The position numbers were made by a program, and so were the translations under genes. Shown here one piece after another: positions 1 to 64,000 of a DNA stretch of 64,000 nucleotides. The DNA comes from Pseudomonadota bacterium (GTDB lineage: Bacteria; Pseudomonadota; Gammaproteobacteria; Xanthomonadales; Rhodanobacteraceae), in contig JAKAWV010000010.1 in the NCBI GenBank assembly GCA_021827205.1, positions 1 to 64,000 on the forward strand, in the 5' to 3' direction. A model generated the notes under the pieces. It did not search any database and was not told the DNA's origin. It saw only the letters and a program-made list of their open reading frames with translations. How positions within the stretch are numbered: position 1 is the stretch's first letter; every line of letters begins with the position of its first letter.

Positions 1-2
1 TG

Positions 3-905
3 CTGGGTTTCGCGCCGATGCTGTGGCCACTGCATCGCGGCGGGCTGATCGCCAGCCTGATCGCGTTCGCGTTCTTCGCCAACGCCATCGGGCCGCAGTT
101 CGAGGCCATCGTGCTCTCGCACATGCCCGGACACAGCGAGCGCTACGCGCGTCTGCGCGTGTGGGGCTCGATCGGCTTCATCGCCATCGCGCTGCTGTAC
201 GGGCTGCTGCTGGATCACCTCGATGCGCGCTGGCTGCCGGCGCTGATGCTGCCGTGGATGGCGCTGGTGTGCCTGCTCAGCTTCAGCCTCGACTACGGCC
301 CCGGGCATCATCACGCGCCCGCGGTATCGATGCAGGATGTGCGCGCCGCGCTGCGCCGCGGCGAAGTGTGGGGGTTCTTCGTGCTGATGCTGCTGATGCA
401 GATGGCCTTCAGCCCCTACCACATGCTGTATTCGCTGTACCTGCGCGAGCATGGCTACAGCAGCGGTGCCATCGGCGGGCTGTGGGCCGTGGGCGTCGGC
501 ATCGAGATCGCCACGTTTTTTGCCATCGCGCCGATCCTGCTGCGTTACGCGCCGCGCACGCTGATGCTGGCGGGTCTGGCCGCCGGCACGCTGCGCTGGC
601 TGGCGATGGCGCTGCTGCCCGGCATCGGCTGGGTGATGGTGCTGGCGCAACTGCTGCACGCGCTCAGCTTCGCGGCGTTCTATGCCGCCGCCATGCGCCT
701 GCTGGCGCGCTATTTCCCCGGACGCCTGATGGGCTACGGCCAGGGCATCAACTCCAGCTTCTCATCCGGCTTCGGCGGCGTGCTGGGCGCGCTGCTGACC
801 TCCAGCCTGTGGCCCGTGGGCGAAGGCTATGGCGCGTTCATGGCCGGCGCCGCGCTGTGCCTGGCCGGCGCGTGGCTGGCGCTGCGCGTGTTGCCGCGTG
901 GGTGA
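3..905 (+). CDS. MFS transporter, 3' part (partial at window start)
   Basis: C-terminal part of a major facilitator superfamily permease of the inner membrane. The open frame runs to the window edge without a stop, so the methionine at 18 is probably internal and the gene begins upstream. The visible ~300 residues contain repeated hydrophobic helices, with an Arg-rich cytoplasmic loop near residues 50-60 (HSERYARLRVWGSIGF) of the kind seen in the HcaT/nucleoside-symporter-like MFS branch. The substrate cannot be read from the sequence. It ends at a TGA at 903-905; the next clear gene starts 261 bp later. Confidence 0.8.
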   Translation: MGFAPMLWPLHRGGLIASLIAFAFFANAIGPQFEAIVLSHMPGHSERYARLRVWGSIGFIAIALLYGLLLDHLDARWLPALMLPWMALVCLLSFSLDYGPGHHHAPAVSMQDVRAALRRGEVWGFFVLMLLMQMAFSPYHMLYSLYLREHGYSSGAIGGLWAVGVGIEIATFFAIAPILLRYAPRTLMLAGLAAGTLRWLAMALLPGIGWVMVLAQLLHALSFAAFYAAAMRLLARYFPGRLMGYGQGINSSFSSGFGGVLGALLTSSLWPVGEGYGAFMAGAALCLAGAWLALRVLPRG

Positions 906-1073
906 GCGCGCCGCCGTGGGCAGCCGCGGGCTCGATCAAATCCGACCTGGAATCGGTTTGCAAAACCGCGCGACGCCCTGCGCGACACGCTGCGCCCGCA
1001 ACTGGCGGAGCTCGGCTTTCTGGCGCCGGCGGAGGAGTTCGTTGTCGATGCGGCAACATCCGCGGCTGACTAG
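906..1073 (+). pseudogene. Possible coding remnant downstream of the MFS gene
   Basis: This stretch stays open in the frame of the upstream MFS gene after its stop, and ends at TAG 1071-1073. The last ~35 codons read like real protein (RDALRDTLRPQLAELGFLAP, then an acidic tail ending in SAAD). No ATG start or ribosome binding site is visible. I do not recognise a family. It may be the tail of a decayed gene or chance in GC-rich DNA. A small hairpin, CGGTTT-GCA-AAACCG, lies at 954-968. Confidence 0.2.
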
Positions 1074-1166
1074 CCGACGGGCAATGTCCTGCGCCGGCAC
1101 GCGATGGCTTGCCTGAGCCGCCTGATACTCTGAACCGCCTCCGCACCCACGCTAACGCCAACGCCC

Positions 1167-2453
1167 ATGCAAGCCACACACACCCTGTCCGTCCACGCCA
1201 CCGAGGCGCTGCTGTTTTTCGTGCTGCTGCAGCTCGCCATCATCGTGCTGGCCGGGCGCATCGGCGGCGAGGTGGCGGTGCGGGTGAAGCAAACCGCGGC
1301 GGTGGGCGAGATCATCGTCGGCATCCTGCTCGGGCCGTCGCTGCTGGGATTGCTGGCGCCGCAGGTGTTCGGTTACGTGTTTCATTCCGCGTCCGGCATG
1401 CCACTGCAAATCCTCTCGCAGCTCGGGCTGATCCTGCTGATGTTCCAGATCGGCCTGGAATTCGATTTCGGCCATCTCGGCGCGAAGCACAACCGCCGCG
1501 CCGTGCTGTGGGTGGGCGTGGCCAGTTTGGCGGCGCCGTTCGTGCTTGGCTTGGGCTTTGGCTGGATCAGCGCACCCGAGCTGTCGCCGCAGGCCTCGCA
1601 CTTGGCCTCGACGCTGTTCGTCGCCGCCGCGTTCTCGATCACCGCGCTGCCGATCCTCGGCCGCATCCTGATCGACTTCGAGCTCACGCGCACGCCCATT
1701 GGCGTCATCGCCATCAGCGCGGCGGCGATCAACGACGTGGTTGGCTGGCTGTTGCTGGCCCTGGTCACCACACTCACCCTGAGCCATTTCGAACCGCTCG
1801 CCTTCGCGCTGAAAGTGACCCTGGTGCTGGGCTTCATGCTGCTGTGGATGTACGGCTTGCGGCCGCTGATGCGGCGCCTGATCCACCACCTCCAGAGCGC
1901 CGACCACGACCTGCCGCCGCACCTGCTGGGCATCGTGCTGGCGATGGTGTTCGTGTCCGCCATGGCGACGTATCAGTTGGGCATCTTCGCCATTTTCGGC
2001 GGCTTCATCATGGGCGTGATCCTGCATGACGAGACGCGCTTCGTGCACGCCTGGAAAGCGCAGATCAACCCCTTCGTGCTGGTATTTTTCCTGCCGATCT
2101 TCTTCACCTATACCGGCCTGCGCACCGACATCGGCGGCCTGTCCAGCGCCGCGCTGTGGGGCTGGTGCGCGCTGCTGGTGCTGCTGGCCACCGTCGGCAA
2201 GTTCGGCGGCGCGTATCTCGCCGCGCGCGTGTGCGGTTTGGACCATGCCGAATCCGGCGTGATGGGCGCGCTGATGAACACGCGCGCACTGATGGAACTC
2301 ATCATCATCAACGTCGGCTACGATCTCGGCGCCATCTCGCGCAACGTGTTCACCATGCTGGTGCTGATGGCGATTTTCAGCACCGTGATCACCGCGCCGC
2401 TGCTGCGGCTGTGGCTGCCGCGCGCCGGCTACGCCATCCCGCCACCGCGCTGA
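1167..2453 (+). CDS. Kef-type cation:proton antiporter
   Basis: 428-residue polytopic inner-membrane protein of the CPA2 (Kef/Na+-H+ exchanger) family. It carries the family hallmark early in the protein (GEIIVGILLGPSLLG), then FQIGLEFDF, an internal helix with AINDVVGW containing the Asp expected in the ion pathway, and ANTRAL-like MNTRALMELI near the end. About 12 hydrophobic segments are visible. It has no C-terminal TrkA-N/RCK domain, so it is the short type, like the antiporter domain alone. The start is ATG 1167. Its last 65 bp overlap the convergent RND permease gene. The transported ion (K+ or Na+) is not determined by the sequence. Confidence 0.88.
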   Translation: MQATHTLSVHATEALLFFVLLQLAIIVLAGRIGGEVAVRVKQTAAVGEIIVGILLGPSLLGLLAPQVFGYVFHSASGMPLQILSQLGLILLMFQIGLEFDFGHLGAKHNRRAVLWVGVASLAAPFVLGLGFGWISAPELSPQASHLASTLFVAAAFSITALPILGRILIDFELTRTPIGVIAISAAAINDVVGWLLLALVTTLTLSHFEPLAFALKVTLVLGFMLLWMYGLRPLMRRLIHHLQSADHDLPPHLLGIVLAMVFVSAMATYQLGIFAIFGGFIMGVILHDETRFVHAWKAQINPFVLVFFLPIFFTYTGLRTDIGGLSSAALWGWCALLVLLATVGKFGGAYLAARVCGLDHAESGVMGALMNTRALMELIIINVGYDLGAISRNVFTMLVLMAIFSTVITAPLLRLWLPRAGYAIPPPR

Positions 2454-5400
2454 ACAGGATCGGCGCGAGGCCCAGCGACATCAGGATCGACAGCAGCAGG
2501 CCGCCCATCACCGCGACCGCCAGCGGGCGCAGCAAATCGGTGCCGCGGCCGATGCCGATCGCCAGCGGCAGAAAGCCCAGCACGTCGGCCAGCATGGTCA
2601 TCAGGATCGGGCGCAGGCGCTGGCGCGCGGCCAGCGCCACCGTGGCGACACGCGGTGCGCCGCCGGAGAGCTGGCGCGCGCGCGCGAAGATCAGGATGAC
2701 GTTGTTCACCGCGATGGCGAACACCAGCAGCATGCCGAGGAACGCGGTGCTGTCCAGATCGATGTGCATCAGCCACAGCGCCAGCAGCGCGCCGGGCGCG
2801 GCCAGCGCGATCGCCAGCATCGCCGCGATGCCGGCGCGCTGGCTGGAAAACTGCAAGCCCAGCAACACCAGCAGCGCACCCAGCGCGGCGGCCAGGATGA
2901 TCGCCATCTGCCGGAAGCTGCGCGACTGCTGCCGGTAATAACCACCGATCACGCTGCTGATCGAAGTTGGGAAATGCATCGTCGCCAGCACCGCGCGCGC
3001 ATGCGCTGCGGCTTGCGCCAAGCCCTCACCGGCGCGTGGCTGCAGCCACATGTAGGCATACGGCACCAGGTTCTGGTGGGTGACATAGGGCACCACGCCG
3101 CGCATCTGCACGCGTGCAAGATGGTCCAGCGGTACCTGCTCGCCGTCGGGCAGGCGCAGCGGCAAGGCCGCGACCGCACCCGGCGCCGGGGTCGGCGTGG
3201 TGACCAACACGCGCAGCGGCAGAATCTGCTCGCCGTGCAACAACATGCCGGCCGTGCGTCCCCACAGCCGCGCCTCGACTTGCTGGCTCAGCATCAGCGG
3301 GGTCAGTCCGTACAGATTGACCTGGGCTCGCGGCGTCAGCGCGATCTCCGGCCCGGCCGATGGCGACTTGAAGGCCACGCTGCGAAACACGCCGCTATGT
3401 TCGAGCGCCAAGGCGAGGCGTTCGCCGGCGGCGTGCAGCAGCGCCGAATCCGAGCCGAACAGATAAATTTCCAGCGGTGCGTGCGCTCCGGACAGATCGC
3501 CCAGGCGATTGACCATCACCTGGGTGGCGTTCAGCGCCAGCAGGCTGGGCACCGCCTGATGAAACGCGACGGTCAGTTGCTGCATCACCGTGCGCGTGCT
3601 GGCGTCGCGTTTCTGCTTCAGTACGATTGCCAGCGCGCCCTTGTTGGACGTGGCGTAGGCGTTGGAAAAACCGCGCCCCCCGACCAGCGAAGCGCGCGCC
3701 ACCGCGGGATTGCGCAGCGCCAGGTGCAGCAATTCGCGGCCGACCGCGGTGGTCTCGGCCACGCTGCTGCCCACCTGCGTGCGGAACGGCATCGAGATCA
3801 CACCCTCATCCCAGCGCGGCAGAAACGCCGTCGGCAGCGCGCGCAGCGTGACCCAACCGAGCGCGCCCAGCACCAGCACCACCGGGATCGCCAGCCACGC
3901 GCGGCGCATGCCGGCGATCAGCCAGCGCCCATAACGCCGTTGCGCGCGCTGCTGCCTGCGCGAGACAACGGGCGCACGCACGCGCCCGGCCAGCCACAGC
4001 GCCAGCACCGGCGTCACCAGCAGCGCCATGAGCTGCGACACCAGCAGCGCGATGACGATGGCCACGGCCATCGAGCGGAACAGCAGGCCCAGCGTGCCGG
4101 CCAGAAAAATCAGCGGGACGAACACCAGGCACGAGGTCAGCGTGGCCATGCTCATGATCGGCAGGATTTCGCCGATGCGCTGCAGCGCCTGCGCGCGGCG
4201 CTGCTCGCGCTCGCCGCTGAGATCGTGCAACCCGCGCTCGATCACCACGATGGCGTGATCGACCAGCGCGCCGATGGCCGCGGCCAATCCGCCGAGGGTC
4301 ATGATGTTGAGGCCGTAGCCCAGCGCATGCAGCGCCAGGAACGCGGCGGCCAGCGACAGCGGCACCACGGTCATTACCGCCAGCGCGCCATCCACGCGCC
4401 CGAGAAACAGCAGCACCACCAGCAGTGCGATCACGCTGCCCAGCCCGAGCGCGATCCACACGTCGCGCAGACTGCCACTGATCAGCCCGCTCAAGTCGTA
4501 GATGCGCACCAGTTTCACGCCCGCCGGCAGTTGCGTGCGCAATGTGGCGATGCGCGCCCGCAGGGCATGCGCCACCGCCACCTCGTTGGCGCCGGCCTGC
4601 GCCTTGATGTCCACCACCAGCGCGTGGCGCCAGCCGGCGACGGCGGCGTCGCGTCGCAGTGGCGGCGGCGCCAGCGTCGCCGTGCCCAACGCGCCGAGGG
4701 CGATGGGCATGCGGCTGCCATCCGCGCCCATCGGCCCGAGCGGCAGCATCAGTTGCTCGAGCGCGGCAGCCGTGGCCGGGCGCGGCGTGGTGGCCACCAC
4801 GAACTGCTGGTTGTAGACCCGCAGCACGCCGGAAAAATACGGCCCCTGGGCGGCCTGCAGCGCGCTCACGACCTGGGCCGCGGTCAGATCATGCTCGGCC
4901 AAGCGGCGCGCATCGAGCAGCACGTGCACCTCGGGCCAGCCGCGCCCGGTCCAGTTCACCCGGTACACGCCATTGATGCCGAGCAGCATGGGGCGCAGAT
5001 GAAACGCGAAATAGGGCATCAGCGCCGAGCTGTCGAGTCGGTTCGACACCAGCGCGTATTCGGCGAAGGGATACACGTTGGGCGTCATCAAGTGCACCGA
5101 CATCGTCGCCCCTGGCGGCAGCGCGATATGCGCCAGCCGCGCCTGCAGCATCAGATATGCCGTTTGCGGATTGACGCCCTGGTCGAAATACACATGCAGC
5201 TTGGACAAGCCGTAACCGGTCTGCGAACGCACCAGACGCACGCCGGGCTCGCCCTTGGCGGTTTGCTCCAGCGGCAGCGTGACTATGTCCTCCATCGCGC
5301 GCACCGGCAGGTTGCCGGCATTGACCAGCACCGTGACCATGGGAAAATCGATGTCGGGAAAAATGCTCTCGGGCAACGTGCGCAAGGCATACCAGCCGGC

Positions 5401-5472
5401 ACCCAGCAGCAGCAGCGCGGACAGGATCACCGACCAGCGATTGAGCCACAGAAACGCGAGATAGCGCCTCAT
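2389..5472 (-). CDS. Efflux RND transporter permease (AcrB/CzcA superfamily)
   Basis: 1027-residue proton-driven RND pump, the usual length for the family. TM1 lies at about residues 13-30, followed by a large periplasmic loop. TM4 contains the proton-relay Asp in the stretch GALVDHAIVVIERG. The second half repeats the arrangement, with a second loop and a terminal membrane bundle. The single-Asp TM4 is closer to heavy-metal (HME) pumps than the double-Asp TM4 of the MexB-like protein at 42547. The gene overlaps the upstream adaptor gene by 4 bp, so the two are translationally coupled. No outer-membrane channel gene is in the window. The divergent Cus-like two-component system suggests a metal substrate, but this is inferred from context. 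Confidence 0.85.
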   Translation of the reverse strand: MRRYLAFLWLNRWSVILSALLLLGAGWYALRTLPESIFPDIDFPMVTVLVNAGNLPVRAMEDIVTLPLEQTAKGEPGVRLVRSQTGYGLSKLHVYFDQGVNPQTAYLMLQARLAHIALPPGATMSVHLMTPNVYPFAEYALVSNRLDSSALMPYFAFHLRPMLLGINGVYRVNWTGRGWPEVHVLLDARRLAEHDLTAAQVVSALQAAQGPYFSGVLRVYNQQFVVATTPRPATAAALEQLMLPLGPMGADGSRMPIALGALGTATLAPPPLRRDAAVAGWRHALVVDIKAQAGANEVAVAHALRARIATLRTQLPAGVKLVRIYDLSGLISGSLRDVWIALGLGSVIALLVVLLFLGRVDGALAVMTVVPLSLAAAFLALHALGYGLNIMTLGGLAAAIGALVDHAIVVIERGLHDLSGEREQRRAQALQRIGEILPIMSMATLTSCLVFVPLIFLAGTLGLLFRSMAVAIVIALLVSQLMALLVTPVLALWLAGRVRAPVVSRRQQRAQRRYGRWLIAGMRRAWLAIPVVLVLGALGWVTLRALPTAFLPRWDEGVISMPFRTQVGSSVAETTAVGRELLHLALRNPAVARASLVGGRGFSNAYATSNKGALAIVLKQKRDASTRTVMQQLTVAFHQAVPSLLALNATQVMVNRLGDLSGAHAPLEIYLFGSDSALLHAAGERLALALEHSGVFRSVAFKSPSAGPEIALTPRAQVNLYGLTPLMLSQQVEARLWGRTAGMLLHGEQILPLRVLVTTPTPAPGAVAALPLRLPDGEQVPLDHLARVQMRGVVPYVTHQNLVPYAYMWLQPRAGEGLAQAAAHARAVLATMHFPTSISSVIGGYYRQQSRSFRQMAIILAAALGALLVLLGLQFSSQRAGIAAMLAIALAAPGALLALWLMHIDLDSTAFLGMLLVFAIAVNNVILIFARARQLSGGAPRVATVALAARQRLRPILMTMLADVLGFLPLAIGIGRGTDLLRPLAVAVMGGLLLSILMSLGLAPILFSAVAGWRSRRAAATAAAAAR

Positions 5473-6473
5473 GGTCGCACCGCGACCGCCACCCCGTCCT
5501 GCAAGCGCGTGCTGCCGGCGACGATCACCTGCGCGGGGTTACCCAGCGCGCCGCGCACCCAACTCGCACCCGCGCGCGCCGCCAGCACTTGCACCGGCAC
5601 CGCCCGCGCATGACCGTTGCGCAGCACGAACACCTCGCTGTGCGCTCCGCGCCACACCACCGCCGCATCGGGCACGCGCCATGCTGGCGCGCGCGGCAGC
5701 GCGAAGTGCAACCCCAGCCACTGCCCCGGCAGCAACGCGCTGGACGCCGGCAGGGCCACGTACACCGGCACCATGCCGGCGCTGCGTGCGCTCTGCCCCA
5801 ACGAACGCACCACGGCACTGCCGCGCAGATCACCGGCATGCCAGAGCACCGTCATGCCCGGTGTCACATGACGCACCTGGCGCGGGGTCAGCTCGGCGCG
5901 CGCCCACGGTTGACCGCGTCCCAGCAGGGTGGCCACCGGCGTGCCTTGATACACCACCGTGCCGGCGCTGACCAGATAACCCAGCGTACCCGCGAACGGT
6001 GCGCGCAAGACGGATTGCGCGTCCTGCCGCTGCAAGGCCTGCAGCGCGGCATCGGCCTGCTGCAACTGCACCCGCGCCTGGTCGAGACTTTGCCGCGCGA
6101 CCAGCCCGCGCCGCGCCAGATGCTGCTGCCGGCGCAGGTCAGTCGCGGCCAGCGCCGCGTTGGCCTGCGCGGCGTGTATCTGCGCCGGCAGGCCCGGCAC
6201 CGCCACGCGCGCGACGATCGCACCCGCGGCCACCGCACCCGGCGCCAGAAACGGCCCGCGCACGCGCCCGGTCACCGGCGCCGCCAGCACCGTGTGGTCG
6301 GCGCTCTCGACGCGCGCCAGCACCGCGATGCCGTCCTGCCATGGCGCCGGCGCGACCGCCAGCACCGAGACCGACACCGCGGCGGCGGCGCGTGCCGTGG
6401 CGGCTGCACTCAGGATGAGCACGCCCGTCAGCACAAGCGTCAGACATGCCTTGCCGCCATGGCGCATGCGCAT
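5469..6473 (-). CDS. RND periplasmic adaptor (membrane fusion protein)
   Basis: HlyD/AcrA-family adaptor that bridges the RND permease to an outer-membrane channel. An N-terminal signal-like segment (KACLTLVLTGVLILSAAATARA) is followed by a biotinyl-lipoyl half-motif, an Ala/Gln-rich alpha-hairpin (AAQANAALAATDLRRQQHLA onward), the second lipoyl half (RAPFAGTLGYLVSAGTVVYQ) and beta-barrel domains. I place the start at ATG 6473, just ahead of the positive residues and hydrophobic core of the signal peptide. In-frame ATGs at 6506, 6524 and 6560 exist, but none has a clear Shine-Dalgarno, and the one at 6560 abuts the palindrome at 6564-6591. It is the first gene of the leftward efflux pair. Confidence 0.82.
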   Translation of the reverse strand: MRMRHGGKACLTLVLTGVLILSAAATARAAAAVSVSVLAVAPAPWQDGIAVLARVESADHTVLAAPVTGRVRGPFLAPGAVAAGAIVARVAVPGLPAQIHAAQANAALAATDLRRQQHLARRGLVARQSLDQARVQLQQADAALQALQRQDAQSVLRAPFAGTLGYLVSAGTVVYQGTPVATLLGRGQPWARAELTPRQVRHVTPGMTVLWHAGDLRGSAVVRSLGQSARSAGMVPVYVALPASSALLPGQWLGLHFALPRAPAWRVPDAAVVWRGAHSEVFVLRNGHARAVPVQVLAARAGASWVRGALGNPAQVIVAGSTRLQDGVAVAVRP

Positions 6474-6563
6474 GTTCGGGGTCCAATGACGAAGAAAAAT
6501 GCGCATGGCCGGGGCGAGTTGCATCGGCCCATTGTGGGAAGTGGCAATCGACGCGAGCATGAA

Positions 6564-6591
6564 CGCAACATGACGTTTCCGTCATGTTGCG
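6564..6591. promoter_or_regulatory. Perfect palindrome, CusR/CopR-box-like operator
   Basis: Two 12-bp arms, CGCAACATGACG and CGTCATGTTGCG, are perfect reverse complements separated by TTTC. The core ATGAC-N6-GTCAT has the same half-sites and spacing as the E. coli CusR box (ATGACAA-NN-TTGTCAT). It sits between the leftward adaptor/RND genes and the rightward response regulator and kinase genes. This is where an autoregulated heavy-metal two-component system is expected to bind. Confidence 0.7.
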
Positions 6592-6634
6592 CGCCGATGC
6601 GACACGTGGGCTGATCCGCGCCTATGCTTGCGCC

Positions 6635-7312
6635 ATGCGTATCCTGATCGTCGAGGACGAACCCAAGACCGCCGCCTACCTCAGAAAGGGATTGGGCGAG
6701 AACGGCTTCATTGCCGATGTCGCCGCCAATGGCGACGATGGCCTGCATCTGGCCCTGACCCAGCATTTCGACCTGATCGTGCTTGACGCCATGCTGCCCG
6801 GGCGCGACGGCTGGAGCCTGCTGCAGGCGCTGCGCGAGCAGCGCCTCACTCCGGTGCTGATGCTCACCGCACGCGACGGCGTGGCCGACCGTGTGCGTGG
6901 GCTGGAGCTGGGCGCGGACGACTATCTGGTCAAGCCGTTCGCGTTCTCGGAATTGCTGGCACGGGTGCGCAGTGTGCTGCGGCGCGGACCTGCGCGCCAG
7001 CCCGAGACGCTGCAGGTGGCCGACTTGAGCATCGATCTCGCGCGCCAGCGTGCTGATCGTGCCGGGCAGCGTCTGCTGCTCACACCCAAGGAATTCGGCC
7101 TGCTCGCGCTGCTGGCGCGGCGCGCCGGCGAAGTGCTGTCACGCACGCTGATTGCCGAGCTGGTATGGGATATGAACTTCGACTGCAACAGCAATGTGGT
7201 GGACGTGCATATCCGCCGCCTGCGCGGGAAGCTCGACGAGCCGTTCAGCTCGCCGCTGTTGCACACGGTGCGCGGCGTGGGCTATGTGCTCGAGTTGCGC
7301 AGTGGCGATTGA
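6635..7312 (+). CDS. OmpR-family response regulator (CusR/CopR type)
   Basis: 225-residue two-component regulator. The receiver domain has the acidic pair at residues 8-9 (VEDEP), phosphoacceptor Asp51 (LIVLDAMLP), the conserved Thr in MLTAR and Lys in LVKPF. A winged-helix OmpR-type DNA-binding domain follows ([15 protein letters not shown], then [14 protein letters not shown] and the final VRGVGYVL). The start at 6635 is chosen because MRILIVEDE is the family N-terminus; an upstream in-frame ATG at 6584 would lie inside the palindrome. It is followed after 69 bp by its kinase, and probably controls the divergent efflux genes. Confidence 0.88.
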
Positions 7313-7381
7313 CAGGGATCTGGCGCAACGCCGGGGAATAGCGACCGGATGCACCCTTTCTGCACAAGCTGGAGACGCGTG

Positions 7382-8902
7382 ATGGGGAGTGAAGTGCCGG
7401 GCAAGGGATGGGTTTCTCGGCGCCTGGATGCCGCAATCGCAGCCCCCGGCGTGCGGATCGCTCTGCGCCGCCTGCGTCAATACGGCTTGCCACCCGATTC
7501 GCTGGCGGCGTGGTTGGCCGCTGCTTTTGCGCTGACCCTGGTATTGATCCTGCTCGCTGCCAGCATCTGGATCTATTGGGGGTTGCAGCAGCGCATGATG
7601 CAAGAAGACCGCGAGGCCGTGCTGCGCAAGCTCGACGTGGTGACAGTGTTGCTGCGCACTCACGCGGCCGACAGCGACGCGCTGCGCCAGGCGGCCTATC
7701 TGCCGCTTCCGGCAAATGCGCCGCGCAACCTGTTCCTGCGTCTGAGTACTGCGGACGGTCGAGTGTTGTTGCAGACCCCTGGCTTCAACCCGGCACTGGA
7801 CACGCACCGCTTCACCGCATTGATGGTCAGCGGTCATCCGGTACTGAGCAAGCTGCACATCAAGCCGCATCTGCACTTCCTCAGCGCCATGCTGCGGGTC
7901 CGCGCACGCCCCGCGGTCGCGATGCCGCCGCAGGCACTGCAACTGGTCGTGGTGCTCAATCGCAGTACCGAGGCGCATATCCTGGCTGTTTACCGCATAC
8001 GCTTGGCCGGGGTGCTGCTCGTCGCACTGCTGATAGCTGCCGCAGCCGGATACGTCATTGCGTGGCGAGGCTTACGCCCGTTGCGTCACATGGCCGACTC
8101 GGCGCGCCAAATCAGCGCCAGCAACCTCCACGAGCGCATCGATCCTCGCGGGCTGCCCAACGAGTTGCATGCGCTGGCGCTGGCGTTCAACTCAACGCTG
8201 CAGCGACTGCAAGAATCGTTCGGCCGTATCTCGCAGTTCTCGGCCGACATCGCCCATGAATTGCGTACGCCGATTTCCAATCTCTGGGGCGAGCTGGAGG
8301 TAACGCTTGGGCGGCCGCGCGAACCCGCGCAATACCGCGAGGCGCTGGAGTCGGCGGTGGAGGAATGCGCGCGTCTGTCGCAAATGATCCAGGCGTTGCT
8401 GTTCCTCGCACAGACCGAGCTACCGGATGCGGCGTTGCACATGGAGCGGCTGGACCTGGGGGGCGAGTTGACGGCGCTGGCTGAATTTTTTGACGCTGCT
8501 GCCAGCGAGGCGGGCGTGCACCTGCAGGTACGGATCGAACCGGGCCTGACCCTGCATGCGGATCGCGTATTGCTGCAACGGGCCGTAGGCAACATCGTTG
8601 GCAATGCGCTGGCGCATACACCGGCGGGCGGTAGCGTGGTTTTGTCGGCACGTCGCATGGCTGGCGTTGTTCGAATCGAGGTGACCGACACTGGCTGTGG
8701 CATCGCCCGCGAACATCTGCCGTTCCTGTTCGAACGTTTCTACCGCGCCGACCCGGCCCGTAGCCGTGCTCGTGGTGGGCTCGGCCTGGGCCTGGCACTG
8801 GTGCGCAATATTGTCCGCCTGCACGGTGGCGACGTTGGCGCGGATAGCGCGCCCGGCCAGGGCACGCGCCTATGGCTGGATTGGCCGGCGCCGGCTGCGT
8901 AA
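7382..8902 (+). CDS. Heavy-metal-type sensor histidine kinase (CusS-like)
   Basis: 506-residue membrane kinase. TM1 lies at about residues 42-67. A periplasmic domain follows, with a His/Met-rich stretch (GHPVLSKLHIKPHLHFLSAM) that could bind metal, then TM2 near 205-225 (LAGVLLVALLIAAAAGYVIA) and a HAMP linker. The H-box is ADIAHELRTP with His292. An HATPase domain has N (VGNALAHTP), G1 (DTGCGI) and G2 (GGLGLGLAL) boxes. The start at ATG 7382 has GGAG 7 nt upstream; an in-frame ATG at 7349 is less well placed. It partners the response regulator just upstream. The metal specificity is not visible. Confidence 0.87.
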   Translation: MGSEVPGKGWVSRRLDAAIAAPGVRIALRRLRQYGLPPDSLAAWLAAAFALTLVLILLAASIWIYWGLQQRMMQEDREAVLRKLDVVTVLLRTHAADSDALRQAAYLPLPANAPRNLFLRLSTADGRVLLQTPGFNPALDTHRFTALMVSGHPVLSKLHIKPHLHFLSAMLRVRARPAVAMPPQALQLVVVLNRSTEAHILAVYRIRLAGVLLVALLIAAAAGYVIAWRGLRPLRHMADSARQISASNLHERIDPRGLPNELHALALAFNSTLQRLQESFGRISQFSADIAHELRTPISNLWGELEVTLGRPREPAQYREALESAVEECARLSQMIQALLFLAQTELPDAALHMERLDLGGELTALAEFFDAAASEAGVHLQVRIEPGLTLHADRVLLQRAVGNIVGNALAHTPAGGSVVLSARRMAGVVRIEVTDTGCGIAREHLPFLFERFYRADPARSRARGGLGLGLALVRNIVRLHGGDVGADSAPGQGTRLWLDWPAPAA

Positions 8903-9087
8903 CCAAACCCTCGAAGCCACTGGAAGCAGGAAGTTGCTGCCGCGCGTTGGCCCCATGGCCCGCCCCGGGGCGCCACGTCGAGCGAATCACGGAATTCCCG
9001 CCGGCCACTGCGGGACAAGCCGCATTCTGGGAGTTGATCGTTGCCGTGCGGGTTGCGAGTTGCGGATGCGGTATCCGGGGCATCAAG

Positions 9088-10095
9088 TCAGCCGTTGCCC
9101 GACAACTTGAACTCGATTTGCCGTTTGAGCACGACTGCCGTGGGCTGACCATTGATCAGCGCCGGCTTGAACCTCCAGCGCGACACTGCGTCGATCGCGG
9201 CGCGATCGAACACATAGCGCGGCTTGGAATCGGTGACGTGAACATTGCTCACCGAACCATCAGGGTTGACGGTGAACTCGACGTCCACCCAGCCCTGCTC
9301 GCCGCGGCGCGCAGCGCGCAGCGGATACTTCGCCGGTACCATGTGCACCATCTGCGCTTTGCGATTCTCGATGTGCGTTGCGGTTTTGACTGCGGCCGCC
9401 CGCGTTGCAGCCGCTCGCTGTTCCTGCTGCTGTTTCGCCGCCGCCGCCGCAACAGCCTGTTCCAACTCCTGCTTCTGCGCGGCCGCGGCCAGTTGCTTCT
9501 GTTCCACCTGTTGCGCCTGCGCGGCCGCTGCGGCCGTTTGCGTCTGTGCGGCGCCTTGCTTCGTCTTTTGCTGTTGTGCCGCGAGGGTGCGCGCCGCATC
9601 CAACTTGGAGCGCAGGATGGTCAAGGTGTAATCGGTCGGGTCGGCCTTGGCCAGCAGGCCGATCTCACGCTGCGCCTCGGCGAAGTTTTTCTTGTGGATG
9701 GTCTGGTCGACGATCTGCGCGCCGTACGGGAATGTTTCACGCAGGGCGCTCTGCGCGGCGCGATTGTGGGGACTCTTCCGCAGCACTTCGAGGTAATACT
9801 CGAACGCATTGTCGCCTGCGGGCGCCACCAGTCGATTTCCCTGCAGCGCTTTTTGCGCCTGATCCATGAGCTGATCGACGCTCATCGCGGCCAGTCGGTC
9901 GGCGGCCTTGAGGGCCACGGCAGCGGGCGGGATGCCGGCCGATGCCGTCTTGGCCGGCACAATCGGCGCCTTGGCGGCCGGTGGTGCGGAACGATGGGAG
10001 CTGGAGCACCCGGCCAGGGCCGCGCTCAGCAGTACGACCACCACCGACGCCACGAGGCGGGGATGGGCACGGAGAAATGCGGATTCGATAGCCAT
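9088..10095 (-). CDS. Lipoprotein with C-terminal TonB domain
   Basis: 335-residue protein with a lipoprotein signal (LLSAALAGC, lipobox LAGC). The residue after the Cys is Ser, so by the Lol rule it would go to the outer membrane. The middle is Gln/Ala-rich and coiled-coil-like (roughly residues 150-240, runs such as QQQKTK, AAQAQQ, KQQQEQ), preceded by possible TPR-like helices. The last ~85 residues are a TonB C-terminal domain (GWVDVEFTVNPDGSV, AAIDAVSRWRFKPA). The start at 10095 fits the signal peptide and a GAGAGG upstream; the frame is open further 5' without a better start. A TonB domain on a lipid anchor instead of an inner-membrane helix is unusual. No exbB/exbD lies nearby. Confidence 0.75.
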   Translation of the reverse strand: MAIESAFLRAHPRLVASVVVVLLSAALAGCSSSHRSAPPAAKAPIVPAKTASAGIPPAAVALKAADRLAAMSVDQLMDQAQKALQGNRLVAPAGDNAFEYYLEVLRKSPHNRAAQSALRETFPYGAQIVDQTIHKKNFAEAQREIGLLAKADPTDYTLTILRSKLDAARTLAAQQQKTKQGAAQTQTAAAAAQAQQVEQKQLAAAAQKQELEQAVAAAAAKQQQEQRAAATRAAAVKTATHIENRKAQMVHMVPAKYPLRAARRGEQGWVDVEFTVNPDGSVSNVHVTDSKPRYVFDRAAIDAVSRWRFKPALINGQPTAVVLKRQIEFKLSGNG

Positions 10096-10452
10096 GAGCC
10101 GCCGCCTCTCGAGGCACAACGCGTCACCGCCGGCTTCCCCTGTGCGGTGGCGCTGCAAGCGCGACGCCACAGTAGCCCGATCATGCGCGCCAGGCAATGC
10201 GAGTTGAGCGCCCGAACGACTGCCGCCTTGACCGCGCTGCACCCTCCGCCGTCGTGGGCTTGCGCTGGACGGCGCCCAGCGCACGCTGTTCGTGGGCTGC
10301 GCTGAAGGCAAAGGTGATTGCGCTCGATCGCACTCGCGCTACGGACACTCATTACGAATTCGTGATCAACTTGCATGCGCACTCACAGATTCCGGCACAT
10401 GCCGGGCCGCCGCTGTTTCGCCAACATGCGGCTTCCCGCACGGAGCACGCCC
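10096..10452. other. Non-coding interval between divergent genes (357 bp)
   Basis: Lies between the divergent TonB-domain lipoprotein gene and the PAP2-family gene and should hold both promoters. I see no convincing coding remnant, although frames stay open because of base composition. I cannot assign -35/-10 boxes with confidence. An AT-richer patch at about 10341-10372 is the likeliest promoter zone for the rightward gene. Confidence 0.4.
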
Positions 10453-11073
10453 ATGCGCCGCATCCTGCTCGCACTCGCGCTCACGCTGTCTGTCGTCGTC
10501 GGCATTCCGGCCGCACATGCCTATGGCGGCCCACTGGGCATCGACCACCGCCTGGCTTACGACAACGCCGGCATCTGGAAGCGCACTTACCAAGTGGATC
10601 TCGCCTACTGCGAGGCGCTGTGCACGCTGGTCGCGGCCAGTCTGGAAGGCGGCCAGACGCGCTTCGGGCGCACGCTGTGGCAGTCGGTGGACGCGATGAC
10701 GTTCTCATCGTTGGCCGCGCAGGGACTGAAAATGACCTTCGGCCGCGAACGGCCCAGCTACAGCGCGGACCCCAATCTCTGGTTCCATGGCGGCGCCAGC
10801 TTTCCCAGTGGCGAGGTCACCGAAGCCACCAGTTTCGTGACGCCGTTCATCGCCGAATACCAGCACGACCACCCGTGGGTGTGGGCACTGGCGGCGATCC
10901 CCGCCTACGACGCCGAGGCGCGCATGAAAACCTGGGGCCACTGGCAGACCGACGTGCTGGCCGGCGCCGCGCTGGGCACGGCAATCGGCATCTGGGCGCA
11001 CGACCGCAAGCAACCGCTGATCCTGTCGTGGCTGCCGGGCGGGTTCATGGTCGGCTACGCGCACGCGTTTTGA
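10453..11073 (+). CDS. PAP2-family phosphatase, secreted or periplasmic
   Basis: 206 residues with a cleavable signal peptide (MRRILLALALTLSVVVGIPAAHA, cut near 23). It carries the three type-2 phosphatidic acid phosphatase motifs: K-x6-RP (Lys93, Arg100-Pro101), a PSG motif at 118-120, and R-x5-H-x3-D (Arg157, His163, Asp167). The second motif reads PSGE, not the usual PSGH, so the proton-donor His is replaced by Glu121. The nucleophilic His163 is present. It could dephosphorylate undecaprenyl pyrophosphate, a phospholipid or a small phosphate ester; the sequence does not decide. The start at ATG 10453 has GGAG upstream and fits the signal peptide. Confidence 0.8.
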   Translation: MRRILLALALTLSVVVGIPAAHAYGGPLGIDHRLAYDNAGIWKRTYQVDLAYCEALCTLVAASLEGGQTRFGRTLWQSVDAMTFSSLAAQGLKMTFGRERPSYSADPNLWFHGGASFPSGEVTEATSFVTPFIAEYQHDHPWVWALAAIPAYDAEARMKTWGHWQTDVLAGAALGTAIGIWAHDRKQPLILSWLPGGFMVGYAHAF

Positions 11074-11112
11074 GCGTGACGAACAGGCACATCGCAAGCC
11101 GGATTGGCGAAT

Positions 11113-11586
11113 TCATTGCGCAGCCGAAACCACGGTGCCCTGCGCGATCGCGCACAGCTTCTCCTCGCCGTTTTCAACCGAGTAGATTTCGCACTGGCAC
11201 ACGGCCTGACGCTTGCCGACGCCTGTTGCATGCGCGCGCGCGACCAGCAACGAGCCGCGCGCCGGCTTGAGGTAATTGATCTTGAACTCCGAGGTAAGCG
11301 CATTGCCGCCGAGCGCCAGCCCCCCGGCAAACGTGATCGTGTTGTCCGCCAGGTAGCTGATCACACCGCCGTGCACGAAGCCATGTTGCTGCTGGTGCTG
11401 GCCGCTGACCGGCAGACTTATTTCAGCATCGCGCGGTCCCGAGCCGGTGAGCCGGGCGCCGATAAACTGGCTGAAGGGCTGTGACTCGAAGATCTGCCGT
11501 GCGAATGCGCTCAGGTCGTCCACAGCCTGCTCTTCAAGGTCATGCGCATCAGTCACCACGCCGCTCGCGGCGATCCTTGTGCGCAT
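11113..11586 (-). CDS. PaaI-family hotdog thioesterase
   Basis: 157-residue hotdog-fold acyl-CoA thioesterase. The family signature is HGFVHGGVISYLADNT, with the HGG motif and the Asp of the active-site helix, followed by TSEFKINYLKPARG and a terminal strand. Such enzymes act on aryl- or acyl-CoA in the cytoplasm. It is the last gene of the long leftward run. The annotated start overlaps the upstream oxidoreductase by 38 bp; in-frame GTG codons at 11559 and 11556 would shorten the overlap. Confidence 0.82.
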   Translation of the reverse strand: MRTRIAASGVVTDAHDLEEQAVDDLSAFARQIFESQPFSQFIGARLTGSGPRDAEISLPVSGQHQQQHGFVHGGVISYLADNTITFAGGLALGGNALTSEFKINYLKPARGSLLVARAHATGVGKRQAVCQCEIYSVENGEEKLCAIAQGTVVSAAQ

Positions 11587-12850
11587 CGCGCATTTGCAGC
11601 CAGTTGTAGCGCGCCTGCGCGGCCAGATAACCCCACGGGCGCAGTGCCGAGTTCACGCCGAAGCGCGCGAATTCGCGCCAGGCTTCGTCGCCGCGCGCGA
11701 TGGCGGCAGCCAGCAGTTCCCCGGCCACGGTGGTCGGCGCCAGGCCGTGACCGCCGAAGGCTTGCGCCCACCACAGGCCCTTGCCGTCGCCGCCGAGTTG
11801 CGGCATCTGGTGACGCGCGTAGCTCATCAGGCCGGACCAACCGTAGTCCACGCGCACGCCCTGCAGTTGCGGGAACACGCGCAGCATGTCGCGATACAGC
11901 AGGCGGCGCACGTCCTCGGGGCTGCGCTCGCGCACCGCGATGCGCCCGCCCCACAGCAGGCGCGTATCGGCCAGCGGGCGGTAGTAATCGAAGGCGAAGC
12001 GGCTGTCGTACACCGCCGCCTCGGAGGTGAGGCAATCGTACAGGCGCGTGCCCAGCGGCTCGGTGGTCATCACATACGTGGCGATGGGCAGCACCGCGCG
12101 ATCGATGCGCGCGTCCAGCCCGCTGAGATAACCGCCGGTGGTCAGCAGCACCTGGCGCACATCCACGCGCCCGCCGCCGGTGTGCAGGCGAAAACCGCCG
12201 CCGCGCAGGCGCTCAAGGCGCAGTACACGCGAGGTCTCGCGCACATCCACGCCCTGCCCGATCGCCGCCTGCGCCAGACCGCGTGCGTAGGCCAGTGGAT
12301 CGAGGTGCATAGCGTTGGGCTCGAACAGCGCGCCGTGATAGCGCGCGCTGTGTATCCATTCGCGCAACGCATCCGGCTCGATCAGTTGCCATTCGACGCC
12401 CAACTGCGCCAGCGTGTCACGGCGCCGCGTCAGCACACCGGCATCGCGGAACCAGTTGGCCCACAGCACGCCGGCATCGGCCAGATCGCAGGGGATCTGG
12501 TAGTGCTGCACGCGCCGCCGCAGCAGATTCACGCCCTGCACCGTGGCCTGGTACAGCGCGCGCGCGCGCTCCACGCCCAGGCGCTTGGTGAGTACATCCT
12601 CGCCCAGCGAATAACCGGCGAACACGAAGCCGCCGTTGCGTCCAGAGGCGCCGAAGCCGATGCGCTCGGCCTCCAGCAGCAGCACGCCGCGCTGGCCGCG
12701 TTCGGCCAGACCCAACGCGGTGGTCAGCCCCGCATAACCGCCGCCGACGATGGCGACCTCGGCCTCGATCTGGCCGGTCAAGGCGGGGTATGCCGGCATC
12801 GCGGCGGCACGCGCCTCGTAATAGCTGGCTGCGGCCAAAGGTGCGCGCAT
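11549..12850 (-). CDS. FAD-dependent amine oxidase, DAO superfamily (PuuB-like)
   Basis: 433-residue flavoprotein. The N-terminal dinucleotide fold is AEVAIVGGGYAGLTTALGLAERG with the GxGxxG motif, followed by LEAERIGFGASGRNGGFV, the FAD-contacting motif typical of gamma-glutamylputrescine oxidase and related D-amino-acid-oxidase-like enzymes. The C-terminal flavin-binding region includes GLWWAQAFGGHGLAPT. The start at 12850 forms a TGATG junction with the stop of the PLP enzyme, so the two genes are translationally coupled. The substrate is probably an amine or N-substituted amino acid, but I cannot specify it. Confidence 0.82.
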   Translation of the reverse strand: MRAPLAAASYYEARAAAMPAYPALTGQIEAEVAIVGGGYAGLTTALGLAERGQRGVLLLEAERIGFGASGRNGGFVFAGYSLGEDVLTKRLGVERARALYQATVQGVNLLRRRVQHYQIPCDLADAGVLWANWFRDAGVLTRRRDTLAQLGVEWQLIEPDALREWIHSARYHGALFEPNAMHLDPLAYARGLAQAAIGQGVDVRETSRVLRLERLRGGGFRLHTGGGRVDVRQVLLTTGGYLSGLDARIDRAVLPIATYVMTTEPLGTRLYDCLTSEAAVYDSRFAFDYYRPLADTRLLWGGRIAVRERSPEDVRRLLYRDMLRVFPQLQGVRVDYGWSGLMSYARHQMPQLGGDGKGLWWAQAFGGHGLAPTTVAGELLAAAIARGDEAWREFARFGVNSALRPWGYLAAQARYNWLQMRDAHKDRRERRGD

Positions 12851-14049
12851 CAGCACGGCGTTCCCACACACGCGAACGCCCGATCAAATGCTTGATCAAG
12901 GTCTGCGATCAACACTTCGGCGTCTTCCAGACCGATCGACAGGCGGATCAACTGCGGTGGCGCGCGCCCCGGCTGCTGAATCAGCGGCGCGCCCGCGGGC
13001 AGGAACGCCACCAGTGGGCACACCAGCGACTCGTAGCCGCCCCAGGACACCGCCAGCAAAAAACGCTGCAAGGCGTCGCAGAAGCGCTCGATGACGGCGC
13101 CATCGGCGTCCTTGAGCGCGAACGAGATCAGGCCCGAGGGCGCGCGCATCTGGCGTTCGACCAGCGCGCGCTGCGGGTGATCGGGCGCGTGCGCAAACCA
13201 CACGCGCGCCACGCGTGGATGCGCCGCCAGATGCGCGGCGATGCGCGGCGTGGTTTCGGCCACGCGCTGCATGCGCAACTTGAGCGTGCGCAGACCGCGC
13301 AGCAGCAGCGCGGCATCGTGCGGGCCGGGAATCGCGCCCAAGGTCATGAACGGGCCGTGGAACACGCGCTCGAGCAGCGCGCGCGAGCCGCACAGCGCGC
13401 CGGCGACGACATCGCTGTGGCCATTGAGATACTTGGTCGCCGAATGCGCGACCAGATCGATGCCCAACGCCAGCGGCGACTGGTTGAGCGGGCTGGCGTG
13501 GCTGTTGTCGCACAGGGTCAGGATGCCGCGCGGCCGCGCCAGCGCCGCGATCGCGGCCAGATCCTGCACCTCGAAGGTCAGCGAATTGGGGCTTTCCAGC
13601 ACGATCAGGCGCGTCCGCGGCGTGAGCGCGGCCTCGATCTGCCCGGGCTCGCGCGCATCGACGAAACTGTGCGCGATGCCGAAGCGGGCGAGCAGGTCGG
13701 CCAGCAGCGCGCGCGTCCAACTATAGGGTTTTTGCACGCATACCACGTGATCGCCCGCCGCCACGCAGGCGATCACCGCGGCGGCGATGGCCGCCGCGCC
13801 GGAGGCGAACACCAGGCATTCCTCGGCGCCTTCCAGCGCGGCCAGTTTCTGCCGCAGCATGTGCACGGTGGGATTGCTGCCGCGCGTGTAGAACGGCGCG
13901 TCGAATTCGTGCGTCGCAGCCGCGCGCATGGCGGCGACATCGGGAAAGGTGAAGATCGAACTCTGCAGCACCGGCGGCGCCACCGCGCCGAAGTAGCGCT
14001 GTCGCTCCTCGCCGTGGTGGTTGATGATCCAGTCCAGATCCATGTTCAT
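12850..14049 (-). CDS. PLP-dependent Cys/Met metabolism enzyme (trans-sulfuration family)
   Basis: 399-residue fold-type I PLP enzyme of the cystathionine gamma-synthase/beta-lyase family. Visible features are YTRGSNPTVHMLRQKLAALEG near residue 55, LESPNSLTFEVQDLAAI, the cofactor Asp in LTLCDNSHASPLNQ, and the Schiff-base Lys in HSATKYLNGHSD. The family includes cystathionine gamma-synthase, beta-lyase and methionine gamma-lyase, and residues alone do not separate them here. The start at ATG 14049 overlaps galU by 4 bp (ATGA) and the stop is coupled to the FAD oxidase. The frame stays open upstream through galU, but that is a shadow. Confidence 0.85.
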   Translation of the reverse strand: MNMDLDWIINHHGEERQRYFGAVAPPVLQSSIFTFPDVAAMRAAATHEFDAPFYTRGSNPTVHMLRQKLAALEGAEECLVFASGAAAIAAAVIACVAAGDHVVCVQKPYSWTRALLADLLARFGIAHSFVDAREPGQIEAALTPRTRLIVLESPNSLTFEVQDLAAIAALARPRGILTLCDNSHASPLNQSPLALGIDLVAHSATKYLNGHSDVVAGALCGSRALLERVFHGPFMTLGAIPGPHDAALLLRGLRTLKLRMQRVAETTPRIAAHLAAHPRVARVWFAHAPDHPQRALVERQMRAPSGLISFALKDADGAVIERFCDALQRFLLAVSWGGYESLVCPLVAFLPAGAPLIQQPGRAPPQLIRLSIGLEDAEVLIADLDQAFDRAFACVGTPC

Positions 14050-14912
14050 CCGCAAGCCGCGGCGCGCACCAGCGGCGCCAATTCGGGATCCTCCAGCGCC
14101 AGCGCCAGCGTGGCGCGCACCAGACCGGCCTTGTTGCCACAGTCGAAGCGCGTGCCCTCGAAGCGATAGGCCAGCACCTCGCGCTCGTGCAGCAGCGCCT
14201 CGATGGCATCGGTGAGCTGGATCTCGCCGTTGTTGCCGGGCGCGGTCTCGCGCAGCAGCTCGAAGATGCGCCCGGGCAGCACGTAGCGCCCGACGATGGC
14301 GAGGTTGGACGGCGCGTCCTCGGGCCTGGGTTTTTCGACCACGTAGCGCAGCTTGGCGGCGCGCTCGCTCACGGGCTCGGCATCGACGATGCCGTAGCGC
14401 CACGTGTCGGCGCGCGGCACTTCTTCCACCGCGACCACGCCGCAACCCCGCACGGCGGCCAGTTCGGCCATCTGCTTGAGCGCGCCGGCACGCGGCGCGC
14501 GGATCAAATCATCCGGCAGGATCACGCCAAAGGGCTCATCGCCGATCACCGGTGCCGCGCACAGCACGGCATGGCCCAGACCGCGCGCCTCGGGCTGGGT
14601 CACGAACACGCAGCGCACGTGCGCGGGCAGCACGCTGCGCACGATCTCCAGCAGCTCGGTCTTGCCGGCCTCGGCCAGCTTCTGCTCCAGCTCGTAGGCA
14701 TTGTCGAAGTAATCGGCGATGGCGTGCTTGTAACGGTTGGTGACGAACACCAGCGTGTCGGCGCCGGCTTCCACGGCCTCGTCCACCGCGTACTGGATCA
14801 ACGGTCGATCGAGCACCGGCAGCATTTCCTTGGCCACCACCTTGGTCGCCGGCAGAAAACGCGTGCCCAGGCCGGCCACGGGAAACACCACCTTGTGCAA
14901 ATGCCGGCTCAT
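14046..14912 (-). CDS. galU: UTP-glucose-1-phosphate uridylyltransferase
   Basis: 288-residue nucleotidyltransferase making UDP-glucose from UTP and glucose-1-phosphate for LPS and other glycans. The N-terminal nucleotide-binding motif PVAGLGTRFLPATK is followed by KEMLPVLDRPLIQYAVDEA and later by the GalU-type VEEVPRADTWRYGIVD and YVVEKPRPEDAPSNLAIVGRY. Length is typical for bacterial GalU. It overlaps the WbpM-like gene upstream and the PLP enzyme downstream by 4 bp each. Confidence 0.93.
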   Translation of the reverse strand: MSRHLHKVVFPVAGLGTRFLPATKVVAKEMLPVLDRPLIQYAVDEAVEAGADTLVFVTNRYKHAIADYFDNAYELEQKLAEAGKTELLEIVRSVLPAHVRCVFVTQPEARGLGHAVLCAAPVIGDEPFGVILPDDLIRAPRAGALKQMAELAAVRGCGVVAVEEVPRADTWRYGIVDAEPVSERAAKLRYVVEKPRPEDAPSNLAIVGRYVLPGRIFELLRETAPGNNGEIQLTDAIEALLHEREVLAYRFEGTRFDCGNKAGLVRATLALALEDPELAPLVRAAACG

Positions 14913-16813
14913 GCCGAATCTCCAGAATCGCCGCGCAGAAACGGCACCACCGTGCCCGGCTGCGCATTGTGGACCCAGTCAAGACCGGGCATCAGGGCTT
15001 GCAGCACGCGCCGCAGCGCGGGCTCATCGAAAGCGATCACGGCATCACTGGCGCGCACCATTTGCGCATCCAGCAATTCCGCGCTGACGCGCTGCGGCGC
15101 GGCCAGATACAGCTTGGCATGCGTGGTCGGTGCGTAGTTTTCCTGCGCATGAAACAACTCCTCGAACAGTTTCTCGCCGGGGCGCAGGCCGGTGTACACG
15201 ATCGCGATGTCGCGTCCCGGCTGCTTGCCGGACAAGCGGATCATCTGCGCGGCCAGATCGCGGATGCGCACCGGCTCGCCCATGTCCAGCGCGAAAATAT
15301 CGCCGCTACGCCCTTGCACCGCGGCCTGCAGAATCAGCCCGCAGGCTTCGGGGATGGTCATGAAGTAGCGCGTGACCTCGGGATGGGTGACGGTGACCGG
15401 ACCGCCGCGCGCGATCTGCTCGCGGAATAGCGGCACCACCGAACCGGCCGAATCGAGCACGTTGCCGAAACGCACGGTGACGAAATGGCAACCCGGCGCA
15501 CGCAGCGCCTCGGCCTGACAAACCATCTCTGCGATGCGCTTGCTGGCGCCCATCACGCTGCTGGGGTTCACCGCCTTGTCGGTGGACACCAGCACGAAGG
15601 TTGCCACGCCCGCCGCGCCCGCCGCCGCGGCCAACGTGCGCGTGGCCAGCACGTTGTTGCGAAACGCCTGACGCAGTTGCTCCTGCAGCAACGGCACGTG
15701 TTTGTAGGCGGCGGCGTGCAGCACCACGTGCGCATGCGAAACCTGCAGCGCGTGGCGCGCGGCGGCGGGGTCGCCGCAATCGCCGAGCAGCGGGCGCAGC
15801 AGCAGATCGGGATACGCCACGTTCAATTCGCGCGCGATGCGATACAGGTTGAACTCGCTGCTGTCGAGCACGGTCAGCGAAACCACGCCGAGGCGCGCCA
15901 CCTGCCGGCACAGCTCGCTGCCGATCGAGCCGCCACCGCCGCTGATCAGCACGTGGCGTCCAGCGAAACCGGCGCGCACGCGCTCCCAGTCCAGATCGAT
16001 GGCGTCGCGGCCAAGCAGATCCTCGATCGACACAGGTTTCAGCTCGTTGCGCTGCGCGCGCCCGCTGATCACGTCTTCGAAACGCGGCAAGGTGCGAAAC
16101 GGCAACCCGGTGCGCTCGCAGGCGGATACGATGGCGCGCATTTGCGCGACGCTGGCCGAGGGAATCGCGATCAACAGCATGTCGGCGCCGCTGGCGCGCG
16201 CCAGCTCCGGCAATTGCGCCAGCATCCCCAGTACCGACACGCCCTGCACGCGCGCGCCGCGCAACTGCGGCGCATCGTCGATAAAGCCCACCACGCGATA
16301 CTCGGCATCGCGACGCAGATCGCGCACCAACGCATCACCGGAGCGCCCCGCGCCGATCACCAGCACGCGCCGCTGCGCGCGCTGCCCGAACAACTCCAGG
16401 CGGCTGTCTTTCCAGTAGCGATACAACAGCCGCGGCGCGCCCAGCAGAAGCGCCAGAATCAGCGGGTACAAAAACAGCACCGAGCGCGGCACATCGACGA
16501 GACGATCGAGCAGAAACAGCGCCACGCCCACGAGCACCGCGCCCAGCGCCGCGGCGCGCGCGATGTTCCACAAATCGGGCAGGCTGGCGAAGCGCCACAG
16601 GCCGCGATACAGGCCGGTCCAGGCGAAGATCGTGCCCTGCACCGCCAGCACCACCGCGAACTGGCCGAGGGTGAGGTGCATGCCGCCCGAGTGCGCCAAC
16701 TGGTAGCGCAGCAGCATGGCCAGCCACCACGCCAGCGCGACCATGCCCAGATCGTGCAGCACCACCGCGCTGCGTGGGTGCAACAGACCGAGGCGTAACT
16801 CAGACAGGCGCAT
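14909..16813 (-). CDS. WbpM/FlaA1-type nucleotide-sugar 4,6-dehydratase, membrane-bound
   Basis: 634-residue polysaccharide biosynthesis protein. The N-terminal third has four or so membrane helices, followed by a first Rossmann-like region (VLVIGAGRSGDALVRDL) and then the catalytic short-chain-dehydrogenase domain with its NAD motif ISGGGGSIGSELCRQVA near residue 290. The usual Tyr-x3-Lys is Met-x3-Lys (VMGASKR), the Ser-Met-Lys arrangement known for WbpM-type UDP-GlcNAc 4,6-dehydratases. It therefore probably makes a 4-keto-6-deoxy sugar precursor for O-antigen. The start at ATG 16813 has GGGA upstream and overlaps the preceding gene by 14 bp; a GTG at 16840 is an alternative. Confidence 0.88.
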   Translation of the reverse strand: MRLSELRLGLLHPRSAVVLHDLGMVALAWWLAMLLRYQLAHSGGMHLTLGQFAVVLAVQGTIFAWTGLYRGLWRFASLPDLWNIARAAALGAVLVGVALFLLDRLVDVPRSVLFLYPLILALLLGAPRLLYRYWKDSRLELFGQRAQRRVLVIGAGRSGDALVRDLRRDAEYRVVGFIDDAPQLRGARVQGVSVLGMLAQLPELARASGADMLLIAIPSASVAQMRAIVSACERTGLPFRTLPRFEDVISGRAQRNELKPVSIEDLLGRDAIDLDWERVRAGFAGRHVLISGGGGSIGSELCRQVARLGVVSLTVLDSSEFNLYRIARELNVAYPDLLLRPLLGDCGDPAAARHALQVSHAHVVLHAAAYKHVPLLQEQLRQAFRNNVLATRTLAAAAGAAGVATFVLVSTDKAVNPSSVMGASKRIAEMVCQAEALRAPGCHFVTVRFGNVLDSAGSVVPLFREQIARGGPVTVTHPEVTRYFMTIPEACGLILQAAVQGRSGDIFALDMGEPVRIRDLAAQMIRLSGKQPGRDIAIVYTGLRPGEKLFEELFHAQENYAPTTHAKLYLAAPQRVSAELLDAQMVRASDAVIAFDEPALRRVLQALMPGLDWVHNAQPGTVVPFLRGDSGDSA

Positions 16814-17864
16814 GGCGATTCCCGTGACGTCGTGGCGCACGGCGGCAGGCCCGTTTGCCCCGCCACCACGCTACGCCCGCGAGCATATATAGCCCGATCA
16901 CCAGCCACCAGCCCAGCGCCGCATCATGCTGCGCCCACAGCGCCAGCGGAATCGCCAGCAGCAGGTTCCAGCCGAGGTAAATCAGCAGCGCCTGCGCATG
17001 CGAATGCCGCGCGCGCGCCAGCCACTGATACAGATGCTCGCGATGCGGCCGCCACCAGCGCCGTCCGCGCCAGATGCGCGACAGCAGCGTGGCGCCGGCA
17101 TCCACCGCGAACGCCGAAACCAGCAACAACGCCGCAGGCAACGGCCATGCGCCACGCGCCACGCCGGCAAACGCCAGCGCCGCGAGCATGAAGCCGAATG
17201 CGCCGCTGCCGACATCGCCCATGAACACGCGCGCGCGCGGCAGCGGCAGATTGAATGGCAGAAATCCGGCCAGCGCCGCGGCCAGCAGCAGCGCCAGCGC
17301 CAGCAGCGCAGGCTGATCGCTGCGCGCGGCCATCCACGCGAAAGCCAGCGCCAGCGTGAATACCTGCATGGCCAGCAGTCCGTCGCTGCCATCCATGAAA
17401 TTGTGCAAGTTGATCGACCACGCCGTGGCCAGCACCAATGCAGCAGCCAGCAGCAGCGCCAGAGGCGGCGCGAACGCCGCGGCCAATTGCGCCCACAGGC
17501 TCAGCGCCAGCAATGCGCCCGCCGCGAGATGCGCACCCAGGCGCGGACCAATGCCCAGGCCGCGATGATCATCCAACGCGCCGACCAGCGCGGTCAGCAG
17601 CAGCGCCGGCAGCCACAGCAGCGTCCACCGCCACGGCAAAGCCGCGCCCGGCAGCAGCCGCAGCAGCAGCAAGCCCAGCGCCAGCGCCAGAACCGCGCCA
17701 GCACCGCCGCCGCGCGGCGTGGGCCGACGATGCAGGCGGCGCCGGCCCGGTTGATCCAGCAGCCCGCGCCGACGCGCGTAGGCCATCATCACTAACACCA
17801 GCACGCCAGCCAGCACCGCGACCAGCGCCGCCAGCAGCAGGACTTGGCTCAATCCCGATGTCAT
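16800..17864 (-). CDS. WecA/WbpL-type undecaprenyl-phosphate sugar-1-phosphate transferase
   Basis: 354-residue polytopic membrane enzyme of glycosyltransferase family 4 (MraY/WecA). It transfers a sugar-1-phosphate from a UDP-sugar to undecaprenyl phosphate, starting O-antigen or similar chains. Diagnostic motifs are ALVGALDDHRGLGIGPR (aspartate-rich loop), INLHNFMDGSDGLL, FMGDVGSGAFGF and the late HREHLYQ with the His residues of the fifth cytoplasmic loop. About 10 helices are visible. It is followed directly by the WbpM-like dehydratase, the pairing known from Pseudomonas. The donor sugar is not determined. Confidence 0.88.
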   Translation of the reverse strand: MTSGLSQVLLLAALVAVLAGVLVLVMMAYARRRGLLDQPGRRRLHRRPTPRGGGAGAVLALALGLLLLRLLPGAALPWRWTLLWLPALLLTALVGALDDHRGLGIGPRLGAHLAAGALLALSLWAQLAAAFAPPLALLLAAALVLATAWSINLHNFMDGSDGLLAMQVFTLALAFAWMAARSDQPALLALALLLAAALAGFLPFNLPLPRARVFMGDVGSGAFGFMLAALAFAGVARGAWPLPAALLLVSAFAVDAGATLLSRIWRGRRWWRPHREHLYQWLARARHSHAQALLIYLGWNLLLAIPLALWAQHDAALGWWLVIGLYMLAGVAWWRGKRACRRAPRRHGNRHAPV

Positions 17865-17870
17865 GATCGC

Positions 17871-19040
17871 TCAGGCACCGGTGGCGCCGTGGACCGGCCG
17901 CAGCGTGCTCCAGTTCTTGCAGCTCGGGCACTGCCAATGGTGCGCGCGCGCGCCGAAGCCGCACTGCGTGCAGCGATACAGCGCCTGACCTTCGAGCACC
18001 GCGGCGGTCAGATCGCGCAGCAGGCGCAGGCTGGACTCGGTATCGCTGCCACCCTCGATCGCCGTGTCCATCAATTGCACCAGACCGCGCACCGAGGGTC
18101 GCTGGCGCAACTGCGTGCCGAGGAATTCCACCGCGCGGTCCTGGCCATCGCGGCGCGCGTAAATGCGCGCCAGCGCCAGCACCGGCGAGACCCCCTCGTA
18201 GCGCTGCACGATGTGCCCCAGGATTTGCTCGGCGCGCTCCATCTGCTGCGCGCGCGCGTAGGTATCGAGCAGCGCCGGAAGAATCTCGGGCACGCAGTCG
18301 ATGTCGGACTCCAGCGCCTGCTCGTAGGCCGCGATCGCCGCCGCGTAATCCGCGGCCGCGGCGGCGAAGCGCCCGCGCAGGATGAGCGCGCGCACGAATT
18401 TCGGATGCGCGACAAACGCCTGCTGCAGATAATCGGCGGCGTCCTGCATGGCGCCGTGCGTCTGTGCGCGCTCGGCCAGCTCGCAGTAAAAATGCGCGAT
18501 CTGCAGCGACTGTCGCTCACCAGAGGTTTCCTCCAGCCGGCGTGCGTAGAGGATGGCCTTGTGCCAGTCGCGCTCGTGCTGGCAGATGGCGATCAGGTGG
18601 CGCAACGCCGAAGGCGCCTGCGCATTCATCGCCACCAGATCGGCGAACAGCGTCTCGGCGCGGTCGAGCAGGCCTGCGCGCATGTAATCCTCGCCCAGTT
18701 CCAGCAGCGCCATGGTTTTCACGTCATCGCTGAGGTTGGCGCGCGCGATCAGATGCTGGTGCACGCGGATGGCGCGCTCCACCTCGCCGCGGCGGCGGAA
18801 CAGATTGCCCAACGCGAGGTGCGTTTCGACGGTGTCGCGATTGGCCTCGGCCAACTGCAAGAACACCTCGATGGCCTTGTCCGGCTGCTCGTTGAGCAGA
18901 TAATTCAGGCCGCGGAAATAGCTCGAAGACAGCTCATTGACGCGCGCGCCCGAGCGCCGAGCGCCCAGCCGGCGCGCGCTCCACCAGCCGGACAGAAACG
19001 CAATCGGCAGCAGCAGGAACAGCAGCAGAAGTGGATTCAT
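17871..19040 (-). CDS. lapB: Lipopolysaccharide assembly protein LapB (YciM)
   Basis: 389-residue inner-membrane-anchored TPR protein that in E. coli promotes FtsH-dependent turnover of LpxC and so sets LPS levels. The N-terminus is one transmembrane anchor (MNPLLLLFLLLPIAFLSGWW), followed by a string of TPR repeats and a C-terminal rubredoxin-like metal site (YRCTQCGFGARAHHWQCPSC, two CxxC pairs). Length matches the E. coli protein. The start at ATG 19040 lies in a 4-bp overlap with lapA, matching conserved lapAB coupling. A 6-bp gap leads to the WbpL-like gene. Confidence 0.93.
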   Translation of the reverse strand: MNPLLLLFLLLPIAFLSGWWSARRLGARRSGARVNELSSSYFRGLNYLLNEQPDKAIEVFLQLAEANRDTVETHLALGNLFRRRGEVERAIRVHQHLIARANLSDDVKTMALLELGEDYMRAGLLDRAETLFADLVAMNAQAPSALRHLIAICQHERDWHKAILYARRLEETSGERQSLQIAHFYCELAERAQTHGAMQDAADYLQQAFVAHPKFVRALILRGRFAAAAADYAAAIAAYEQALESDIDCVPEILPALLDTYARAQQMERAEQILGHIVQRYEGVSPVLALARIYARRDGQDRAVEFLGTQLRQRPSVRGLVQLMDTAIEGGSDTESSLRLLRDLTAAVLEGQALYRCTQCGFGARAHHWQCPSCKNWSTLRPVHGATGA

Positions 19041-19288
19041 GCAGCGTCTTGGCCATCGCCTTGTCCGCGCCCGGACACCTTGCGCCGGCGCCGCGCGCCA
19101 AGACCCAGCCATGCGCTGAGGCCGCCCAGCAGCCAGCCCAGCACCAGCACCGCAAGCAAGGTCACGCCCTTGGGCAAGTCGGCCTCGACCAGCAGAAAGT
19201 CATAATGCACGGCGCCGCCGTTGAGCGCGGCAAACGCCGCGCCCAGCAGGGCGAATATGAGCAGCAAAGCGGCGATCACGAAGCGCAT
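19037..19288 (-). CDS. lapA: Lipopolysaccharide assembly protein A (DUF1049, YciS)
   Basis: 83-residue inner-membrane protein with two hydrophobic helices (residues about 4-22 and 43-62) and a basic C-terminal tail rich in Arg and Gly. It is the usual partner of LapB in LPS assembly and is assigned from length, topology and the conserved position between ihfB and lapB, with a 4-bp overlap into lapB. Confidence 0.88.
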   Translation of the reverse strand: MRFVIAALLLIFALLGAAFAALNGGAVHYDFLLVEADLPKGVTLLAVLVLGWLLGGLSAWLGLGARRRRKVSGRGQGDGQDAA

Positions 19289-19394
19289 GGCGTCTCCCTC
19301 ACCATCACTTTAGCAGGCCACGCAAGCGCCACACGGCGGGGATACCTGCGGCGAACGGCGGGAATCAAGGCGCGCCGCGCCGGGCGCACGCGCA

Positions 19395-19676
19395 TCAATC
19401 GCTGTTGACCCGCTCGCGCAGTTCCTTGCCCGGCTTGAAATGCGGTACGTGCTTGCCCGGCAGCGCCACGGCTTCGCCGGATTTCGGATTGCGCCCTACG
19501 CGCGGCGCGCGATAGTGCAGCGAGAAGCTGCCGAAGCCGCGCACCTCGATGCGCTCACCGGCGGACAACGCCTCGGTCATCTGGTCAAGCACATGCTTGA
19601 CGCCAATTTCGACGTCTGCAAGGGCCAGATGCGTCTGGCCACGCGCCAGGGCTTCGATGAGATCGGATTTGGTCAT
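19395..19676 (-). CDS. ihfB: Integration host factor subunit beta
   Basis: 93-residue HU/IHF-family DNA-bending protein that pairs with IHF-alpha. Recognisable features are [10 protein letters not shown] at the start, the beta-arm with [29 protein letters not shown], and [18 protein letters not shown]. The start at ATG 19676 gives the standard IhfB N-terminus. It lies downstream of rpsA, the conserved gammaproteobacterial order cmk-rpsA-ihfB. Confidence 0.95.
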
Positions 19677-19699
19677 GGATGGGGCAGCCGAAAGGCGGC

Positions 19700-19717
19700 G
19701 GGGCGGACCACCGCCCC
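19700..19717 (-). other. GC hairpin between rpsA and ihfB
   Basis: 7-bp perfect arms GGGGCGG and CCGCCCC around a 4-nt loop, in the 56-bp gap between the rpsA stop and the ihfB start. No U-run follows on the minus strand, so it is not a classical intrinsic terminator. It could be a partial attenuator or an mRNA processing or stabilising element that separates abundant rpsA expression from ihfB. Confidence 0.4.
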
Positions 19718-19732
19718 GGGGTGCGGGCAGGA

Positions 19733-21400
19733 TCAGCCCTTCTTCATCTGTTCCTTGAGCAGCGCGCCCAGCTTGGTGGTGCCACCGGAAGCGCTCTGGT
19801 ACTCGGCCATGGTTTCCTGCAGATCCTCCTCGTCCTTGGCGCGGATCGAGAGCTGCATCTGGCGGCCCTTGCGATCCATGCCGGTGAACTTGGCCTCGAC
19901 CTTGTCGCCCACCTTGAGGTGCTGCGTGGCGTCCTCGATGCGCTCCTTGGCAATGTCGTTGGCGCGCAGGTAACCCTCGACGCCATCCTCGAGCGCGATC
20001 AGCGCGCCCTTGGCGTCCACTTCCTTGACCACGCCGGTGACGATGCTGCCGCGCGGATGGCCGGCCATGAACTGGCCGAACGGATCCTGTTCCATCTGCT
20101 TGACGCCGAGGCTGATGCGCTCGCGCTCCGGATCCACGGCCAGCACCACGGCCTCGATCTCGTCGCCCTTCTTGAAATTGCGCACCAACTCCTCGCCAGT
20201 GCTGTTCCAGGAAATGTCGGACAGATGCACCAGACCGTCGATGCCGCCGTCCAGACCGATGAAGATGCCGAAGTCGGTGATCGACTTGATCGCACCGTTG
20301 ACGCGATCGCCCTTCTTGTGGATCGCGGCGAAGGTTTCCCACGGATTGGCGCGGGTCTGCTTGATGCCCAGCGAGATGCGGCGACGTTCCTCGTCGACAT
20401 CCAGCACCAGCACCTCGCACTCATCGCCAACCTGCACCACCTTGGCCGGGTTGACGTTCTTGTTGGTCCAGTCCATTTCGGAGACGTGCACCAGCCCCTC
20501 GACGCCCGGCTCGATTTCGACGAAGCAGCCGTAGTCGGTGACGTTGCTGACCTTGCCGAACAAGCGGGCATTGACCGGGTAGCGGCGCGCGATGTTGACC
20601 CACGGATCATCGCCGAGCTGCTTCAGGCCGAGGCTGACGCGGTTGCGCTCGCGGTCGAACTTGAGCACGCGTACTTCGAGCTCGTCGCCGACATTGACCA
20701 CCTCGGACGGATGGCGCACGCGCTTCCACGCCATGTCGGTGATGTGCAGCAGGCCGTCGATGCCGCCGAGGTCCACGAACGCGCCGTAATCGGTGAGATT
20801 CTTGACCACGCCCTTGAGCACCGCGCCTTCCTGCAGGCGTTCCATCAATTGTTCGCGCTCGACGGAGAACTCGCTCTCGACCACCGCGCGGCGGCTGACC
20901 ACCACGTTGTTGCGCTTGCGATCGAGCTTGATGAGCTTGAATTCGAGATCCTTGCCTTCCAGGTACACCGGATCGCGCACCGGACGCACATCCACCAGGG
21001 AACCCGGCAGGAACGCGCGCACGTCCTTGATGTCGACGGTGAAGCCACCCTTGACCTTGCCGGTGATGCGGCCGCTGATCGCGGTGTTGTTGGTGAACGC
21101 ATCCTCGAGGTCGTCCCAGACCATCGAGCGCTTGGCCTTTTCGCGCGAGAGCTTGGTCTCGCCGGTGCCGTTCTCGATGGCGTCCAGCGCGACCTTGACC
21201 TCGTCGCCGATCTGGATGCGGATCTGGCCATCGTCGTCGCGGAATTCCTCGATCGGGATGATGCCCTCGCTCTTGAGGCCCGCGTTGATGACGACGACAT
21301 CGGAGCGCACGTCGATCACCGTGCCCAGCACGATCGACCCCGGTTTGAGCTTGGACAGGGTCTGGCTGTTCTCGAACAGCTCGGCAAAACTTTCAGTCAT
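19733..21400 (-). CDS. rpsA: 30S ribosomal protein S1
   Basis: 555-residue protein, near the E. coli length of 557, with six S1 RNA-binding repeats (for example [100 protein letters not shown]). S1 brings mRNA to the 30S subunit. The start at ATG 21400 gives the conserved [10 protein letters not shown]. An intrinsic terminator lies between cmk and this gene, so rpsA probably has its own promoter in 21401-21475. Confidence 0.96.
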
Positions 21401-21475
21401 GGGTTTATCCGGTGTGGTTGCCGGCACAGCCCGACGGGCGGCTCGGAACCGGGTTGTGGACGCTTGCGCGCCGTG

Positions 21476-21498
21476 AAAAACCGCTCCTCGCGGAGCGG
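21476..21498 (-). terminator. Intrinsic terminator between cmk and rpsA
   Basis: On the minus strand the sequence forms CCGCTCC-GCGA-GGAGCGG, a 7-bp GC-rich stem with a 4-nt loop, followed at once by five U. This is a classic rho-independent terminator, 21 bp after the cmk stop and 76 bp before the rpsA start. Confidence 0.8.
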
Positions 21499-21518
21499 GC
21501 CTTGCGTACTGCCGAGGC

Positions 21519-22202
21519 TCAATGCCGCGGCAGCAACGCCAGAATCCGTGCAACGACTGCCCCGATCGGCATGCCGGTGGTGTCGATCACCACCGCATCC
21601 GCTGCGGGCTTGAGCGGGGCCACGATACGCTCGGCATCACGCCGGTCGCGCGCCTCGATCTCCCGCAACAAGTCGGCGAGTGTAACCTTGAGCCCCTTGT
21701 CCTTCAACTGCTTATGGCGTCTTTGCGCGCGCTCGGCGGCGCTGGCGGTCAAAAACACCTTGGGGTTGGCATCGGGAAAGAGCACCGTGCCCATGTCGCG
21801 ACCATCCGCGACCAGTCCGGGAGCCTTGCGAAAGGCTCGCTGCTTGTCCAGCAGCGCCGTGCGCAGGCTGGGAATGGCGGCAATGGCCGAGGCCGCGGCA
21901 CCACAGGTTTCGGTGCGGATAGCGTCGCCGGCATCCTGACCGTTGACCAGCACCCGTGTCTCGCCGCCGGCGCCGGGATCGCGAAAACCGATGCGCGTGT
22001 GCTCGGCGCAGCGCGTTACCGCCTCGGCATCGGACAGATCGATGCCGGCCAGCGAGGCGGCATAGCCCACCGCGCGATACAGCGCGCCGGAGTCCAGCAG
22101 ATGCCAGCCCAGTCGCGCGGCGAGCAGACGGCTGATGGTGCCCTTGCCGGAGCCGGACGGGCCATCGATGGTGAGCACGGGAACGGGCGTGGTGGCGGAC
22201 AT
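21519..22202 (-). CDS. cmk: Cytidylate kinase
   Basis: 227-residue kinase that phosphorylates CMP and dCMP. The P-loop is [17 protein letters not shown] near the N-terminus; the NMP-binding region includes [13 protein letters not shown] and the lid region has [17 protein letters not shown]. The length is usual. Of two in-frame ATGs (22208 and 22202), I prefer 22202 because a GAG lies 6 nt upstream. It is followed by a terminator and then rpsA, the conserved order. Confidence 0.94.
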
Positions 22203-22275
22203 CGGCATCTCGTGGCGCAAACCGGCGCAGTCTAGCTCGAGCAAAGCGGCGGCTGGATGCCCGCGGCAGGAAGGA

Positions 22276-23232
22276 TCAGGCTTGGTTGAAAGGCACGGCC
22301 AGCACTTCGGCAATGCTCGCGCAGCCGGCCAGCGCCATCAGTAGCCGATCGACGCCCAGCGCCACGCCGGCGCAATCGGGCAACGCATCCAGCGCCGCCA
22401 GCAGGCGTTCGTCCACCGGCAATTCAGCCAGTCCGCGCGCCAGCCGCGTGCGGTTGTCGGCTGCAAAGCGGCGACGCTGCTCGGCGGCGTCGTGCAACTC
22501 GTGGTAGCCATTGGCCAGCTCCTGGGTGCCCAGATACACCTCGAAACGCGCGGCCAGCGGTGGATCGCCCGGCAGTACGCGCGCCAGCGCGCACTGGCTG
22601 GCGGGGTAATCGTGCAGCACGGTGATTCGATCGGCGGGCAGCCGCGGCTGGATGCGATGGCCCAGCAGCAGGTCCAGCCAGTCGTCACGGGTCAGCCCGG
22701 CGGGATCAACCTGGCGATCGCCCAGCGCCACGCGCAACTCGGCGTCACTGGCGCGATGGGCGTCCAGCCCCAGCTCGCGCGCGAACAGCTCGGCGTAACT
22801 CAGCACCTCGATGCGCGCGCCGCGTCCGACCAGCGCCAGCGCGGCCTGCACCAGCTCGATCACTTCATCGGCGAGGCGGCGCTGGTCCCATGCGATGCGA
22901 TACCACTCCAGCAGGGTGAACTCGGGGTTGTGGCGCGCGCCAGCCTCGCCGTTGCGGAACACGCGCCCGAGCTCGTAGCAATCGCCGCTGCCCGCGGCGA
23001 GCAGGCGCTTGAGCGGGTACTCGGGGGAGGAGCGCAGCCAGCGCGCACGCGCGCCGGCATCGATGTGGCCGCTGAAATCGGTATGGAAGCTTTCGATGTT
23101 GGGATCGGTGTTGGCGGCGGCGGAGAGCATCGGCGTCTCCACTTCCAGCACCGCGCGCGCGGCGAAAAATTCGCGGATCAGCGCATACAGCCGCGCGCGC
23201 AATTGCAACCGCGCGCGCACTGCGCCGGGCAT
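22276..23232 (-). CDS. epmA: EF-P beta-lysylation enzyme EpmA (GenX/PoxA)
   Basis: 318-residue lysyl-tRNA-synthetase-like ligase that attaches (R)-beta-lysine to elongation factor P, helping ribosomes through polyproline stretches. It has class II synthetase motifs: [10 protein letters not shown] (motif 1 region), [25 protein letters not shown] (motif 2) and [13 protein letters not shown] (motif 3), and lacks the N-terminal anticodon-binding domain of LysRS. An ATG at 23232 is chosen; a GTG at 23244, just 1 bp from the dnaJ stop, is possible but has no Shine-Dalgarno. Confidence 0.9.
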
Positions 23233-23245
23233 CGCGGCCGCCACT

Positions 23246-24358
23246 TCAGGAGGTCACCCGCGACCAGAACGACTTGACGCCATCGAGGAACGAATGCGCG
23301 CGCGGCGAGTGCCGCGCGGCATCGTCATTGCGCATGCTGGCGTCGAACCGTTCCAGCAACTCGCGTTGCTCGCGCGTCAGTTGCACCGGCGTTTCCACGA
23401 CGATGCGGCAGATCAGATCGCCGGCGCGCCCGCTGCGCACCGAGCGCACACCGCGCCCGCGCATGCGAATCGCCTGGCCGGACTGGGTTTCCGGTGGCAC
23501 GCTCAGGCTGACCTCGCCGTCCAGCGTGGGCACCGCGATCTCGGCGCCCAGCGCCGCCTGCGCGATGCGCACCGGCACCTCGCAGTGCAGGTCGTCGCCA
23601 TCGCGCTGGAACAGGGCGTGCTCGCGCACACGCACCTCCACGTACAAATCGCCGGCCGGCAGCCCCGCCGGACCAGCCTCGCCCTGCCCGCTCAGGCGGA
23701 TGCGATCGCCACTGTCGACGCCGGCCGGAATACGCACCTCGAGCCTGCGCGTGCGCTCCACGTGACCCTCGCCATGGCATTGCGCGCAAGGCGTTTCCAC
23801 CACGCGCCCACTGCCGCGGCACTGCGGGCAGGCCTGCTGCACCGAGAAAATGCCGTTCTGCATGCGCACCCGGCCCTGGCCGCGACAGGTCGGGCAGGTC
23901 TTGCTGCGCCCGTCAGCCGAGCCGCTGCCCTTGCAGCCCTCGCAAGCGACGATGCCGGGCACCGCGATGGTCTTGTCGCAGCCGAACACGGCCTCTTCGA
24001 GATCCAGATCGAGCAGATAGCGCAAATCGCCGCCGCGGCGCGGACGTCCGCCGCCACCGAAGATGTCGGCGAAAATGTCGCCGAACATGTCGCCGGCATC
24101 GGCAAAACCGGCGCCCCCGCGCGCGCCGCCGCTGGCGAACGCGGCGTGGCCGTGACGATCGTAAAGCGTGCGGCGCGCGCCGTCGCACAGCACTTCGTAG
24201 GCTTCCTTGGCCTCCTTGAATTTATCCTGCGCGGCCGGGTCATCGGGGCAGCGATCCGGATGAAACTTCATGGCTAGGCGGCGAAAGGCCTTCTTGATTT
24301 CTTCCTCGCCAGCGCCACGCGGCACACCGAGGACTTCGTAATAGTCGCGTTTGGGCAT
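23246..24358 (-). CDS. dnaJ: Chaperone DnaJ
   Basis: 370-residue type I Hsp40 co-chaperone that stimulates DnaK ATPase. The J domain has the HPD motif ([10 protein letters not shown]), followed by a Gly/Phe linker ([13 protein letters not shown]), four zinc repeats CxxCxGxG ([32 protein letters not shown]) and the substrate-binding C-terminus. It is downstream of dnaK with a 126-bp gap that has no obvious terminator. Confidence 0.96.
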
Positions 24359-24484
24359 GGGCGGGGCTGGGTGGGGAAGTGATCGACGGATGGGAGCTTG
24401 GGGGCAAGAAGCCGGAAAGAATACCGCCTGGTGGCCGAAACCGATCCGGCTACCGATTACCGGTCGCGCGCTTCCTGGCCCCGC

Positions 24485-26398
24485 TTACTGCTTGTCCTTG
24501 ACCTCGGTGAACTCGGCGTCGACCACGTCATCTTGCGCGTGCGCGGGGCCGGCAGCGGACTCCGCACCGGGCGCTGCGCCGGCTGCTGCCGCGGCCTGCA
24601 AGGCCTGCGCGGCCTGCTCCAGCGCCTGCGTGCGCGCTTCGATACGCGCCTGATCATCGCCTTTCATCGCGTCATCGAGATCCTTCAGGGCCGACTCGAT
24701 GGCGCCAATCTGCGCCGCCGGCACCTTGCCACCGTGCTCCTTGAGCGCGTTGCGCGTCGCGTGCAGCAACTGGTCGGCCTTGTTGCGCACGCCCACCAGT
24801 TCGTGGAACTTCTTGTCTTCCTCGCGGTGCGCCTCGGCGTCGCGAACCATGCGCTGGATCTCGTCGTCGGACAGGCCTGAACCGGCCTTGATCTCGATCT
24901 TCTGCTCCTTGCCGGTGTTCTTGTCCTTGGCCGAGACGTGCAGGATGCCGTTGGCGTCAATGTCGAAGGTGACCTCGATCTGCGGCATGCCGCGTGGCGC
25001 GTTCTGGATGCCGGCTAGATCGAACTTGGCCAACGACTTGTTGTAGCGCGCCTGCTCACGCTCACCCTGCAGCACGTGCACGGTCACCGCGGACTGGTTG
25101 TCCTCGGCGGTGGAAAACACCTGCGCGGCCTTGGTCGGGATGGTGGTGTTCTTCTCGACCAACTTGGTCATCACGCCGCCCATGGTCTCGATGCCGAGAC
25201 TCAGCGGGGTCACGTCCAGCAGCAGCACGTCCTTGACCGCGCCACCCAGCACCGCGCCCTGGATCGCCGCGCCCACGGCCACGGCTTCATCCGGGTTGAC
25301 GTCCTTGCGTGGCTCCTTGCCGAAGAAATCCTTCACCGCTTCCTGCACCTTGGGCATGCGCGTCATGCCACCGACCAGGATCACCTCGCTGATGTCGCCC
25401 ACCTTGATGCCGGCGTCGTTGATCGCGGTGCGGCACGGATCGATGGTGCGCTTGACCAGATCCTCGACCAGCGCCTCCAGCTTGGCGCGCGTCAACTTGA
25501 TGTTGAGGTGCTTGGGACCGGAGGCATCGGCGGTGACATAGGGCAGATTGACGTCGGTCTGGTGCGCGCTGGACAACTCGATCTTGGCACGCTCGGCGGC
25601 ATCCTTCAGACGCTGCAGGGCCAGTGGATCCTTGCGCAAATCGATGCCCTGCTCCTTCTGGAACTCCTCGACCAGATAATCGATGACGCGCATGTCGAAG
25701 TCCTCGCCACCGAGGAAAGTGTCGCCATTGGTGGCCAGCACCTCGAACTGTTTTTCGCCATCGACCTCGGCGATCTCGATGACGGACACGTCGAAGGTGC
25801 CGCCGCCGAGGTCGTACACGGCGATCTTGCGGTCCTTGCCGATGCTCTTGTCGAGGCCATACGCCAGCGCCGCGGCGGTGGGCTCGTTGATGATGCGCTT
25901 GACCTCCAGCCCGGCGATACGCCCGGCATCCTTGGTGGCCTGGCGCTGGCTGTCGTTGAAGTAGGCCGGCACCGTGATCACCGCCTCGGTGACCGGCTCG
26001 CCGAGGTAATCCTCGGCGGTCTTCTTCATCTTCATCAGCACCTTGGCGGAGATTTCCGGCGGCGCCATGCGCTTGCCATCGGAAGTCTCCACCCAGGCAT
26101 CGCCATTGTCGTGCTTGAGGATCTTGTAGGGCACGATGTCGAGGTCTTTCTGCACCTCGGCATCGGTGAACTTGCGGCCGATCAGGCGCTTCACCGCGTA
26201 AAAGGTGTTCTTGGGATTGGTCACCGCCTGGCGCTTGGCCGGCGCGCCGACCAGTACCTCGCCATCCTTGGTGAAGGCGACGATGGAGGGCGTGGTGCGA
26301 TCGCCCTCGGCGTTCTCGATCACGCGCGTGCTCGAGCCCTCCATGATGGCGACGCAGGAATTGGTGGTACCGAGGTCGATGCCGATGATCTTGGCCAT
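24485..26398 (-). CDS. dnaK: Chaperone DnaK (Hsp70)
   Basis: 637-residue Hsp70. The nucleotide-binding domain starts [18 protein letters not shown] and contains [16 protein letters not shown] and the [13 protein letters not shown] segment. The linker [19 protein letters not shown] leads to the substrate-binding domain, and the C-terminal tail ends EFTEVKDKQ, typical of proteobacterial DnaK. It is preceded by grpE and by a good sigma-32-type promoter at 26459-26486. Confidence 0.97.
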
Positions 26399-26458
26399 GA
26401 GTCAGCTCCGGGGAAGTGGTGGGTGTGTGATGTTGCGGCCGCGGCCGTGCTGCTGATC

Positions 26459-26486
26459 AGGTGGGGCTGGCGCGCGCCGATTCAAG
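26459..26486 (-). promoter_or_regulatory. Sigma-32-type heat-shock promoter for dnaK
   Basis: On the minus strand, CTTGAA (26486-26481) is followed after 14 nt by CCCCACCT (26466-26459), close to the RpoH consensus CTTGAA-N13-17-CCCCATNT. The -35 box overlaps the grpE stop codon, and the -10 lies about 60 nt upstream of the dnaK ATG. This would let dnaK-dnaJ be boosted independently of hrcA-grpE. Confidence 0.6.
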
Positions 26487-27006
26487 CGCCCGCCGCGCGC
26501 GCCACGGTGACCAGCGCCGGACGCAGCAGACGCTCGTTGAGCAGGTAGCCCTTTTGCAACACGGCGACCACGGTGTTGGGCGCCTGACCCGGCGCATCGA
26601 CCAGGCTCATGGCCTGATGGCGCTCGGCATCGAACGGCTGGCCGACGGGTTCGATGGCGCTGAGCCCGTGCGCCTGCATGACGCGCTCCAATTCCTTCAG
26701 GGTCAGCTCCATGCCGGCGCGCAGGCTGGCGGCGTCGGCGTTGGCAACGGCAAGTCCGCGCCCCAGCGCGTCGGCCACGGCCAGCAAGTCACCGAGCACG
26801 CGTTCATTGGCGAACTTGCGCGCCTGCTCCAGGTCGCGCTGCAGGCGCTTGCGCTGGTTCTCGATCTCGGCATGCTCGCGCAACATCATCTCGCGCGCGG
26901 CGCTGGCGGCGTCCTCGGCCGAAACCAGACGCTCGCTGAGCGCGGCAAGATCAGCATCGATGGAATCGGGGGTGCTCTCAGGGGGGGATGTTTCGGGCGT
27001 GGTCAT
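26482..27006 (-). CDS. grpE: Nucleotide exchange factor GrpE
   Basis: 174-residue DnaK nucleotide exchange factor. A disordered acidic/Pro-rich N-terminus ([20 protein letters not shown]) is followed by the long dimerising helix ([20 protein letters not shown]) and the beta domain with [15 protein letters not shown] and [20 protein letters not shown]. The start at ATG 27006 is set by this N-terminus. A short tandem repeat of GTACGT lies just upstream, at 27017-27034. Confidence 0.94.
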
Positions 27007-27099
27007 CAGCTCGGCTCGTGTACGTGTACGTGTGATTGAGGAAAACCCAGCACACCGCCGCACAGTCAAAGCGGCGTCGGCAACTGGCAGCGGATTTTG

Positions 27100-28161
27100 T
27101 TATGCGGGCGTGACGATGCGATTCAAGATGCCGCCGAGCAGATCGGCACTGGTCTGCACCACCTGGATCACGCGGTCGTAGGCCATGCGCGTGGGGCCGA
27201 TCACGCCGATGCTGCCCAGCACGCGGCCCTGCACGCCATAGGTCGCGGTGACCATCGAGCAGCCGGCCAGCGGCGCGAAACCGCTCTCCTCGCCGATGAA
27301 CAGGCGCACGCCTGGCGCGGCGGCGCAATTCTCGAACAGCGCCAGCAGTTCGCGCTTTTGCTGGAACGCCTCGAACAGGCCACGCAGGCGCTGCAGGTCG
27401 GCCAGATCGTGCACGCCCATCAGGTTGGCCTGACCGCTGACCACCATGTCGGGAATGCTCTCCGGGCCGGGCTGCAGCGCATGCGTGGCCAGTTCGACCG
27501 CGTCGCCCAGCGCGTTGCGCAACGCGCCATCGGCGGCCTGCAACTCGAGCGCCAGATGCGCGCGGATTTCGCTCAGACGCAGCCCGCAAAAGCCGGCGTT
27601 GAGCACCGTCGCGGCGCGCTCCAGATCGGCCGCGTCGGGGCGGCGCGTCATCTGCAGGATGCGGTTCTGGATGTGCTGGTTGGCGAACACCAGCACCGCC
27701 AGCACGCGCTCATCGGGCAGCGCCACGAACTCGATCTGGCGCAGCGGCAAATCATCCTCGCGCGGCACCGTCACCACGCCAACGAACTGGGTCATGGCCG
27801 AGAGCAGCGCCGAGGCGCCGGTCGCCAGCTCGCGCGCGTCACCCGGCATTTGTTGCAGGCCGCGCGCCAGGCGCTGCTGATCCACCAGCGGCAGCGGCTT
27901 GATTTCCAGCAGGCTGTCAACGAACAGTCGCAAGCCCTGCGGCGTGGGAATGCGCCCGGCCGAGGTATGCGGCGAGGCCACCAGGCCGGCATCCTCGAGG
28001 TCGGCCATGATGTTGCGGATCGTCGCCGGACTCACCTCCAACCCAGCCGAGCGCGACAGCGTGCGCGAGCCGACCGGCTCGCCGCCGCTGAGGTACTGCT
28101 CGATCAGGCTGCGCAGCAACTGCCGCGCGCGCGCATCGAGACCGGGTGGATGGGCTGCCAT
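27100..28161 (-). CDS. hrcA: Heat-inducible transcription repressor HrcA
   Basis: 353-residue repressor. The N-terminal winged helix includes LLRSLIEQYLSGGEPVGSRT and SPATIRNIMADLEDAGLVASPHTSAGRIPT, the HrcA signature; the C-terminal GAF-like domain ends with the conserved RMAYDRVIQVVQTSADLLGG. HrcA normally binds CIRCE elements. I found no CIRCE near hrcA-grpE-dnaK, so its targets (typically groESL) are probably elsewhere. The start at ATG 28161 is the family start; the frame stays open far upstream, antisense to recN, which is a composition artefact. Confidence 0.93.
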   Translation of the reverse strand: MAAHPPGLDARARQLLRSLIEQYLSGGEPVGSRTLSRSAGLEVSPATIRNIMADLEDAGLVASPHTSAGRIPTPQGLRLFVDSLLEIKPLPLVDQQRLARGLQQMPGDARELATGASALLSAMTQFVGVVTVPREDDLPLRQIEFVALPDERVLAVLVFANQHIQNRILQMTRRPDAADLERAATVLNAGFCGLRLSEIRAHLALELQAADGALRNALGDAVELATHALQPGPESIPDMVVSGQANLMGVHDLADLQRLRGLFEAFQQKRELLALFENCAAAPGVRLFIGEESGFAPLAGCSMVTATYGVQGRVLGSIGVIGPTRMAYDRVIQVVQTSADLLGGILNRIVTPA

Positions 28162-28188
28162 GGGCTGGATTCGGACAAAGCTGCAACA

Positions 28189-28217
28189 TGGATAAGGCCT
28201 GCGCGCCCCGCTTGCAA
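28189..28217 (-). promoter_or_regulatory. Possible sigma-70 promoter for hrcA
   Basis: On the minus strand, TTGCAA (28217-28212) and TATCCA (28194-28189) are separated by 17 nt, in the right place 28 nt upstream of the hrcA ATG. The match to consensus is moderate (4 of 6 and 4 of 6), so this is a candidate only. Confidence 0.35.
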
Positions 28218-28323
28218 GCCCCACGCGCCGGATGCGCGCGCCGCGGCGCCGCGAAACTGCTGCGCTTGCCGCGCTGCGCCCATAGAATCGCGCCATCACC
28301 CTCGCCATGCGCTGCGGAACCTC

Positions 28324-29991
28324 ATGCTGACGACGCTGTACGTTCGCGACCTGGCCGTGGTCGCCGAGGCCGAAATCACGCTGGGCGCCGGATTGACCGT
28401 GGTCACCGGCGAGACCGGCGCCGGCAAGTCGCTGCTGGTCGACGCGCTGCTGCTGCTTGGCGGCGCGCGCGCCGACGCCACACTGGTGCGCAGCGGCGCG
28501 GAACGCGCCGAGGTCAGCGCCGAGTTCGACCTCGCCGCCAGCCCCGCCGCGCGCGCGTGGCTGCGCGAGGAGGCCCTCGACGATGGCGAGCACTGCAACC
28601 TGCGCCGCGTGCTGGCCGCCGAGGGCGGCTCGCGCGCGTGGATCAACGGCCGCCCGGTGGCGCTGACGCAACTGGGCGCGCTGGCCGCGCATCTGCTGGA
28701 GATCCATGGCCAGCACGAGCATCAGGCGCTGCTGCAGCGCGAGCAGCAACTGGCCCTGCTCGATGCCTACGGCGCTCACTCGGTGACGCTGATGCAGGTG
28801 CGCGAGCTGGCGCAGCGCCTGCGCGCGCTGGCGCGCGAAGCCGCGACGCTGGGCGACGGCAGCGAGCGCGATGCGCGCCTGGCTCTGCTCGCGCACCAGT
28901 GCACGGAGCTCGAGCGCTGGGCGCTGCCCGGCGAGCGCCTCGCCACGCTCGAAGCCGAGCAGCGTCGGCTGGGCCACGCCGAGCGCCTGCTCGCTGGCAG
29001 TGCCGCGCTGGTCGATCAGCTCGAGGGCGATGACGGCCTGCGCAATCGGCTGGCGCGCGCCGCTGCCGAACTGGCGCGACTGGCCGAGATCGATGCGGAC
29101 CTGGGCGCCAGCCGCGAGCTGCTGGATGCCGCGCTGATCCAGATCAGCGAGGCCGGCAGCGCCCTTGCCCATTACGCCGAGGCGCGCGATCTCGACCCTG
29201 ATCGCCTCGCCGAGGTCGATGCGCACTTGCAGCACCTGCACGACCTCGCGCGCAAGCATCACTGCGCGCCGGCCGAACTGCCCGCGGTTCTGGAGCAATT
29301 GCGCGACGAACACGGGCGCCTGCATGGCGCCGGCGCGCGGCTGGATGCGCTGGTGCGCGAGCGCGACGCGTTGACGCACGCGTACGACACAGCCGCGAGC
29401 GCTCTCAGCGCGGCGCGCCAACAGGCCGCGCAGCGCCTCGGCGCCGAGGTCAGCGCGCTGATGGGCACACTCGGCATGCCCGGCGGGCGATTGCAGGTGG
29501 CGCTGGCAGCGACCGCGCCAGGCGCAGCCGATGCGCAGGGCCGCGAGCGCTGCGAGTTCCTGATCAGCACCAATCCAGGGCAAGCGACGCGCCCGCTGCG
29601 GCGCGTCGCCTCGGGTGGTGAACTGGCGCGTATCAGCTTGGCGCTGGAAGTCAGCATGCTGGGTCTGGACGATGTCGGTTGCATGGTGTTCGACGAAGTC
29701 GACAGCGGTATCGGCGGCGCGGTCGCGGAGATCGTCGGACAAAAGCTGCGCGCACTCGGTCGCGTGCGTCAGGTGCTGTGCGTGACGCACCTGGCGCAGG
29801 TGGCGGCGCAGGGGCACGCGCACCTGCGCGTGAGCAAGCACAGCGACGGCGCGGCCACGCGCACGCAGATCGAGACGCTGGATGTCGGCGGTCGCCGCGA
29901 CGAACTGGCGCGCATGCTCGGCGGCGTGTCGATCACGCCGGAAACGCGGGCGCATGCGCGCGCCATGCTGGAGCAGGCGCAAGCGCGTTGA
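28324..29991 (+). CDS. recN: DNA repair protein RecN
   Basis: 555-residue SMC-like ATPase acting in recombinational repair of double-strand breaks. The Walker A motif VVTGETGAGKSLLVDALLLL is near residue 28, a long coiled-coil middle holds the hinge, and the C-terminal ABC half has the signature region RRVASGGELARISLALE and Walker B CMVFDEVDSGIGG, then LCVTHLAQVAAQGHAHL. The start at ATG 28324 gives MLTTLYVRDLAVV, the usual RecN N-terminus. It is divergent from hrcA across a 162-bp gap; no LexA box is recognisable there. Confidence 0.95.
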   Translation: MLTTLYVRDLAVVAEAEITLGAGLTVVTGETGAGKSLLVDALLLLGGARADATLVRSGAERAEVSAEFDLAASPAARAWLREEALDDGEHCNLRRVLAAEGGSRAWINGRPVALTQLGALAAHLLEIHGQHEHQALLQREQQLALLDAYGAHSVTLMQVRELAQRLRALAREAATLGDGSERDARLALLAHQCTELERWALPGERLATLEAEQRRLGHAERLLAGSAALVDQLEGDDGLRNRLARAAAELARLAEIDADLGASRELLDAALIQISEAGSALAHYAEARDLDPDRLAEVDAHLQHLHDLARKHHCAPAELPAVLEQLRDEHGRLHGAGARLDALVRERDALTHAYDTAASALSAARQQAAQRLGAEVSALMGTLGMPGGRLQVALAATAPGAADAQGRERCEFLISTNPGQATRPLRRVASGGELARISLALEVSMLGLDDVGCMVFDEVDSGIGGAVAEIVGQKLRALGRVRQVLCVTHLAQVAAQGHAHLRVSKHSDGAATRTQIETLDVGGRRDELARMLGGVSITPETRAHARAMLEQAQAR

Positions 29992-30003
29992 GCACCGAGG
30001 CTC

Positions 30004-30624
30004 TCAGGCCACCACCAGGCCACGCTCGCGCGCCAACCGGTACAAGTCCAGCTCGGAGCCCGCACCCAGCTTGCCCATGAGGCTGGCGCGGTGGATGTAC
30101 ACGGTCTTCTGGCCGATGCCCAGTTCGGCGGCGGCCTGCTTGGGCGTGAGCCCGCGCGCCAGCAGCAGGAACACCTCGTGCTCGCGCGCGGTCAGGCGCG
30201 CCAGGGCATCGCCGTCGCGCGTGCTCTGCCTGCGCGCGATATCGCTGCTGAGGTAGCGCTCGCCGGCCAGCACGGCACGCAGCGCGGCGATCAGTTCATC
30301 GGCGGCGGCACACTTGCTGACATAACCCCAGGCGCCGCGGCGCAGCGCCTCGGAAATATACGGCTCGGTGTCATGCATGCTCAGCACCACCACGCGCAGG
30401 CCGGGGCGCAGGCTGAGCAGGTGCTCGAGCAGCGGCAGGCCGCCGCCGTTGGGCAGCGAGAGATCGAGCACCACCAAGTCGGCCGCGTTGGCGAGGATGG
30501 TCTCCAGCGCTTCCTCGGCGTCGCCGCATTCGGCGATCACATCGAGTCCCGGCTCGGTCTCGATCAGGCGCTTGAAACCCTCGCGCACGATGGCGTGGTC
30601 ATCCACCAGCACGATGCGAGTCAT
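30004..30624 (-). CDS. NarL/UhpA-type response regulator
   Basis: 206-residue regulator. The receiver domain has acidic residues at VDDH (8-9), phosphoacceptor Asp54 (VVLDLSLPNGG) and the conserved Lys in YVSKCAAADE. The C-terminal LuxR-type helix-turn-helix (LTAREHEVFLLLARGLTPKQAAAELGIGQKTVYIHRASLM) binds DNA. It is divergent from a MASE1-like histidine kinase 100 bp away, which is very likely its partner. The start at ATG 30624 gives MTRIVLVDDH. Its regulon is unknown. Confidence 0.9.
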   Translation of the reverse strand: MTRIVLVDDHAIVREGFKRLIETEPGLDVIAECGDAEEALETILANAADLVVLDLSLPNGGGLPLLEHLLSLRPGLRVVVLSMHDTEPYISEALRRGAWGYVSKCAAADELIAALRAVLAGERYLSSDIARRQSTRDGDALARLTAREHEVFLLLARGLTPKQAAAELGIGQKTVYIHRASLMGKLGAGSELDLYRLARERGLVVA

Positions 30625-30724
30625 GGCGCCACGATAGCAGAGCCTTGCGCGGCGCAAGCGCGACATGCTTGGCGGCCATCGCACGGCGATCCGCGGCGCG
30701 CGGCGCGCCTTGTACCATGCCGCC

Positions 30725-32329
30725 ATGCTGCGTCTGTCCCCGCCCAAGATATCGCCGTGGCTGCAAGGCCCGGCCGCCGCGCTCGGTTACGCGCTGGCCT
30801 GGGCGGGGCTGTTCGAGATTTCGCAGTTGTACTGGTATCTCCCCGCCGGGCTGCGTTTTGGCGCGCTGCTGCTGGCGCCGCGGCGGCTGTGGCCGTGGCT
30901 GATCGGCGCGGAGTGGTGCGTCGGCCTGCTGCTGCGCCTGCATGGCGCGCATCCGGTGCACGATCCGTTGCTGCTGGCGTGGATGGTGTTGCCGCAACCG
31001 CTGGTGGTCGCCGCGATCATCGCGCTGATGCGGCGGCGCGGAATGCCGGTGCTGATCGAGCGGCCGGAACGCGCCGTGCGCCTGCTGGTCGGCGCCCTGC
31101 TCGCCGCGCTGGCCAGCACCGCGGTCAATGCCCCGATCCTGCAAACACTGGTTGGCCTGCCGCTGCTGCATGTCAGCAGCATGCTGGCCAACTTCGCCCT
31201 GGGCGATTACGTCGGCATCCTGCTGATCGCGCCGCTGCTGATCATGCTGCTGCGCGCGCCGTTCGATAACGCGCAGGCACGCGCGCTACTCACCGACATG
31301 CTGCTGATCCTGCTGCCGGCCATCATTGGTCTGCTGATGATGATGGGCGAAAACGCCCAGTTGGCGCGTTACGCGCGCGTGCTGACCCTGGTGCCGGTGT
31401 TGTATTTCGCTTTCCGCCATGGCTGGCGCGGCGCCAGCCTGGCGATGCTGGCCAGCAGCGCGGCGGTGACCGCGCACGCGGGCCTGCAACTGCGCCCCGA
31501 GGCTCCGGCCGAGGCGCAGTTGTTCCTTGCCGTGGCCGGCACCGGTGCGCTGCTGCTGGGCGCTGCCACCGATGCCCTGCGCCAGAGCGGCCTGCGTCTG
31601 GCGCTGCAAAACGCGCGTCTGGCCAACGCCAACCAGCGTCTCGATCAACTCGCCCAGCAGTTGGCCACCGCCGCGCGCCGCAACCTGCGCGAGGAAGAAG
31701 GCGAGCGCAAGCGCCTCGCCGCCGAGTTGCACGATGAGCTGGGACAGAACCTCACCGCCATCCAGATCCGCGTGAAGATCGCGCAAAACCGCCTCGAAAC
31801 AGCCGGTCTCGGTGACGTATCAGCTTCGATCAACGACATCGTGGCCACCATGCGGCGCAGCGTGCGCGGGCTGCTGGAATCGCTGCGGCCGGCGGCACTG
31901 AACGAATTCGGCCTGGCGCGCGCCCTCGATGAGGGCCCGCTGCGCGATCTGATCCAGAGCGCGAACATGAATTACAGCGTCGAGTTGCGCGGCGACCTGC
32001 GCCTGCTCGATGAGGACATACGCAATACGCTGTATCGCATCGTGCAGGAAGCCGCGACGAACTGCGTGCGCCATGCGCGCGCGCACTCCTTCAGCCTGCG
32101 CTTGCGCGTGGGCCGGCGCGGCGATCAATTGCTGGCCTTGCTCGCTATCCGCGATGACGGCGTAGGCCTGGGCAACGCCCACGGCGTGCCGTCCACACAT
32201 GGCCTGGGCCGCGGCCTGCACGGCATGCGCGATCGTGTGCTGGCGCTGGGCGGCACATTCCGCGTCCTCGAGAGCACGCACGGACTGCGCCTGCGCATCC
32301 TGCTGCGCCAACCGCATCGCATGCACTGA
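30725..32329 (+). CDS. MASE1-like sensor histidine kinase (UhpB-type)
   Basis: 534-residue kinase with about eight N-terminal membrane helices resembling a MASE1 sensory domain (WYLPAGLRFGALLLAPRR, GDYVGILLIAPLLIMLLR). A coiled linker leads to a HisKA_3 dimerisation domain with the phosphoacceptor in RKRLAAELHDELGQNLTAIQ (His336) and an HATPase_c domain (IVQEAATNCVRHA, IRDDGVGLGNA). This is the NarX/UhpB class that partners NarL-type regulators, in line with the divergent regulator gene. The start at ATG 30725 is preferred over an upstream TTG. The ligand is unknown. Confidence 0.87.
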   Translation: MLRLSPPKISPWLQGPAAALGYALAWAGLFEISQLYWYLPAGLRFGALLLAPRRLWPWLIGAEWCVGLLLRLHGAHPVHDPLLLAWMVLPQPLVVAAIIALMRRRGMPVLIERPERAVRLLVGALLAALASTAVNAPILQTLVGLPLLHVSSMLANFALGDYVGILLIAPLLIMLLRAPFDNAQARALLTDMLLILLPAIIGLLMMMGENAQLARYARVLTLVPVLYFAFRHGWRGASLAMLASSAAVTAHAGLQLRPEAPAEAQLFLAVAGTGALLLGAATDALRQSGLRLALQNARLANANQRLDQLAQQLATAARRNLREEEGERKRLAAELHDELGQNLTAIQIRVKIAQNRLETAGLGDVSASINDIVATMRRSVRGLLESLRPAALNEFGLARALDEGPLRDLIQSANMNYSVELRGDLRLLDEDIRNTLYRIVQEAATNCVRHARAHSFSLRLRVGRRGDQLLALLAIRDDGVGLGNAHGVPSTHGLGRGLHGMRDRVLALGGTFRVLESTHGLRLRILLRQPHRMH

Positions 32330-32452
32330 TCCGAGGCTCTTTCTGGGCGGGTTCGCTGCGATCGTGGCCGGTGTCGCGCTCCGGGGAGTCGGCAAGGGAA
32401 TCCGGGATTCCATCCTGAAAGCGGACGAGTGGACACTTGGCGCGATCATGCC

Positions 32453-32471
32453 GACGCGGCTCGGCCGCGTC
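32453..32471. other. Perfect GC hairpin between convergent genes
   Basis: 8-bp arms GACGCGGC and GCCGCGTC around TCG, between the kinase stop (32329) and the end of the leftward Ehr-like operon (32489). On the plus strand a short GTTT follows. It could be a weak bidirectional terminator, but the U-run is poor. Confidence 0.35.
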
Positions 32472-32488
32472 CGTTTACCAAGGCGCAA

Positions 32489-34444
32489 TCAAAGCACGCC
32501 CACCCCCAGCACGATCACCAGCAGCAAGCCGATCAGCGCCAGATAAAGATTCATATCGCCCGACTGCAAGCCGACGATGCGATCGGACAGCCACCACACC
32601 GCGCGCGTCAGCGGCCGGAACAGACGCGACTCGAACAACGGCGCGATGCGCTGCTCGAAGCTCAGTCGGCGCACGAAGTATTCACGCTCGACGTGCTCGT
32701 GTTCCATGTCCAGACGCGGCCGATAAATGAAGCTGTAGAACACCTGCACCGCATGCGAGAAGGTCAGTGCCGTGGTCGCCGCGCGCGGCGCGGGGGGATT
32801 GCCGCCAAACCACACCGGCGCGCGGCGCACGCCATGGTGCCGCCGCGACCACAGCGCCAGCGTGATCGGCAGCAGCGCCAGCAGCGGCATGACGATGATC
32901 AACAGCGTCGGCGAAATGAAGGCGAAGTGCGCAGTCAGCGGCACCAGCAGCAAGCCGCTGCGCAACTGCATCGCGGACTGCGCGAACCAGTGCTGCGCCA
33001 CCGGATCGAGCGCGTACAGCCACCACGGCATGCCCACCGCCAGTACCAGCACCAGCACACCGAGCAATCCCACGGCGAGCGCATTGCCGCGCGGCACCGA
33101 CGCGGTATTCGCGGTGGGCTCGCCCTGCATGCCCAGGCCAATGACCTTGATGAAGGTCGCGTAGGCCAGCGCCACGGTCAGCGCCAGTCCGACGCCGCCC
33201 AGCGACAAGGCCAGACGCCCAGCCAGATCCGGCACCTGAAAGTTCTGGAACAAGGTCTGGAAGGCAAACCATTCGCTGACGAAACCCGCCTGCGGCGGCA
33301 TGCCGGCCAGACTCATGCCGGCGAACACCACGCCGACGCCATACGTCCACAGGCTCGCGCGCAGCAGGCCCGACTGTTGCAGGCGATAACTGCCGCGCGC
33401 CCTGTAGGCGCCGTCGGCGCCCAGTAGCATCGCGCCCTTAGACAGGCTGTGTCCGGCCAGATGCAGCAGCCCGACCAGCCACGCCAGCATGCTCAGATCG
33501 GCCAGACCGGCGCTGCGGAAAATCAGCGCCGCGCCCAGCAGCAAGGTGGCGATGGCGGCGTTTTCGGCCGAGGACAAGCCCAGCAACTGGCGCCAGTCAT
33601 CGGCCTGCAGCGCGTACAGCACCGCCAGAATCGCGCTGAACGCGGCGACCGCCAAGGTGATGATGCCCAGCAGTTCATCGGGCGGCAGCCAGATCAGCAG
33701 TGCGCGCGCCAACGCAAACCACGCGGCGTTGAGCACGATGCCCGACATCAGGCTGGCGCTGGCGCCGCTGCCACTGGCGTAGGCACCGGCAAACCATTCA
33801 TAGAACGGCAGCAAGCCCAGCTTGGCGCCGAAACCGATCAGCATGAGGATGCCCAGGCCGACCACGGCCGCGCCGGGCAGGCCGATGAGCCCTGCGGCGA
33901 ACCCGTCCATGGCCATGCCGCCGCCGAGCAGCGCGAAAGTCAGCCAGCCGGCCAGCAGCGCCACCGCGCCCACCTCCAGCAAGGCCAGCATCAGCAACGT
34001 GGCGTGACCGGAATCCTCGCGCACGCCGAGGCGCTCGGACAGCAGCATCAGCGCGCCGCCCAGGCTCATCAGTTCCCACGCGATCAGAAACACCACGCCA
34101 CCCTGCACGCCCATCACGCCCAGCGCGCCGAGGATGGCCGCGATCGCGCCCACGTACCAAACACGCAAACGCGCCGCCGGACTGCCCAACGCCAGCGCCA
34201 GCGTCGCCGGAATCGCGCCAAACAACGTCAGCCACAGCCCCGCGCCATCCAGCGAAAAATGGGCCGCTGGCACGCCGGCGAGGCGCAAGGCTTCCGCGCC
34301 GACCAAGGCGCCGGCACAAGCGATGACCACACCGATGCCGCCCAGCACCGCCAGCGCGCGCGTCAATCCCGGAACAGGCAACACGACGGCCAATGCCGCG
34401 GCCAGCAGCAGCGCCAGCACGGCGACCGTGAACAGCTCAGCCAT
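32489..34444 (-). CDS. Antiporter-like membrane subunit (HyfB/NuoL family), last gene of Ehr-like operon
   Basis: 651-residue, about 16-helix proton-conducting subunit homologous to hydrogenase-4 HyfB and complex I NuoL/M. The conserved Glu of the proton channel is in FLIAWELMSLGGAL and the conserved Lys in GFGAKLGLLPFYEWF; HLAGHSLSKGAMLLGADGAY and MPPQAGFVSEW are also family signatures. It ends with a longer C-terminal region (RRHHGVRRAPVWFGGNPP). The start at ATG 34444 overlaps the preceding gene by 8 bp. In E. coli hyfB is near the start of the operon, while here it is last. Confidence 0.85.
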   Translation of the reverse strand: MAELFTVAVLALLLAAALAVVLPVPGLTRALAVLGGIGVVIACAGALVGAEALRLAGVPAAHFSLDGAGLWLTLFGAIPATLALALGSPAARLRVWYVGAIAAILGALGVMGVQGGVVFLIAWELMSLGGALMLLSERLGVREDSGHATLLMLALLEVGAVALLAGWLTFALLGGGMAMDGFAAGLIGLPGAAVVGLGILMLIGFGAKLGLLPFYEWFAGAYASGSGASASLMSGIVLNAAWFALARALLIWLPPDELLGIITLAVAAFSAILAVLYALQADDWRQLLGLSSAENAAIATLLLGAALIFRSAGLADLSMLAWLVGLLHLAGHSLSKGAMLLGADGAYRARGSYRLQQSGLLRASLWTYGVGVVFAGMSLAGMPPQAGFVSEWFAFQTLFQNFQVPDLAGRLALSLGGVGLALTVALAYATFIKVIGLGMQGEPTANTASVPRGNALAVGLLGVLVLVLAVGMPWWLYALDPVAQHWFAQSAMQLRSGLLLVPLTAHFAFISPTLLIIVMPLLALLPITLALWSRRHHGVRRAPVWFGGNPPAPRAATTALTFSHAVQVFYSFIYRPRLDMEHEHVEREYFVRRLSFEQRIAPLFESRLFRPLTRAVWWLSDRIVGLQSGDMNLYLALIGLLLVIVLGVGVL

Positions 34445-35276
34445 CGCTGCGGCCTCCGTGCAGGTGTTGCTCGCTGCGCCCCAGCAACAGCAGCAGCGCA
34501 TGCATGATCGCCGCCGGGTTGGGCGCGCAGCCGGGCAGATACACGTCCACCGGTATCAGCTCCTGCAGGCCGCTGCCCCCAGCGTAACCCTCGCGCGCCA
34601 TGCCGCCGCTGATCGCGCAGGCACCCATGGCCATCACCCACTTCGGCTCGGGCATGGCCTCCCACGCGGCACGCAGCGGCGCGCGCATCGGCTCGGTGAC
34701 GGTGCCGGTGACCAGCAGCAAATCGGCCGCGCGTGGTGAGGCGGTGAAAAAAATTCCCAGGCGGTGCAGGTTGTAGAACGGATTCATCAGCGCTTGCAAT
34801 TCCGACTCGCAGCCGTTGCAGGAACCGGCATCGACATGGCGGATGTGCAGGCTGTGCCTGAAGCGTCGCGCGATCGCGTTTTGCAGCGCCAGCGCGGTGC
34901 CGTCCAGCGGCGCCGGCGCGGCTTGCGGATCGAATTGCAGATCCGCGCGCGTGCGCGTGCCCAGCGCCCAGTCTTCGCTGGCCTGCAGGGTGCCACCGGG
35001 ACACACCTCGACGCAGCGCTGGCAGGCGATGCAGCGCCCGTAATCCAGCGCGATACCGTGGCGCGGAACGGCATCCGCGGCGGCGGGCAGCTCGACCCGA
35101 CGCAACGCGTCGGTGGGGCACGCCGCGACACAGGCCGCGCAGGACTCGGCGCACGTCTGCGCGGTGACGAGTGGCATGCCCTGCACGCCGTGCTGGCCGG
35201 CGGCCTGCGCATCGCCCTCGGGCCATGCGCTGCTGGCGCGGCCGCGGGCGAGTCCGAACAGGGTCCATAGCGCCAT
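34437..35276 (-). CDS. Fused 2[4Fe-4S] ferredoxin and NuoB/HyfI-like subunit
   Basis: 279-residue fusion. Residues 42-92 form a bacterial ferredoxin-type domain with eight Cys (42, 46, 49, 53 and 82, 85, 88, 92; each group ends CP), like HyfH/NuoI. Residues about 140-265 match the NuoB/HyfI small subunit, with the N2-type cluster ligands Cys153, Cys156, Cys220 and Cys250 (GSCNGCESE, GACAISGG, YLPGCAPNP). In E. coli hydrogenase-4 these are two separate proteins. All cluster ligands are present, so the electron wire looks intact. The start at ATG 35276 has GAGGATTGAG just upstream. Confidence 0.85.
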   Translation of the reverse strand: MALWTLFGLARGRASSAWPEGDAQAAGQHGVQGMPLVTAQTCAESCAACVAACPTDALRRVELPAAADAVPRHGIALDYGRCIACQRCVEVCPGGTLQASEDWALGTRTRADLQFDPQAAPAPLDGTALALQNAIARRFRHSLHIRHVDAGSCNGCESELQALMNPFYNLHRLGIFFTASPRAADLLLVTGTVTEPMRAPLRAAWEAMPEPKWVMAMGACAISGGMAREGYAGGSGLQELIPVDVYLPGCAPNPAAIMHALLLLLGRSEQHLHGGRSDG

Positions 35277-35286
35277 GGCTCAATCC

Positions 35287-36753
35287 TCAGCGATCACAGC
35301 CGGCGATGGTGCTGCCGAAGCTGGCTTCATTGATGGCGTAATCCATCATGTTGGTGCCATGCACGGTGTACGGAAACACGCGCCAGTTGGAGTACGAGGG
35401 CGATTTGATCTTGACCCGCGCCAGGCGCCCGCTTGCATCCGTGTGCACCACGTAATACACCGAACCGCGCGGCGATTCGGCCCAACCCAGTCCGATGCTG
35501 TCGGCGGGCACCGCGCAAGGCGCCAGCACCGGCCCCGGCGCCAGATGCGCCAGTAGATGGCGCAACAAGACGAAACTGGCGCGCAGCTCCGCGCCGCGCA
35601 CGCGGTAGCGCGCATAGGCATCGCCATCCTTGTGCAACGCGACGTCCGGCGCGTGCTCGGCATACGCCGCATACGGATGATCGCGGCGCAAATCGCGATC
35701 CAGATCCGAGGCGCGCTCGACCGGCCCGGTGGCACCCTGATCGAATGCCACCTGGCGCGGCAAGGAACCGGTGGTATGCAGGCGATCGAGAAAACTCGAG
35801 GTCACCTCGAGCTGATCGAGATAGCGCAGGCTGGCGCTTTCCAGCTTGCCCAGGTGCGCCACGAAATCCGATGGCAACGCCAGATCGCGACGCAGGCCCC
35901 CGGGGCGCAGCACGTTCATCGGCAGACGATGCCCGCACACGCGCGCGGTCAGTTGCTTGGCTTGTTCTTCCAGCAAACGCCCCTCGGCCTGACCGACTTT
36001 GAGCGTGGTCGCATCGGCCAGCACGCCGAGGTAATGCAGATGGTTGTAGAGGCGCTCCATCTCGGCCAGCACGCTGCGCCAGACGCGCGCGCGCGGCGGC
36101 GCCTCGATGCCGGCGGCGTCCTCGATGGCCTGGCAAAAAGCCAACGCATGCGCCAGCGCGCCCACGCCGGAAACGCGCTCGGCCAGCACCACGGCCGCAT
36201 CCGGTACCAAGCCCTGAAAGCGCTTTTCCATGCCGCGATGCTTGAGGAACAAGCGTGGGTGGTAGCGCAGGATGCGTTCGCCAATGTAGAAAAAACGGAA
36301 CTGGCCCGACTCGAACACATCGGCGCGAATCGGTCCGAAGTCCAGCTCCTGCACGTCGTCGCCTTCGACCTCGGGCAGCACATGCGGCGCCGGATAGTGG
36401 CCATCGTCCATGGCCGCAAAAAATGGCGCGGGATCCGTGCCGCGCTCGATCACCAGCGCATACGGCTCGGGGTGATCGAGCACGCCGACACCGGAAAGAT
36501 CCTGCATCTCGCGCTCATACCAGCCCAGCAGCGGCACATGCGCCGCCATGCTGGGCAGGCCACCCGGTGGCACCGCCACGCGCCACAACTCGAACGGTTT
36601 GCCGGCCCCGGGCGCGGCCAGATAACACGCCTCGATGCGCCCATCGACGCTGCTCGCGTACACCATCTGCATGCGCCCACCCTGCACCAGCAGATTCTCG
36701 ATGTTGCCGGGGACGTCCGTGGCACGCAGATGCAGCACCAGCATGTTGCTCAT
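35287..36753 (-). CDS. Large subunit, NuoCD/HyfG-like, lacking NiFe cysteine motifs (Ehr-like)
   Basis: 488-residue fusion of a NuoC-like N-terminal domain (about 1-165) and a NuoD/hydrogenase large-subunit-like domain (HRGMEKRFQGLVPD, then AEMERLYNHLHYLGVLAD). In [NiFe] hydrogenases the metal is held by RxCGxC and a C-terminal CxxC. Here the first site reads RVSGVG (193-198), with both Cys replaced, and the C-terminus is FGSTIAGCDR with a single Cys. No NiFe centre can be built, so this is not a working hydrogenase subunit; it fits the energy-converting-hydrogenase-related (Ehr) group. The start overlaps the upstream gene by 4 bp (ATGA). Confidence 0.85.
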   Translation of the reverse strand: MSNMLVLHLRATDVPGNIENLLVQGGRMQMVYASSVDGRIEACYLAAPGAGKPFELWRVAVPPGGLPSMAAHVPLLGWYEREMQDLSGVGVLDHPEPYALVIERGTDPAPFFAAMDDGHYPAPHVLPEVEGDDVQELDFGPIRADVFESGQFRFFYIGERILRYHPRLFLKHRGMEKRFQGLVPDAAVVLAERVSGVGALAHALAFCQAIEDAAGIEAPPRARVWRSVLAEMERLYNHLHYLGVLADATTLKVGQAEGRLLEEQAKQLTARVCGHRLPMNVLRPGGLRRDLALPSDFVAHLGKLESASLRYLDQLEVTSSFLDRLHTTGSLPRQVAFDQGATGPVERASDLDRDLRRDHPYAAYAEHAPDVALHKDGDAYARYRVRGAELRASFVLLRHLLAHLAPGPVLAPCAVPADSIGLGWAESPRGSVYYVVHTDASGRLARVKIKSPSYSNWRVFPYTVHGTNMMDYAINEASFGSTIAGCDR

Positions 36754-38204
36754 GACGCCGCCCCCAGCGAGTGCGCGATCTGCCCGAACCACTGCGTGAA
36801 CAGCGGCGGCCACCACAGGCCCAGCACCAGCAGCGCGGCCACCGCCAGCAGCATCGGAATCCACGTCATCAAGCCCGGCAGCGGTCCGCTGGGCGGCGTC
36901 GTGGCCGGGCGCGCGTACATCAGACGAAAGTGGTTGAGGAAGCCGACGAAAATCACGATCAGCAGCAGCAGGAACAGGATCGCCACCCAGCGCGTGCCGC
37001 TGCCCTGCCAGCCGGCCATCAGCACCGACAGCTCGCTGCGAAACAAGCCGAACGGCGGCGCGCCAGTGATGGCCACGGCGCCGGCCAGCCACAGCCACGC
37101 GACGCCCGGCATGGCCGCGGGCACATCGCGCATTTGTTCGATGTCGTGCGTGCCGTAGCGATGCACGGCGCTGCCCGCGCCGATGAACATCAGCGTCTTG
37201 TTGATGCTGTGGTTGAGCATGTGATACAGCGCGCCGAACACGCCCAGCACGCCGCCAAAACCGAAGCCCAGCGCGATCACGCCCATGTGCTCGACGCTGG
37301 AATAAGCCAGCATGCGCTTGAGCCCGCGCTGACGCATGATGAACAGCGCGCCGACGATCAAGGACACCACGCCCAGCGCGATCAGCACGCGGTGCGGCCA
37401 TGCACCGTGACCGGCGATGTCGGTGGCTGCGAGAAAACGCACGATGCCGAGCATCGCGCAATTCAGCAGTGCCCCTGAAAGCATCGCCGAAACCGGCGCC
37501 GGAGCCTCGCTGTGCGCATCCGGCAGCCATGTGTGCATGGGCGCAAGTCCCGCTTTGACGCCATAGCCCACCAGCGCCAGCAGAAAGCCCAGTTGCAGCA
37601 GCACCGTGGGCATCCTCGGCGCGATCGCATCCAGCGTCGACCAGTCCAGCGTGTACGTGGGGCCAAGCACGAAGGTGCCACCCCAATACAGCAATACCGT
37701 ACCCAGCAGGGCGATGCTGATGCCGCCGGAAACGATGATGATGTACTTCCACGCCGCCTCCATGCTCTCGGCGCGCCGCTCGTAGCCGACCAGAAACGTA
37801 CTCACCAGCGTGGTCAGCTCGATGCCGATCCAGTACACGCCGATCATGTTGGCCATGGGTGCGGCGAACATGGTCCAGGCGAACAGCGCGAACAGCGCGT
37901 AGAAATTCGGCAGACGCCGCGCATCTTCGCCGTGACGCATGTAGTCCAGCGCGAAGAACGAGGACAGCAGGTACACCACCGCCACGCACATCAGCACCCA
38001 GGCGCCGATGCGATCGACGTACAGCATCCGATCGAACCAGATGTGCGGTGTATCGGCGCTGACCAGCAGCAGCACGCTGACCGGAAAGCACACCAGCGCG
38101 GACAGCAGATTGACCCAACCCATCGCGCGCCGCACCAGCAGCGACCACAGCACCGTCACCAAGGGCGCGGCCCACAGCACCATGATCAGCGCGGGCTGGT
38201 TCAT
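36750..38204 (-). CDS. Antiporter-like membrane subunit (HyfF/NuoN family)
   Basis: 484-residue, about 14-helix proton-conducting subunit. The conserved Glu is in YWIGIELTTLVSTFLV and the conserved Lys in GYGVKAGLAPMHTWLPDAHSEAPAPVSAMLSG; HMLNHSINKTLMFIGAGS and TGAPPFGLFRSE are also typical of HyfF/NuoN/MrpD-type proteins. It is a second antiporter-like subunit of the Ehr-like complex, next to the large subunit. The start at ATG 38204 lies 1 bp after the preceding stop. Confidence 0.87.
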   Translation of the reverse strand: MNQPALIMVLWAAPLVTVLWSLLVRRAMGWVNLLSALVCFPVSVLLLVSADTPHIWFDRMLYVDRIGAWVLMCVAVVYLLSSFFALDYMRHGEDARRLPNFYALFALFAWTMFAAPMANMIGVYWIGIELTTLVSTFLVGYERRAESMEAAWKYIIIVSGGISIALLGTVLLYWGGTFVLGPTYTLDWSTLDAIAPRMPTVLLQLGFLLALVGYGVKAGLAPMHTWLPDAHSEAPAPVSAMLSGALLNCAMLGIVRFLAATDIAGHGAWPHRVLIALGVVSLIVGALFIMRQRGLKRMLAYSSVEHMGVIALGFGFGGVLGVFGALYHMLNHSINKTLMFIGAGSAVHRYGTHDIEQMRDVPAAMPGVAWLWLAGAVAITGAPPFGLFRSELSVLMAGWQGSGTRWVAILFLLLLIVIFVGFLNHFRLMYARPATTPPSGPLPGLMTWIPMLLAVAALLVLGLWWPPLFTQWFGQIAHSLGAAS

Positions 38205-38205
38205 C

Positions 38206-38892
38206 TCAGCCCACCAGCTTCTGCAGCGCATGGCTGCCGGTGGCACCGACCGAGGCCATCAGATAACGCACCAGCACCGCGAAACAGGTGACCGCCACCA
38301 GCAGGTCGAACAGCAACACCAGCTCGATCATCAGCGGCATGCCCGGCACCAGAATCTGCGAGCCGAGAAAGATGCCGTTTTCCAGCATCAGGATGCCGAG
38401 GATCGAACTCACCGCCTCGCGCCGTATCGTCAGCATCAGGAATCCGATCAGCTTGATCGCCAGCATCACCGTCAGTGCCAGCAGCACCACGCGCGTCTCG
38501 ATGTTCACCGCATGGCCGATGCGGTAGGCCACGATCACCGCGAAGATCACCAGCACCGCGCCCAGCACCAGCGCGGTGGCAGGCTGCACGATTTCGTGCA
38601 GTTCGCGGTTGACGTGCAGGCGCTTGAGCACCCACAGCAGCATTAGCGGCAGCACCAGCCCGCGGAACAGCGCCGTCAATGCGGCGACGAAGTACAGCTC
38701 GGTGTAACCGCCGGCCCAGCCCATCAGCGCCGAGAGGATCGCGATCAGCCACGACTGCACGGCGAAGGCCACCATGTAATCCCTGAGCCAGCGCGAGCCC
38801 AGCATCACGAACGCCAGCACCAGCGCGCCGATCACGATCAGGCTGAAAATCGAGGCCAACAGCGGCGTGAAATGCAGGGCAACCATGGGCAT
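38206..38892 (-). CDS. Small membrane subunit (HyfE/NuoK family)
   Basis: 228-residue membrane protein with about seven hydrophobic helices. The C-terminal half resembles NuoK/HyfE (SSILGILMLENGIFLGS, with the NuoK-like Glu in a helix, then MIELVLLFDLLVAVTCFAVL). It is longer than NuoK because of the N-terminal extension typical of HyfE. The start at ATG 38892 shares one base with the TGA of the preceding gene (TGATG). Confidence 0.83.
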   Translation of the reverse strand: MPMVALHFTPLLASIFSLIVIGALVLAFVMLGSRWLRDYMVAFAVQSWLIAILSALMGWAGGYTELYFVAALTALFRGLVLPLMLLWVLKRLHVNRELHEIVQPATALVLGAVLVIFAVIVAYRIGHAVNIETRVVLLALTVMLAIKLIGFLMLTIRREAVSSILGILMLENGIFLGSQILVPGMPLMIELVLLFDLLVAVTCFAVLVRYLMASVGATGSHALQKLVG

Positions 38893-39833
38893 CACCGGAT
38901 CTGGTTGGCGACCATCGCCAACACGGCGAACACGAAGGCCGCGGCCAGTGGTTCCTGGTAGCGGTAGAAGCGCAGGCGCGATTGCACGGTTTCCACGCCG
39001 ATCACTGCGCCGGCGATGACCGCGAACTTGAGCGCGATGGCGCCCAGCGTGCCCAGCACGCCGATTGCGCTGCCTTGCGCCGACAGCCCCCACGGCAGGA
39101 TGAACACGTTGGCGAAGATGGTGTAGAGGATGAATTGCTTCATCATCCCCGCCCACTTCAGCAGCGCCAGCAACGGGCCGGAATACTCCAGCACCCGCGC
39201 CTCCTCGATCATGTACACCTCGATGTGCGTGCTGGAGTGGATCGGCAGGCGATCGGTCTCGGCCAGCAGCAGCACGAAAAACGCCGCCACCAGAAACAGA
39301 TGCGCCGGACTCCAGTACACCTCGATGTGCCGCACCAGCAGGTGGTTGACCACGAACGGCAGCATCGCCTGCGCCATCAGCGTGATGCCGACGAATACCA
39401 GGATGAGGATGGGCTCGGCGAGGATGCCGATCAGCACCGTGCGGCTGGCGCCCATGCCGCCGTAGCTGCTGCCCGAATCCATGCCGGCCAGATTGATGAA
39501 GAACGAGCCCAGGGTGAGGATCAGGCCGCCGCCGAGGATGTCGCCCATGTCCGACAGCGGCAGCGGGTAATTGGTGAGCACCGGGATCAGGATCGGCACC
39601 GTCAGCATTGCCGTGAACGCCACGAACGGCGCGGCGATGAAGATCCAACTGGCCGAATCCGGCAACACCGTCTGCTTGCCGAACAGCTTGATTAGATCGC
39701 GCCAGGGTTGCAGCAGTCCGGGGCCTGTCGCGCGCTGCACGCGCTCCTCGTAGCGCAGGATGAAACCCTGCAGCAGCGGCGCCGCCAGCAGCACCGTGAG
39801 CACCTGACCGATCTGCAGCAGTACGTCACGCAT
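38892..39833 (-). CDS. NuoH/HyfC-like membrane subunit, first gene of the Ehr-like operon
   Basis: 313-residue, eight-helix subunit that links the peripheral arm to the membrane arm in complex I-like enzymes. Conserved features are GPGLLQPWRDLIKLFGKQ near residue 37 and the Glu-rich cytoplasmic loop LLLAETDRLPIHSSTHIEVYMIEEARVLEYSGP, analogous to the charged loop of NuoH/HyfC near the quinone site. The start at ATG 39833 has GGAG 8 nt upstream; a GTG at 39857 is less likely. It heads six overlapping genes. Confidence 0.87.
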   Translation of the reverse strand: MRDVLLQIGQVLTVLLAAPLLQGFILRYEERVQRATGPGLLQPWRDLIKLFGKQTVLPDSASWIFIAAPFVAFTAMLTVPILIPVLTNYPLPLSDMGDILGGGLILTLGSFFINLAGMDSGSSYGGMGASRTVLIGILAEPILILVFVGITLMAQAMLPFVVNHLLVRHIEVYWSPAHLFLVAAFFVLLLAETDRLPIHSSTHIEVYMIEEARVLEYSGPLLALLKWAGMMKQFILYTIFANVFILPWGLSAQGSAIGVLGTLGAIALKFAVIAGAVIGVETVQSRLRFYRYQEPLAAAFVFAVLAMVANQIR

Positions 39834-40098
39834 ACGCGGAACTCCGCGCGGCGGCACGGAAAAAACATGCAGGAACCCCGTGCGCCAGGTTCAGCGTACT
39901 TCTGCGAGGCATGCCATCACTCCCGGTGGTGGGTCTCGTAGGAGTCATCAGCCCGTTGCGGGCATTCCAGGCGAACTCCATCGCCTGCTGGTGCGTTGTG
40001 CACCGATTACATGCCGACGCGGGGAACTTGTCAATCGTGTTCAGCGTCTGTGCATTTGGATGCTTACCATCCGACCCACCGTCAGTAAGGAGTTCCCG

Positions 40099-41220
40099 AT
40101 GTCCTCTGCAACCGCGCTGAAGACTCGAGCCGAAACCTTGCTGCAATCCGCCGGACTGCGCTTGAACGGTCCCGACGCCTGCGATCCGCAAGTACATGAC
40201 GAACGCCTGTATGCGCGCACCTTCGCGCATGGCTCGCTGGGTTTCGGCGAGGCTTACATGGATGGCTGGTGGGACGTCGCCGATCTGACCGGCATGCTCG
40301 CGCGCGTCATCGGCGCGCACATCGATGACCGGCTGCACAACCTCGACACGCTGATCTCGCACCTGCGCGCGCGCTGGCTCAACCTGCAGCACGGACGCCA
40401 TGCCTGGGACATCGGCAAGCGCCACTACGACACCGGCAACGATCTGTTCGAGGCCATGCTCGGCAAGCGCCTGGTGTACAGCTGCGGCTACTGGGTTGCA
40501 GCCGACAACCTGGACGCCGCGCAGGAAGCCAAGCTCGATCTGGCCTGCCGCAAGCTGCAACTCAAGCCCGGCATGCGCGTGCTCGACATCGGCTGCGGCT
40601 GGGGCGAAGCGCTGAAGTTCGCCGCCGAGCGCTACGGCGCCAGCGGCGTGGGCGTCACCGTGTCCAAAGCACAGGCCGAGTGGGCGCAAAACCTGTGTCG
40701 TGGACTGCCCATCGAGATCCGTCTGCAGGACTACCGCGAGGTCAAAGAGACCTTCGACGCGGTGTATTCCATCGGCATGTTCGAGCACGTCGGCTGGCGC
40801 AACTACCGCACCTATTTCAAAACCGTGCGCAAGTGCCTCAAACCCGACGGACTCTCGCTGCTGCACACCATCGGCAACAACGACTCACCCAGCAAACCCG
40901 ATCCGTGGATCGAGAAATACATCTTCCCCAACTCGATGATCCCCGCCGCCAGCCAGGTTGCGACGGCGCTGGAGGGTTTGTTCGTGGTCGAGGACTGGCA
41001 CAACTTCGGCCCCGACTATGACCGTACCCTGTGCGCGTGGAAACAGAATTTCGACGCAGCTTGGCCGCGTCTCGCCGCACACTACGACGAACGCTTCAAG
41101 CGCATGTGGCATTTTTACCTGTGCACCTCGGCCGCGGTGTTCCGCACCCGCCGCGACCAGTTGTGGCAACTCACGCTGTCACCCGACGGCGTGCCGGGCG
41201 GCTATCGAGTGCCGCGCTGA
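40099..41220 (+). CDS. cfa: Cyclopropane-fatty-acyl-phospholipid synthase family methyltransferase
   Basis: 373 residues, close to E. coli Cfa (382). This family methylenates unsaturated acyl chains of membrane phospholipids using S-adenosylmethionine. The SAM-binding motif is MRVLDIGCGWGEALKFAAERYG; HYDTGNDLFEAMLGKRLVYSCGYW and the later SIGMFEHVGWRNYRTYF and IEKYIFPNSMIPAASQV are typical Cfa segments. The start is ATG 40099, with AAGGAG 5 nt upstream. The product would stabilise membranes under acid or stationary-phase stress, a known family role. A weak -35-like TTGTCA lies at 40028-40033. Confidence 0.88.
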   Translation: MSSATALKTRAETLLQSAGLRLNGPDACDPQVHDERLYARTFAHGSLGFGEAYMDGWWDVADLTGMLARVIGAHIDDRLHNLDTLISHLRARWLNLQHGRHAWDIGKRHYDTGNDLFEAMLGKRLVYSCGYWVAADNLDAAQEAKLDLACRKLQLKPGMRVLDIGCGWGEALKFAAERYGASGVGVTVSKAQAEWAQNLCRGLPIEIRLQDYREVKETFDAVYSIGMFEHVGWRNYRTYFKTVRKCLKPDGLSLLHTIGNNDSPSKPDPWIEKYIFPNSMIPAASQVATALEGLFVVEDWHNFGPDYDRTLCAWKQNFDAAWPRLAAHYDERFKRMWHFYLCTSAAVFRTRRDQLWQLTLSPDGVPGGYRVPR

Positions 41221-41250
41221 TTCGCCTCGCACCGCCAGCGGGGCTCGCCA

Positions 41251-41271
41251 AGACACACCTTCAGGGTGTCT
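41251..41271. other. Hairpin downstream of cfa
   Basis: AGACAC and GTGTCT arms around a short loop, 31 bp after the cfa stop. There is no U-run, so terminator function is uncertain. Confidence 0.3.
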
Positions 41272-41309
41272 CGGAATGTGACGCGGATGGATCACCCCGC
41301 ACAGAACGA

Positions 41310-41339
41310 TTGACCGCAGCCGCGTCGAATAACTAAACT
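41310..41339 (+). promoter_or_regulatory. Candidate sigma-70 promoter for the MexAB-type efflux genes
   Basis: TTGACC at 41310-41315 and TAAACT at 41334-41339, spaced 18 bp, match consensus 5 of 6 and 4 of 6. The -10 is about 50 bp upstream of the adaptor start. No local repressor gene such as a TetR-family gene is adjacent. Confidence 0.45.
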
Positions 41340-41388
41340 CATCAGTGCAATTGCCGCGACTGCCCCGACGCGGCCCAGGAGTTCCTGC

Positions 41389-42534
41389 ATGAAGCTCACC
41401 ACTGCGCGCCTTGCCGCGCCACTGGTCGTCATCGTTCTGCTCGCCGCCTGCAGCAAGGCACCTGCCCCGACCCCGCCGCCGCCGCAGGTGGATGTGATCA
41501 CCGCCAAGGCAGTCGATCTGCCCATCGTGCACACCATGGTCGGGCGTCTCGCGCCGACGCTGACCGCGCAGGTCAATGCGCGCGTCACCGGCAACGTGCT
41601 GAGCAAGGATTACCGGGAAGGCGGCGAGGTCAAGGCCGGCCAATTGCTGTTCCAGATCGATCCGGCGCCGCTCAAGGCCGCGCTCGATGCGCAACTCGCC
41701 GCGCTGGCCCAGGCGCGCGCCAGCGCCATCAACGCGCAGCTGATCGCCAGGCGCGACAAGACACTGGTGGGCCGCGGCCTGATCGCCAGGCAGACCTATG
41801 ACACCGACGCCGCCACGGCACGCACCACGGCCGCCGCGGTGCAGCAGGCCGAGGCCAACGTCGAGGCCGCGCGGCTCAATCTGTCCTATGCCAACGTCAC
41901 CGCGCCCATCAGCGGCCGCGCCGGCATCGCCAACGTCACTGTTGGCGCGCTGGTCAGCGCCACCGCGGCCACGCCGATGACCACGATCGAGCGTCTCGAT
42001 CCGATCTACGCCTTGTTCAGCGCGCCCTATGCGCAGGTCGCGCCATTGCAGCAGGCCGATGCCTCCGGCGCGTTCAAGGCACCTGGCGCGGCGCCCAGCG
42101 TGCGCATCATCCTGCCCGACGGCAGTACCTATGCCGATACCGGCAGGCTTGACTTCACCGACATGGCGGTCGACCCGCAGACTGGCGCGGTGCAACTGCG
42201 TGCGATCTTTCCCAACCCGCAACGCCTGCTGCTGCCGGGCTTGTTCGTCACCGTCAAACTCAGCGCCGGCGTGATGAAGAATGTGTTCCTGATTCCGCAG
42301 GCAGCGGTGCAGCGTGACCCACACGGTGCTTACGTGTTCGTGCTGGGCGCCGGCGACAAGGTCGAACAGCGCCCGATCAGCCTCGGCGCAATGCACGGCA
42401 TCGACTGGGTGGTAATCCACGGCCTGGCCAATGGGCAGCGCGTCATCGTCAACGGCGTGCAGAAAGTGCATCCCGGCGCGATCGCCGAGGTGGCGCCGCC
42501 GCAAGCCGGGGCCGCGCCCGGCGCGGCGCGCTGA
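41389..42534 (+). CDS. RND efflux periplasmic adaptor lipoprotein (MexA/AcrA type)
   Basis: 381-residue adaptor with a lipoprotein signal (VVIVLLAACSKAP, Cys at about residue 21). It has a lipoyl/barrel first half (VGRLAPTLTAQVNARVTGNV), an alpha-hairpin rich in Ala and Gln (AATARTTAAAVQQAEANVEAARLNLSYANVTAPISGRAG) and a C-terminal membrane-proximal domain (IPQAAVQRDPHGAYVFVLG). It delivers substrates from the RND pump to a TolC-like channel not encoded here. The start is ATG 41389, with AGGAG upstream. The permease gene follows after 12 bp. Confidence 0.9.
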   Translation: MKLTTARLAAPLVVIVLLAACSKAPAPTPPPPQVDVITAKAVDLPIVHTMVGRLAPTLTAQVNARVTGNVLSKDYREGGEVKAGQLLFQIDPAPLKAALDAQLAALAQARASAINAQLIARRDKTLVGRGLIARQTYDTDAATARTTAAAVQQAEANVEAARLNLSYANVTAPISGRAGIANVTVGALVSATAATPMTTIERLDPIYALFSAPYAQVAPLQQADASGAFKAPGAAPSVRIILPDGSTYADTGRLDFTDMAVDPQTGAVQLRAIFPNPQRLLLPGLFVTVKLSAGVMKNVFLIPQAAVQRDPHGAYVFVLGAGDKVEQRPISLGAMHGIDWVVIHGLANGQRVIVNGVQKVHPGAIAEVAPPQAGAAPGAAR

Positions 42535-42546
42535 GGAGCCCACGTC

Positions 42547-45500
42547 ATGCCCAAGTTTTTCATCGATCGCCCGATTTTCGCCTGGGTGATCGCCATCCTG
42601 ATTTGCCTCGCGGGCATCGCCTCGATCCTGCGTCTGCCCGTTGAAGCCTATCCCGACATCGCGCCGCCCAGCGTGGTGATCAGCGCCAGCTATCCGGGCG
42701 CCAGCGCGCAGGTGGTGCAGCAGTCGGTCACGCAGGTGATCGAGCAACAGCTCACCGGCCTGGACCACCTGCTGTATTTCAGCTCCAGCTCCAGCGCCAA
42801 CGGCAGCGCCAACATCACCGTCACGTTCCAGAACGGCACCAACCTCGACATCGCCGCGGTGCAAGTGCAGAACCGCGTGGCCGTGGCCGAGCCGCAACTG
42901 CCCTCTCAAGTGCAAGCACTGGGCGTGCAGGTGAACAAGGCCAATGCCGGTTTCCTCGAAGTCGTGGCGCTGCGTTCAAGCAATCCCAACATCGACACGT
43001 ATGCGCTCAACAATCTGCTGGCCTCGCGGGTGCTGGATCCGATCGAACGCATCCCCGGCATCGGCAGCGCCAATCAGTTTGGCTCCGAATACGCGATGCG
43101 TATCTGGCTGAACCCGCTCAAGTTGCAGGGTTACAGTCTGTCCGCCACGGACGTGCTCAATGCCGTCGAGGGCCAGAACATCCAGACCGCCGCCGGTTCG
43201 TTGGGCGCGGCTCCCGCCGTGCCGGGGCAGGCGCTGACCGTCACGGTCAACGGCGCGAGCCGCTTCAGCACACCGCAGCAGTTCGAGAACATCATCCTGC
43301 GCACCAACAGCAATGGCACCACGGTGCGCCTGAAGGACGTCGCGCGTGTCGAGCTGGCGCCCTACAGCTACGGCTTCATGAGCCTGTACAACGGCAAGCC
43401 CGTGGCCGGCATGGGCCTGCAGCTGCTGCCCGGCGCCAACGCCTTGAACGTAGCCAAGGCGGTGCGCGTCAAGATGGATCAGTTGCAGCAGACTTTCCCG
43501 CGGGGTGTCACCTGGTTCACGCCGTACGACAGCACGACCTTCGTCAAGGTTTCGATTGACGAGGTGGTGAAAACGCTGTTCGAGGCGATGCTGCTGGTGT
43601 TTCTGGTGATCTACCTGTTCCTGCAGAACCTGCGCGCCACGCTGATTCCCTCGCTGGTGGTGCCGGTGGCGCTGCTGGGCACTTTTGCCGGGTTGTATAT
43701 CGCCGGATTCTCGATCAACATCCTCACCTTGTTCGCGATGGTGCTGGCCATCGGCCTGGTGGTGGACGACGCCATCGTGGTGGTGGAGAACGTCGAGCGC
43801 CATATCTCCGAGGAAGGTCTTGCACCGCGCGAGGCCACCCTCGTCGCCATGGAGCAGATCACCGGCGCGATCGTGGCCATTACCCTGGTGCTGGCCGCGG
43901 TGTTCATTCCTGCGGGCTTGCTGTCCGGCAGCGTGGGCGTGATTTACCGCCAGTTCTCGCTGACCATCGCCATCGCCATGCTGCTCTCGGCATTCATGGC
44001 GCTGAGCTTCACGCCGGCCCTGTGCGCCAGCATCATCAAACCCAACCAGCATGAGAACCGCATGCTGGGCTGGTTCAACAAATTGTTCGCGCGCACCCAG
44101 CGCGGCTACATGACGCGCATGCGTCACTCCGTACGCCACACGCCGCGCTGGATGCTGCTGTACTTGGTGCTGATCCTGGGCGCGGCGTGGCTGTTCACGC
44201 GTCTGCCGTCGAGCTTCCTGCCCGAGGAGGATCAGGGTTACGCGCTGGCCATCGTGCAGTTGCCGCCCGGCGCCACTCTCGATCGCACCATCGCCGTGAT
44301 GGGTCAGATCAAGAATATCGTGATCAAGAATCCGGCGGTGACCGGCATGATGGAAATCGCCGGCTTCAGCTTTGTCGGCTCGGGCGAGAATACCGGCATG
44401 GGCTTCATCCGCCTCAAGCCGTGGAGCAAACGCACCAAGCCCGATGAGCAGATCGGCCCGTTCATGGCCTGGGCCAATCATGCGCTCAGCGGCATCAAGG
44501 GCGCGCAGATCTTCGTGGTGAATCTGCCCACCATCCGCGGCCTCAGCCAGTTCGGTGGCTTCGACATGGAGATGGAGGATCGCGCCGGTCTCGGCCATGA
44601 CAAGCTGATGCAGGCCATGGCCACGCTGCTGGCCAAGGCCCATCGGGATCCCGCGGTCACCGGGGTGCGGCCCAACATGCTGCCGCCGGCGCCGCAGTTG
44701 CAGATGAGCGTCGACCGCGTGCAGGCCGCCTCGATGGGCTTGTCGGTCAGTGGCGTCTATACGGCTCTGCAGTTGATGCTGGCACCCGTGTTCGTCAACG
44801 ATTTCAACTACCAGGGTCGCGTGCTGCGCGTGCTGATCGAAGCCGATGCGCCGTTCCGGATGGGTCCGCAGGATCTCGATGATTTCTATACCGCCAGCAA
44901 CACCGGCGCCATGGTGCCGCTGTCCACTGTGGTGCACACCAAGTGGACGATGGGTTCGCCCACGCTGACACGCTACAACGGCTACGGCTCAATCGAGATC
45001 GTCGGCAATGCCGCGCCCGGCTACAGCTCGGGCCAGGCCATGACCGCCATGCAAGATATCGTCGATCACGACCTGCCGCATGGCATCGGCTACGAGTGGA
45101 CTGGCCAGTCCTATCAGGAAGTGCTGTCCGGACAGCAGGCGCCGATCCTCTACGCGCTGTCGATGATCGTGGTGTTTCTGGCGCTGGCGGCGTTGTACGA
45201 GAGCTGGTCGATTCCCATCGCCGTGCTGCTGGTGGTGCCCATGGGCGTGCTGGGTTCCTTGCTGCTGACCTGGCTGCGTGGATTGCCGGATGACATCTAC
45301 TTCAAGGTGGGATTGATTGCGATCATCGGCCTCTCGGCCAAGAACGCGATTCTGATCATCCAGTTCGCGCACGAGTTGCAGCAAAAGGGCATGGGCCTGA
45401 TTGCGGCCACGCTGGAAGCCGCGCGATTGCGCCTGCGCCCGATCCTGATGACCTCGATCGCCTTCATCCTCGGCGTGCTGCCGCTGGCGATCAGCAGCGG

Positions 45501-45678
45501 CGCCGGCGCCAACAGCCGCCACTCGATCGGCACCGGCGTGATCGGCGGCATGCTCGGCGCCACGGTGATCGGCCTGCTGCTGATTCCGGTGTTCTACGTC
45601 GTCGTGCGCCGCCTCACTGGCGACCGGAGCGACGGTACCGAGGCCACCGGCGAAGACGTGATCCGGCCATTCGACTGA
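42547..45678 (+). CDS. RND multidrug efflux permease (MexB/AcrB type)
   Basis: 1043-residue HAE1-type pump. The N-terminus MPKFFIDRPIFAWVIAI is characteristic. TM4 has the double Asp of drug pumps (GLVVDDAIVVVENVERH), and the porter and docking domains and the second transmembrane set with NAILIIQFAHEL and LEAARLRLRPILMTSIAFILGVLPL are complete. It is an inner-membrane proton antiporter expected to export hydrophobic or amphiphilic compounds. It forms an operon with the adaptor just upstream. No outer-membrane factor follows. Confidence 0.93.
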   Translation: MPKFFIDRPIFAWVIAILICLAGIASILRLPVEAYPDIAPPSVVISASYPGASAQVVQQSVTQVIEQQLTGLDHLLYFSSSSSANGSANITVTFQNGTNLDIAAVQVQNRVAVAEPQLPSQVQALGVQVNKANAGFLEVVALRSSNPNIDTYALNNLLASRVLDPIERIPGIGSANQFGSEYAMRIWLNPLKLQGYSLSATDVLNAVEGQNIQTAAGSLGAAPAVPGQALTVTVNGASRFSTPQQFENIILRTNSNGTTVRLKDVARVELAPYSYGFMSLYNGKPVAGMGLQLLPGANALNVAKAVRVKMDQLQQTFPRGVTWFTPYDSTTFVKVSIDEVVKTLFEAMLLVFLVIYLFLQNLRATLIPSLVVPVALLGTFAGLYIAGFSINILTLFAMVLAIGLVVDDAIVVVENVERHISEEGLAPREATLVAMEQITGAIVAITLVLAAVFIPAGLLSGSVGVIYRQFSLTIAIAMLLSAFMALSFTPALCASIIKPNQHENRMLGWFNKLFARTQRGYMTRMRHSVRHTPRWMLLYLVLILGAAWLFTRLPSSFLPEEDQGYALAIVQLPPGATLDRTIAVMGQIKNIVIKNPAVTGMMEIAGFSFVGSGENTGMGFIRLKPWSKRTKPDEQIGPFMAWANHALSGIKGAQIFVVNLPTIRGLSQFGGFDMEMEDRAGLGHDKLMQAMATLLAKAHRDPAVTGVRPNMLPPAPQLQMSVDRVQAASMGLSVSGVYTALQLMLAPVFVNDFNYQGRVLRVLIEADAPFRMGPQDLDDFYTASNTGAMVPLSTVVHTKWTMGSPTLTRYNGYGSIEIVGNAAPGYSSGQAMTAMQDIVDHDLPHGIGYEWTGQSYQEVLSGQQAPILYALSMIVVFLALAALYESWSIPIAVLLVVPMGVLGSLLLTWLRGLPDDIYFKVGLIAIIGLSAKNAILIIQFAHELQQKGMGLIAATLEAARLRLRPILMTSIAFILGVLPLAISSGAGANSRHSIGTGVIGGMLGATVIGLLLIPVFYVVVRRLTGDRSDGTEATGEDVIRPFD

Positions 45679-45701
45679 GCGGCAACGCGCAATGAGCATC
45701 A

Positions 45702-45724
45702 GGCGGGCCCGGCTTGGACCCGCC
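45702..45724 (+). other. Hairpin after the RND permease gene
   Basis: GGCGGG and CCCGCC arms with an 11-nt loop, 23 bp after the stop. No U-run follows, so it is at best a weak or rho-assisted terminator. Confidence 0.3.
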
Positions 45725-45931
45725 CTATCCGCGATCCACGGCCCACGCCGCGATCTGCGATCTGCGTTGAGTGAGCGATTTCTGCCCCCGATAACCGGCG
45801 ACGAGCCCCTCGTCGCCGGGCCTCTCGCCCGCGTCCATCATTCGCACTGATCGAGCCCATTAGTAAACCGGACTGTGCCTATTCAATGATTGCTTATATA
45901 CATTCGCGACCCTTTTCGTGGAATCCGCGCA

Positions 45932-47029
45932 ATGCCCAGCACGCAGCACGAGCATATCGATCCGGTCGAGGACGTGATCGAGCACATCCTCCCGGCCGAC
46001 AACATCGAGCTCACCGCGCCCGAGCCATTGGCACCGCATCCGCTAGTCGCGCTGCTGCCCGGCCTCGGCTTGGTATTCGTGATGGCGCTGATCGCATGGT
46101 GGCTTGGACATCTGGCGCCGCTGGTCGGCGGCCCGGTGATCGGCATCGTCCTCGGCATCATCGTGCGCAACCTGCGCGCGCCCGGCGCCGTGTTTCACTC
46201 CGGCATACGCTTCGCCGCGCGCCAAGTGCTGCAATGGTCGGTAGTGGTGCTGGGCTTCGGCCTCAGTCTGGGCACGGTGGCCCACACCGGGGTAGCGTCG
46301 CTGTCGGTCACGCTGGTGACGATGACCGCCGCGTTCCTCACCGCGTGGGGCTTGGGCAAGCTGCTCCGCGTCTCCGGCAATCTGAAAATCCTGATTGGCG
46401 TGGGCACCGCGATTTGCGGCGGTTCGGCCATCGCCGCGGTCACGCCGATCGTGCGCGCCGACGAGCATGAAACCGCGTTCGCCATTTCCACGATCTTCCT
46501 GTTCAACCTGGTCGCGGTGCTGCTGTTTCCATTTCTCGGGCACATGATGCACTTGTCGAATTTCGGTTTCGGCATGTGGGCTGGCACCGCGATCAACGAC
46601 ACGTCCTCCGTAGTGGCCGCGGCTTACAGCTATTCGCATGCGGCCGGCAATTACGCCACCATCGTCAAGCTGACGCGCTCCACGCTGATCATCCCGGTGT
46701 GTCTGGTGCTGGCCGTGGTCGAGGCCTGGCGCCAGAAGCGAAGCGGCGCCCAAGGCTTCAGCCTGGCGCGCGTCTTCCCGTGGTTCATCGTGTGGTTTCT
46801 GGTCGCCTCGGGAATCCGCACGGCGGGACTGATCCCCAACGACTGGCAGCCGTACGTGGCCGAACTGGCGATCTTCATGATCGTCATGGCGCTGACCTCG
46901 ATTGGCCTGTCCGCCGATCTGCGACGCATGGCCGCCACCGGCGCGCGCCCGATCCTGCTGGGTACCGGCGTATGGGCCGCGGTGGCCATCAGCAGTCTGC
47001 TCGTGCAGCGCGCGCTGGGCCAGATCTGA
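45932..47029 (+). CDS. YeiH-family (UPF0324) membrane protein, putative anion exporter
   Basis: 365-residue polytopic membrane protein of the conserved YeiH/PF03601 family, some members of which are annotated as putative sulfate exporters. Typical stretches are GGPVIGIVLGIIVRN, QVLQWSVVVLGFGLSLG, LIGVGTAICGGSAIAAVTPIVRA and GTAINDTSSVVAAAYSYS. About ten helices are visible after an acidic soluble N-terminus. The start at ATG 45932 is preferred over a TTG at 45890. An AT-rich patch with TATATA at 45895-45900 may be its -10 region. The transported solute is not known with certainty. Confidence 0.83.
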   Translation: MPSTQHEHIDPVEDVIEHILPADNIELTAPEPLAPHPLVALLPGLGLVFVMALIAWWLGHLAPLVGGPVIGIVLGIIVRNLRAPGAVFHSGIRFAARQVLQWSVVVLGFGLSLGTVAHTGVASLSVTLVTMTAAFLTAWGLGKLLRVSGNLKILIGVGTAICGGSAIAAVTPIVRADEHETAFAISTIFLFNLVAVLLFPFLGHMMHLSNFGFGMWAGTAINDTSSVVAAAYSYSHAAGNYATIVKLTRSTLIIPVCLVLAVVEAWRQKRSGAQGFSLARVFPWFIVWFLVASGIRTAGLIPNDWQPYVAELAIFMIVMALTSIGLSADLRRMAATGARPILLGTGVWAAVAISSLLVQRALGQI

Positions 47030-47137
47030 TCTCGCGCCGCGGCGAAACTTGCACGCGCCCATGGGAAAATCCTGCGCGCGCCGCCAATCGGCCGCGAATG
47101 CCGGCCCCGAATCAGGTCAGGTTTTCGCGCCACGCAC

Positions 47138-48304
<1,167 letters not shown>

Positions 48305-48415
48305 GGGAGCCTCCGGAGTGCGCTGCCGCGCGCGGCAAACGAGCGTTTGAAAAACAAAATTGTAGCGCCTGCCGTCACGGTGCATTGTGCAAGTGCCGTC
48401 GAAACGCGGCGCCGT

Positions 48416-49210
48416 TCAGCGCGAACGCGCCCCCGCCGGGCAAGGCAACGGCGAGGGCTTGCCGCGGCGCTGCGCCAGCAGCCAGTGCAGCAGGTCGGGC
48501 GTGTCGTAGGCCTCGGGCCAGATCACGTGCGTCGCCGGCCACGGACCGTGGCGGTACTCGGTATAGCAAGGCCTGCCGCCGGCCGCGCGCAGCGCCGCCA
48601 CCACCGGGCGCGAACCGACCATGGCGCCGCCGTAGCCGGTGACCACGTTGGTGTCGTTGTCGTCGGCCGCGGCGAACACCCACTCGGAAATCCGCGCGAT
48701 GCGCGCCAGGCCTTTCAGTTCCGTGGCGCCAGTCATCGGCACCAGCGCCGCGAAAGCGTGCGGATACGCCTTGGCCGTGGCCCACGCGCCGCTGGCACCC
48801 GAGGACAATCCGGTCAGATACACGCGATCACGGTCCACCGGCCAGCGCGCCTCGATCGCGCGGATGACAGCCATCACCGCGGCCGGACTCCAGGTTTCCT
48901 GCGGCGATTGCGGCGCCGCGAACAACACCGGGATGCGCGCATCGATGGCGTTATCCAGCAACTCGAGCGCGCCGTTCGCGTCGTAGTCGATCTGCGCCTC
49001 GTTGTCGTCGCCGGCCTGATCGGAGCCGTGCAGGAACACGATCAGCGGCAGGCGCGTGTCCGCCGGCAGCGGCGCGGGCACGTAGATGCGATACGGCAAA
49101 CCCGCCGCGCCCGGCGCGCGCGCGACGAGAAAATCCGCCGGCGTCACGCCTGCCGCGCGCGCTGCACCCGACACGGCAAAGAGACACAGCAGCAAAGCGC
49201 AAGCACGCAT
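48416..49210 (-). CDS. Secreted alpha/beta-hydrolase (esterase/peptidase-like)
   Basis: 264-residue protein with an N-terminal signal peptide (MRACALLLCLFAVSGAARA). The alpha/beta-hydrolase core has LPLIVFLHGSDQAGDD (oxyanion-side HG), the nucleophile in YLTGLSSGASGAWA (GxSxG), a plausible acid Asp in VFAAADDND and a late His in WPATHVIW. It resembles the prolyl-oligopeptidase/phospholipase-carboxylesterase branch of periplasmic or secreted esterases. The substrate is unknown. The start at ATG 49210 fits the signal peptide, with GGGTGG upstream; a GTG at 49219 is an alternative. Confidence 0.8.
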   Translation of the reverse strand: MRACALLLCLFAVSGAARAAGVTPADFLVARAPGAAGLPYRIYVPAPLPADTRLPLIVFLHGSDQAGDDNEAQIDYDANGALELLDNAIDARIPVLFAAPQSPQETWSPAAVMAVIRAIEARWPVDRDRVYLTGLSSGASGAWATAKAYPHAFAALVPMTGATELKGLARIARISEWVFAAADDNDTNVVTGYGGAMVGSRPVVAALRAAGGRPCYTEYRHGPWPATHVIWPEAYDTPDLLHWLLAQRRGKPSPLPCPAGARSR

Positions 49211-49327
49211 GGAGGCCACCCAAATGGCGCGATTTTAGCCACATGAACGCTGGCAAGGACCGTTGCGGGAGCAGTGATCACAACTACCGTCGTGATCGCA
49301 GCGCTTGCTGCCAGTGTTCACGCTGAA

Positions 49328-49357
49328 ATATCCTTTCATCGCGATATATGGATTATC
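49328..49357 (+). promoter_or_regulatory. Inverted-repeat operator candidate upstream of the ArsR-type regulator
   Basis: ATATC (49328-49332) and GATAT (49343-49347) form an inverted repeat with a 10-nt spacer. A second overlapping repeat, GATA-N7-TATC, covers 49343-49357. The patch is strikingly AT-rich for this genome and ends 1 bp before the regulator's GTG start. It is a good candidate for autoregulation of the regulator-metH pair. Confidence 0.5.
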
Positions 49358-49358
49358 C

Positions 49359-50288
49359 GTGGACCTTCAACAAACTTCGCTGCTGCTGCGCCTGCTCGCC
49401 GACCCCACCCGCATGCGCCTGCTGGCGCTGCTGGAGCAGGAGGAATTGACCGTGGCCGAGATCGCCGCTGTGCTGCGTCTGGCGCAACCGCGCGTGTCCA
49501 CGCATCTGGCCAAGCTGCGCGAAGCCGGGCTGGTGCGCGATCGCCGCGCCGGGGTGTCGGTGTATTACCGCGCCGACAGCGGCCACGCACCGCAGCGCGA
49601 TGCGCTGCTCGCCGGGCTGCGCGAAGGTCTCGACGACAGCCTGCTGGCCGGTGATCGCGAGCGCCTGCCGCAGGTGCTGGCCGCGCGCGGCGGCGTCGGC
49701 GGCTGGGCCGACAGCGTCGCCGGCGACATGGAACGCCATTACTCCCCGGGGCGCACCTGGGAGACGCTGGCGCGCGCGATGATGCAACTGCTGGCCACCG
49801 GCGCGGTGCTCGACATCGCCTCCGGCGACGGCGTGCTGGCCGAACTGCTGGCGCCGCACGCGCAGCGCATCGTCTGCGTCGACGTGAGCGCGCGCGTGGT
49901 CGAAGCCGCGCACGCGCGGCTCAAGCCCTATGCCAACGTCGAGGTGCGCCAGGGCGACATGCATGCGCTGGACTTGCCCGCGGCCAGCTTCGATCTGGTA
50001 TTGATGCTGCATGCACTGACCTACAGCGAGCATCCGGCGCGCGCCGTGGCCGAAGCCGCGCGCCTGCTGCGCCCCAACGGGCGCCTGCTGCTGACCACGC
50101 TGGCGCGCCACGAACACCGTGCTGCGGTGGCGCCATTCGGGCACTGCAACCTCGGCTTCCGCCGCGAGGATCTGCTCGGTTACGCGCGCCGCGCCGGGCT
50201 GGCCGTGCAGTCATGCCAGGGCATCAGCCGCGAGCGCCGCGCGCCGCATTTCGAAGTCCTCAGCCTGCTCGCCCGCAAACCCGCATGA
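49359..50288 (+). CDS. ArsR-family regulator fused to SAM-dependent methyltransferase domain (SahR-like)
   Basis: 309-residue two-domain protein. Residues about 1-85 are an ArsR winged helix ([20 protein letters not shown], then [22 protein letters not shown]) in which the metal-binding ELCVCDL box of arsenic sensors is replaced by ELTVAEI, so it is unlikely to sense metal that way. Residues about 140-300 are a class I methyltransferase fold ([30 protein letters not shown]). ArsR-family SahR regulators sense S-adenosylhomocysteine and control methionine-cycle genes; the 4-bp overlap with metH fits this. The start is taken as GTG 49359; a TTG at 49305 is an alternative. Confidence 0.82.
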
Positions 50289-53200
50289 CACCTGCCCTGC
50301 CTTGGTTTGACCCGGCGCGCGTCGAGCGCCTGCATGATGCGTTGGCGCGGCGCATCCTCATTCTCGATGGCGCCATGGGCACCATGCTGCAGCAACATGC
50401 GCTCGATGAAGACGCGTTTCGCGGCGAACGCTTCGCCGCCGGTTGCGACACCGCGCACCAGCACGCGCACGGCGCCGGCTGCGGCTGCGATCTCAAGGGC
50501 AACAATGATTTGCTCACGCTGACCCAGCCGCAGATCATCCGCGGCGTGCACCGCGCCTATCTCGAAGCCGGCGCCGATCTGATCGAGACCAACACCTTCA
50601 ACGCGACCGCGGTGTCGCAGGCCGATTACCGGCTCGAACATCTGGTATACGAGCTCAACCGCGAGGGCGCGCGCCTGGCGCGCGAGGCCTGCGCGGCGAT
50701 GGAACACGACACGCCCGAGCGCCCGCGCTTCGCCGTCGGCGTGCTCGGACCGACCAGCCGCACCTTGTCGATCAGCCCGGACGTGAACAACCCCGGCTAC
50801 CGTGCGCTGCGCTTCGATGCGTTGGCCGCGGCTTACCTGGAGGCCGCGCGCGGGCTGCTCGACGGCGGCGCCGAGATCATCATGGTCGAGACCGTGTTCG
50901 ACACGCTCAACGCCAAGGCCGCGCTGTTCGCGCTGGAGGATTTGTTCGCGCAGCGCGGCGCGCGCCTGCCAGTGATGATCTCCGGCACCATCACCGACCG
51001 CTCCGGACGCACCTTGTCCGGGCAGACCGCCGAGGCATTCTGGTATTCGCTGCGCCACGCGCGGCCGTTGTCGATCGGGCTCAACTGCGCGCTCGGCGCC
51101 GGCGAGATGCGCCAGCACGTGGATGTGCTCGCGCAAGTCGCCGAGTGCCAGGTCAGCGCGCACCCCAATGCCGGACTGCCCAACGCCTTCGGCGAGTACG
51201 ACGAGAGCCCGGCGCTGATGGCCACGACCCTGCGCGGCTTCGCCGAATCGGGCCTGCTCAACATCGTCGGCGGCTGCTGCGGCACCACGCCCGCGCACAT
51301 CGGCGCCATCGCCGCAGCCGTGCAACCGTTCCCACCGCGTGTGCCGGCGCAACCGGCGCCGTATACGCGTCTGTCCGGATTGGAGCCGTTCGTCATCACT
51401 CCCGAGAGCAACTTCGTCAACGTCGGCGAGCGCACCAACGTCACCGGCTCGGCGCAGTTCAAGAAGCTGATCAAGGAGGATCGCTACGACGAGGCGCTGG
51501 TGGTGGCGCGTCAGCAGGTGGAAAACGGTGCGCAGGTGATCGACGTCAACATGGACGAGGGCTTGCTCGACGCCGAGGCGGCGATGGCGCGCTTTCTCGA
51601 TCTGATCGCGGCCGAGCCGGACATCGCGCGCGTACCGGTGATGATCGACTCGTCCAAATTCAGCGTGATCGAGGCCGGACTCAAGTGCGTGCAGGGCAAG
51701 GGCATCGTCAATTCGATCTCGCTCAAGGAAGGCGAGGAAACGTTTTTGCAACACGCCGCGCGCGTGCGCCGCTACGGTGCCGCGGTGGTGGTGATGGCCT
51801 TCGACGAGCAAGGCCAGGCCGACACGCTGGAGCGCAAGCTGGCGATCAGCGCGCGCGCATTCGAGCTGCTCACCGGCAAGGCCGGCTATGCGCCCGAGGA
51901 CATCATCTTCGATCCCAACATCTTCGCCATCGCCACCGGCATCGAGGAACACGCCAACTACGCGGTGGATTTCATCGAGGCCGCGCGCGGACTCAAGCAC
52001 GCGTTTCCGCTCAGCCATATTTCCGGCGGCGTATCCAACGTGTCGTTCTCGTTTCGCGGCAACAACGCGATGCGCGAGGCGATCCATGCGGTGTTCCTGT
52101 ACCACGCCATCCGCGCCGGCATGGACATGGGCATCGTCAACGCCGGCGCGCTGGCGCTGTACGACGATCTCGATGCCGAATTGCGCGAGCGCGTCGAGGA
52201 CGTGGTGCGCAACCGCCGCAGCGACTCGACCGAGCGCCTGCTGGACATCGCCGATCGCTACAAGTCGAAGAAAGGCGAGGTCGTCGCCGATGTGCTGGCC
52301 TGGCGCGAGCAACCGGTGCGCGCGCGGCTCAGCCACGCGCTGGTGCACGGCATCGACCAGTACGTGGTCGCGGACACCGAGGAGGCGCGCCGACTCAGCA
52401 CGCGCCCGCTGGATGTGATCGAAGGCCCGCTGATGGACGGCATGAACGTGGTCGGTGATTTGTTCGGCGCCGGCAAGATGTTCCTGCCACAGGTGGTGAA
52501 ATCGGCGCGGGTGATGAAAAAAGCCGTGGCGCACTTGCTGCCATACATCGAGGCCGAGAAGGCGCGCAGCGGTGACACCGCCCAGTCCAACGGCAAGATC
52601 GTGATGGCCACGGTCAAGGGTGACGTGCACGACATCGGCAAGAATATCGTCGGCGTGGTGCTCCGCTGCAACAACTTCGAGGTGATCGATTTGGGCGTGA
52701 TGGTGCCGGCGCAAAAAATACTTGACACCGCGCGCGCGGAAAACGCCGACATGATCGGCCTGTCGGGTTTGATCACGCCTTCGCTGGAGGAAATGAGTCA
52801 CGTCGCGCGCGAGATGCAGCGCCAGGATTTCTGCATCCCGCTGCTGATCGGTGGCGCCACCACCTCGCGCGCGCACACCGCGCTGAAGATCGAGCCGCAC
52901 TACAAGTCACCCACGGTGTGGGTGAAGGACGCTTCGCGCGCGGTCGGCGTGGCGCAGTCGCTGGTCAGCAAGGATCTGACCGAGGCATTCATGGCCAGGA
53001 TCCGCCACGACTACGCCGAGGTGCGCGAACGCCACCGCCAGCGCGGTGGCAACAAACCACTGGTCACGCTGCAGCATGCACGCGGCCAGGCGTTCAGACC
53101 CGACTGGAGCCGCTACGCGCCGCCGCAGCCGCGCCGACCCGGCATCACCGTGTTCGACGATTACGATCTGGCCGAGCTGCGCGACACCATCGACTGGACG

Positions 53201-54142
53201 CCGTTTTTCCAGGCCTGGGAACTATCCGGCCACTATCCGAAAATACTCGACGACGCAGTCATCGGCATGCAGGCGCGCGCACTGTTCGCCGATGCGCAAG
53301 CCATGCTCGACACGCTGATCCGCGAGCGCTGGCTGCACGCGCGCGGCGTGATCGGATTCTGGCCCGCGACCAGCGTCGGCGACGATATCGCGGTGCATGC
53401 ACTGCCCTCTCGCACATGGACAGGGGTTGCGGGTGAAGGTTCGGTGCCTTGCGCAACGATCGTGCAGCCCGAACCCTCATCCGCCCTGTGGGCACCTTCT
53501 CCCGAGGGGAGAAGGGAAACCATCGCCGTGCTGCATCACCTGCGCCAGCAAGCCGAGAAGCCCGCTGAGCGCCCGGATTTGTGTCTCGCTGATTTCATCG
53601 CGCCACAGAACAGCGGCGTGCCGGATTGGATCGGCGCTTTCGCGGTGACCGCCGGTCTCGGCATCGAGCCGCATCTGGCGCGCTTCGAAGCCGAGCATGA
53701 CGATTATTCGTCGATTCTGCTCAAGGCGCTGGCGGATCGCCTCGCCGAGGCTTTCGCCGAGCGCCTGCATCAGCGCGTGCGCCATGAGTTTTGGGGTTAC
53801 GCGGCGGACGAAACACTGGACAACAACGCGCTGATCGCCGAGCACTATCGCGGCATCCGCCCCGCGCCCGGTTATCCGGCCTGCCCCGATCACACCGAGA
53901 AGAGCACGCTGTTCCGCCTGCTGGATGCCACCGCCACCGCAGGAATCGAGCTGACCGAGAGTTTTGCCATGGTTCCGACTGCGGCGGTTTCGGGCTGGTA
54001 TTTTTCGCATCCGCAGAGCCAGTACTTCGTGGTCGGGCGCCTCGCGCGTGATCAAATCGAGGACTATGCGCGGCGCAAGGGCTGGACGCAGGACGAGGCC
54101 GAACGCTGGCTGGCGCCGTGGCTGGATTACGATCCGGAATGA
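50285..54142 (+). CDS. metH: Cobalamin-dependent methionine synthase MetH with repeat-derived insertion
   Basis: 1285-residue B12-dependent enzyme methylating homocysteine from methyltetrahydrofolate. Domains in order are: homocysteine-binding ([11 protein letters not shown], zinc Cys pair in [12 protein letters not shown]), pterin-binding ([15 protein letters not shown]), cap and B12 domain (DVHDIG, axial His782), and the C-terminal SAM reactivation domain ([19 protein letters not shown]). It is about 58 residues longer than the E. coli protein. Most of the excess is near residues 1040-1077 in the reactivation domain, exactly where a palindromic repeat is inserted in frame. The start is ATG 50285, overlapping the regulator stop (ATGA). 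Confidence 0.94.
53404..53516. repeat. Palindromic repeat element inserted in frame within metH
   Basis: Compact element built of inverted repeats: GGTGAAGGTTCGG (53432-53444) pairs with CCGAACCCTCATC (53469-53481) at 11 of 13 positions; GCCC-TGT-GGGC lies at 53483-53493; and CCTTCTCCC-GAG-GGGAGAAGG is perfect at 53495-53515. It resembles the dispersed intergenic palindromes containing 'ctcatccgccc..gggcaccttctccc' that recur in many proteobacterial genomes. Here it adds about 38 codons without a stop and splits a block otherwise colinear with E. coli MetH (between GDDIAV and LHHLRQQ). Exact ends are uncertain by a few bases. Confidence 0.75.
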
Positions 54143-54382
54143 GCCGCCGATCGTGCCGCAACCCGCCGCGCTGATCGATGCCTTCCGCAATCAGCCACCG
54201 CGGGATTTCAATGCATGGACTACGCGTTGCGTTACGGGCTGAAGCACCACGCTCGCACGCAAATTCGAGAATGACAGCCGCTGGGCAAACGCGAGCGCGA
54301 GCCATTGATCACGCCCACCGATCGGGCAGGCACGACGCAGCGAGGGCACAGCCTGCGCCGCGTCGTTCACGCCAATGTCGAC

Positions 54383-55027
54383 TCAGCCCTGCGCGCTGGG
54401 CACTGCGCCTGCCTGCGTCCCCGCTTGCGCGCTCGGTTCGGCAAAATCAACCACCAGCGCCACACGCCGGTTGACCTCGCCCTTGGCGCCCCAGGCACCG
54501 GGTTTCACCTGCCGGTTGCGCGCGGCACCATAACTGACCGTGCGCAGCTCGCTGCTGGTCATGCCCTGCGCGATCAGGTAGTTGCGCACCGCCACCGCGC
54601 GCCGCATGCCGAGACGCTTGTTGTAAGCCGGTGTCCCGGCCGGATCGGCGAATCCCTCGACGGTGATCAGCACATCCGGATGGTGCTCGCGAATCACCCG
54701 CGCGAAGCCGTCCAGCATCTGCTTGTCCCGATCATTCAGCGTCGCGCTGTTGAACGCGAAATGCGAGACCGTATCCACGCGGATGCGCCCTTGCAGTTGC
54801 GTGATCTGCGCGTCGTATTTGCTGAATGCGGATTTCATCTGCTGCGAGATCTGGTCGATCTGCTGCTGTTGCTTATCCAGTTGCTGCTGCTGCTTTTGAT
54901 CGGTGGCACGCAACTGCGCGACGGTGCTGTCGAAGTTCGATTTGGTGACGTAGTTGGCGCAGCCGCCAAGCACGAGCGTGGCGATGCCGGCGGCAAGCAA
55001 TGTGGCCCGTGGCGTTCGATGGAACAT
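54383..55027 (-). CDS. OmpA-family lipoprotein
   Basis: 214-residue outer-membrane lipoprotein. The signal ends in LVLGGCANY (lipobox Cys at about residue 23). A Gln-rich coiled coil follows (KQQQQLDKQQQQIDQISQQ) and then a C-terminal OmpA peptidoglycan-binding domain (HFAFNSATLNDRDKQMLDGFA, VEGFADPAGTPAYNKRLGMRRAVAVRNYL, GEVNRRVALVVDF). It probably tethers the outer membrane to peptidoglycan, in the Pal/YiaD style. The start is ATG 55027, with AAGGAGA upstream. It is divergent from xseA. Confidence 0.87.
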   Translation of the reverse strand: MFHRTPRATLLAAGIATLVLGGCANYVTKSNFDSTVAQLRATDQKQQQQLDKQQQQIDQISQQMKSAFSKYDAQITQLQGRIRVDTVSHFAFNSATLNDRDKQMLDGFARVIREHHPDVLITVEGFADPAGTPAYNKRLGMRRAVAVRNYLIAQGMTSSELRTVSYGAARNRQVKPGAWGAKGEVNRRVALVVDFAEPSAQAGTQAGAVPSAQG

Positions 55028-55270
55028 GGGGAGTCTCCTTGTACGGTGCGGATCGCGCCCCGGCGCCAGCGCACGCCGTGGGCGGTAACGGTCAACGGAT
55101 GCGCTGCGTACGCACCGTAATCCCGCGTACTCGCCGATGCACCCCATTGAGCGATTGCAGTTTGTAACCGTTCAGGCAGCGCATGCCCACGCGCACGCTC
55201 TGCAACCCGCTCACGAACCGGCCCGGTCCAGCCGCGAAACACGCGCCGCGTCTGTTAGTCTGGTCGACCG

Positions 55271-56638
55271 ATGAACGCCAGTGTCCCGCCCCCGACCGCG
55301 CACGACGTGCTCAGCCCGAGCAGTCTCAATCGCCTGGTGCGCGGACTGCTGGAAGACGCCATGGCGTTGCTGTGGGTCGAGGGTGAACTGTCCAACCTCG
55401 CGCGACCCGCCTCGGGGCATGTGTATTTCACGCTCAAGGATGCGCAGGCGCAGGTGCGCTGCGCCATGTTTCGCCCGCGCAGTCAAACGCTGCGCTTCGT
55501 GCCCGGCGACGGCCAGCGCGTGCTGCTGCGCGCGCGCGTGACCCTGTACGAGCCACGCGGCGACTACCAACTCATCGTCGAGCACATGGAAGACGCCGGC
55601 GCCGGTGCGCTGGCGCGCGCACTCGAGGAACTCAAGGCGCGACTGGCGGCCGAGGGTTTGTTCGACGCCGCTCGCAGGCGCGCGCTGCCGGCGTACCCGC
55701 GCCGCATCGGCGTGATCACCTCGGCCAGCGGCGCCGCCATCCGCGATGTGCTGAACGTGTTGCGACGGCGCTTTGCGCTGGTCGAGGTCGAATTGCTGCC
55801 GGTACCGGTGCAGGGCAAGGAGGCGCCCGCGGCGATCGCGGCGATGCTGCAGCGCGCCTGCCGCAGCGGCCGCTACGACGTGCTGTTGCTGACACGCGGC
55901 GGCGGCGCCAATGAAGACCTCGCCGCGTTCAACGACGAGGCCGTGGTGCGCGGCGTGGCGGCGTGCACGGTGCCGGTGGTCGCCGCGGTCGGCCACGAGA
56001 TCGATTTCACCCTGGTGGATTTCGCCGCCGATCTGCGCGCGCCAACGCCTTCGGCCGCAGCCGAGTTGCTGGTGCCCGATACCGCCCTGCTGCGCACGCA
56101 CTTGACGCGCCTGCACGCGCAGTTGCAGCACCGCGCCGCGCAAGCACTGCAGCAACTGGCGCAACGACTGGATGCCTGGCAGGCGCGGCTGCACAACCAG
56201 CATCCGGCGCAACGTCTGGCGCGTGCGCGCGAACGCCTGCAATCCCTGCATGCGCGCCTGCGCGCGCTGCTGCCGGCGCGTCTGGCCCTGCTGCGTGCCC
56301 GCGCGCAGCAACTGCGCGGCCATCTGCATGGCGTCACGTTGCGCAATCGCCTCGATATCGCGCGCGCGCGCCTCGCCGCACTGCAGGCACGCCAGCAACA
56401 GGCGCTGCGTACACTGCTGCGCCAGCGCCAGGCACAGCTTGAAGCGCTGCGCCGCGCTCTGCACGCGGTCAGCCCACTGGCCACGCTGGGGCGTGGCTAC
56501 GCCATCGTGTTCGATGCCGAAGGCGGCATCGTGCGCACGGCGCGCACTCCGCAGCCCGGGCAAGCCTTGCGCGCGCGGCTTGCGGATGGCGACATCAGCT
56601 TGATCGTCGCACCCGATGCACGCGGCAAGGCTCGATGA
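55271..56638 (+). CDS. xseA: Exodeoxyribonuclease VII large subunit
   Basis: 455-residue single-strand-specific exonuclease subunit acting with XseB. The N-terminal OB fold (LWVEGELSNLARPASGHVYFTLKD) is followed by the catalytic region PRRIGVITSASGAAIRDVLNVLRRR and RGGGANEDLAAFNDEAVVRG, then VGHEIDFTLVDFAADLRAPTPSAAAE, a long Arg/Gln-rich coiled coil and the C-terminal LGRGYAIVFDAEGGIVR. xseB is not in the window. The start is ATG 55271. Confidence 0.93.
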   Translation: MNASVPPPTAHDVLSPSSLNRLVRGLLEDAMALLWVEGELSNLARPASGHVYFTLKDAQAQVRCAMFRPRSQTLRFVPGDGQRVLLRARVTLYEPRGDYQLIVEHMEDAGAGALARALEELKARLAAEGLFDAARRRALPAYPRRIGVITSASGAAIRDVLNVLRRRFALVEVELLPVPVQGKEAPAAIAAMLQRACRSGRYDVLLLTRGGGANEDLAAFNDEAVVRGVAACTVPVVAAVGHEIDFTLVDFAADLRAPTPSAAAELLVPDTALLRTHLTRLHAQLQHRAAQALQQLAQRLDAWQARLHNQHPAQRLARARERLQSLHARLRALLPARLALLRARAQQLRGHLHGVTLRNRLDIARARLAALQARQQQALRTLLRQRQAQLEALRRALHAVSPLATLGRGYAIVFDAEGGIVRTARTPQPGQALRARLADGDISLIVAPDARGKAR

Positions 56639-56994
56639 CGAACGGGCCGGCAGGCGGCGGTTTGTGCGTGGCGCCGGTGGAGCCGCGGACCTCGCGGATC
56701 AGGCCCCGGTGGTGTCCACACTGCCGCAACAGCGAATCACGCCGCTGCTGGAGATGCCCGTGACCGATTTCGTTGCACCGATGCGACTGCGCTTCCAGGG
56801 TCGCGTCGCTGCGCCGATGCTGCACTGCGGCTACAATATCGCTCAATGCGCCCCGCACGTGCGACATGCCGGCGCTCATTCACACCGCCATTGCATACCC
56901 ACGCGCTGCATGCAGCAGTGCGTCATGTGCATTCGTGCGCATTCCTGATTTTCAGGCCGCGGAGTCCGCAGCCTGATGCGATCCGAGGTTTTCC
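56639..56994. other. Non-coding interval upstream of the DeaD-type helicase (356 bp)
   Basis: No supported gene. A -10-like TACAAT lies at 56831-56836 about 160 bp upstream of the helicase start, which would give a long 5' leader. Long leaders are common for cold-inducible deaD/csdA genes, but no conserved cold-shock box is recognisable by eye. Confidence 0.35.
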
Positions 56995-58806
56995 ATGTCC
57001 CACAGCGATCCCCATTCCACGGCTGCCGGGCCGGCCCCCGCCAACTTCTCGGCGCTGGGCTTGCCCGAGCCGCTGCTGCGCGCGCTGCAAGCCGTCGGCT
57101 ACGAAACACCCTCGCCCATCCAGGCCGCGACCATTCCGCCGCTGCTGGCCGGCAAGGACTTGCTCGGTCAGGCGCAGACCGGCACCGGCAAGACCGCAGC
57201 GTTCGCGCTGCCGATCCTGGCGCGCATCGATCTGACCCGCGCCGAGCCGCAGGCGCTGGTGCTGGCGCCCACGCGCGAGCTGGCCATCCAGGTCGCCGAG
57301 GCATTTTCGCGCTACGCGGCGCAATTGCCCGGTTTCCATGTGCTGCCGATTTACGGCGGTCAAGGCTACGGCCCGCAGTTGCACGCGCTGCGTCGCGGCG
57401 CGCACGTCATCGTGGGCACGCCGGGGCGCATGATCGACCATCTGGAGCGCGGCACGCTGAAACTCGACGCGCTGGCGCATCTGGTACTGGATGAGGCCGA
57501 TGAAATGCTGCGCATGGGCTTTATCGACGATGTTGAAAGCATCCTCAGGAAAACCCCGCCGCGGCGTCAGGTCGCGTTGTTCTCGGCAACCATGCCGCAG
57601 GCGATTCGGCGCATCGCGCAGACTTATCTGCGCGACCCGGTCGAGATCACCATCAAGGGAAAAACCACGACGGTCGCGGAAGTGCAGCAGCGTTACTGGC
57701 TGGTCAGCGGCCTGCACAAGCTCGACGCGCTGACGCGCATCCTCGAAGTCGAGACGTTCGACGGCATGATCGTGTTCGCGCGTACCAAACAGGCCACCGA
57801 CGAATTGGCCGAGAAGCTCTCCGCACGCGGTTTTTCCGCCGCCGCGCTCAATGGCGACGTGCCGCAAGCACTGCGTGAGCGCATCGTGCAGCGCTTCAAG
57901 GACGCGCAAATCGACATCCTGGTGGCGACCGACGTCGCCGCGCGCGGGCTGGATGTGGAACGCGTCAGCCACGTGCTCAATTACGACATTCCCACCGATA
58001 CCGAGAACTACGTGCATCGCATCGGCCGTACCGGCCGCGCCGGACGCAGCGGCGATGCGATCCTGTTCGTGACGCCGCGCGAGCGTCACCTGCTGCGCGC
58101 CATCGAGCGCGCCACGCGCCAGCCGATCACGCCGATGCAGCTACCGGGCGCCGAGGCGGTCAACGATCGCCGCATCGCGCGCTTCATGGAGCGCATCACC
58201 GAGGCGCGCGCGCTCGAGGGTACCGATGAATTCCAGCGTTTGCTCGAACGCTACGAACAGGAACAGAACGTGCCGGCGATTGAAATTGCCGCCGCGCTGG
58301 CGCGCATGGTGCAGGGCGACAAGCCCCTGCTGCTCAGCGATGCGCCCAGCGCGCACGCGCGCGAATTCGCACCCGATGCGCGCGGTGAACGCCATGAGCG
58401 TGGCGAGCGTCCCGCGCGCCCCGGCGCCGAACGCGGCGCGCGCGCGACCAGCGGCGGTACCTCCGGGCCGCTGGTCACGTATCGCGTCGAAGTCGGCCGC
58501 CGCCACGGAGTCAAGGTCGGCAATCTGGTCGGCGCCATCGCCAACGAGGGTGGCCTGGACAACAGCCGGATCGGCAGCATCGCGCTGCAGGGCGATCACA
58601 GCTTCGTTGATCTGCCCGCCGATCTGCCCGCGGCCACGTTGCACGCACTGGCCAAGGTGCGTGTCGGCGGCGAGCGCCTGCAATTGCGCCGCGTCGATGA
58701 CAATGAGGCGGCGCACAGCGCGCGTCCGCGCAAGCCATTCGGCGCGCGTCCTGACACTGCGCCGCGCAAGGGCGGATTCAGCGCCCCGCGCAAACCGCGC
58801 GCATGA
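56995..58806 (+). CDS. deaD: DEAD-box RNA helicase, DeaD/CsdA type
   Basis: 603-residue ATP-dependent RNA helicase. The Q motif is YETPSPIQAATIPPLL, followed by motif I AQTGTGKTAAF, motif II VLDEADEM, motif III SATMP, and motif VI region ARGLDVERVSHVLNYDIP and HRIGRTGRAG. A C-terminal RNA-binding DbpA/CsdA domain (VTYRVEVGRRHGVKVGNLVGAIANEGGLDNSRIG) leads to a basic tail rich in Arg, Lys and Pro. It acts in ribosome assembly and mRNA remodelling, notably in the cold in E. coli. The start is ATG 56995. Confidence 0.9.
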   Translation: MSHSDPHSTAAGPAPANFSALGLPEPLLRALQAVGYETPSPIQAATIPPLLAGKDLLGQAQTGTGKTAAFALPILARIDLTRAEPQALVLAPTRELAIQVAEAFSRYAAQLPGFHVLPIYGGQGYGPQLHALRRGAHVIVGTPGRMIDHLERGTLKLDALAHLVLDEADEMLRMGFIDDVESILRKTPPRRQVALFSATMPQAIRRIAQTYLRDPVEITIKGKTTTVAEVQQRYWLVSGLHKLDALTRILEVETFDGMIVFARTKQATDELAEKLSARGFSAAALNGDVPQALRERIVQRFKDAQIDILVATDVAARGLDVERVSHVLNYDIPTDTENYVHRIGRTGRAGRSGDAILFVTPRERHLLRAIERATRQPITPMQLPGAEAVNDRRIARFMERITEARALEGTDEFQRLLERYEQEQNVPAIEIAAALARMVQGDKPLLLSDAPSAHAREFAPDARGERHERGERPARPGAERGARATSGGTSGPLVTYRVEVGRRHGVKVGNLVGAIANEGGLDNSRIGSIALQGDHSFVDLPADLPAATLHALAKVRVGGERLQLRRVDDNEAAHSARPRKPFGARPDTAPRKGGFSAPRKPRA

Positions 58807-59148
58807 CAAGCAGGGAAAGGCCTTCTCCTGCCGCAGCAAGGTCGGTTGCGCCCACGCCACTCGCCGGGATGCTGCCGGATCAACGCTGCGTTCGCAGCAC
58901 GGCAAGATCGCGGGCGAGCGCGGTTGCCAGCGTCTCGGCACCGTGTTCGCCCAGTGCGCGATGGTGCACGCGCCAAGGTGTCCATCTCGGCCATCCACAG
59001 CGCATCTTGCACAGGATCGAAATTGCGCGGCGCGGCCGAACCACGATCAAACTGATCGCCCGACACCGCTACCCGATCGCGCATCCATCACTTCACCGGG
59101 TCGATGCCCTGCTCGCGCAGGCGCGGTCGTGGCGAGGTCGGGGCCGCG
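58807..59148. other. Interval between convergent deaD and mgtA (342 bp), possible gene debris
   Basis: No intact gene. The minus strand holds a fragment that looks like broken coding sequence (annotated separately at 58880-59084). No terminator with a U-run is visible for either flanking gene. Confidence 0.4.
58880..59084 (-). pseudogene. Possible frameshifted small gene remnant
   Basis: The minus strand from ATG 59084 reads MRDRVAVSGDQFDRGSAAPR and NFDPVQDALWMAEMDT, then loses sense. Shifting frame at about 58975 continues plausibly as WRVHHRALGEHGAETL and ATALARDLAVLRTQR up to a TGA at 58882-58880. Two protein-like halves in different frames suggest one decayed gene of about 70 codons or the tail of a larger one. 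I do not recognise the family, and chance open frames are common at this base composition. Confidence 0.22.
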
Positions 59149-61800
59149 TCAATTCAGCCCGATGCGACGGATCAGCATCATTTTCACGCCCTGCGCCAGC
59201 AGCATGTAAACCACGAGAATGCCGATCAGATACAGCCAATACAGATGCGGCAGCGCGGCGAATCCGAACAGCCCGGCCAGTGGCGAAATCGGCAAGAGAA
59301 TACCGAGCAGGCAGAAGCCCAACGTGCTGACCAGTAACGGCAGGCTGGGATTGGACTGCAGGAACGGCACGCGCGCGGTGCGGATCACGTACACGATCAG
59401 GGTCTGCGACAGCAAGGACTCAACGAACCAGCCGGTCTGGAACAGCACCGGATATTGCGAGAGGCCGAGAAAAAACCACATCACGCCGAAAGTGACGTAA
59501 TCGAACAGGGAACTGACCGGGCCGAACACGAACATGTAACGCGCGATGTTGCCCATCTCCCAGCGCCGTGGCGTGGCCACGAAATCATCGTCCACGTTGT
59601 CGGTGGCGATGGTGGTCATCGACAAGTCGTACATCAGGTTGTTGATCAGCAACTGGATCGGCGCCATCGGCAGGAACGGCAGCAGGACGCTGGCGCCGAT
59701 CACGCTGAACACATTGCCGAAGTTGGAACTGGCTGTCATCTTGATGTACTTGAGAATGTTGCCGAACACGCGGCGACCTTCCTGCACGCCCTCCTCGAGC
59801 ACGGCCAGGCTTTTCTCCAGCAGGATGATGTCGGCCGACTCCTTGGCGATGTCCACGGCGCTGTCCACCGAGATGCCGACATCGGCGGCGCGCAGCGCCG
59901 GACCATCGTTGATGCCGTCGCCAAGAAAACCCACCACGTGGCCTTGCGCGCGCAGCGTCTCGATCACGCGTACCTTCTGCTGCGGATTGAGACGCGCGAA
60001 CAACTGCGTCTCGGGCAGCGCGGCGGTCAGTTGCGCGTCGTCCAGCGCGTCCAGCTCGGGGCCGGTGAGCACGTGTTCGAGGCCGATGCCGACGTGACGA
60101 CACACGTGGCGCGCAACGACATCGTTGTCGCCGGTGAGGATCTTCACCGCGATGCCGTGCTGGGTCAGCGCGGCGATGGCTACGGCAGCGCTCTCCTTGG
60201 GCGGATCGAGGAACGCCATGAAACCGAACAGGGTCAGTTCGCGCTCATCGTCGCGGGCGTATTGGCTGCGCGGCGGCGTCATCTCGCGCATGCCCACGGC
60301 GATCACGCGAAAACCGTCGGCATTGAGATCGTGCGCGACCTGGCGCGCCTCGGCCTGGCGGTCGGCATCGAACTCAAGCGGACCCTGCGCGGTCTGCACG
60401 TGCGCGCACATCGCCAGCATCTCGGCCACCGCGCCCTTGCTGATCAGCATGTGGCGACCCTCCATGTCGCGCACCACCACGGACATGCGTCGGCGCTCGA
60501 AATCGAACGGCATCTCGTCGACCAGCGCGAACTCCGCGGCGAGGCGCTGGGTCTGCTCGGGGTCCACCGCGGTCAGCACGGCGTTGTCGAGCAGATTGCG
60601 CAAGCCGGTCTGGTAGTGGCTGTTGAGAAAGGCCAGCTCCAGCACGCGCGCATCATCACCGCCAGCGGCATCGACATGGCGCTCGAGAATCACCTTGTCC
60701 TGGGTGAGCGTACCGGTCTTGTCGGTGCACAGCAGGTCGATGGCGCCGAAATTCTGGATCGCCGGCAGGCGCTTGACGATGACATCCTTGCGCGCCATCG
60801 CCAGCGCGCCCTTGGCGAGATTGAAGGTGACGATGGCCGGCAGCATCTCCGGCGTCAACCCGACCGCGACCGCGATCGAGAACATCAACGCCTCCAGCCA
60901 GTCGTCCTTGAGCACGCCGTTGATCAGGAACACCAGCGGCACCATCACCGCGATGAAGCGCAGCATCAGGCCGACGAAACGGCGCAGGCCGCGATCGAAG
61001 CTGGTCGAGGGCGCGCGCGGCGCGGCCAGCGCGCTGGCCAGCGCGCCGAAAGTAGTGTCGCGTCCGGTCGCAACCACCAGGCCCAACGCGCTGCCGCTGA
61101 TCACGTTCGAGCCCATGAAGCACAGGTTGCGTGACTCCATCGGCGCGCTGCATTGCACATCGGGACCGGAGAACTTTTCCACCGGCATCGATTCACCGGT
61201 GAGGCTGGACTGGTTGATGAACAAATCCTTGGCCGCGAGCAGGCGCAGATCGGCGGGGATCATGTCGCCCGCGGCGAGATGCACCACATCGCCCGGCACC
61301 AGATCCTCGATCGGCAACTCACCACGACCGTTGGCAAGCTGACGCCGGCGCACCAGCGCGGTATTGCTGACCATGCTGCGCAGCGCCGCGACCGCGCGCG
61401 AGGATTTGCTCTCCTGCACGTAGCCCACGATCACCGCCACCGCGACCATCACCGTCATGATGCTGGCACCAACGAGATCGGAGGTCAGGATCGAAACCAC
61501 CGCCAGCGCCAGCAGCAACAGATTGAGCGGATTGACCACGCGCCGCGCGATCTCGACAAACCACGGTGTCCTGGCTTCGCTACCGACGATGTTGCGCCCG
61601 AAAGTCTCCAGGCGCGCTTCGACCTGCTCGGCGTCGAGGCCCTCGATGCGGCTGTCGCCGGCGGCCAGCGCGGCGTCGACTTCCAGCCGCGCCAGTTCCA
61701 GCAGGTGCCGCGCCTGAGCCTGGCTCTGCGCTGCGGAGGGCTTGCCTCGCGCGCCGTTGCGCTCAGGGATCAGACCGAACAAAGACCACTTTGCAATCAT
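59149..61800 (-). CDS. mgtA: MgtA-type magnesium-translocating P-type ATPase
   Basis: 883-residue P3B-type ATPase importing Mg2+. The phosphorylation site is LLCTDKTGTLTQDKVILE; actuator motif SSLTGESMPVEKF, hinge GDGINDGPALRAADVGISV, nucleotide-domain MPFDFERRRMSVVVRD and the MgtA-like C-terminal membrane region (MTASSNFGNVFSVIGASVLLPFLPM, then VFGPVSSLFDYVTFGVMWF) are all present. The start is ATG 61800, with GGAGG just upstream. The 198-bp leader between lpxK and mgtA is full of hairpins, which suggests RNA-level control as known for mgtA in enterobacteria. Confidence 0.92.
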   Translation of the reverse strand: MIAKWSLFGLIPERNGARGKPSAAQSQAQARHLLELARLEVDAALAAGDSRIEGLDAEQVEARLETFGRNIVGSEARTPWFVEIARRVVNPLNLLLLALAVVSILTSDLVGASIMTVMVAVAVIVGYVQESKSSRAVAALRSMVSNTALVRRRQLANGRGELPIEDLVPGDVVHLAAGDMIPADLRLLAAKDLFINQSSLTGESMPVEKFSGPDVQCSAPMESRNLCFMGSNVISGSALGLVVATGRDTTFGALASALAAPRAPSTSFDRGLRRFVGLMLRFIAVMVPLVFLINGVLKDDWLEALMFSIAVAVGLTPEMLPAIVTFNLAKGALAMARKDVIVKRLPAIQNFGAIDLLCTDKTGTLTQDKVILERHVDAAGGDDARVLELAFLNSHYQTGLRNLLDNAVLTAVDPEQTQRLAAEFALVDEMPFDFERRRMSVVVRDMEGRHMLISKGAVAEMLAMCAHVQTAQGPLEFDADRQAEARQVAHDLNADGFRVIAVGMREMTPPRSQYARDDERELTLFGFMAFLDPPKESAAVAIAALTQHGIAVKILTGDNDVVARHVCRHVGIGLEHVLTGPELDALDDAQLTAALPETQLFARLNPQQKVRVIETLRAQGHVVGFLGDGINDGPALRAADVGISVDSAVDIAKESADIILLEKSLAVLEEGVQEGRRVFGNILKYIKMTASSNFGNVFSVIGASVLLPFLPMAPIQLLINNLMYDLSMTTIATDNVDDDFVATPRRWEMGNIARYMFVFGPVSSLFDYVTFGVMWFFLGLSQYPVLFQTGWFVESLLSQTLIVYVIRTARVPFLQSNPSLPLLVSTLGFCLLGILLPISPLAGLFGFAALPHLYWLYLIGILVVYMLLAQGVKMMLIRRIGLN

Positions 61801-61822
61801 GTCGCCTCCGCATACGCAAACA

Positions 61823-61947
61823 CGCGGCTGCAACACAGCCGCGCTACGGAGTCGTCAGGGTTTTGACTCCGCCATGACCCATCCCGTGCGGGATGGGCAA
61901 GCGGAAGCCGGCTCAGTCGCGCTGGGACAACAACAGGAAAGTGAGCC
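61823..61947 (-). promoter_or_regulatory. Hairpin-rich 5' leader of mgtA
   Basis: Three perfect hairpins lie close together: CGCGGCTG/CAGCCGCG (61823-61830, 61836-61843), CGGAGTC/GACTCCG (61847-61853, 61865-61871) and CCCATCCCG/CGGGATGGG (61878-61886, 61889-61897). A wider pair, GGCTCA/TGAGCC, spans 61910-61947. They occupy most of the interval upstream of the mgtA ribosome binding site. No U-run follows the last stem. The motif does not match the M-box or yybP-ykoY patterns I can recall. Confidence 0.5.
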
Positions 61948-61998
61948 AACTACCAGGATCCACGCGTGTGAACGCTCTGCTACCAAGGCGCGCGAAGT

Positions 61999-63009
61999 TT
62001 AGCGACGCGCGCCAGCACGAGGCAACGGCGGCGATGCGACGGCGTTCAGTCGCGTCTGCAGCGCGGCGAGGAACTGTGGCGGCAACTGCGCGCGCACCGG
62101 TAACGCCCACCAATGCGGACGCGCGAAGGCAGCGCACTTGACCGCGTCCTTTTCGGTCATCAGCAGCGGCAGCGTGGCGTCATCAAACGCAAAATCCGCG
62201 AGCGTGTAAGCGCGATGGTCGGCAAAAGCGTGCTCGCGCACGCGATATCCCAGCGCACGTAGTGAAGCGAAAAAGCGCGTCGGATCGCCAATGCCGGCGA
62301 CGGCATGCACCTCGGCGCCGGGCGCTGGCGGCTGCGCAGTCGTGACGGGGACCAGCGCACGCGGTGCGCCCGGCTGCAACGACATCGGCACTTCGCCCGG
62401 CCGCGCCACGCCACCATTGCACACCACGAAATCGACGCTGACCAGCCGCGCGAGCGGCTCGCGCAGCGGGCCGGCTGGCAGCAGACGTCCGTTGCCGAAA
62501 CGGCGCACGCCGTCGATCACGCAAATCTCGATGTCGCGCCCCAGCGCGCAGTGCTGCAGGCCATCGTCGCCGAGGATCACGTCCACGCCCAGCGGCAGCA
62601 GCAGGCGCGCGGCATCCGCGCGACGCGCACCCACCGCCACCGGCACTTGTCCCAGACGCTGCAGCAGCATTGGCTCATCGCCCACGTGCAGCGCGCTGTC
62701 AGCGGTCGTGACCAGGTCCGGCTCGCGCTGCGTGCCGCCGTAGCCGCGACTGACCACGCCAGGGTGCCAGCCGGCCGCGCGCAGTGCCTCGATCAGCGCC
62801 AGCGTCAGCGGTGTCTTGCCGCTGCCGCCCACCGTGAGATTGCCGATCACGATCACCGGCACCGGCAGGTGTTGTACGCGGCGCAAACCAATCGCGTAAC
62901 GCGCGCGATCGATCAGGCGCAGCAGGCGATACAGCGGCACCAGCACCCGTGCCCAGCGCGGTACCGGCTGCGTGCCATGCCAGAATGTCGGGGCCTGCCC
63001 GCGCGGCAC
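61999..63009 (-). CDS. lpxK: Tetraacyldisaccharide 4'-kinase
   Basis: 336-residue inner-membrane kinase that adds the 4'-phosphate in lipid A synthesis. It has an N-terminal hydrophobic stretch (WARVLVPLYRLLRLIDRAR), the P-loop VIGNLTVGGSGKTPLTLALI, RGYGGTQ, and the LpxK signature ILGDDGLQHCALGRDIEICVID. The start appears to be GTG at 63009, since no ATG lies near and the frame closes in msbA. It lies 3 bp downstream of msbA, the conserved msbA-lpxK order. Confidence 0.92.
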   Translation of the reverse strand: MPRGQAPTFWHGTQPVPRWARVLVPLYRLLRLIDRARYAIGLRRVQHLPVPVIVIGNLTVGGSGKTPLTLALIEALRAAGWHPGVVSRGYGGTQREPDLVTTADSALHVGDEPMLLQRLGQVPVAVGARRADAARLLLPLGVDVILGDDGLQHCALGRDIEICVIDGVRRFGNGRLLPAGPLREPLARLVSVDFVVCNGGVARPGEVPMSLQPGAPRALVPVTTAQPPAPGAEVHAVAGIGDPTRFFASLRALGYRVREHAFADHRAYTLADFAFDDATLPLLMTEKDAVKCAAFARPHWWALPVRAQLPPQFLAALQTRLNAVASPPLPRAGARR

Positions 63010-63012
63010 GGC

Positions 63013-63999
63013 TCAGTCGCCGCGCGGTGCGCTGAATTGCATCCGATGCAACAGTGCATAAGCGCCGTCCGCGCGCGTCAGCAATTCCTCGTGACTGCCC
63101 TGCTCCAGTACCCGGCCCTGATCGAGCACGATGATGCGGTGCGCGTGCTCGACGGTGGACAGGCGATGGGCGATGACCAGCGTGGTGCGGTCCTGCATCA
63201 GCCGCGCCAACGCTTCCTGGATCAGCCGCTCGGACTCGGTATCCAGCGCGCTGGTGGCCTCGTCCAGAATCAGGATCGGCGCGTTCTTGAGGATGGCGCG
63301 TGCGATGGCGATACGCTGACGCTGGCCGCCGGAGACCATGAAACCGCGCTGCCCGATCGGGCTATGCAAACCACGCGGCATCTGCGCGATGAAATCCCAG
63401 GCGTTGGCCGCGCGCGCCGCGGCGATGATGTCTTCCTCGCGCGTGCCCGCCATCTCGCCATAGGCGATGTTCTCGGCCACGCTGCCATTGAAGATCACCA
63501 CGTCCTGGCCGACCCAACTGATTTGGCGGCGCAGGCTGGCCAACTGGTACTCGCCCAGCGCATGTCCATCAACAAGAATGCTGCCGGATTCGGGTTCGTA
63601 AAAGCGCGGAATCAGGTGCGCCACCGTGGTCTTGCCGCTGCCCGAACGCCCCACCACGGCGGTGACCTTGCCGGCCGCGCAAGTGAAGCTGGCCGCGCGC
63701 AGCGCCGGCGGCGTGCCGGGCGCGTAGCGCATGGTGACATCGCGAAACTCGATGCCCTGCCGTAATCCATCCAGCGGACGAGTGCTTGAGTCGGGCTCGC
63801 ACGGCTCATCGAGTACCGCAAAAACGTCCTGTGCGGCGGCGATACCCCGCTGCAGCAGCGACTGCACGTTGGTCATGCGCTTCAGCGGGGGCAGGATCCC
63901 GGCCATCGCCATGAAGATCGACATGAACTTGCCCGCCGTCATGCCATTCAAGAAGGCGGGGCGTGTGGCCGTGAACACGATGCCGGCCAACGCCGAAGC
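63013..63999 (-). CDS. msbA: Lipid A export ATP-binding/permease MsbA, C-terminal part
   Basis: Partial gene running off the right edge; about 329 C-terminal residues are visible. It flips lipid A-core across the inner membrane. The end of the transmembrane domain (MTAGKFMSIFMAMAGILPPLKRMTNVQSLLQRG) is followed by the ABC domain with Walker A VVGRSGSGKTTVAHLI, Q-loop SWVGQDVVIFNGSV, signature MVSGGQRQRIAIARAIL, Walker B ILILDEATSALD and H-loop VIAHRLSTVE. The frame is open to position 64000, so the TTG at 63990 is internal. Confidence 0.92.
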   Translation of the reverse strand, partial: ASALAGIVFTATRPAFLNGMTAGKFMSIFMAMAGILPPLKRMTNVQSLLQRGIAAAQDVFAVLDEPCEPDSSTRPLDGLRQGIEFRDVTMRYAPGTPPALRAASFTCAAGKVTAVVGRSGSGKTTVAHLIPRFYEPESGSILVDGHALGEYQLASLRRQISWVGQDVVIFNGSVAENIAYGEMAGTREEDIIAAARAANAWDFIAQMPRGLHSPIGQRGFMVSGGQRQRIAIARAILKNAPILILDEATSALDTESERLIQEALARLMQDRTTLVIAHRLSTVEHAHRIIVLDQGRVLEQGSHEELLTRADGAYALLHRMQFSAPRGD

Positions 64000-64000
64000 G

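Follow-up and report, generated by a model that had tools for sequence, protein, structure and literature searches.

A palindrome lying between a divergent efflux operon and a regulator operon raises the question of whether one site governs both transcripts, and the setting described here lets one ask further whether a foreign two-component system can seize a resident pump by bringing, or by matching, a shared operator code. The palindrome occupies positions 6564-6591 (no strand) of the window, by which we mean the whole 64,000-nucleotide stretch that was analysed. From sequence comparison we consider it likely that this repeat is the operator of the adjoining TIGR01387 response regulator, that the regulator responds to a metal signal and activates the operons on both sides, and that it came with an inserted block.

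The palindrome and its place

The repeat reads CGCAACATGACG-TTTC-CGTCATGTTGCG, and its two 12-nt arms (6564-6575 and 6580-6591) are 100% complementary and stand 4 nt apart. It sits in a 161-bp gap, with an adaptor/RND operon on one side and a response regulator/kinase pair, transcribed divergently, on the other. The initial annotation had described a perfect 12-bp inverted repeat with an ATGAC-N6-GTCAT core between divergent genes, and had equated its spacing with that of the enterobacterial CusR box; both descriptions held, the spacing being identical to that of the E. coli cus core, ATGACAATTTTGTCAT. The 16-bp core box itself, ATGACGTTTCCGTCAT, lies at 6570-6585 (no strand) and was delimited from family box counts, a matrix and the consensus given in the accessible text of PMC7380067. 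It stands at -65 relative to the regulator gene, whose start codon is at 6635, and 96 nt from the start of the adaptor gene (5469-6473, minus strand; TIGR01730 above cut-off). This adaptor start is most likely 6473 and not the first in-frame ATG of the longer reading frame at 6560, because homology to congeners begins at about that point (residue 28-29 of the 363-aa reading frame; L138, L139, L141).

Taken as a bare inverted repeat, the palindrome is nothing unusual for a GC-rich stretch of 64 kb: one perfect repeat with arms of at least 12 and a loop of 0-12 was observed, and 30 dinucleotide shuffles gave a mean of 0.47 and a maximum of 4. The bare core is likewise at background level in the genome. 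The initial annotation had proposed a genome scan for ATGAC-N6-GTCAT, and the exact motif was found at only 6570-6585 in the window and at two places in 3.04 Mb, against one for the reversed control; the flanks of the other genomic copy do not extend the inverted repeat. Once its location in the gap and its letters are counted, however, the palindrome is not ordinary by chance. Shuffling of the 161-bp gap produced an arm of even 9 bp in only 24 of 2000 trials. Furthermore, when the sites of the window were scored with a matrix derived from 25 boxes found in other organisms, position 6570 came second (16.3 bits), after 10351 (19.5 bits) and ahead of a third site at 12.4 bits, where 0.025 sites of at least 16.3 bits are expected per 64 kb (40 mononucleotide shuffles).

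The same repeat folds strongly as RNA (-43.1 kcal/mol, z -3.1), as would befit a leader or terminator hairpin, and the shuffled frequency of perfect 12-bp repeats given above would accommodate a chance palindrome. Either of these, in place of a protein site, is very improbable: a search for a terminator-like site found none, and the core letters, spacing, place and possible third half-site (described below) fit the family box.

The box family and its regulators

The gene to the right of the palindrome (6635-7312, plus strand) encodes an OmpR-family response regulator of the heavy-metal type, placed by TIGR01387 (315.7 bits, cut-off 279.2) and by a tree, and the next gene (7349-8902, plus strand) encodes a sensor histidine kinase of the heavy-metal type (TIGR01386, 393.2 bits, cut-off 292.55). 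With these memberships, the right core and spacing and a gap of the size found at cus, the earlier assignment to the CusR type (CusR/CopR/AgrR) was borne out. A footprinted consensus, ATKACANNNNTGTMAT, is given for AgrR of Cupriavidus metallidurans in the accessible text of PMC7380067, and TGACA-N4-TGTCA is cited for CopR and CusR in that of PMC12428095. The window box matches the CusR/CopR/AgrR-type core ATKAC-N6-GTMAT, a 6-4-6 inverted repeat, exactly, and departs from the AgrR consensus only at positions 6 and 11, with G6/C11 in place of A6/T11. G also occurs at that position in 7 of the 50 half-sites of the 25 family boxes and in the clade mates L003, L030 and L006; judged from these letters, A6/T11 are preferred, not invariant.

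Among the best 80 related regulators in the matches listed, 19 carry an exact ATKAC-N6-GTMAT within 200 bp upstream, and none of these 80 carries the same half-sites at any of eight other spacings. Controls inside the genes of the same best 80 gave the exact pattern in 2/80 and the one-mismatch pattern in 12/80, and reliance was therefore placed on exact counts. The spacing had been thought striking in a distant lineage; this impression was not upheld, given the 19 exact boxes among those best 80 and a host that, judged from the regulator tree, probably belongs to the order of Stenotrophomonas and so shares its class with the enterics. We reject the idea that the box is a rarity or an enterobacteria-like import, since it is widespread in the regulator family.

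The 25-box set was drawn from the best 80 loci among the matches listed, with one mismatch allowed and inexact boxes required to lie between -110 and -30, a position rule that excluded L046 (one mismatch, -190); L033, L034, L051 and L065 matched only under a looser pattern. The 25 boxes are not independent, because several are near-duplicates (L016/L024/L026, L022/L023 and L042/L045). In 20 of the 25, a third half-site, GTMAY, matches at four to five letters at offset 6 on the outer side, away from the regulator gene; on the regulator side the count is 2/25, and no other offset between 1 and 23 exceeds 4/25. The E. coli cus box has such a half-site (5/5) on its pump side, and four boxes behind the kinase genes of relatives of the window regulator have it at 4-5/5, pointing away from the kinase. 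In the window a possible third half-site, TTCAT, lies at 6559-6563 (minus strand), towards the pump and 6 nt away from the core, and its 4/5 match to GTMAY is equalled by about 3.5% of window 5-mers. The direct repeat itself is already published: footprints and mutants of AgrR indicate that inverted and direct repeats both matter (PMC7380067, accessible text). A literature search for a family-wide third half-site returned nothing beyond the accessible parts of PMC7380067 and PMC12428095. Its 11-bp phase and outer position in most family boxes suggest a simple rule by which the direction of a box could be predicted. On the same outer side, 11 bp further along at offset 17, the boxes of L008-L072 also seem to have a weaker fourth half-site, flanked by a conserved G and C; its mean match is 2.68 of 5, with at least four letters in 4/25.

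A 93-row tree, from which the partial proteins of L061, L072, L048 and L076 and some further loci were left out, puts the window regulator in a supported nine-member group (100/93), separate from E. coli CusR. Its mates there are labelled Acidobacteriota, Verrucomicrobiota, Planctomycetota and Thermodesulfobacteriota, and two are proteobacterial MAGs; since most of the mates come from MAG contigs, these labels could be mistaken. A regulator match at E 1e-92 or better turned up in just one of 398 genomes of the order, the window's own, with a few candidates scored in each genome. The kinase is closest to those of L003 and L030 (44%), as for the regulator clade, which suggests that regulator and kinase were transferred jointly. 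No box was found directly upstream of the regulator gene in the eight group mates. Boxes with the same G6/C11 letters stand at or just behind the kinase gene in L003, L030 and L006, L011 has two strong boxes, L004 has one, and L005, L032 and L047 have weak ones only. Because its members carry boxes elsewhere, such as near kinase genes, the group seems to read this box, with varying placement. Inspection by eye revealed no recognition-helix residue distinguishing readers of ATGAC from readers of ATTAC.

A probably inserted block and the older boxes of the genus

A block of about 3.9 kb (approximately 6488-10351, no strand; ends read by eye), made up of the box, the two-component genes and a TonB-like gene, is absent from all six congeners with the pump operon beside a PAP2 gene. 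In these congeners (G005, G011, G012, G002, G003 and G006), the PAP2 gene is the immediate divergent neighbour of the adaptor-RND operon. The simplest reading is that the window's lineage gained the block, because the nearest relatives by flanking DNA, G011 and G012, are without it. The two-component system and its box thus seem to be a species-specific insertion beside an older pump operon, a feature overlooked in the initial annotation. The sensor-regulator pair seems foreign, its regulator clade being sampled mostly from other phyla. The last gene of the block, the TonB-like gene (9088-10311, minus strand), is a paralogue of a gene that the genus already has (71% identity to the resident copy G000:C23:9313-10377), and the block may therefore be composite.

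Two further observations concern the surrounding DNA. The adaptor-RND stretch at 2440-6383 has 96.4% DNA identity to G005, while its flanks have 81-86% to G005 and are closer to G011 (89-91%); this stretch is likely a recombined patch. A thioesterase-like gene at 11113-11586 is found in the matching stretch of G011, with no match in the stretches of G005, G002, G003 and G006.

The recent arrival of the block beside an older pump operon would suit a box that serves the regulator-kinase operon alone, the pump being transcribed independently and its nearness accidental. The position also agrees, since boxes at loci from the best 80 among the matches listed stand at -36 to -120 before the regulator gene. 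Such pure autoregulation is nevertheless rather doubtful, for the region that once preceded the adaptor gene seems to have been lost to the insertion, and the possible third half-site faces the pump. The geometry and this orientation make a single site for both transcripts, as the initial annotation predicted, plausible.

The gap between adaptor and PAP2 genes in the congeners has palindromes of its own. In 6/6, with left gap ends picked by eye, the best family-like palindrome lies 64-92 nt from the adaptor start and matches 10, 10, 9, 9, 8 and 8 of 10 letters. Their summed score was reached in 0/1000 shuffles; taken singly, the two 8-letter palindromes are at chance level (239 and 258 of 1000 shuffles). 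A third half-site of 4/5 is present in only one of the six. Across the genus (13 genomes), ATTAC-N6-GTAAT, present for instance at genus loci L170-L183, occurs 20 times against 3 for the reversed pattern, and some of these sites precede genes resembling TonB-dependent receptors, a resemblance judged partly by eye. The similar congener palindromes and this enrichment suggest that a resident regulator with a similar code, and with its own regulon, probably exists in the genus.

One such ATTAC-N6-GTAAT site, at G000:C32:124936 (L147, L185), lies 102 bp before a TonB-dependent receptor gene. Its candidacy as a second target of the inserted regulator is weakened by conservation of the receptor across the genus and by the degenerate palindromes that precede it in 4/5 congener loci scanned. 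As for the owner of the congener boxes, the second resident regulator, G000:C10:114231 (about 54% identical, with genus orthologs), is not supported; no ATKAC-N6-GTMAT with at most one mismatch was found within 350 bp (276 bp for L135) upstream of it and its genus orthologs. A second family-like box, ATTACGAATTCGTGAT, lies in the window at 10351-10366 (no strand) between the TonB-like gene and PAP2, and is the site that the matrix ranked first. Overlooked in the initial annotation, it is the window's relative of the PAP2-side element; the congeners have degenerate TTAC-N6-(G/T)TGA forms at the equivalent place, which indicates that this box predates the insertion.

Since congeners have comparable though weaker boxes roughly as far from their pump genes, the window palindrome could itself be the old operator of the pump operon, formerly read by a resident regulator. 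The two-component system would then have inserted on the PAP2 side and taken over a site whose letters already came close to its own code, the half-sites shifting afterwards from ATTAC to ATGAC, and the resident regulator may still bind. The 96-nt distance in the window, close to the 64-92 nt of the congeners, and the genus enrichment are consistent with this course of events. We judge it unlikely, however, as both window half-sites are ATGAC where those of the congeners are ATTAC, the third half-site recurs in a single congener, and the sequence around the box has no convincing alignment to congener gaps. The broader notion of a regulatory takeover, in which a foreign metal-type system replaced or captured an old ATTAC-N6-GTAAT operator with a pump-facing ATGAC-N6-GTCAT array, is put forward tentatively, at somewhat less than even confidence. 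A literature search on whether transferred two-component systems rewire regulation yielded, judging by titles, nothing relevant. If it is true, an existing pump, perhaps one that does not export metals, has been put under a foreign signal, and the six congeners are natural before states. Such a takeover can be tested, because the same pump operon has the inserted regulator as its neighbour in one species and lacks it in six close relatives.

The pump, the proposed mechanism and known systems

The RND permease (2389-5472, minus strand; 1027 aa) was classified from profile scores, structural relatives and alignment. Its score of 316.7 falls short of the 701.45 required by the CusA/CzcA model TIGR00914, a point that the initial annotation overlooked, and it passed none of the RND models listed. 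Among proteins of solved structure it is closest to MdtB and other drug pumps; ZneA comes within the first six and CusA lower. At the CusA methionines, which we take to be at positions 573, 623 and 672, the aligned letters are P, I and D; position 573 is unsure, because the adjacent column has an M. According to the accessible text of PMC10127602, a proton-helix signature of DFG or AVG with one D marks metal pumps, and AIG with DD marks pumps of organics. The window permease has a mixture, AIG (organic type) with a single D then H (metal type). Its signature also has ER in place of EN. Because the permease misses the CusA/CzcA cut-off, this RND pump is at most a candidate for metal export and may not export metals.

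Reading 6564-6591 as the operator of the adjoining regulator draws on the exact core and spacing with 19 family boxes among the best 80 regulators in the matches listed, the similar E. coli cus gap, the family cut-offs that were passed, and the G6/C11 boxes near kinase genes of clade mates. It draws also on the outer third half-site of 20/25 family boxes, with its 4/5 counterpart in the window, on the AgrR footprints and mutants (PMC7380067) and on the shared palindrome of the cusR-pcoA2 gap (PMC11195947), each as given in the accessible text. Against it stand the lack of a box upstream of the regulator in the eight clade mates, the G6/C11 departure from the AgrR consensus, similar congener palindromes at about the same place where this regulator is absent, and the 4/5 match of the third half-site; in addition, a search for a sigma-70-like promoter on either side of the box found none, and the permease does not reach the metal RND cut-off. 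From the evidence on both sides we infer the following course. A periplasmic signal, most likely an excess transition metal, would lead the kinase to activate the regulator. Two regulator molecules would then bind symmetrically to the palindrome, and another would probably occupy the in-phase third half-site beside it. Once bound, the regulator would switch on the rightward operon, to which it belongs, and the leftward adaptor-RND operon. In the window lineage, regulator, kinase and TonB-like gene would have arrived together, as a block that separated the pump operon from PAP2. Altogether, the initial interpretation is partly supported; the box is a known kind of site with a footprinted relative, and its setting is the interesting part.

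Compared with the AgrR box of C. metallidurans (PMC7380067, accessible text), the window has G6/C11 for A6/T11 and perfect 12-bp arms; its regulator seems to belong to another clade. Pseudomonas paraeruginosa has one palindrome in its cusR-pcoA2 gap that serves the operons on both sides, and its heavy-metal two-component system is horizontally acquired, as the window's seems to be; there, however, the targets arrived on the same element, whereas the window pump operon appears older than the inserted regulator (PMC11195947, accessible text).

Like the window, the E. coli K-12 cusR-cusC gap (156 bp, against 161) separates divergent pump and regulator genes and has ATGAC-N6-GTCAT; it also has a third half-site on the pump side, where the window has a possible one. 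Unlike in E. coli, the window regulator falls below the CusR equivalog NF007346 (277.1, cut-off 420), the permease is not CusA, and no counterpart of cusC or cusF lies beside the pump. In Pseudomonas aeruginosa, the genes of MmnRS and MexMN are linked. These systems, named in the accessible text of PMC11195947 and PMC11362173, resemble the window, as likened by description, in that a regulator of the same family is tied to an RND pump for organic compounds.

Follow-up and report, generated by a model that had tools for sequence, protein, structure and literature searches.

Does an operon that resembles hydrogenase-4 but appears to lack the metal site of a hydrogenase still encode a working energy-converting complex, and under what conditions would a bacterium make it? 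The question arises from the minus strand (39833→32489) of the window, a 64,000-nucleotide stretch of contig JAKAWV010000010.1 (assembly GCA_021827205.1, Rhodanobacteraceae). An earlier sequence-only reading proposed that six overlapping genes here encode a complex of the energy-converting-hydrogenase-related (Ehr) group with no NiFe site and no hydrogenase maturation genes nearby, which may couple an unknown redox reaction to ion pumping. We find that this description of the operon is correct. The interpretation placed on it is supported in part: the assignment to Ehr holds and the suggested coupling agrees with the conserved residues, but the physiology had been left open, and a fluoride riboswitch just outside the coordinates considered, membership in a fluoride-linked sub-clade with a fused ferredoxin domain, and two further Ehr operons elsewhere in the genome had not been seen.

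A hydrogenase-4-like operon without NiFe ligands

All six open reading frames are present, overlapping or nearly so and without internal stops, and each was assigned by Pfam/NCBIfam profile searches. The first gene (38892..39833) encodes a NuoH/HycD-like membrane subunit (NADHdh, PF00146, 114 bits) in which the acidic channel residues are conserved; its ATG at 39833 has a GGAG ribosome site inside a CGCGGA-GT-TCCGCG inverted repeat, which formed a hairpin when the leader was folded. It is followed by a HyfE-like membrane subunit (38206..38892; NF008556, 48.8 bits, below its equivalog cut-off) and a HyfF-like antiporter-type subunit (36750..38204; Proton_antipo_M, PF00361, 178.9 bits), in which E143, K231, K350 and E405 (numbered from the ORF start at 38246) are conserved in >=95% of 79 homologues. 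The NuoCD/HycE-like large subunit (35287..36753; Complex1_30kDa/49kDa, PF00346, 132 bits) matched only the first ~69 positions of NiFeSe_Hases. Downstream lie a fusion of a 2[4Fe-4S] ferredoxin domain (8 Cys) with a NuoB/HycG-like subunit (34437..35276; Fer4, PF00037, and Oxidored_q6, PF01058; 4 Cys, CxxC type), and a HyfB-like antiporter-type subunit with a C-terminal extension (32489..34444; hydrogenase-4 subunit B-like; PF00361, 73 bits), in which E143, K227, K355 and E410 (numbered from the ORF start at 34501) are conserved. The TM5 Glu, TM7 Lys and TM12 Glu are present and conserved in both antiporter-like subunits, and all 12 Fe-S cysteines of the fusion protein are conserved in 77-79 of 79 sequences.

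The large subunit reads RVSGVG and ends FGSTIAGCDR, with no C-terminal CxxC, so that none of the four [NiFe] cysteines is present. Sequencing error is excluded for these positions: in 80 homologues the first-motif positions are S/A and G/D/A, never C, and the NiFe cysteines are absent in 80/80. The AlphaFold model of this subunit (pLDDT 88.3) had HycE as its best structural match (7z0s_E, Z 43.9 over 481 residues, rmsd 2.4), and HycG was the closest solved chain for the NuoB-like subunit. The absence of maturation genes near the operon extends to the whole genome as far as HypD is concerned, since HypD was not detected in this 99.25%-complete assembly, and the only molybdopterin-family hit was NuoG in the nuo operon, so that no formate dehydrogenase is present. 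A further point named beforehand as a test, the phylogeny of the large subunit, gave a consistent result: all sampled NiFe-less proteins, which we grouped as types A, B and C, formed one clade (support 100/100) apart from true HycE-type hydrogenases, in a tree that did not contain the published Ehr sequences and for which the program warned of long branches. The protein of the window therefore belongs with the Ehr group.

Compared with Ehr complexes described from Sulfobacillus, Riflemargulisbacteria, comammox Nitrospira and ammonia-oxidising archaea (PMC4378227, PMC6349859, PMC10432482), the kinds of subunit and the loss of NiFe ligands are the same, and Sulfobacillus also has six syntenic genes of nuoH/nuoL/HyfE/HyfB type. 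The clade of the window differs in lying under a fluoride riboswitch and in having a ferredoxin domain fused to the NuoB-like subunit; the type-C Ehr sampled here have neither, with rare exceptions for the domain. E. coli formate hydrogenlyase-1 and hydrogenase-4 (Hyc, Hyf) provide the closest solved structures for the large and small subunits and share the CxxC proximal cluster, but here NiFe cysteines, formate dehydrogenase and HypD are missing, while HyfB and HyfF both have the TM7 Lys that E. coli HycC lacks (PMC9474812). Pyrococcus MBS/MBX is a NiFe-less group-4 relative with two antiporter-like pumps and ferredoxin-side clusters; relative to it, the proximal cluster motif is full length and the operon has no Mrp cluster genes. 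With respiratory complex I the operon shares NuoH, NuoCD, NuoB and antiporter folds and the acidic channel residues, but the NuoB cysteines are CxxC (CNGC) and not the adjacent CC, the positions of the quinone His and Tyr ligands of NuoD read Phe and Gly, and no NuoE/F/G-like gene was found in any of the 80 loci.

A fluoride riboswitch upstream of the operon

We further analyzed the 5' leader of the operon. A fluoride riboswitch aptamer (RF01734) lies on the same strand at 39932..39994, directly upstream, and scored 52.2 bits against a gathering score of 34 (genome-wide E 1.6e-13). The arrangement is general: of 69 assessable window-type operons in Proteobacteria and Acidobacteria, 63 have such a riboswitch 69-257 nt upstream on the same strand, and 50 of 56 do when loci that gave training sequences are left out. 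In these relatives the operon often lies beside genes already associated with fluoride, i.e., crcB, DUF190, enolase, mutS-like, clc and pyrophosphatase genes. The second Ehr operon of the genome, near crcB and DUF190, has a weaker riboswitch, whereas the third Ehr, others of that type and true group-4 hydrogenases have none; as a control, no riboswitch was found at E<=1e-3 in 60 regions holding mostly type-C Ehr or true group-4 hydrogenases. In a reverse search with the Rfam model in 100 genomes of another family, 5 of 72 riboswitches led into an FHL-like operon, and all three complete large subunits lacked the NiFe cysteines. One other RF01734 hit in the genome, on the contig labelled C38 (22.5 bits), lies over an aldehyde dehydrogenase gene and was attributed to chance.

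A simple scan of the leader found no intrinsic terminator, and the overall folding of the leader was no better than that of shuffled sequences, so that either a terminator or the ribosome-site hairpin remains possible as the switching mechanism. The two-component system next door (30004-32329) was considered as the regulator, but it was not found by tblastn in ten related loci.

Inferred role of the complex

The formate hydrogenlyase that has been listed under fluoride riboswitches (PMC2864571, PMC11139923) cannot, at least for this clade, be formate hydrogenlyase, and is recognised here as a NiFe-less Ehr. In the literature searched, which did not cover Baker et al. 2012, no paper linking Ehr with fluoride was found. 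The best reading is that fluoride in the cytoplasm binds the leader riboswitch and turns the operon on, that electrons enter through the fused ferredoxin domain, probably from reduced ferredoxin, pass two [4Fe-4S] clusters to the fully ligated proximal cluster in the NuoB part, and leave in the former NiFe/quinone pocket, most likely to quinone. The redox energy would be carried through the NuoH channel residues to the HyfF and HyfB subunits, which would pump protons out. HF enters as a weak acid and F- leaves through CrcB, which together import one proton per cycle; in this view the complex restores the pH and the membrane potential on which F- export depends. Published work shows that HF acidifies the cytoplasm, that export needs the proton-motive force, and that Na+/H+ antiporters are the next most common riboswitch-linked genes (PMC11139923). 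A gene for a POR-type 2-oxoacid:ferredoxin oxidoreductase is present in the genome as a possible source of ferredoxin.

These parts of the model do not stand on equal ground. The aptamer, the loss of the NiFe ligands and the conservation of the Fe-S and pump residues are seen in the sequences, and we regard it as close to certain that this is a NiFe-less Ehr under a fluoride riboswitch. Induction by fluoride is inferred from the riboswitch family, and pumping and its direction, the electron donor and the acceptor are likewise inferred from sequence alone; we consider the pumping mechanism only somewhat more likely than not. Quinone reduction is a guess, given the absence of the His and Tyr ligands of NuoD. 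Type B has only one ferredoxin cluster's cysteines, and a divergent type-B relative (locus L262) lacks the ferredoxin extension, so that ferredoxin may not be the donor throughout. The genome also has a complete complex I, so a second pump is not obviously needed.

Several other roles were weighed against this reading. A genuine formate hydrogenlyase or group-4 [NiFe] hydrogenase, induced to shift metabolism to fermentation, would fit the name given in reviews of fluoride riboswitches, the kinds of subunit and the closest solved structures, but the missing NiFe cysteines, HypD and formate dehydrogenase, together with the separate, strongly supported clade, refute it for this clade unless a novel metal site exists. 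The FDH-Ehr complex proposed for Riflemargulisbacteria was likewise rejected, since the genome has no formate dehydrogenase and NuoE/F/G were not found near any of the 80 loci. An MBS-like reductase, in which the proximal cluster itself reduces polysulfide or another disulfide and drives pumping, has a precedent in MBS, a solved NiFe-less relative with two pump modules and a ferredoxin-fed Fe-S wire (PMC7684303). However, in MBS the cysteine motif is three residues shorter and one Fe is left without Cys, whereas the motif of the window is full length and aligns without gaps to HycG and MbhJ, so the cluster looks fully ligated; no sulfur genes were found among the conserved neighbours, and this reading is improbable.

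Operation in reverse, with the proton-motive force pushing electrons uphill to ferredoxin to supply low-potential electrons for repair under fluoride stress, is compatible with the reversibility of complex-I-type machines, the conserved ferredoxin domain and the link of fluoride stress to oxidative stress (PMC11139923). It is nevertheless unlikely, because fluoride already drains the proton-motive force and no conserved ferredoxin-using gene was found nearby. Similarly doubtful is that the antiporter-like subunits act mainly as a cation/H+ exchanger or move fluoride themselves, with the redox arm as a gate: both subunits are Mrp-related and Na+/H+ antiporters are common riboswitch-linked genes (PMC11139923), but a pure exchanger would not need the conserved Fe-S cysteines, and loci with the complex often also have CrcB or CLC for F- itself. 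A more speculative possibility, which we consider remote although the evidence does not rule it out, is a primary, redox-driven fluoride exporter, i.e., a respiratory halide pump in which electron flow through the Ehr arm drives HF or F- itself across the membrane through the HyfF/HyfB modules.

Significance and a neighbouring gene

The function of Ehr complexes is unsettled, and it has not been explained why formate hydrogenlyase genes are among the commonest under fluoride riboswitches. If these are one and the same clade of NiFe-less proton-pump-like complexes, the fermentation reading in the fluoride literature is wrong for this clade, and at least one Ehr lineage gains a directly testable physiological role, in culturable soil bacteria that carry it (Dyella, Frateuria, Fulvimonas, Paraburkholderia, Labrys). 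It would also mean that coping with HF at low pH can take a dedicated energy-converting complex, not only an ion channel.

A divergent cyclopropane fatty acid synthase gene on the plus strand (40096..41220; CMAS, 281 bits) is a possible partner of the operon. No riboswitch was detected on the plus strand for this gene in the window, but in the congener L040 the same divergent gene has its own fluoride riboswitch, at 14246-14310.

Six genes of the operon and two further NiFe-less operons

All six genes of the operon were confirmed on the minus strand as they had been read from the sequence alone, namely NuoH (39833-38892), HyfE (38892-38206), HyfF (38204-36750), NuoCD (36753-35287), a ferredoxin-NuoB fusion (35276-34437), and HyfB (~34444-32489), and the observation of the sequence-only reading thus held. 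The large subunit matches only the first ~69 positions of the nickel hydrogenase family and scores far better as a complex I 49-kDa protein. Its first motif is RVSGVG and its end is FGSTIAGCDR. To test whether the missing cysteines could be sequencing errors, we compared 80 homologues: the ligand positions of the first motif are S/A and G/D/A, and never Cys, so this is a stable trait and no sequencing error. In the genome, which is 99.25% complete, no HypD was found, and the only molybdopterin-enzyme hit is NuoG in a complete nuo operon, so there is no formate dehydrogenase. The interpretation of the sequence-only reading, an Ehr-like complex that may couple an unknown redox reaction to ion pumping, was partly supported: the Ehr assignment held, but the control element described below had been missed.

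A search of the genome for the large-subunit family found two more NiFe-less operons, on contigs C27 (locus L005) and C31 (locus L006), as well as NuoD (locus L007). The three Ehr operons differ in the electron-input arm: the fusion in the window has eight ferredoxin cysteines (two clusters), L005 keeps four (one cluster), and L006 (7203-14500) has no ferredoxin domain. In the other L006-like small subunits, referred to here as type C, a ferredoxin motif before the NuoB part is a rare exception. Type C is widespread, being found in about 57 of 397 Proteobacteria genomes.

A fluoride riboswitch upstream of the operon and of most of its relatives

A scan of the surroundings with Rfam found a fluoride riboswitch at 39994-39932 on the minus strand, about 100 nt before the ATG of the first gene, with 52.2 bits against a gathering score of 34. 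The ribosome site (GGAG) of this first gene lies inside a perfect CGCGGA-GT-TCCGCG inverted repeat (39833-39850, minus strand), which might let the riboswitch act on translation; no intrinsic terminator was found by a simple scan. Genome-wide, the other matches are one upstream of crcB on C27 (32.5 bits, just below gathering), one upstream of the NuoH gene of the L005 Ehr operon (26.1 bits, below gathering but exactly placed), and a chance match. L005 thus lies in a fluoride island, in which a riboswitch and the Ehr operon are followed by a riboswitch, crcB, DUF190, and a histidine phosphatase. L006 has no riboswitch.

To address how general this arrangement is, we scanned 84,980 species genomes with a profile of the large subunit, which gave 466 relatives, of which the best 80 were kept; these are from Gamma-, Alpha-, and Betaproteobacteria and Acidobacteria. 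Of 82 loci, 73 hold all six genes, and the gene order is the same in all 73. A covariance model built from 20 riboswitches of these loci found a riboswitch within 400 nt upstream of NuoH on the same strand in 63 of 69 assessable loci, at a distance of 69-257 nt. When every locus that gave a training sequence was left out, it was found in 50 of 56. Of the six loci without one, three have a riboswitch about 480-550 nt upstream and one has a match below the threshold. Conserved neighbours are DUF190 (39 loci), enolase (24), CrcB (23), two MutS_V families (22 and 19), an MFS transporter (18), cyclopropane synthase (12), dynamin-like GTPases, CLC in five Paraburkholderia loci (5/5 with their own riboswitch), and pyrophosphatase. 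The two MutS_V-type ATPase families and the dynamin-like GTPases recur in the fluoride islands (L111:19980-21422, L119:2553-4103, L053:14101-16101, and L079:7774-9525), and some of the MutS genes have their own riboswitch. One genome (G704; L240, L244, L255, L257, L260, and L275) carries 20 fluoride riboswitches on several contigs, with both type-A (window-type) and type-B (L005-type) Ehr operons, and is a candidate extreme fluoride specialist.

As controls, we analyzed 66 genomes that hold type-C Ehr or true hydrogenase-3/4 operons. None of the 19 fluoride riboswitches in these genomes lies at such an operon, although stricter filters were applied here and weak ones may be lost. The covariance model of the window clade likewise found none at E<=1e-3 in 60 fetched regions of these operons, with one partial match at 0.0066 in the region L201. 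The reverse test started from the RNA: in 100 genomes of another proteobacterial family, 72 riboswitches were followed downstream, of which 23 lead to crcB and 5 to an FHL-like operon, and all three of those with a complete large subunit lack the NiFe cysteines.

Phylogeny and conserved residues of the complex

In a tree of 71 rows, all NiFe-less proteins form one clade (100/100) apart from HycE-type hydrogenases. The window type (A) is supported at 100/100 and A plus the L005 type (B) at 100/98, with type C outside, so the fluoride-linked proteins are one lineage. This tree did not include published Ehr sequences, and the program warns that long branches meet. A putative NuoD-like paralogue in family f9 of the same order (L026-L030, L032, and L033) has RICVPDP and a C-terminal SLDACPPEVDR, i.e., cysteines at odd places near the former NiFe motifs, and sits on a long branch. 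A divergent riboswitch-linked Ehr-like operon (L262:3000-8100), with RAEGLS in the large subunit, has a NuoB part that lacks the ferredoxin extension and reads GSCAVCESEI.

All twelve Fe-S cysteines of the ferredoxin-NuoB fusion are conserved in 77-79 of 79 sequences. Both antiporter-like subunits keep TM5 Glu, TM7 Lys, and TM12 Glu, and NuoH keeps its acidic channel residues; by contrast, E. coli HycC lacks the TM7 Lys (PMC9474812). The proximal-cluster motif is full length like those of HycG and MbhJ, unlike the shortened, catalytic motif of MBS (PMC7684303). The quinone His/Tyr positions of NuoD, as assigned by reference to Nqo4, are Phe and Gly. The predicted model of the large subunit (pLDDT 88) matches HycE best, with a Z of 43.9.

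Possible role in fluoride stress

What is shown, at the level of sequence only, is a complete electron wire and pump without a hydrogenase site, behind a fluoride aptamer, whereas outward pumping of protons by this complex, and its induction by fluoride, are inferences. HF crosses the membrane as a weak acid and F- leaves by CrcB, which together import protons. Published work says that fluoride acidifies the cytoplasm, that export depends on the proton-motive force, and that Na+/H+ antiporters are the next most common riboswitch-linked genes (PMC11139923). A fluoride-induced proton pump fits this. The ferredoxin domain suggests reduced ferredoxin as the donor, and a 2-oxoacid:ferredoxin oxidoreductase gene is present in the genome, while quinone is only the best guess for the acceptor.

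Ehr complexes have been described previously, without a settled function (PMC6349859, PMC10432482, PMC4378227). 'Formate hydrogen lyase' has been listed under this riboswitch since 2010 (PMC2864571), and a 2024 review reads it as formate oxidation in fermentation (PMC11139923). We found no paper that joins the two, in a literature search that did not cover the primary 2012 paper. What is new here is that the riboswitch-linked complexes examined are a NiFe-less Ehr clade with a fused ferredoxin domain, and that the link is clade-specific.

The fluoride response may also involve the gene divergent to the operon, which encodes a cyclopropane fatty acid synthase (40096-41220, plus strand). While no riboswitch was found for this copy in the window, the corresponding divergent gene in the congener (locus L040) has its own fluoride riboswitch (14246-14310, plus strand, 34.3 bits), as do 4 of 12 such genes in related loci, and CFA synthesis may belong to the fluoride response by lowering membrane leakiness.
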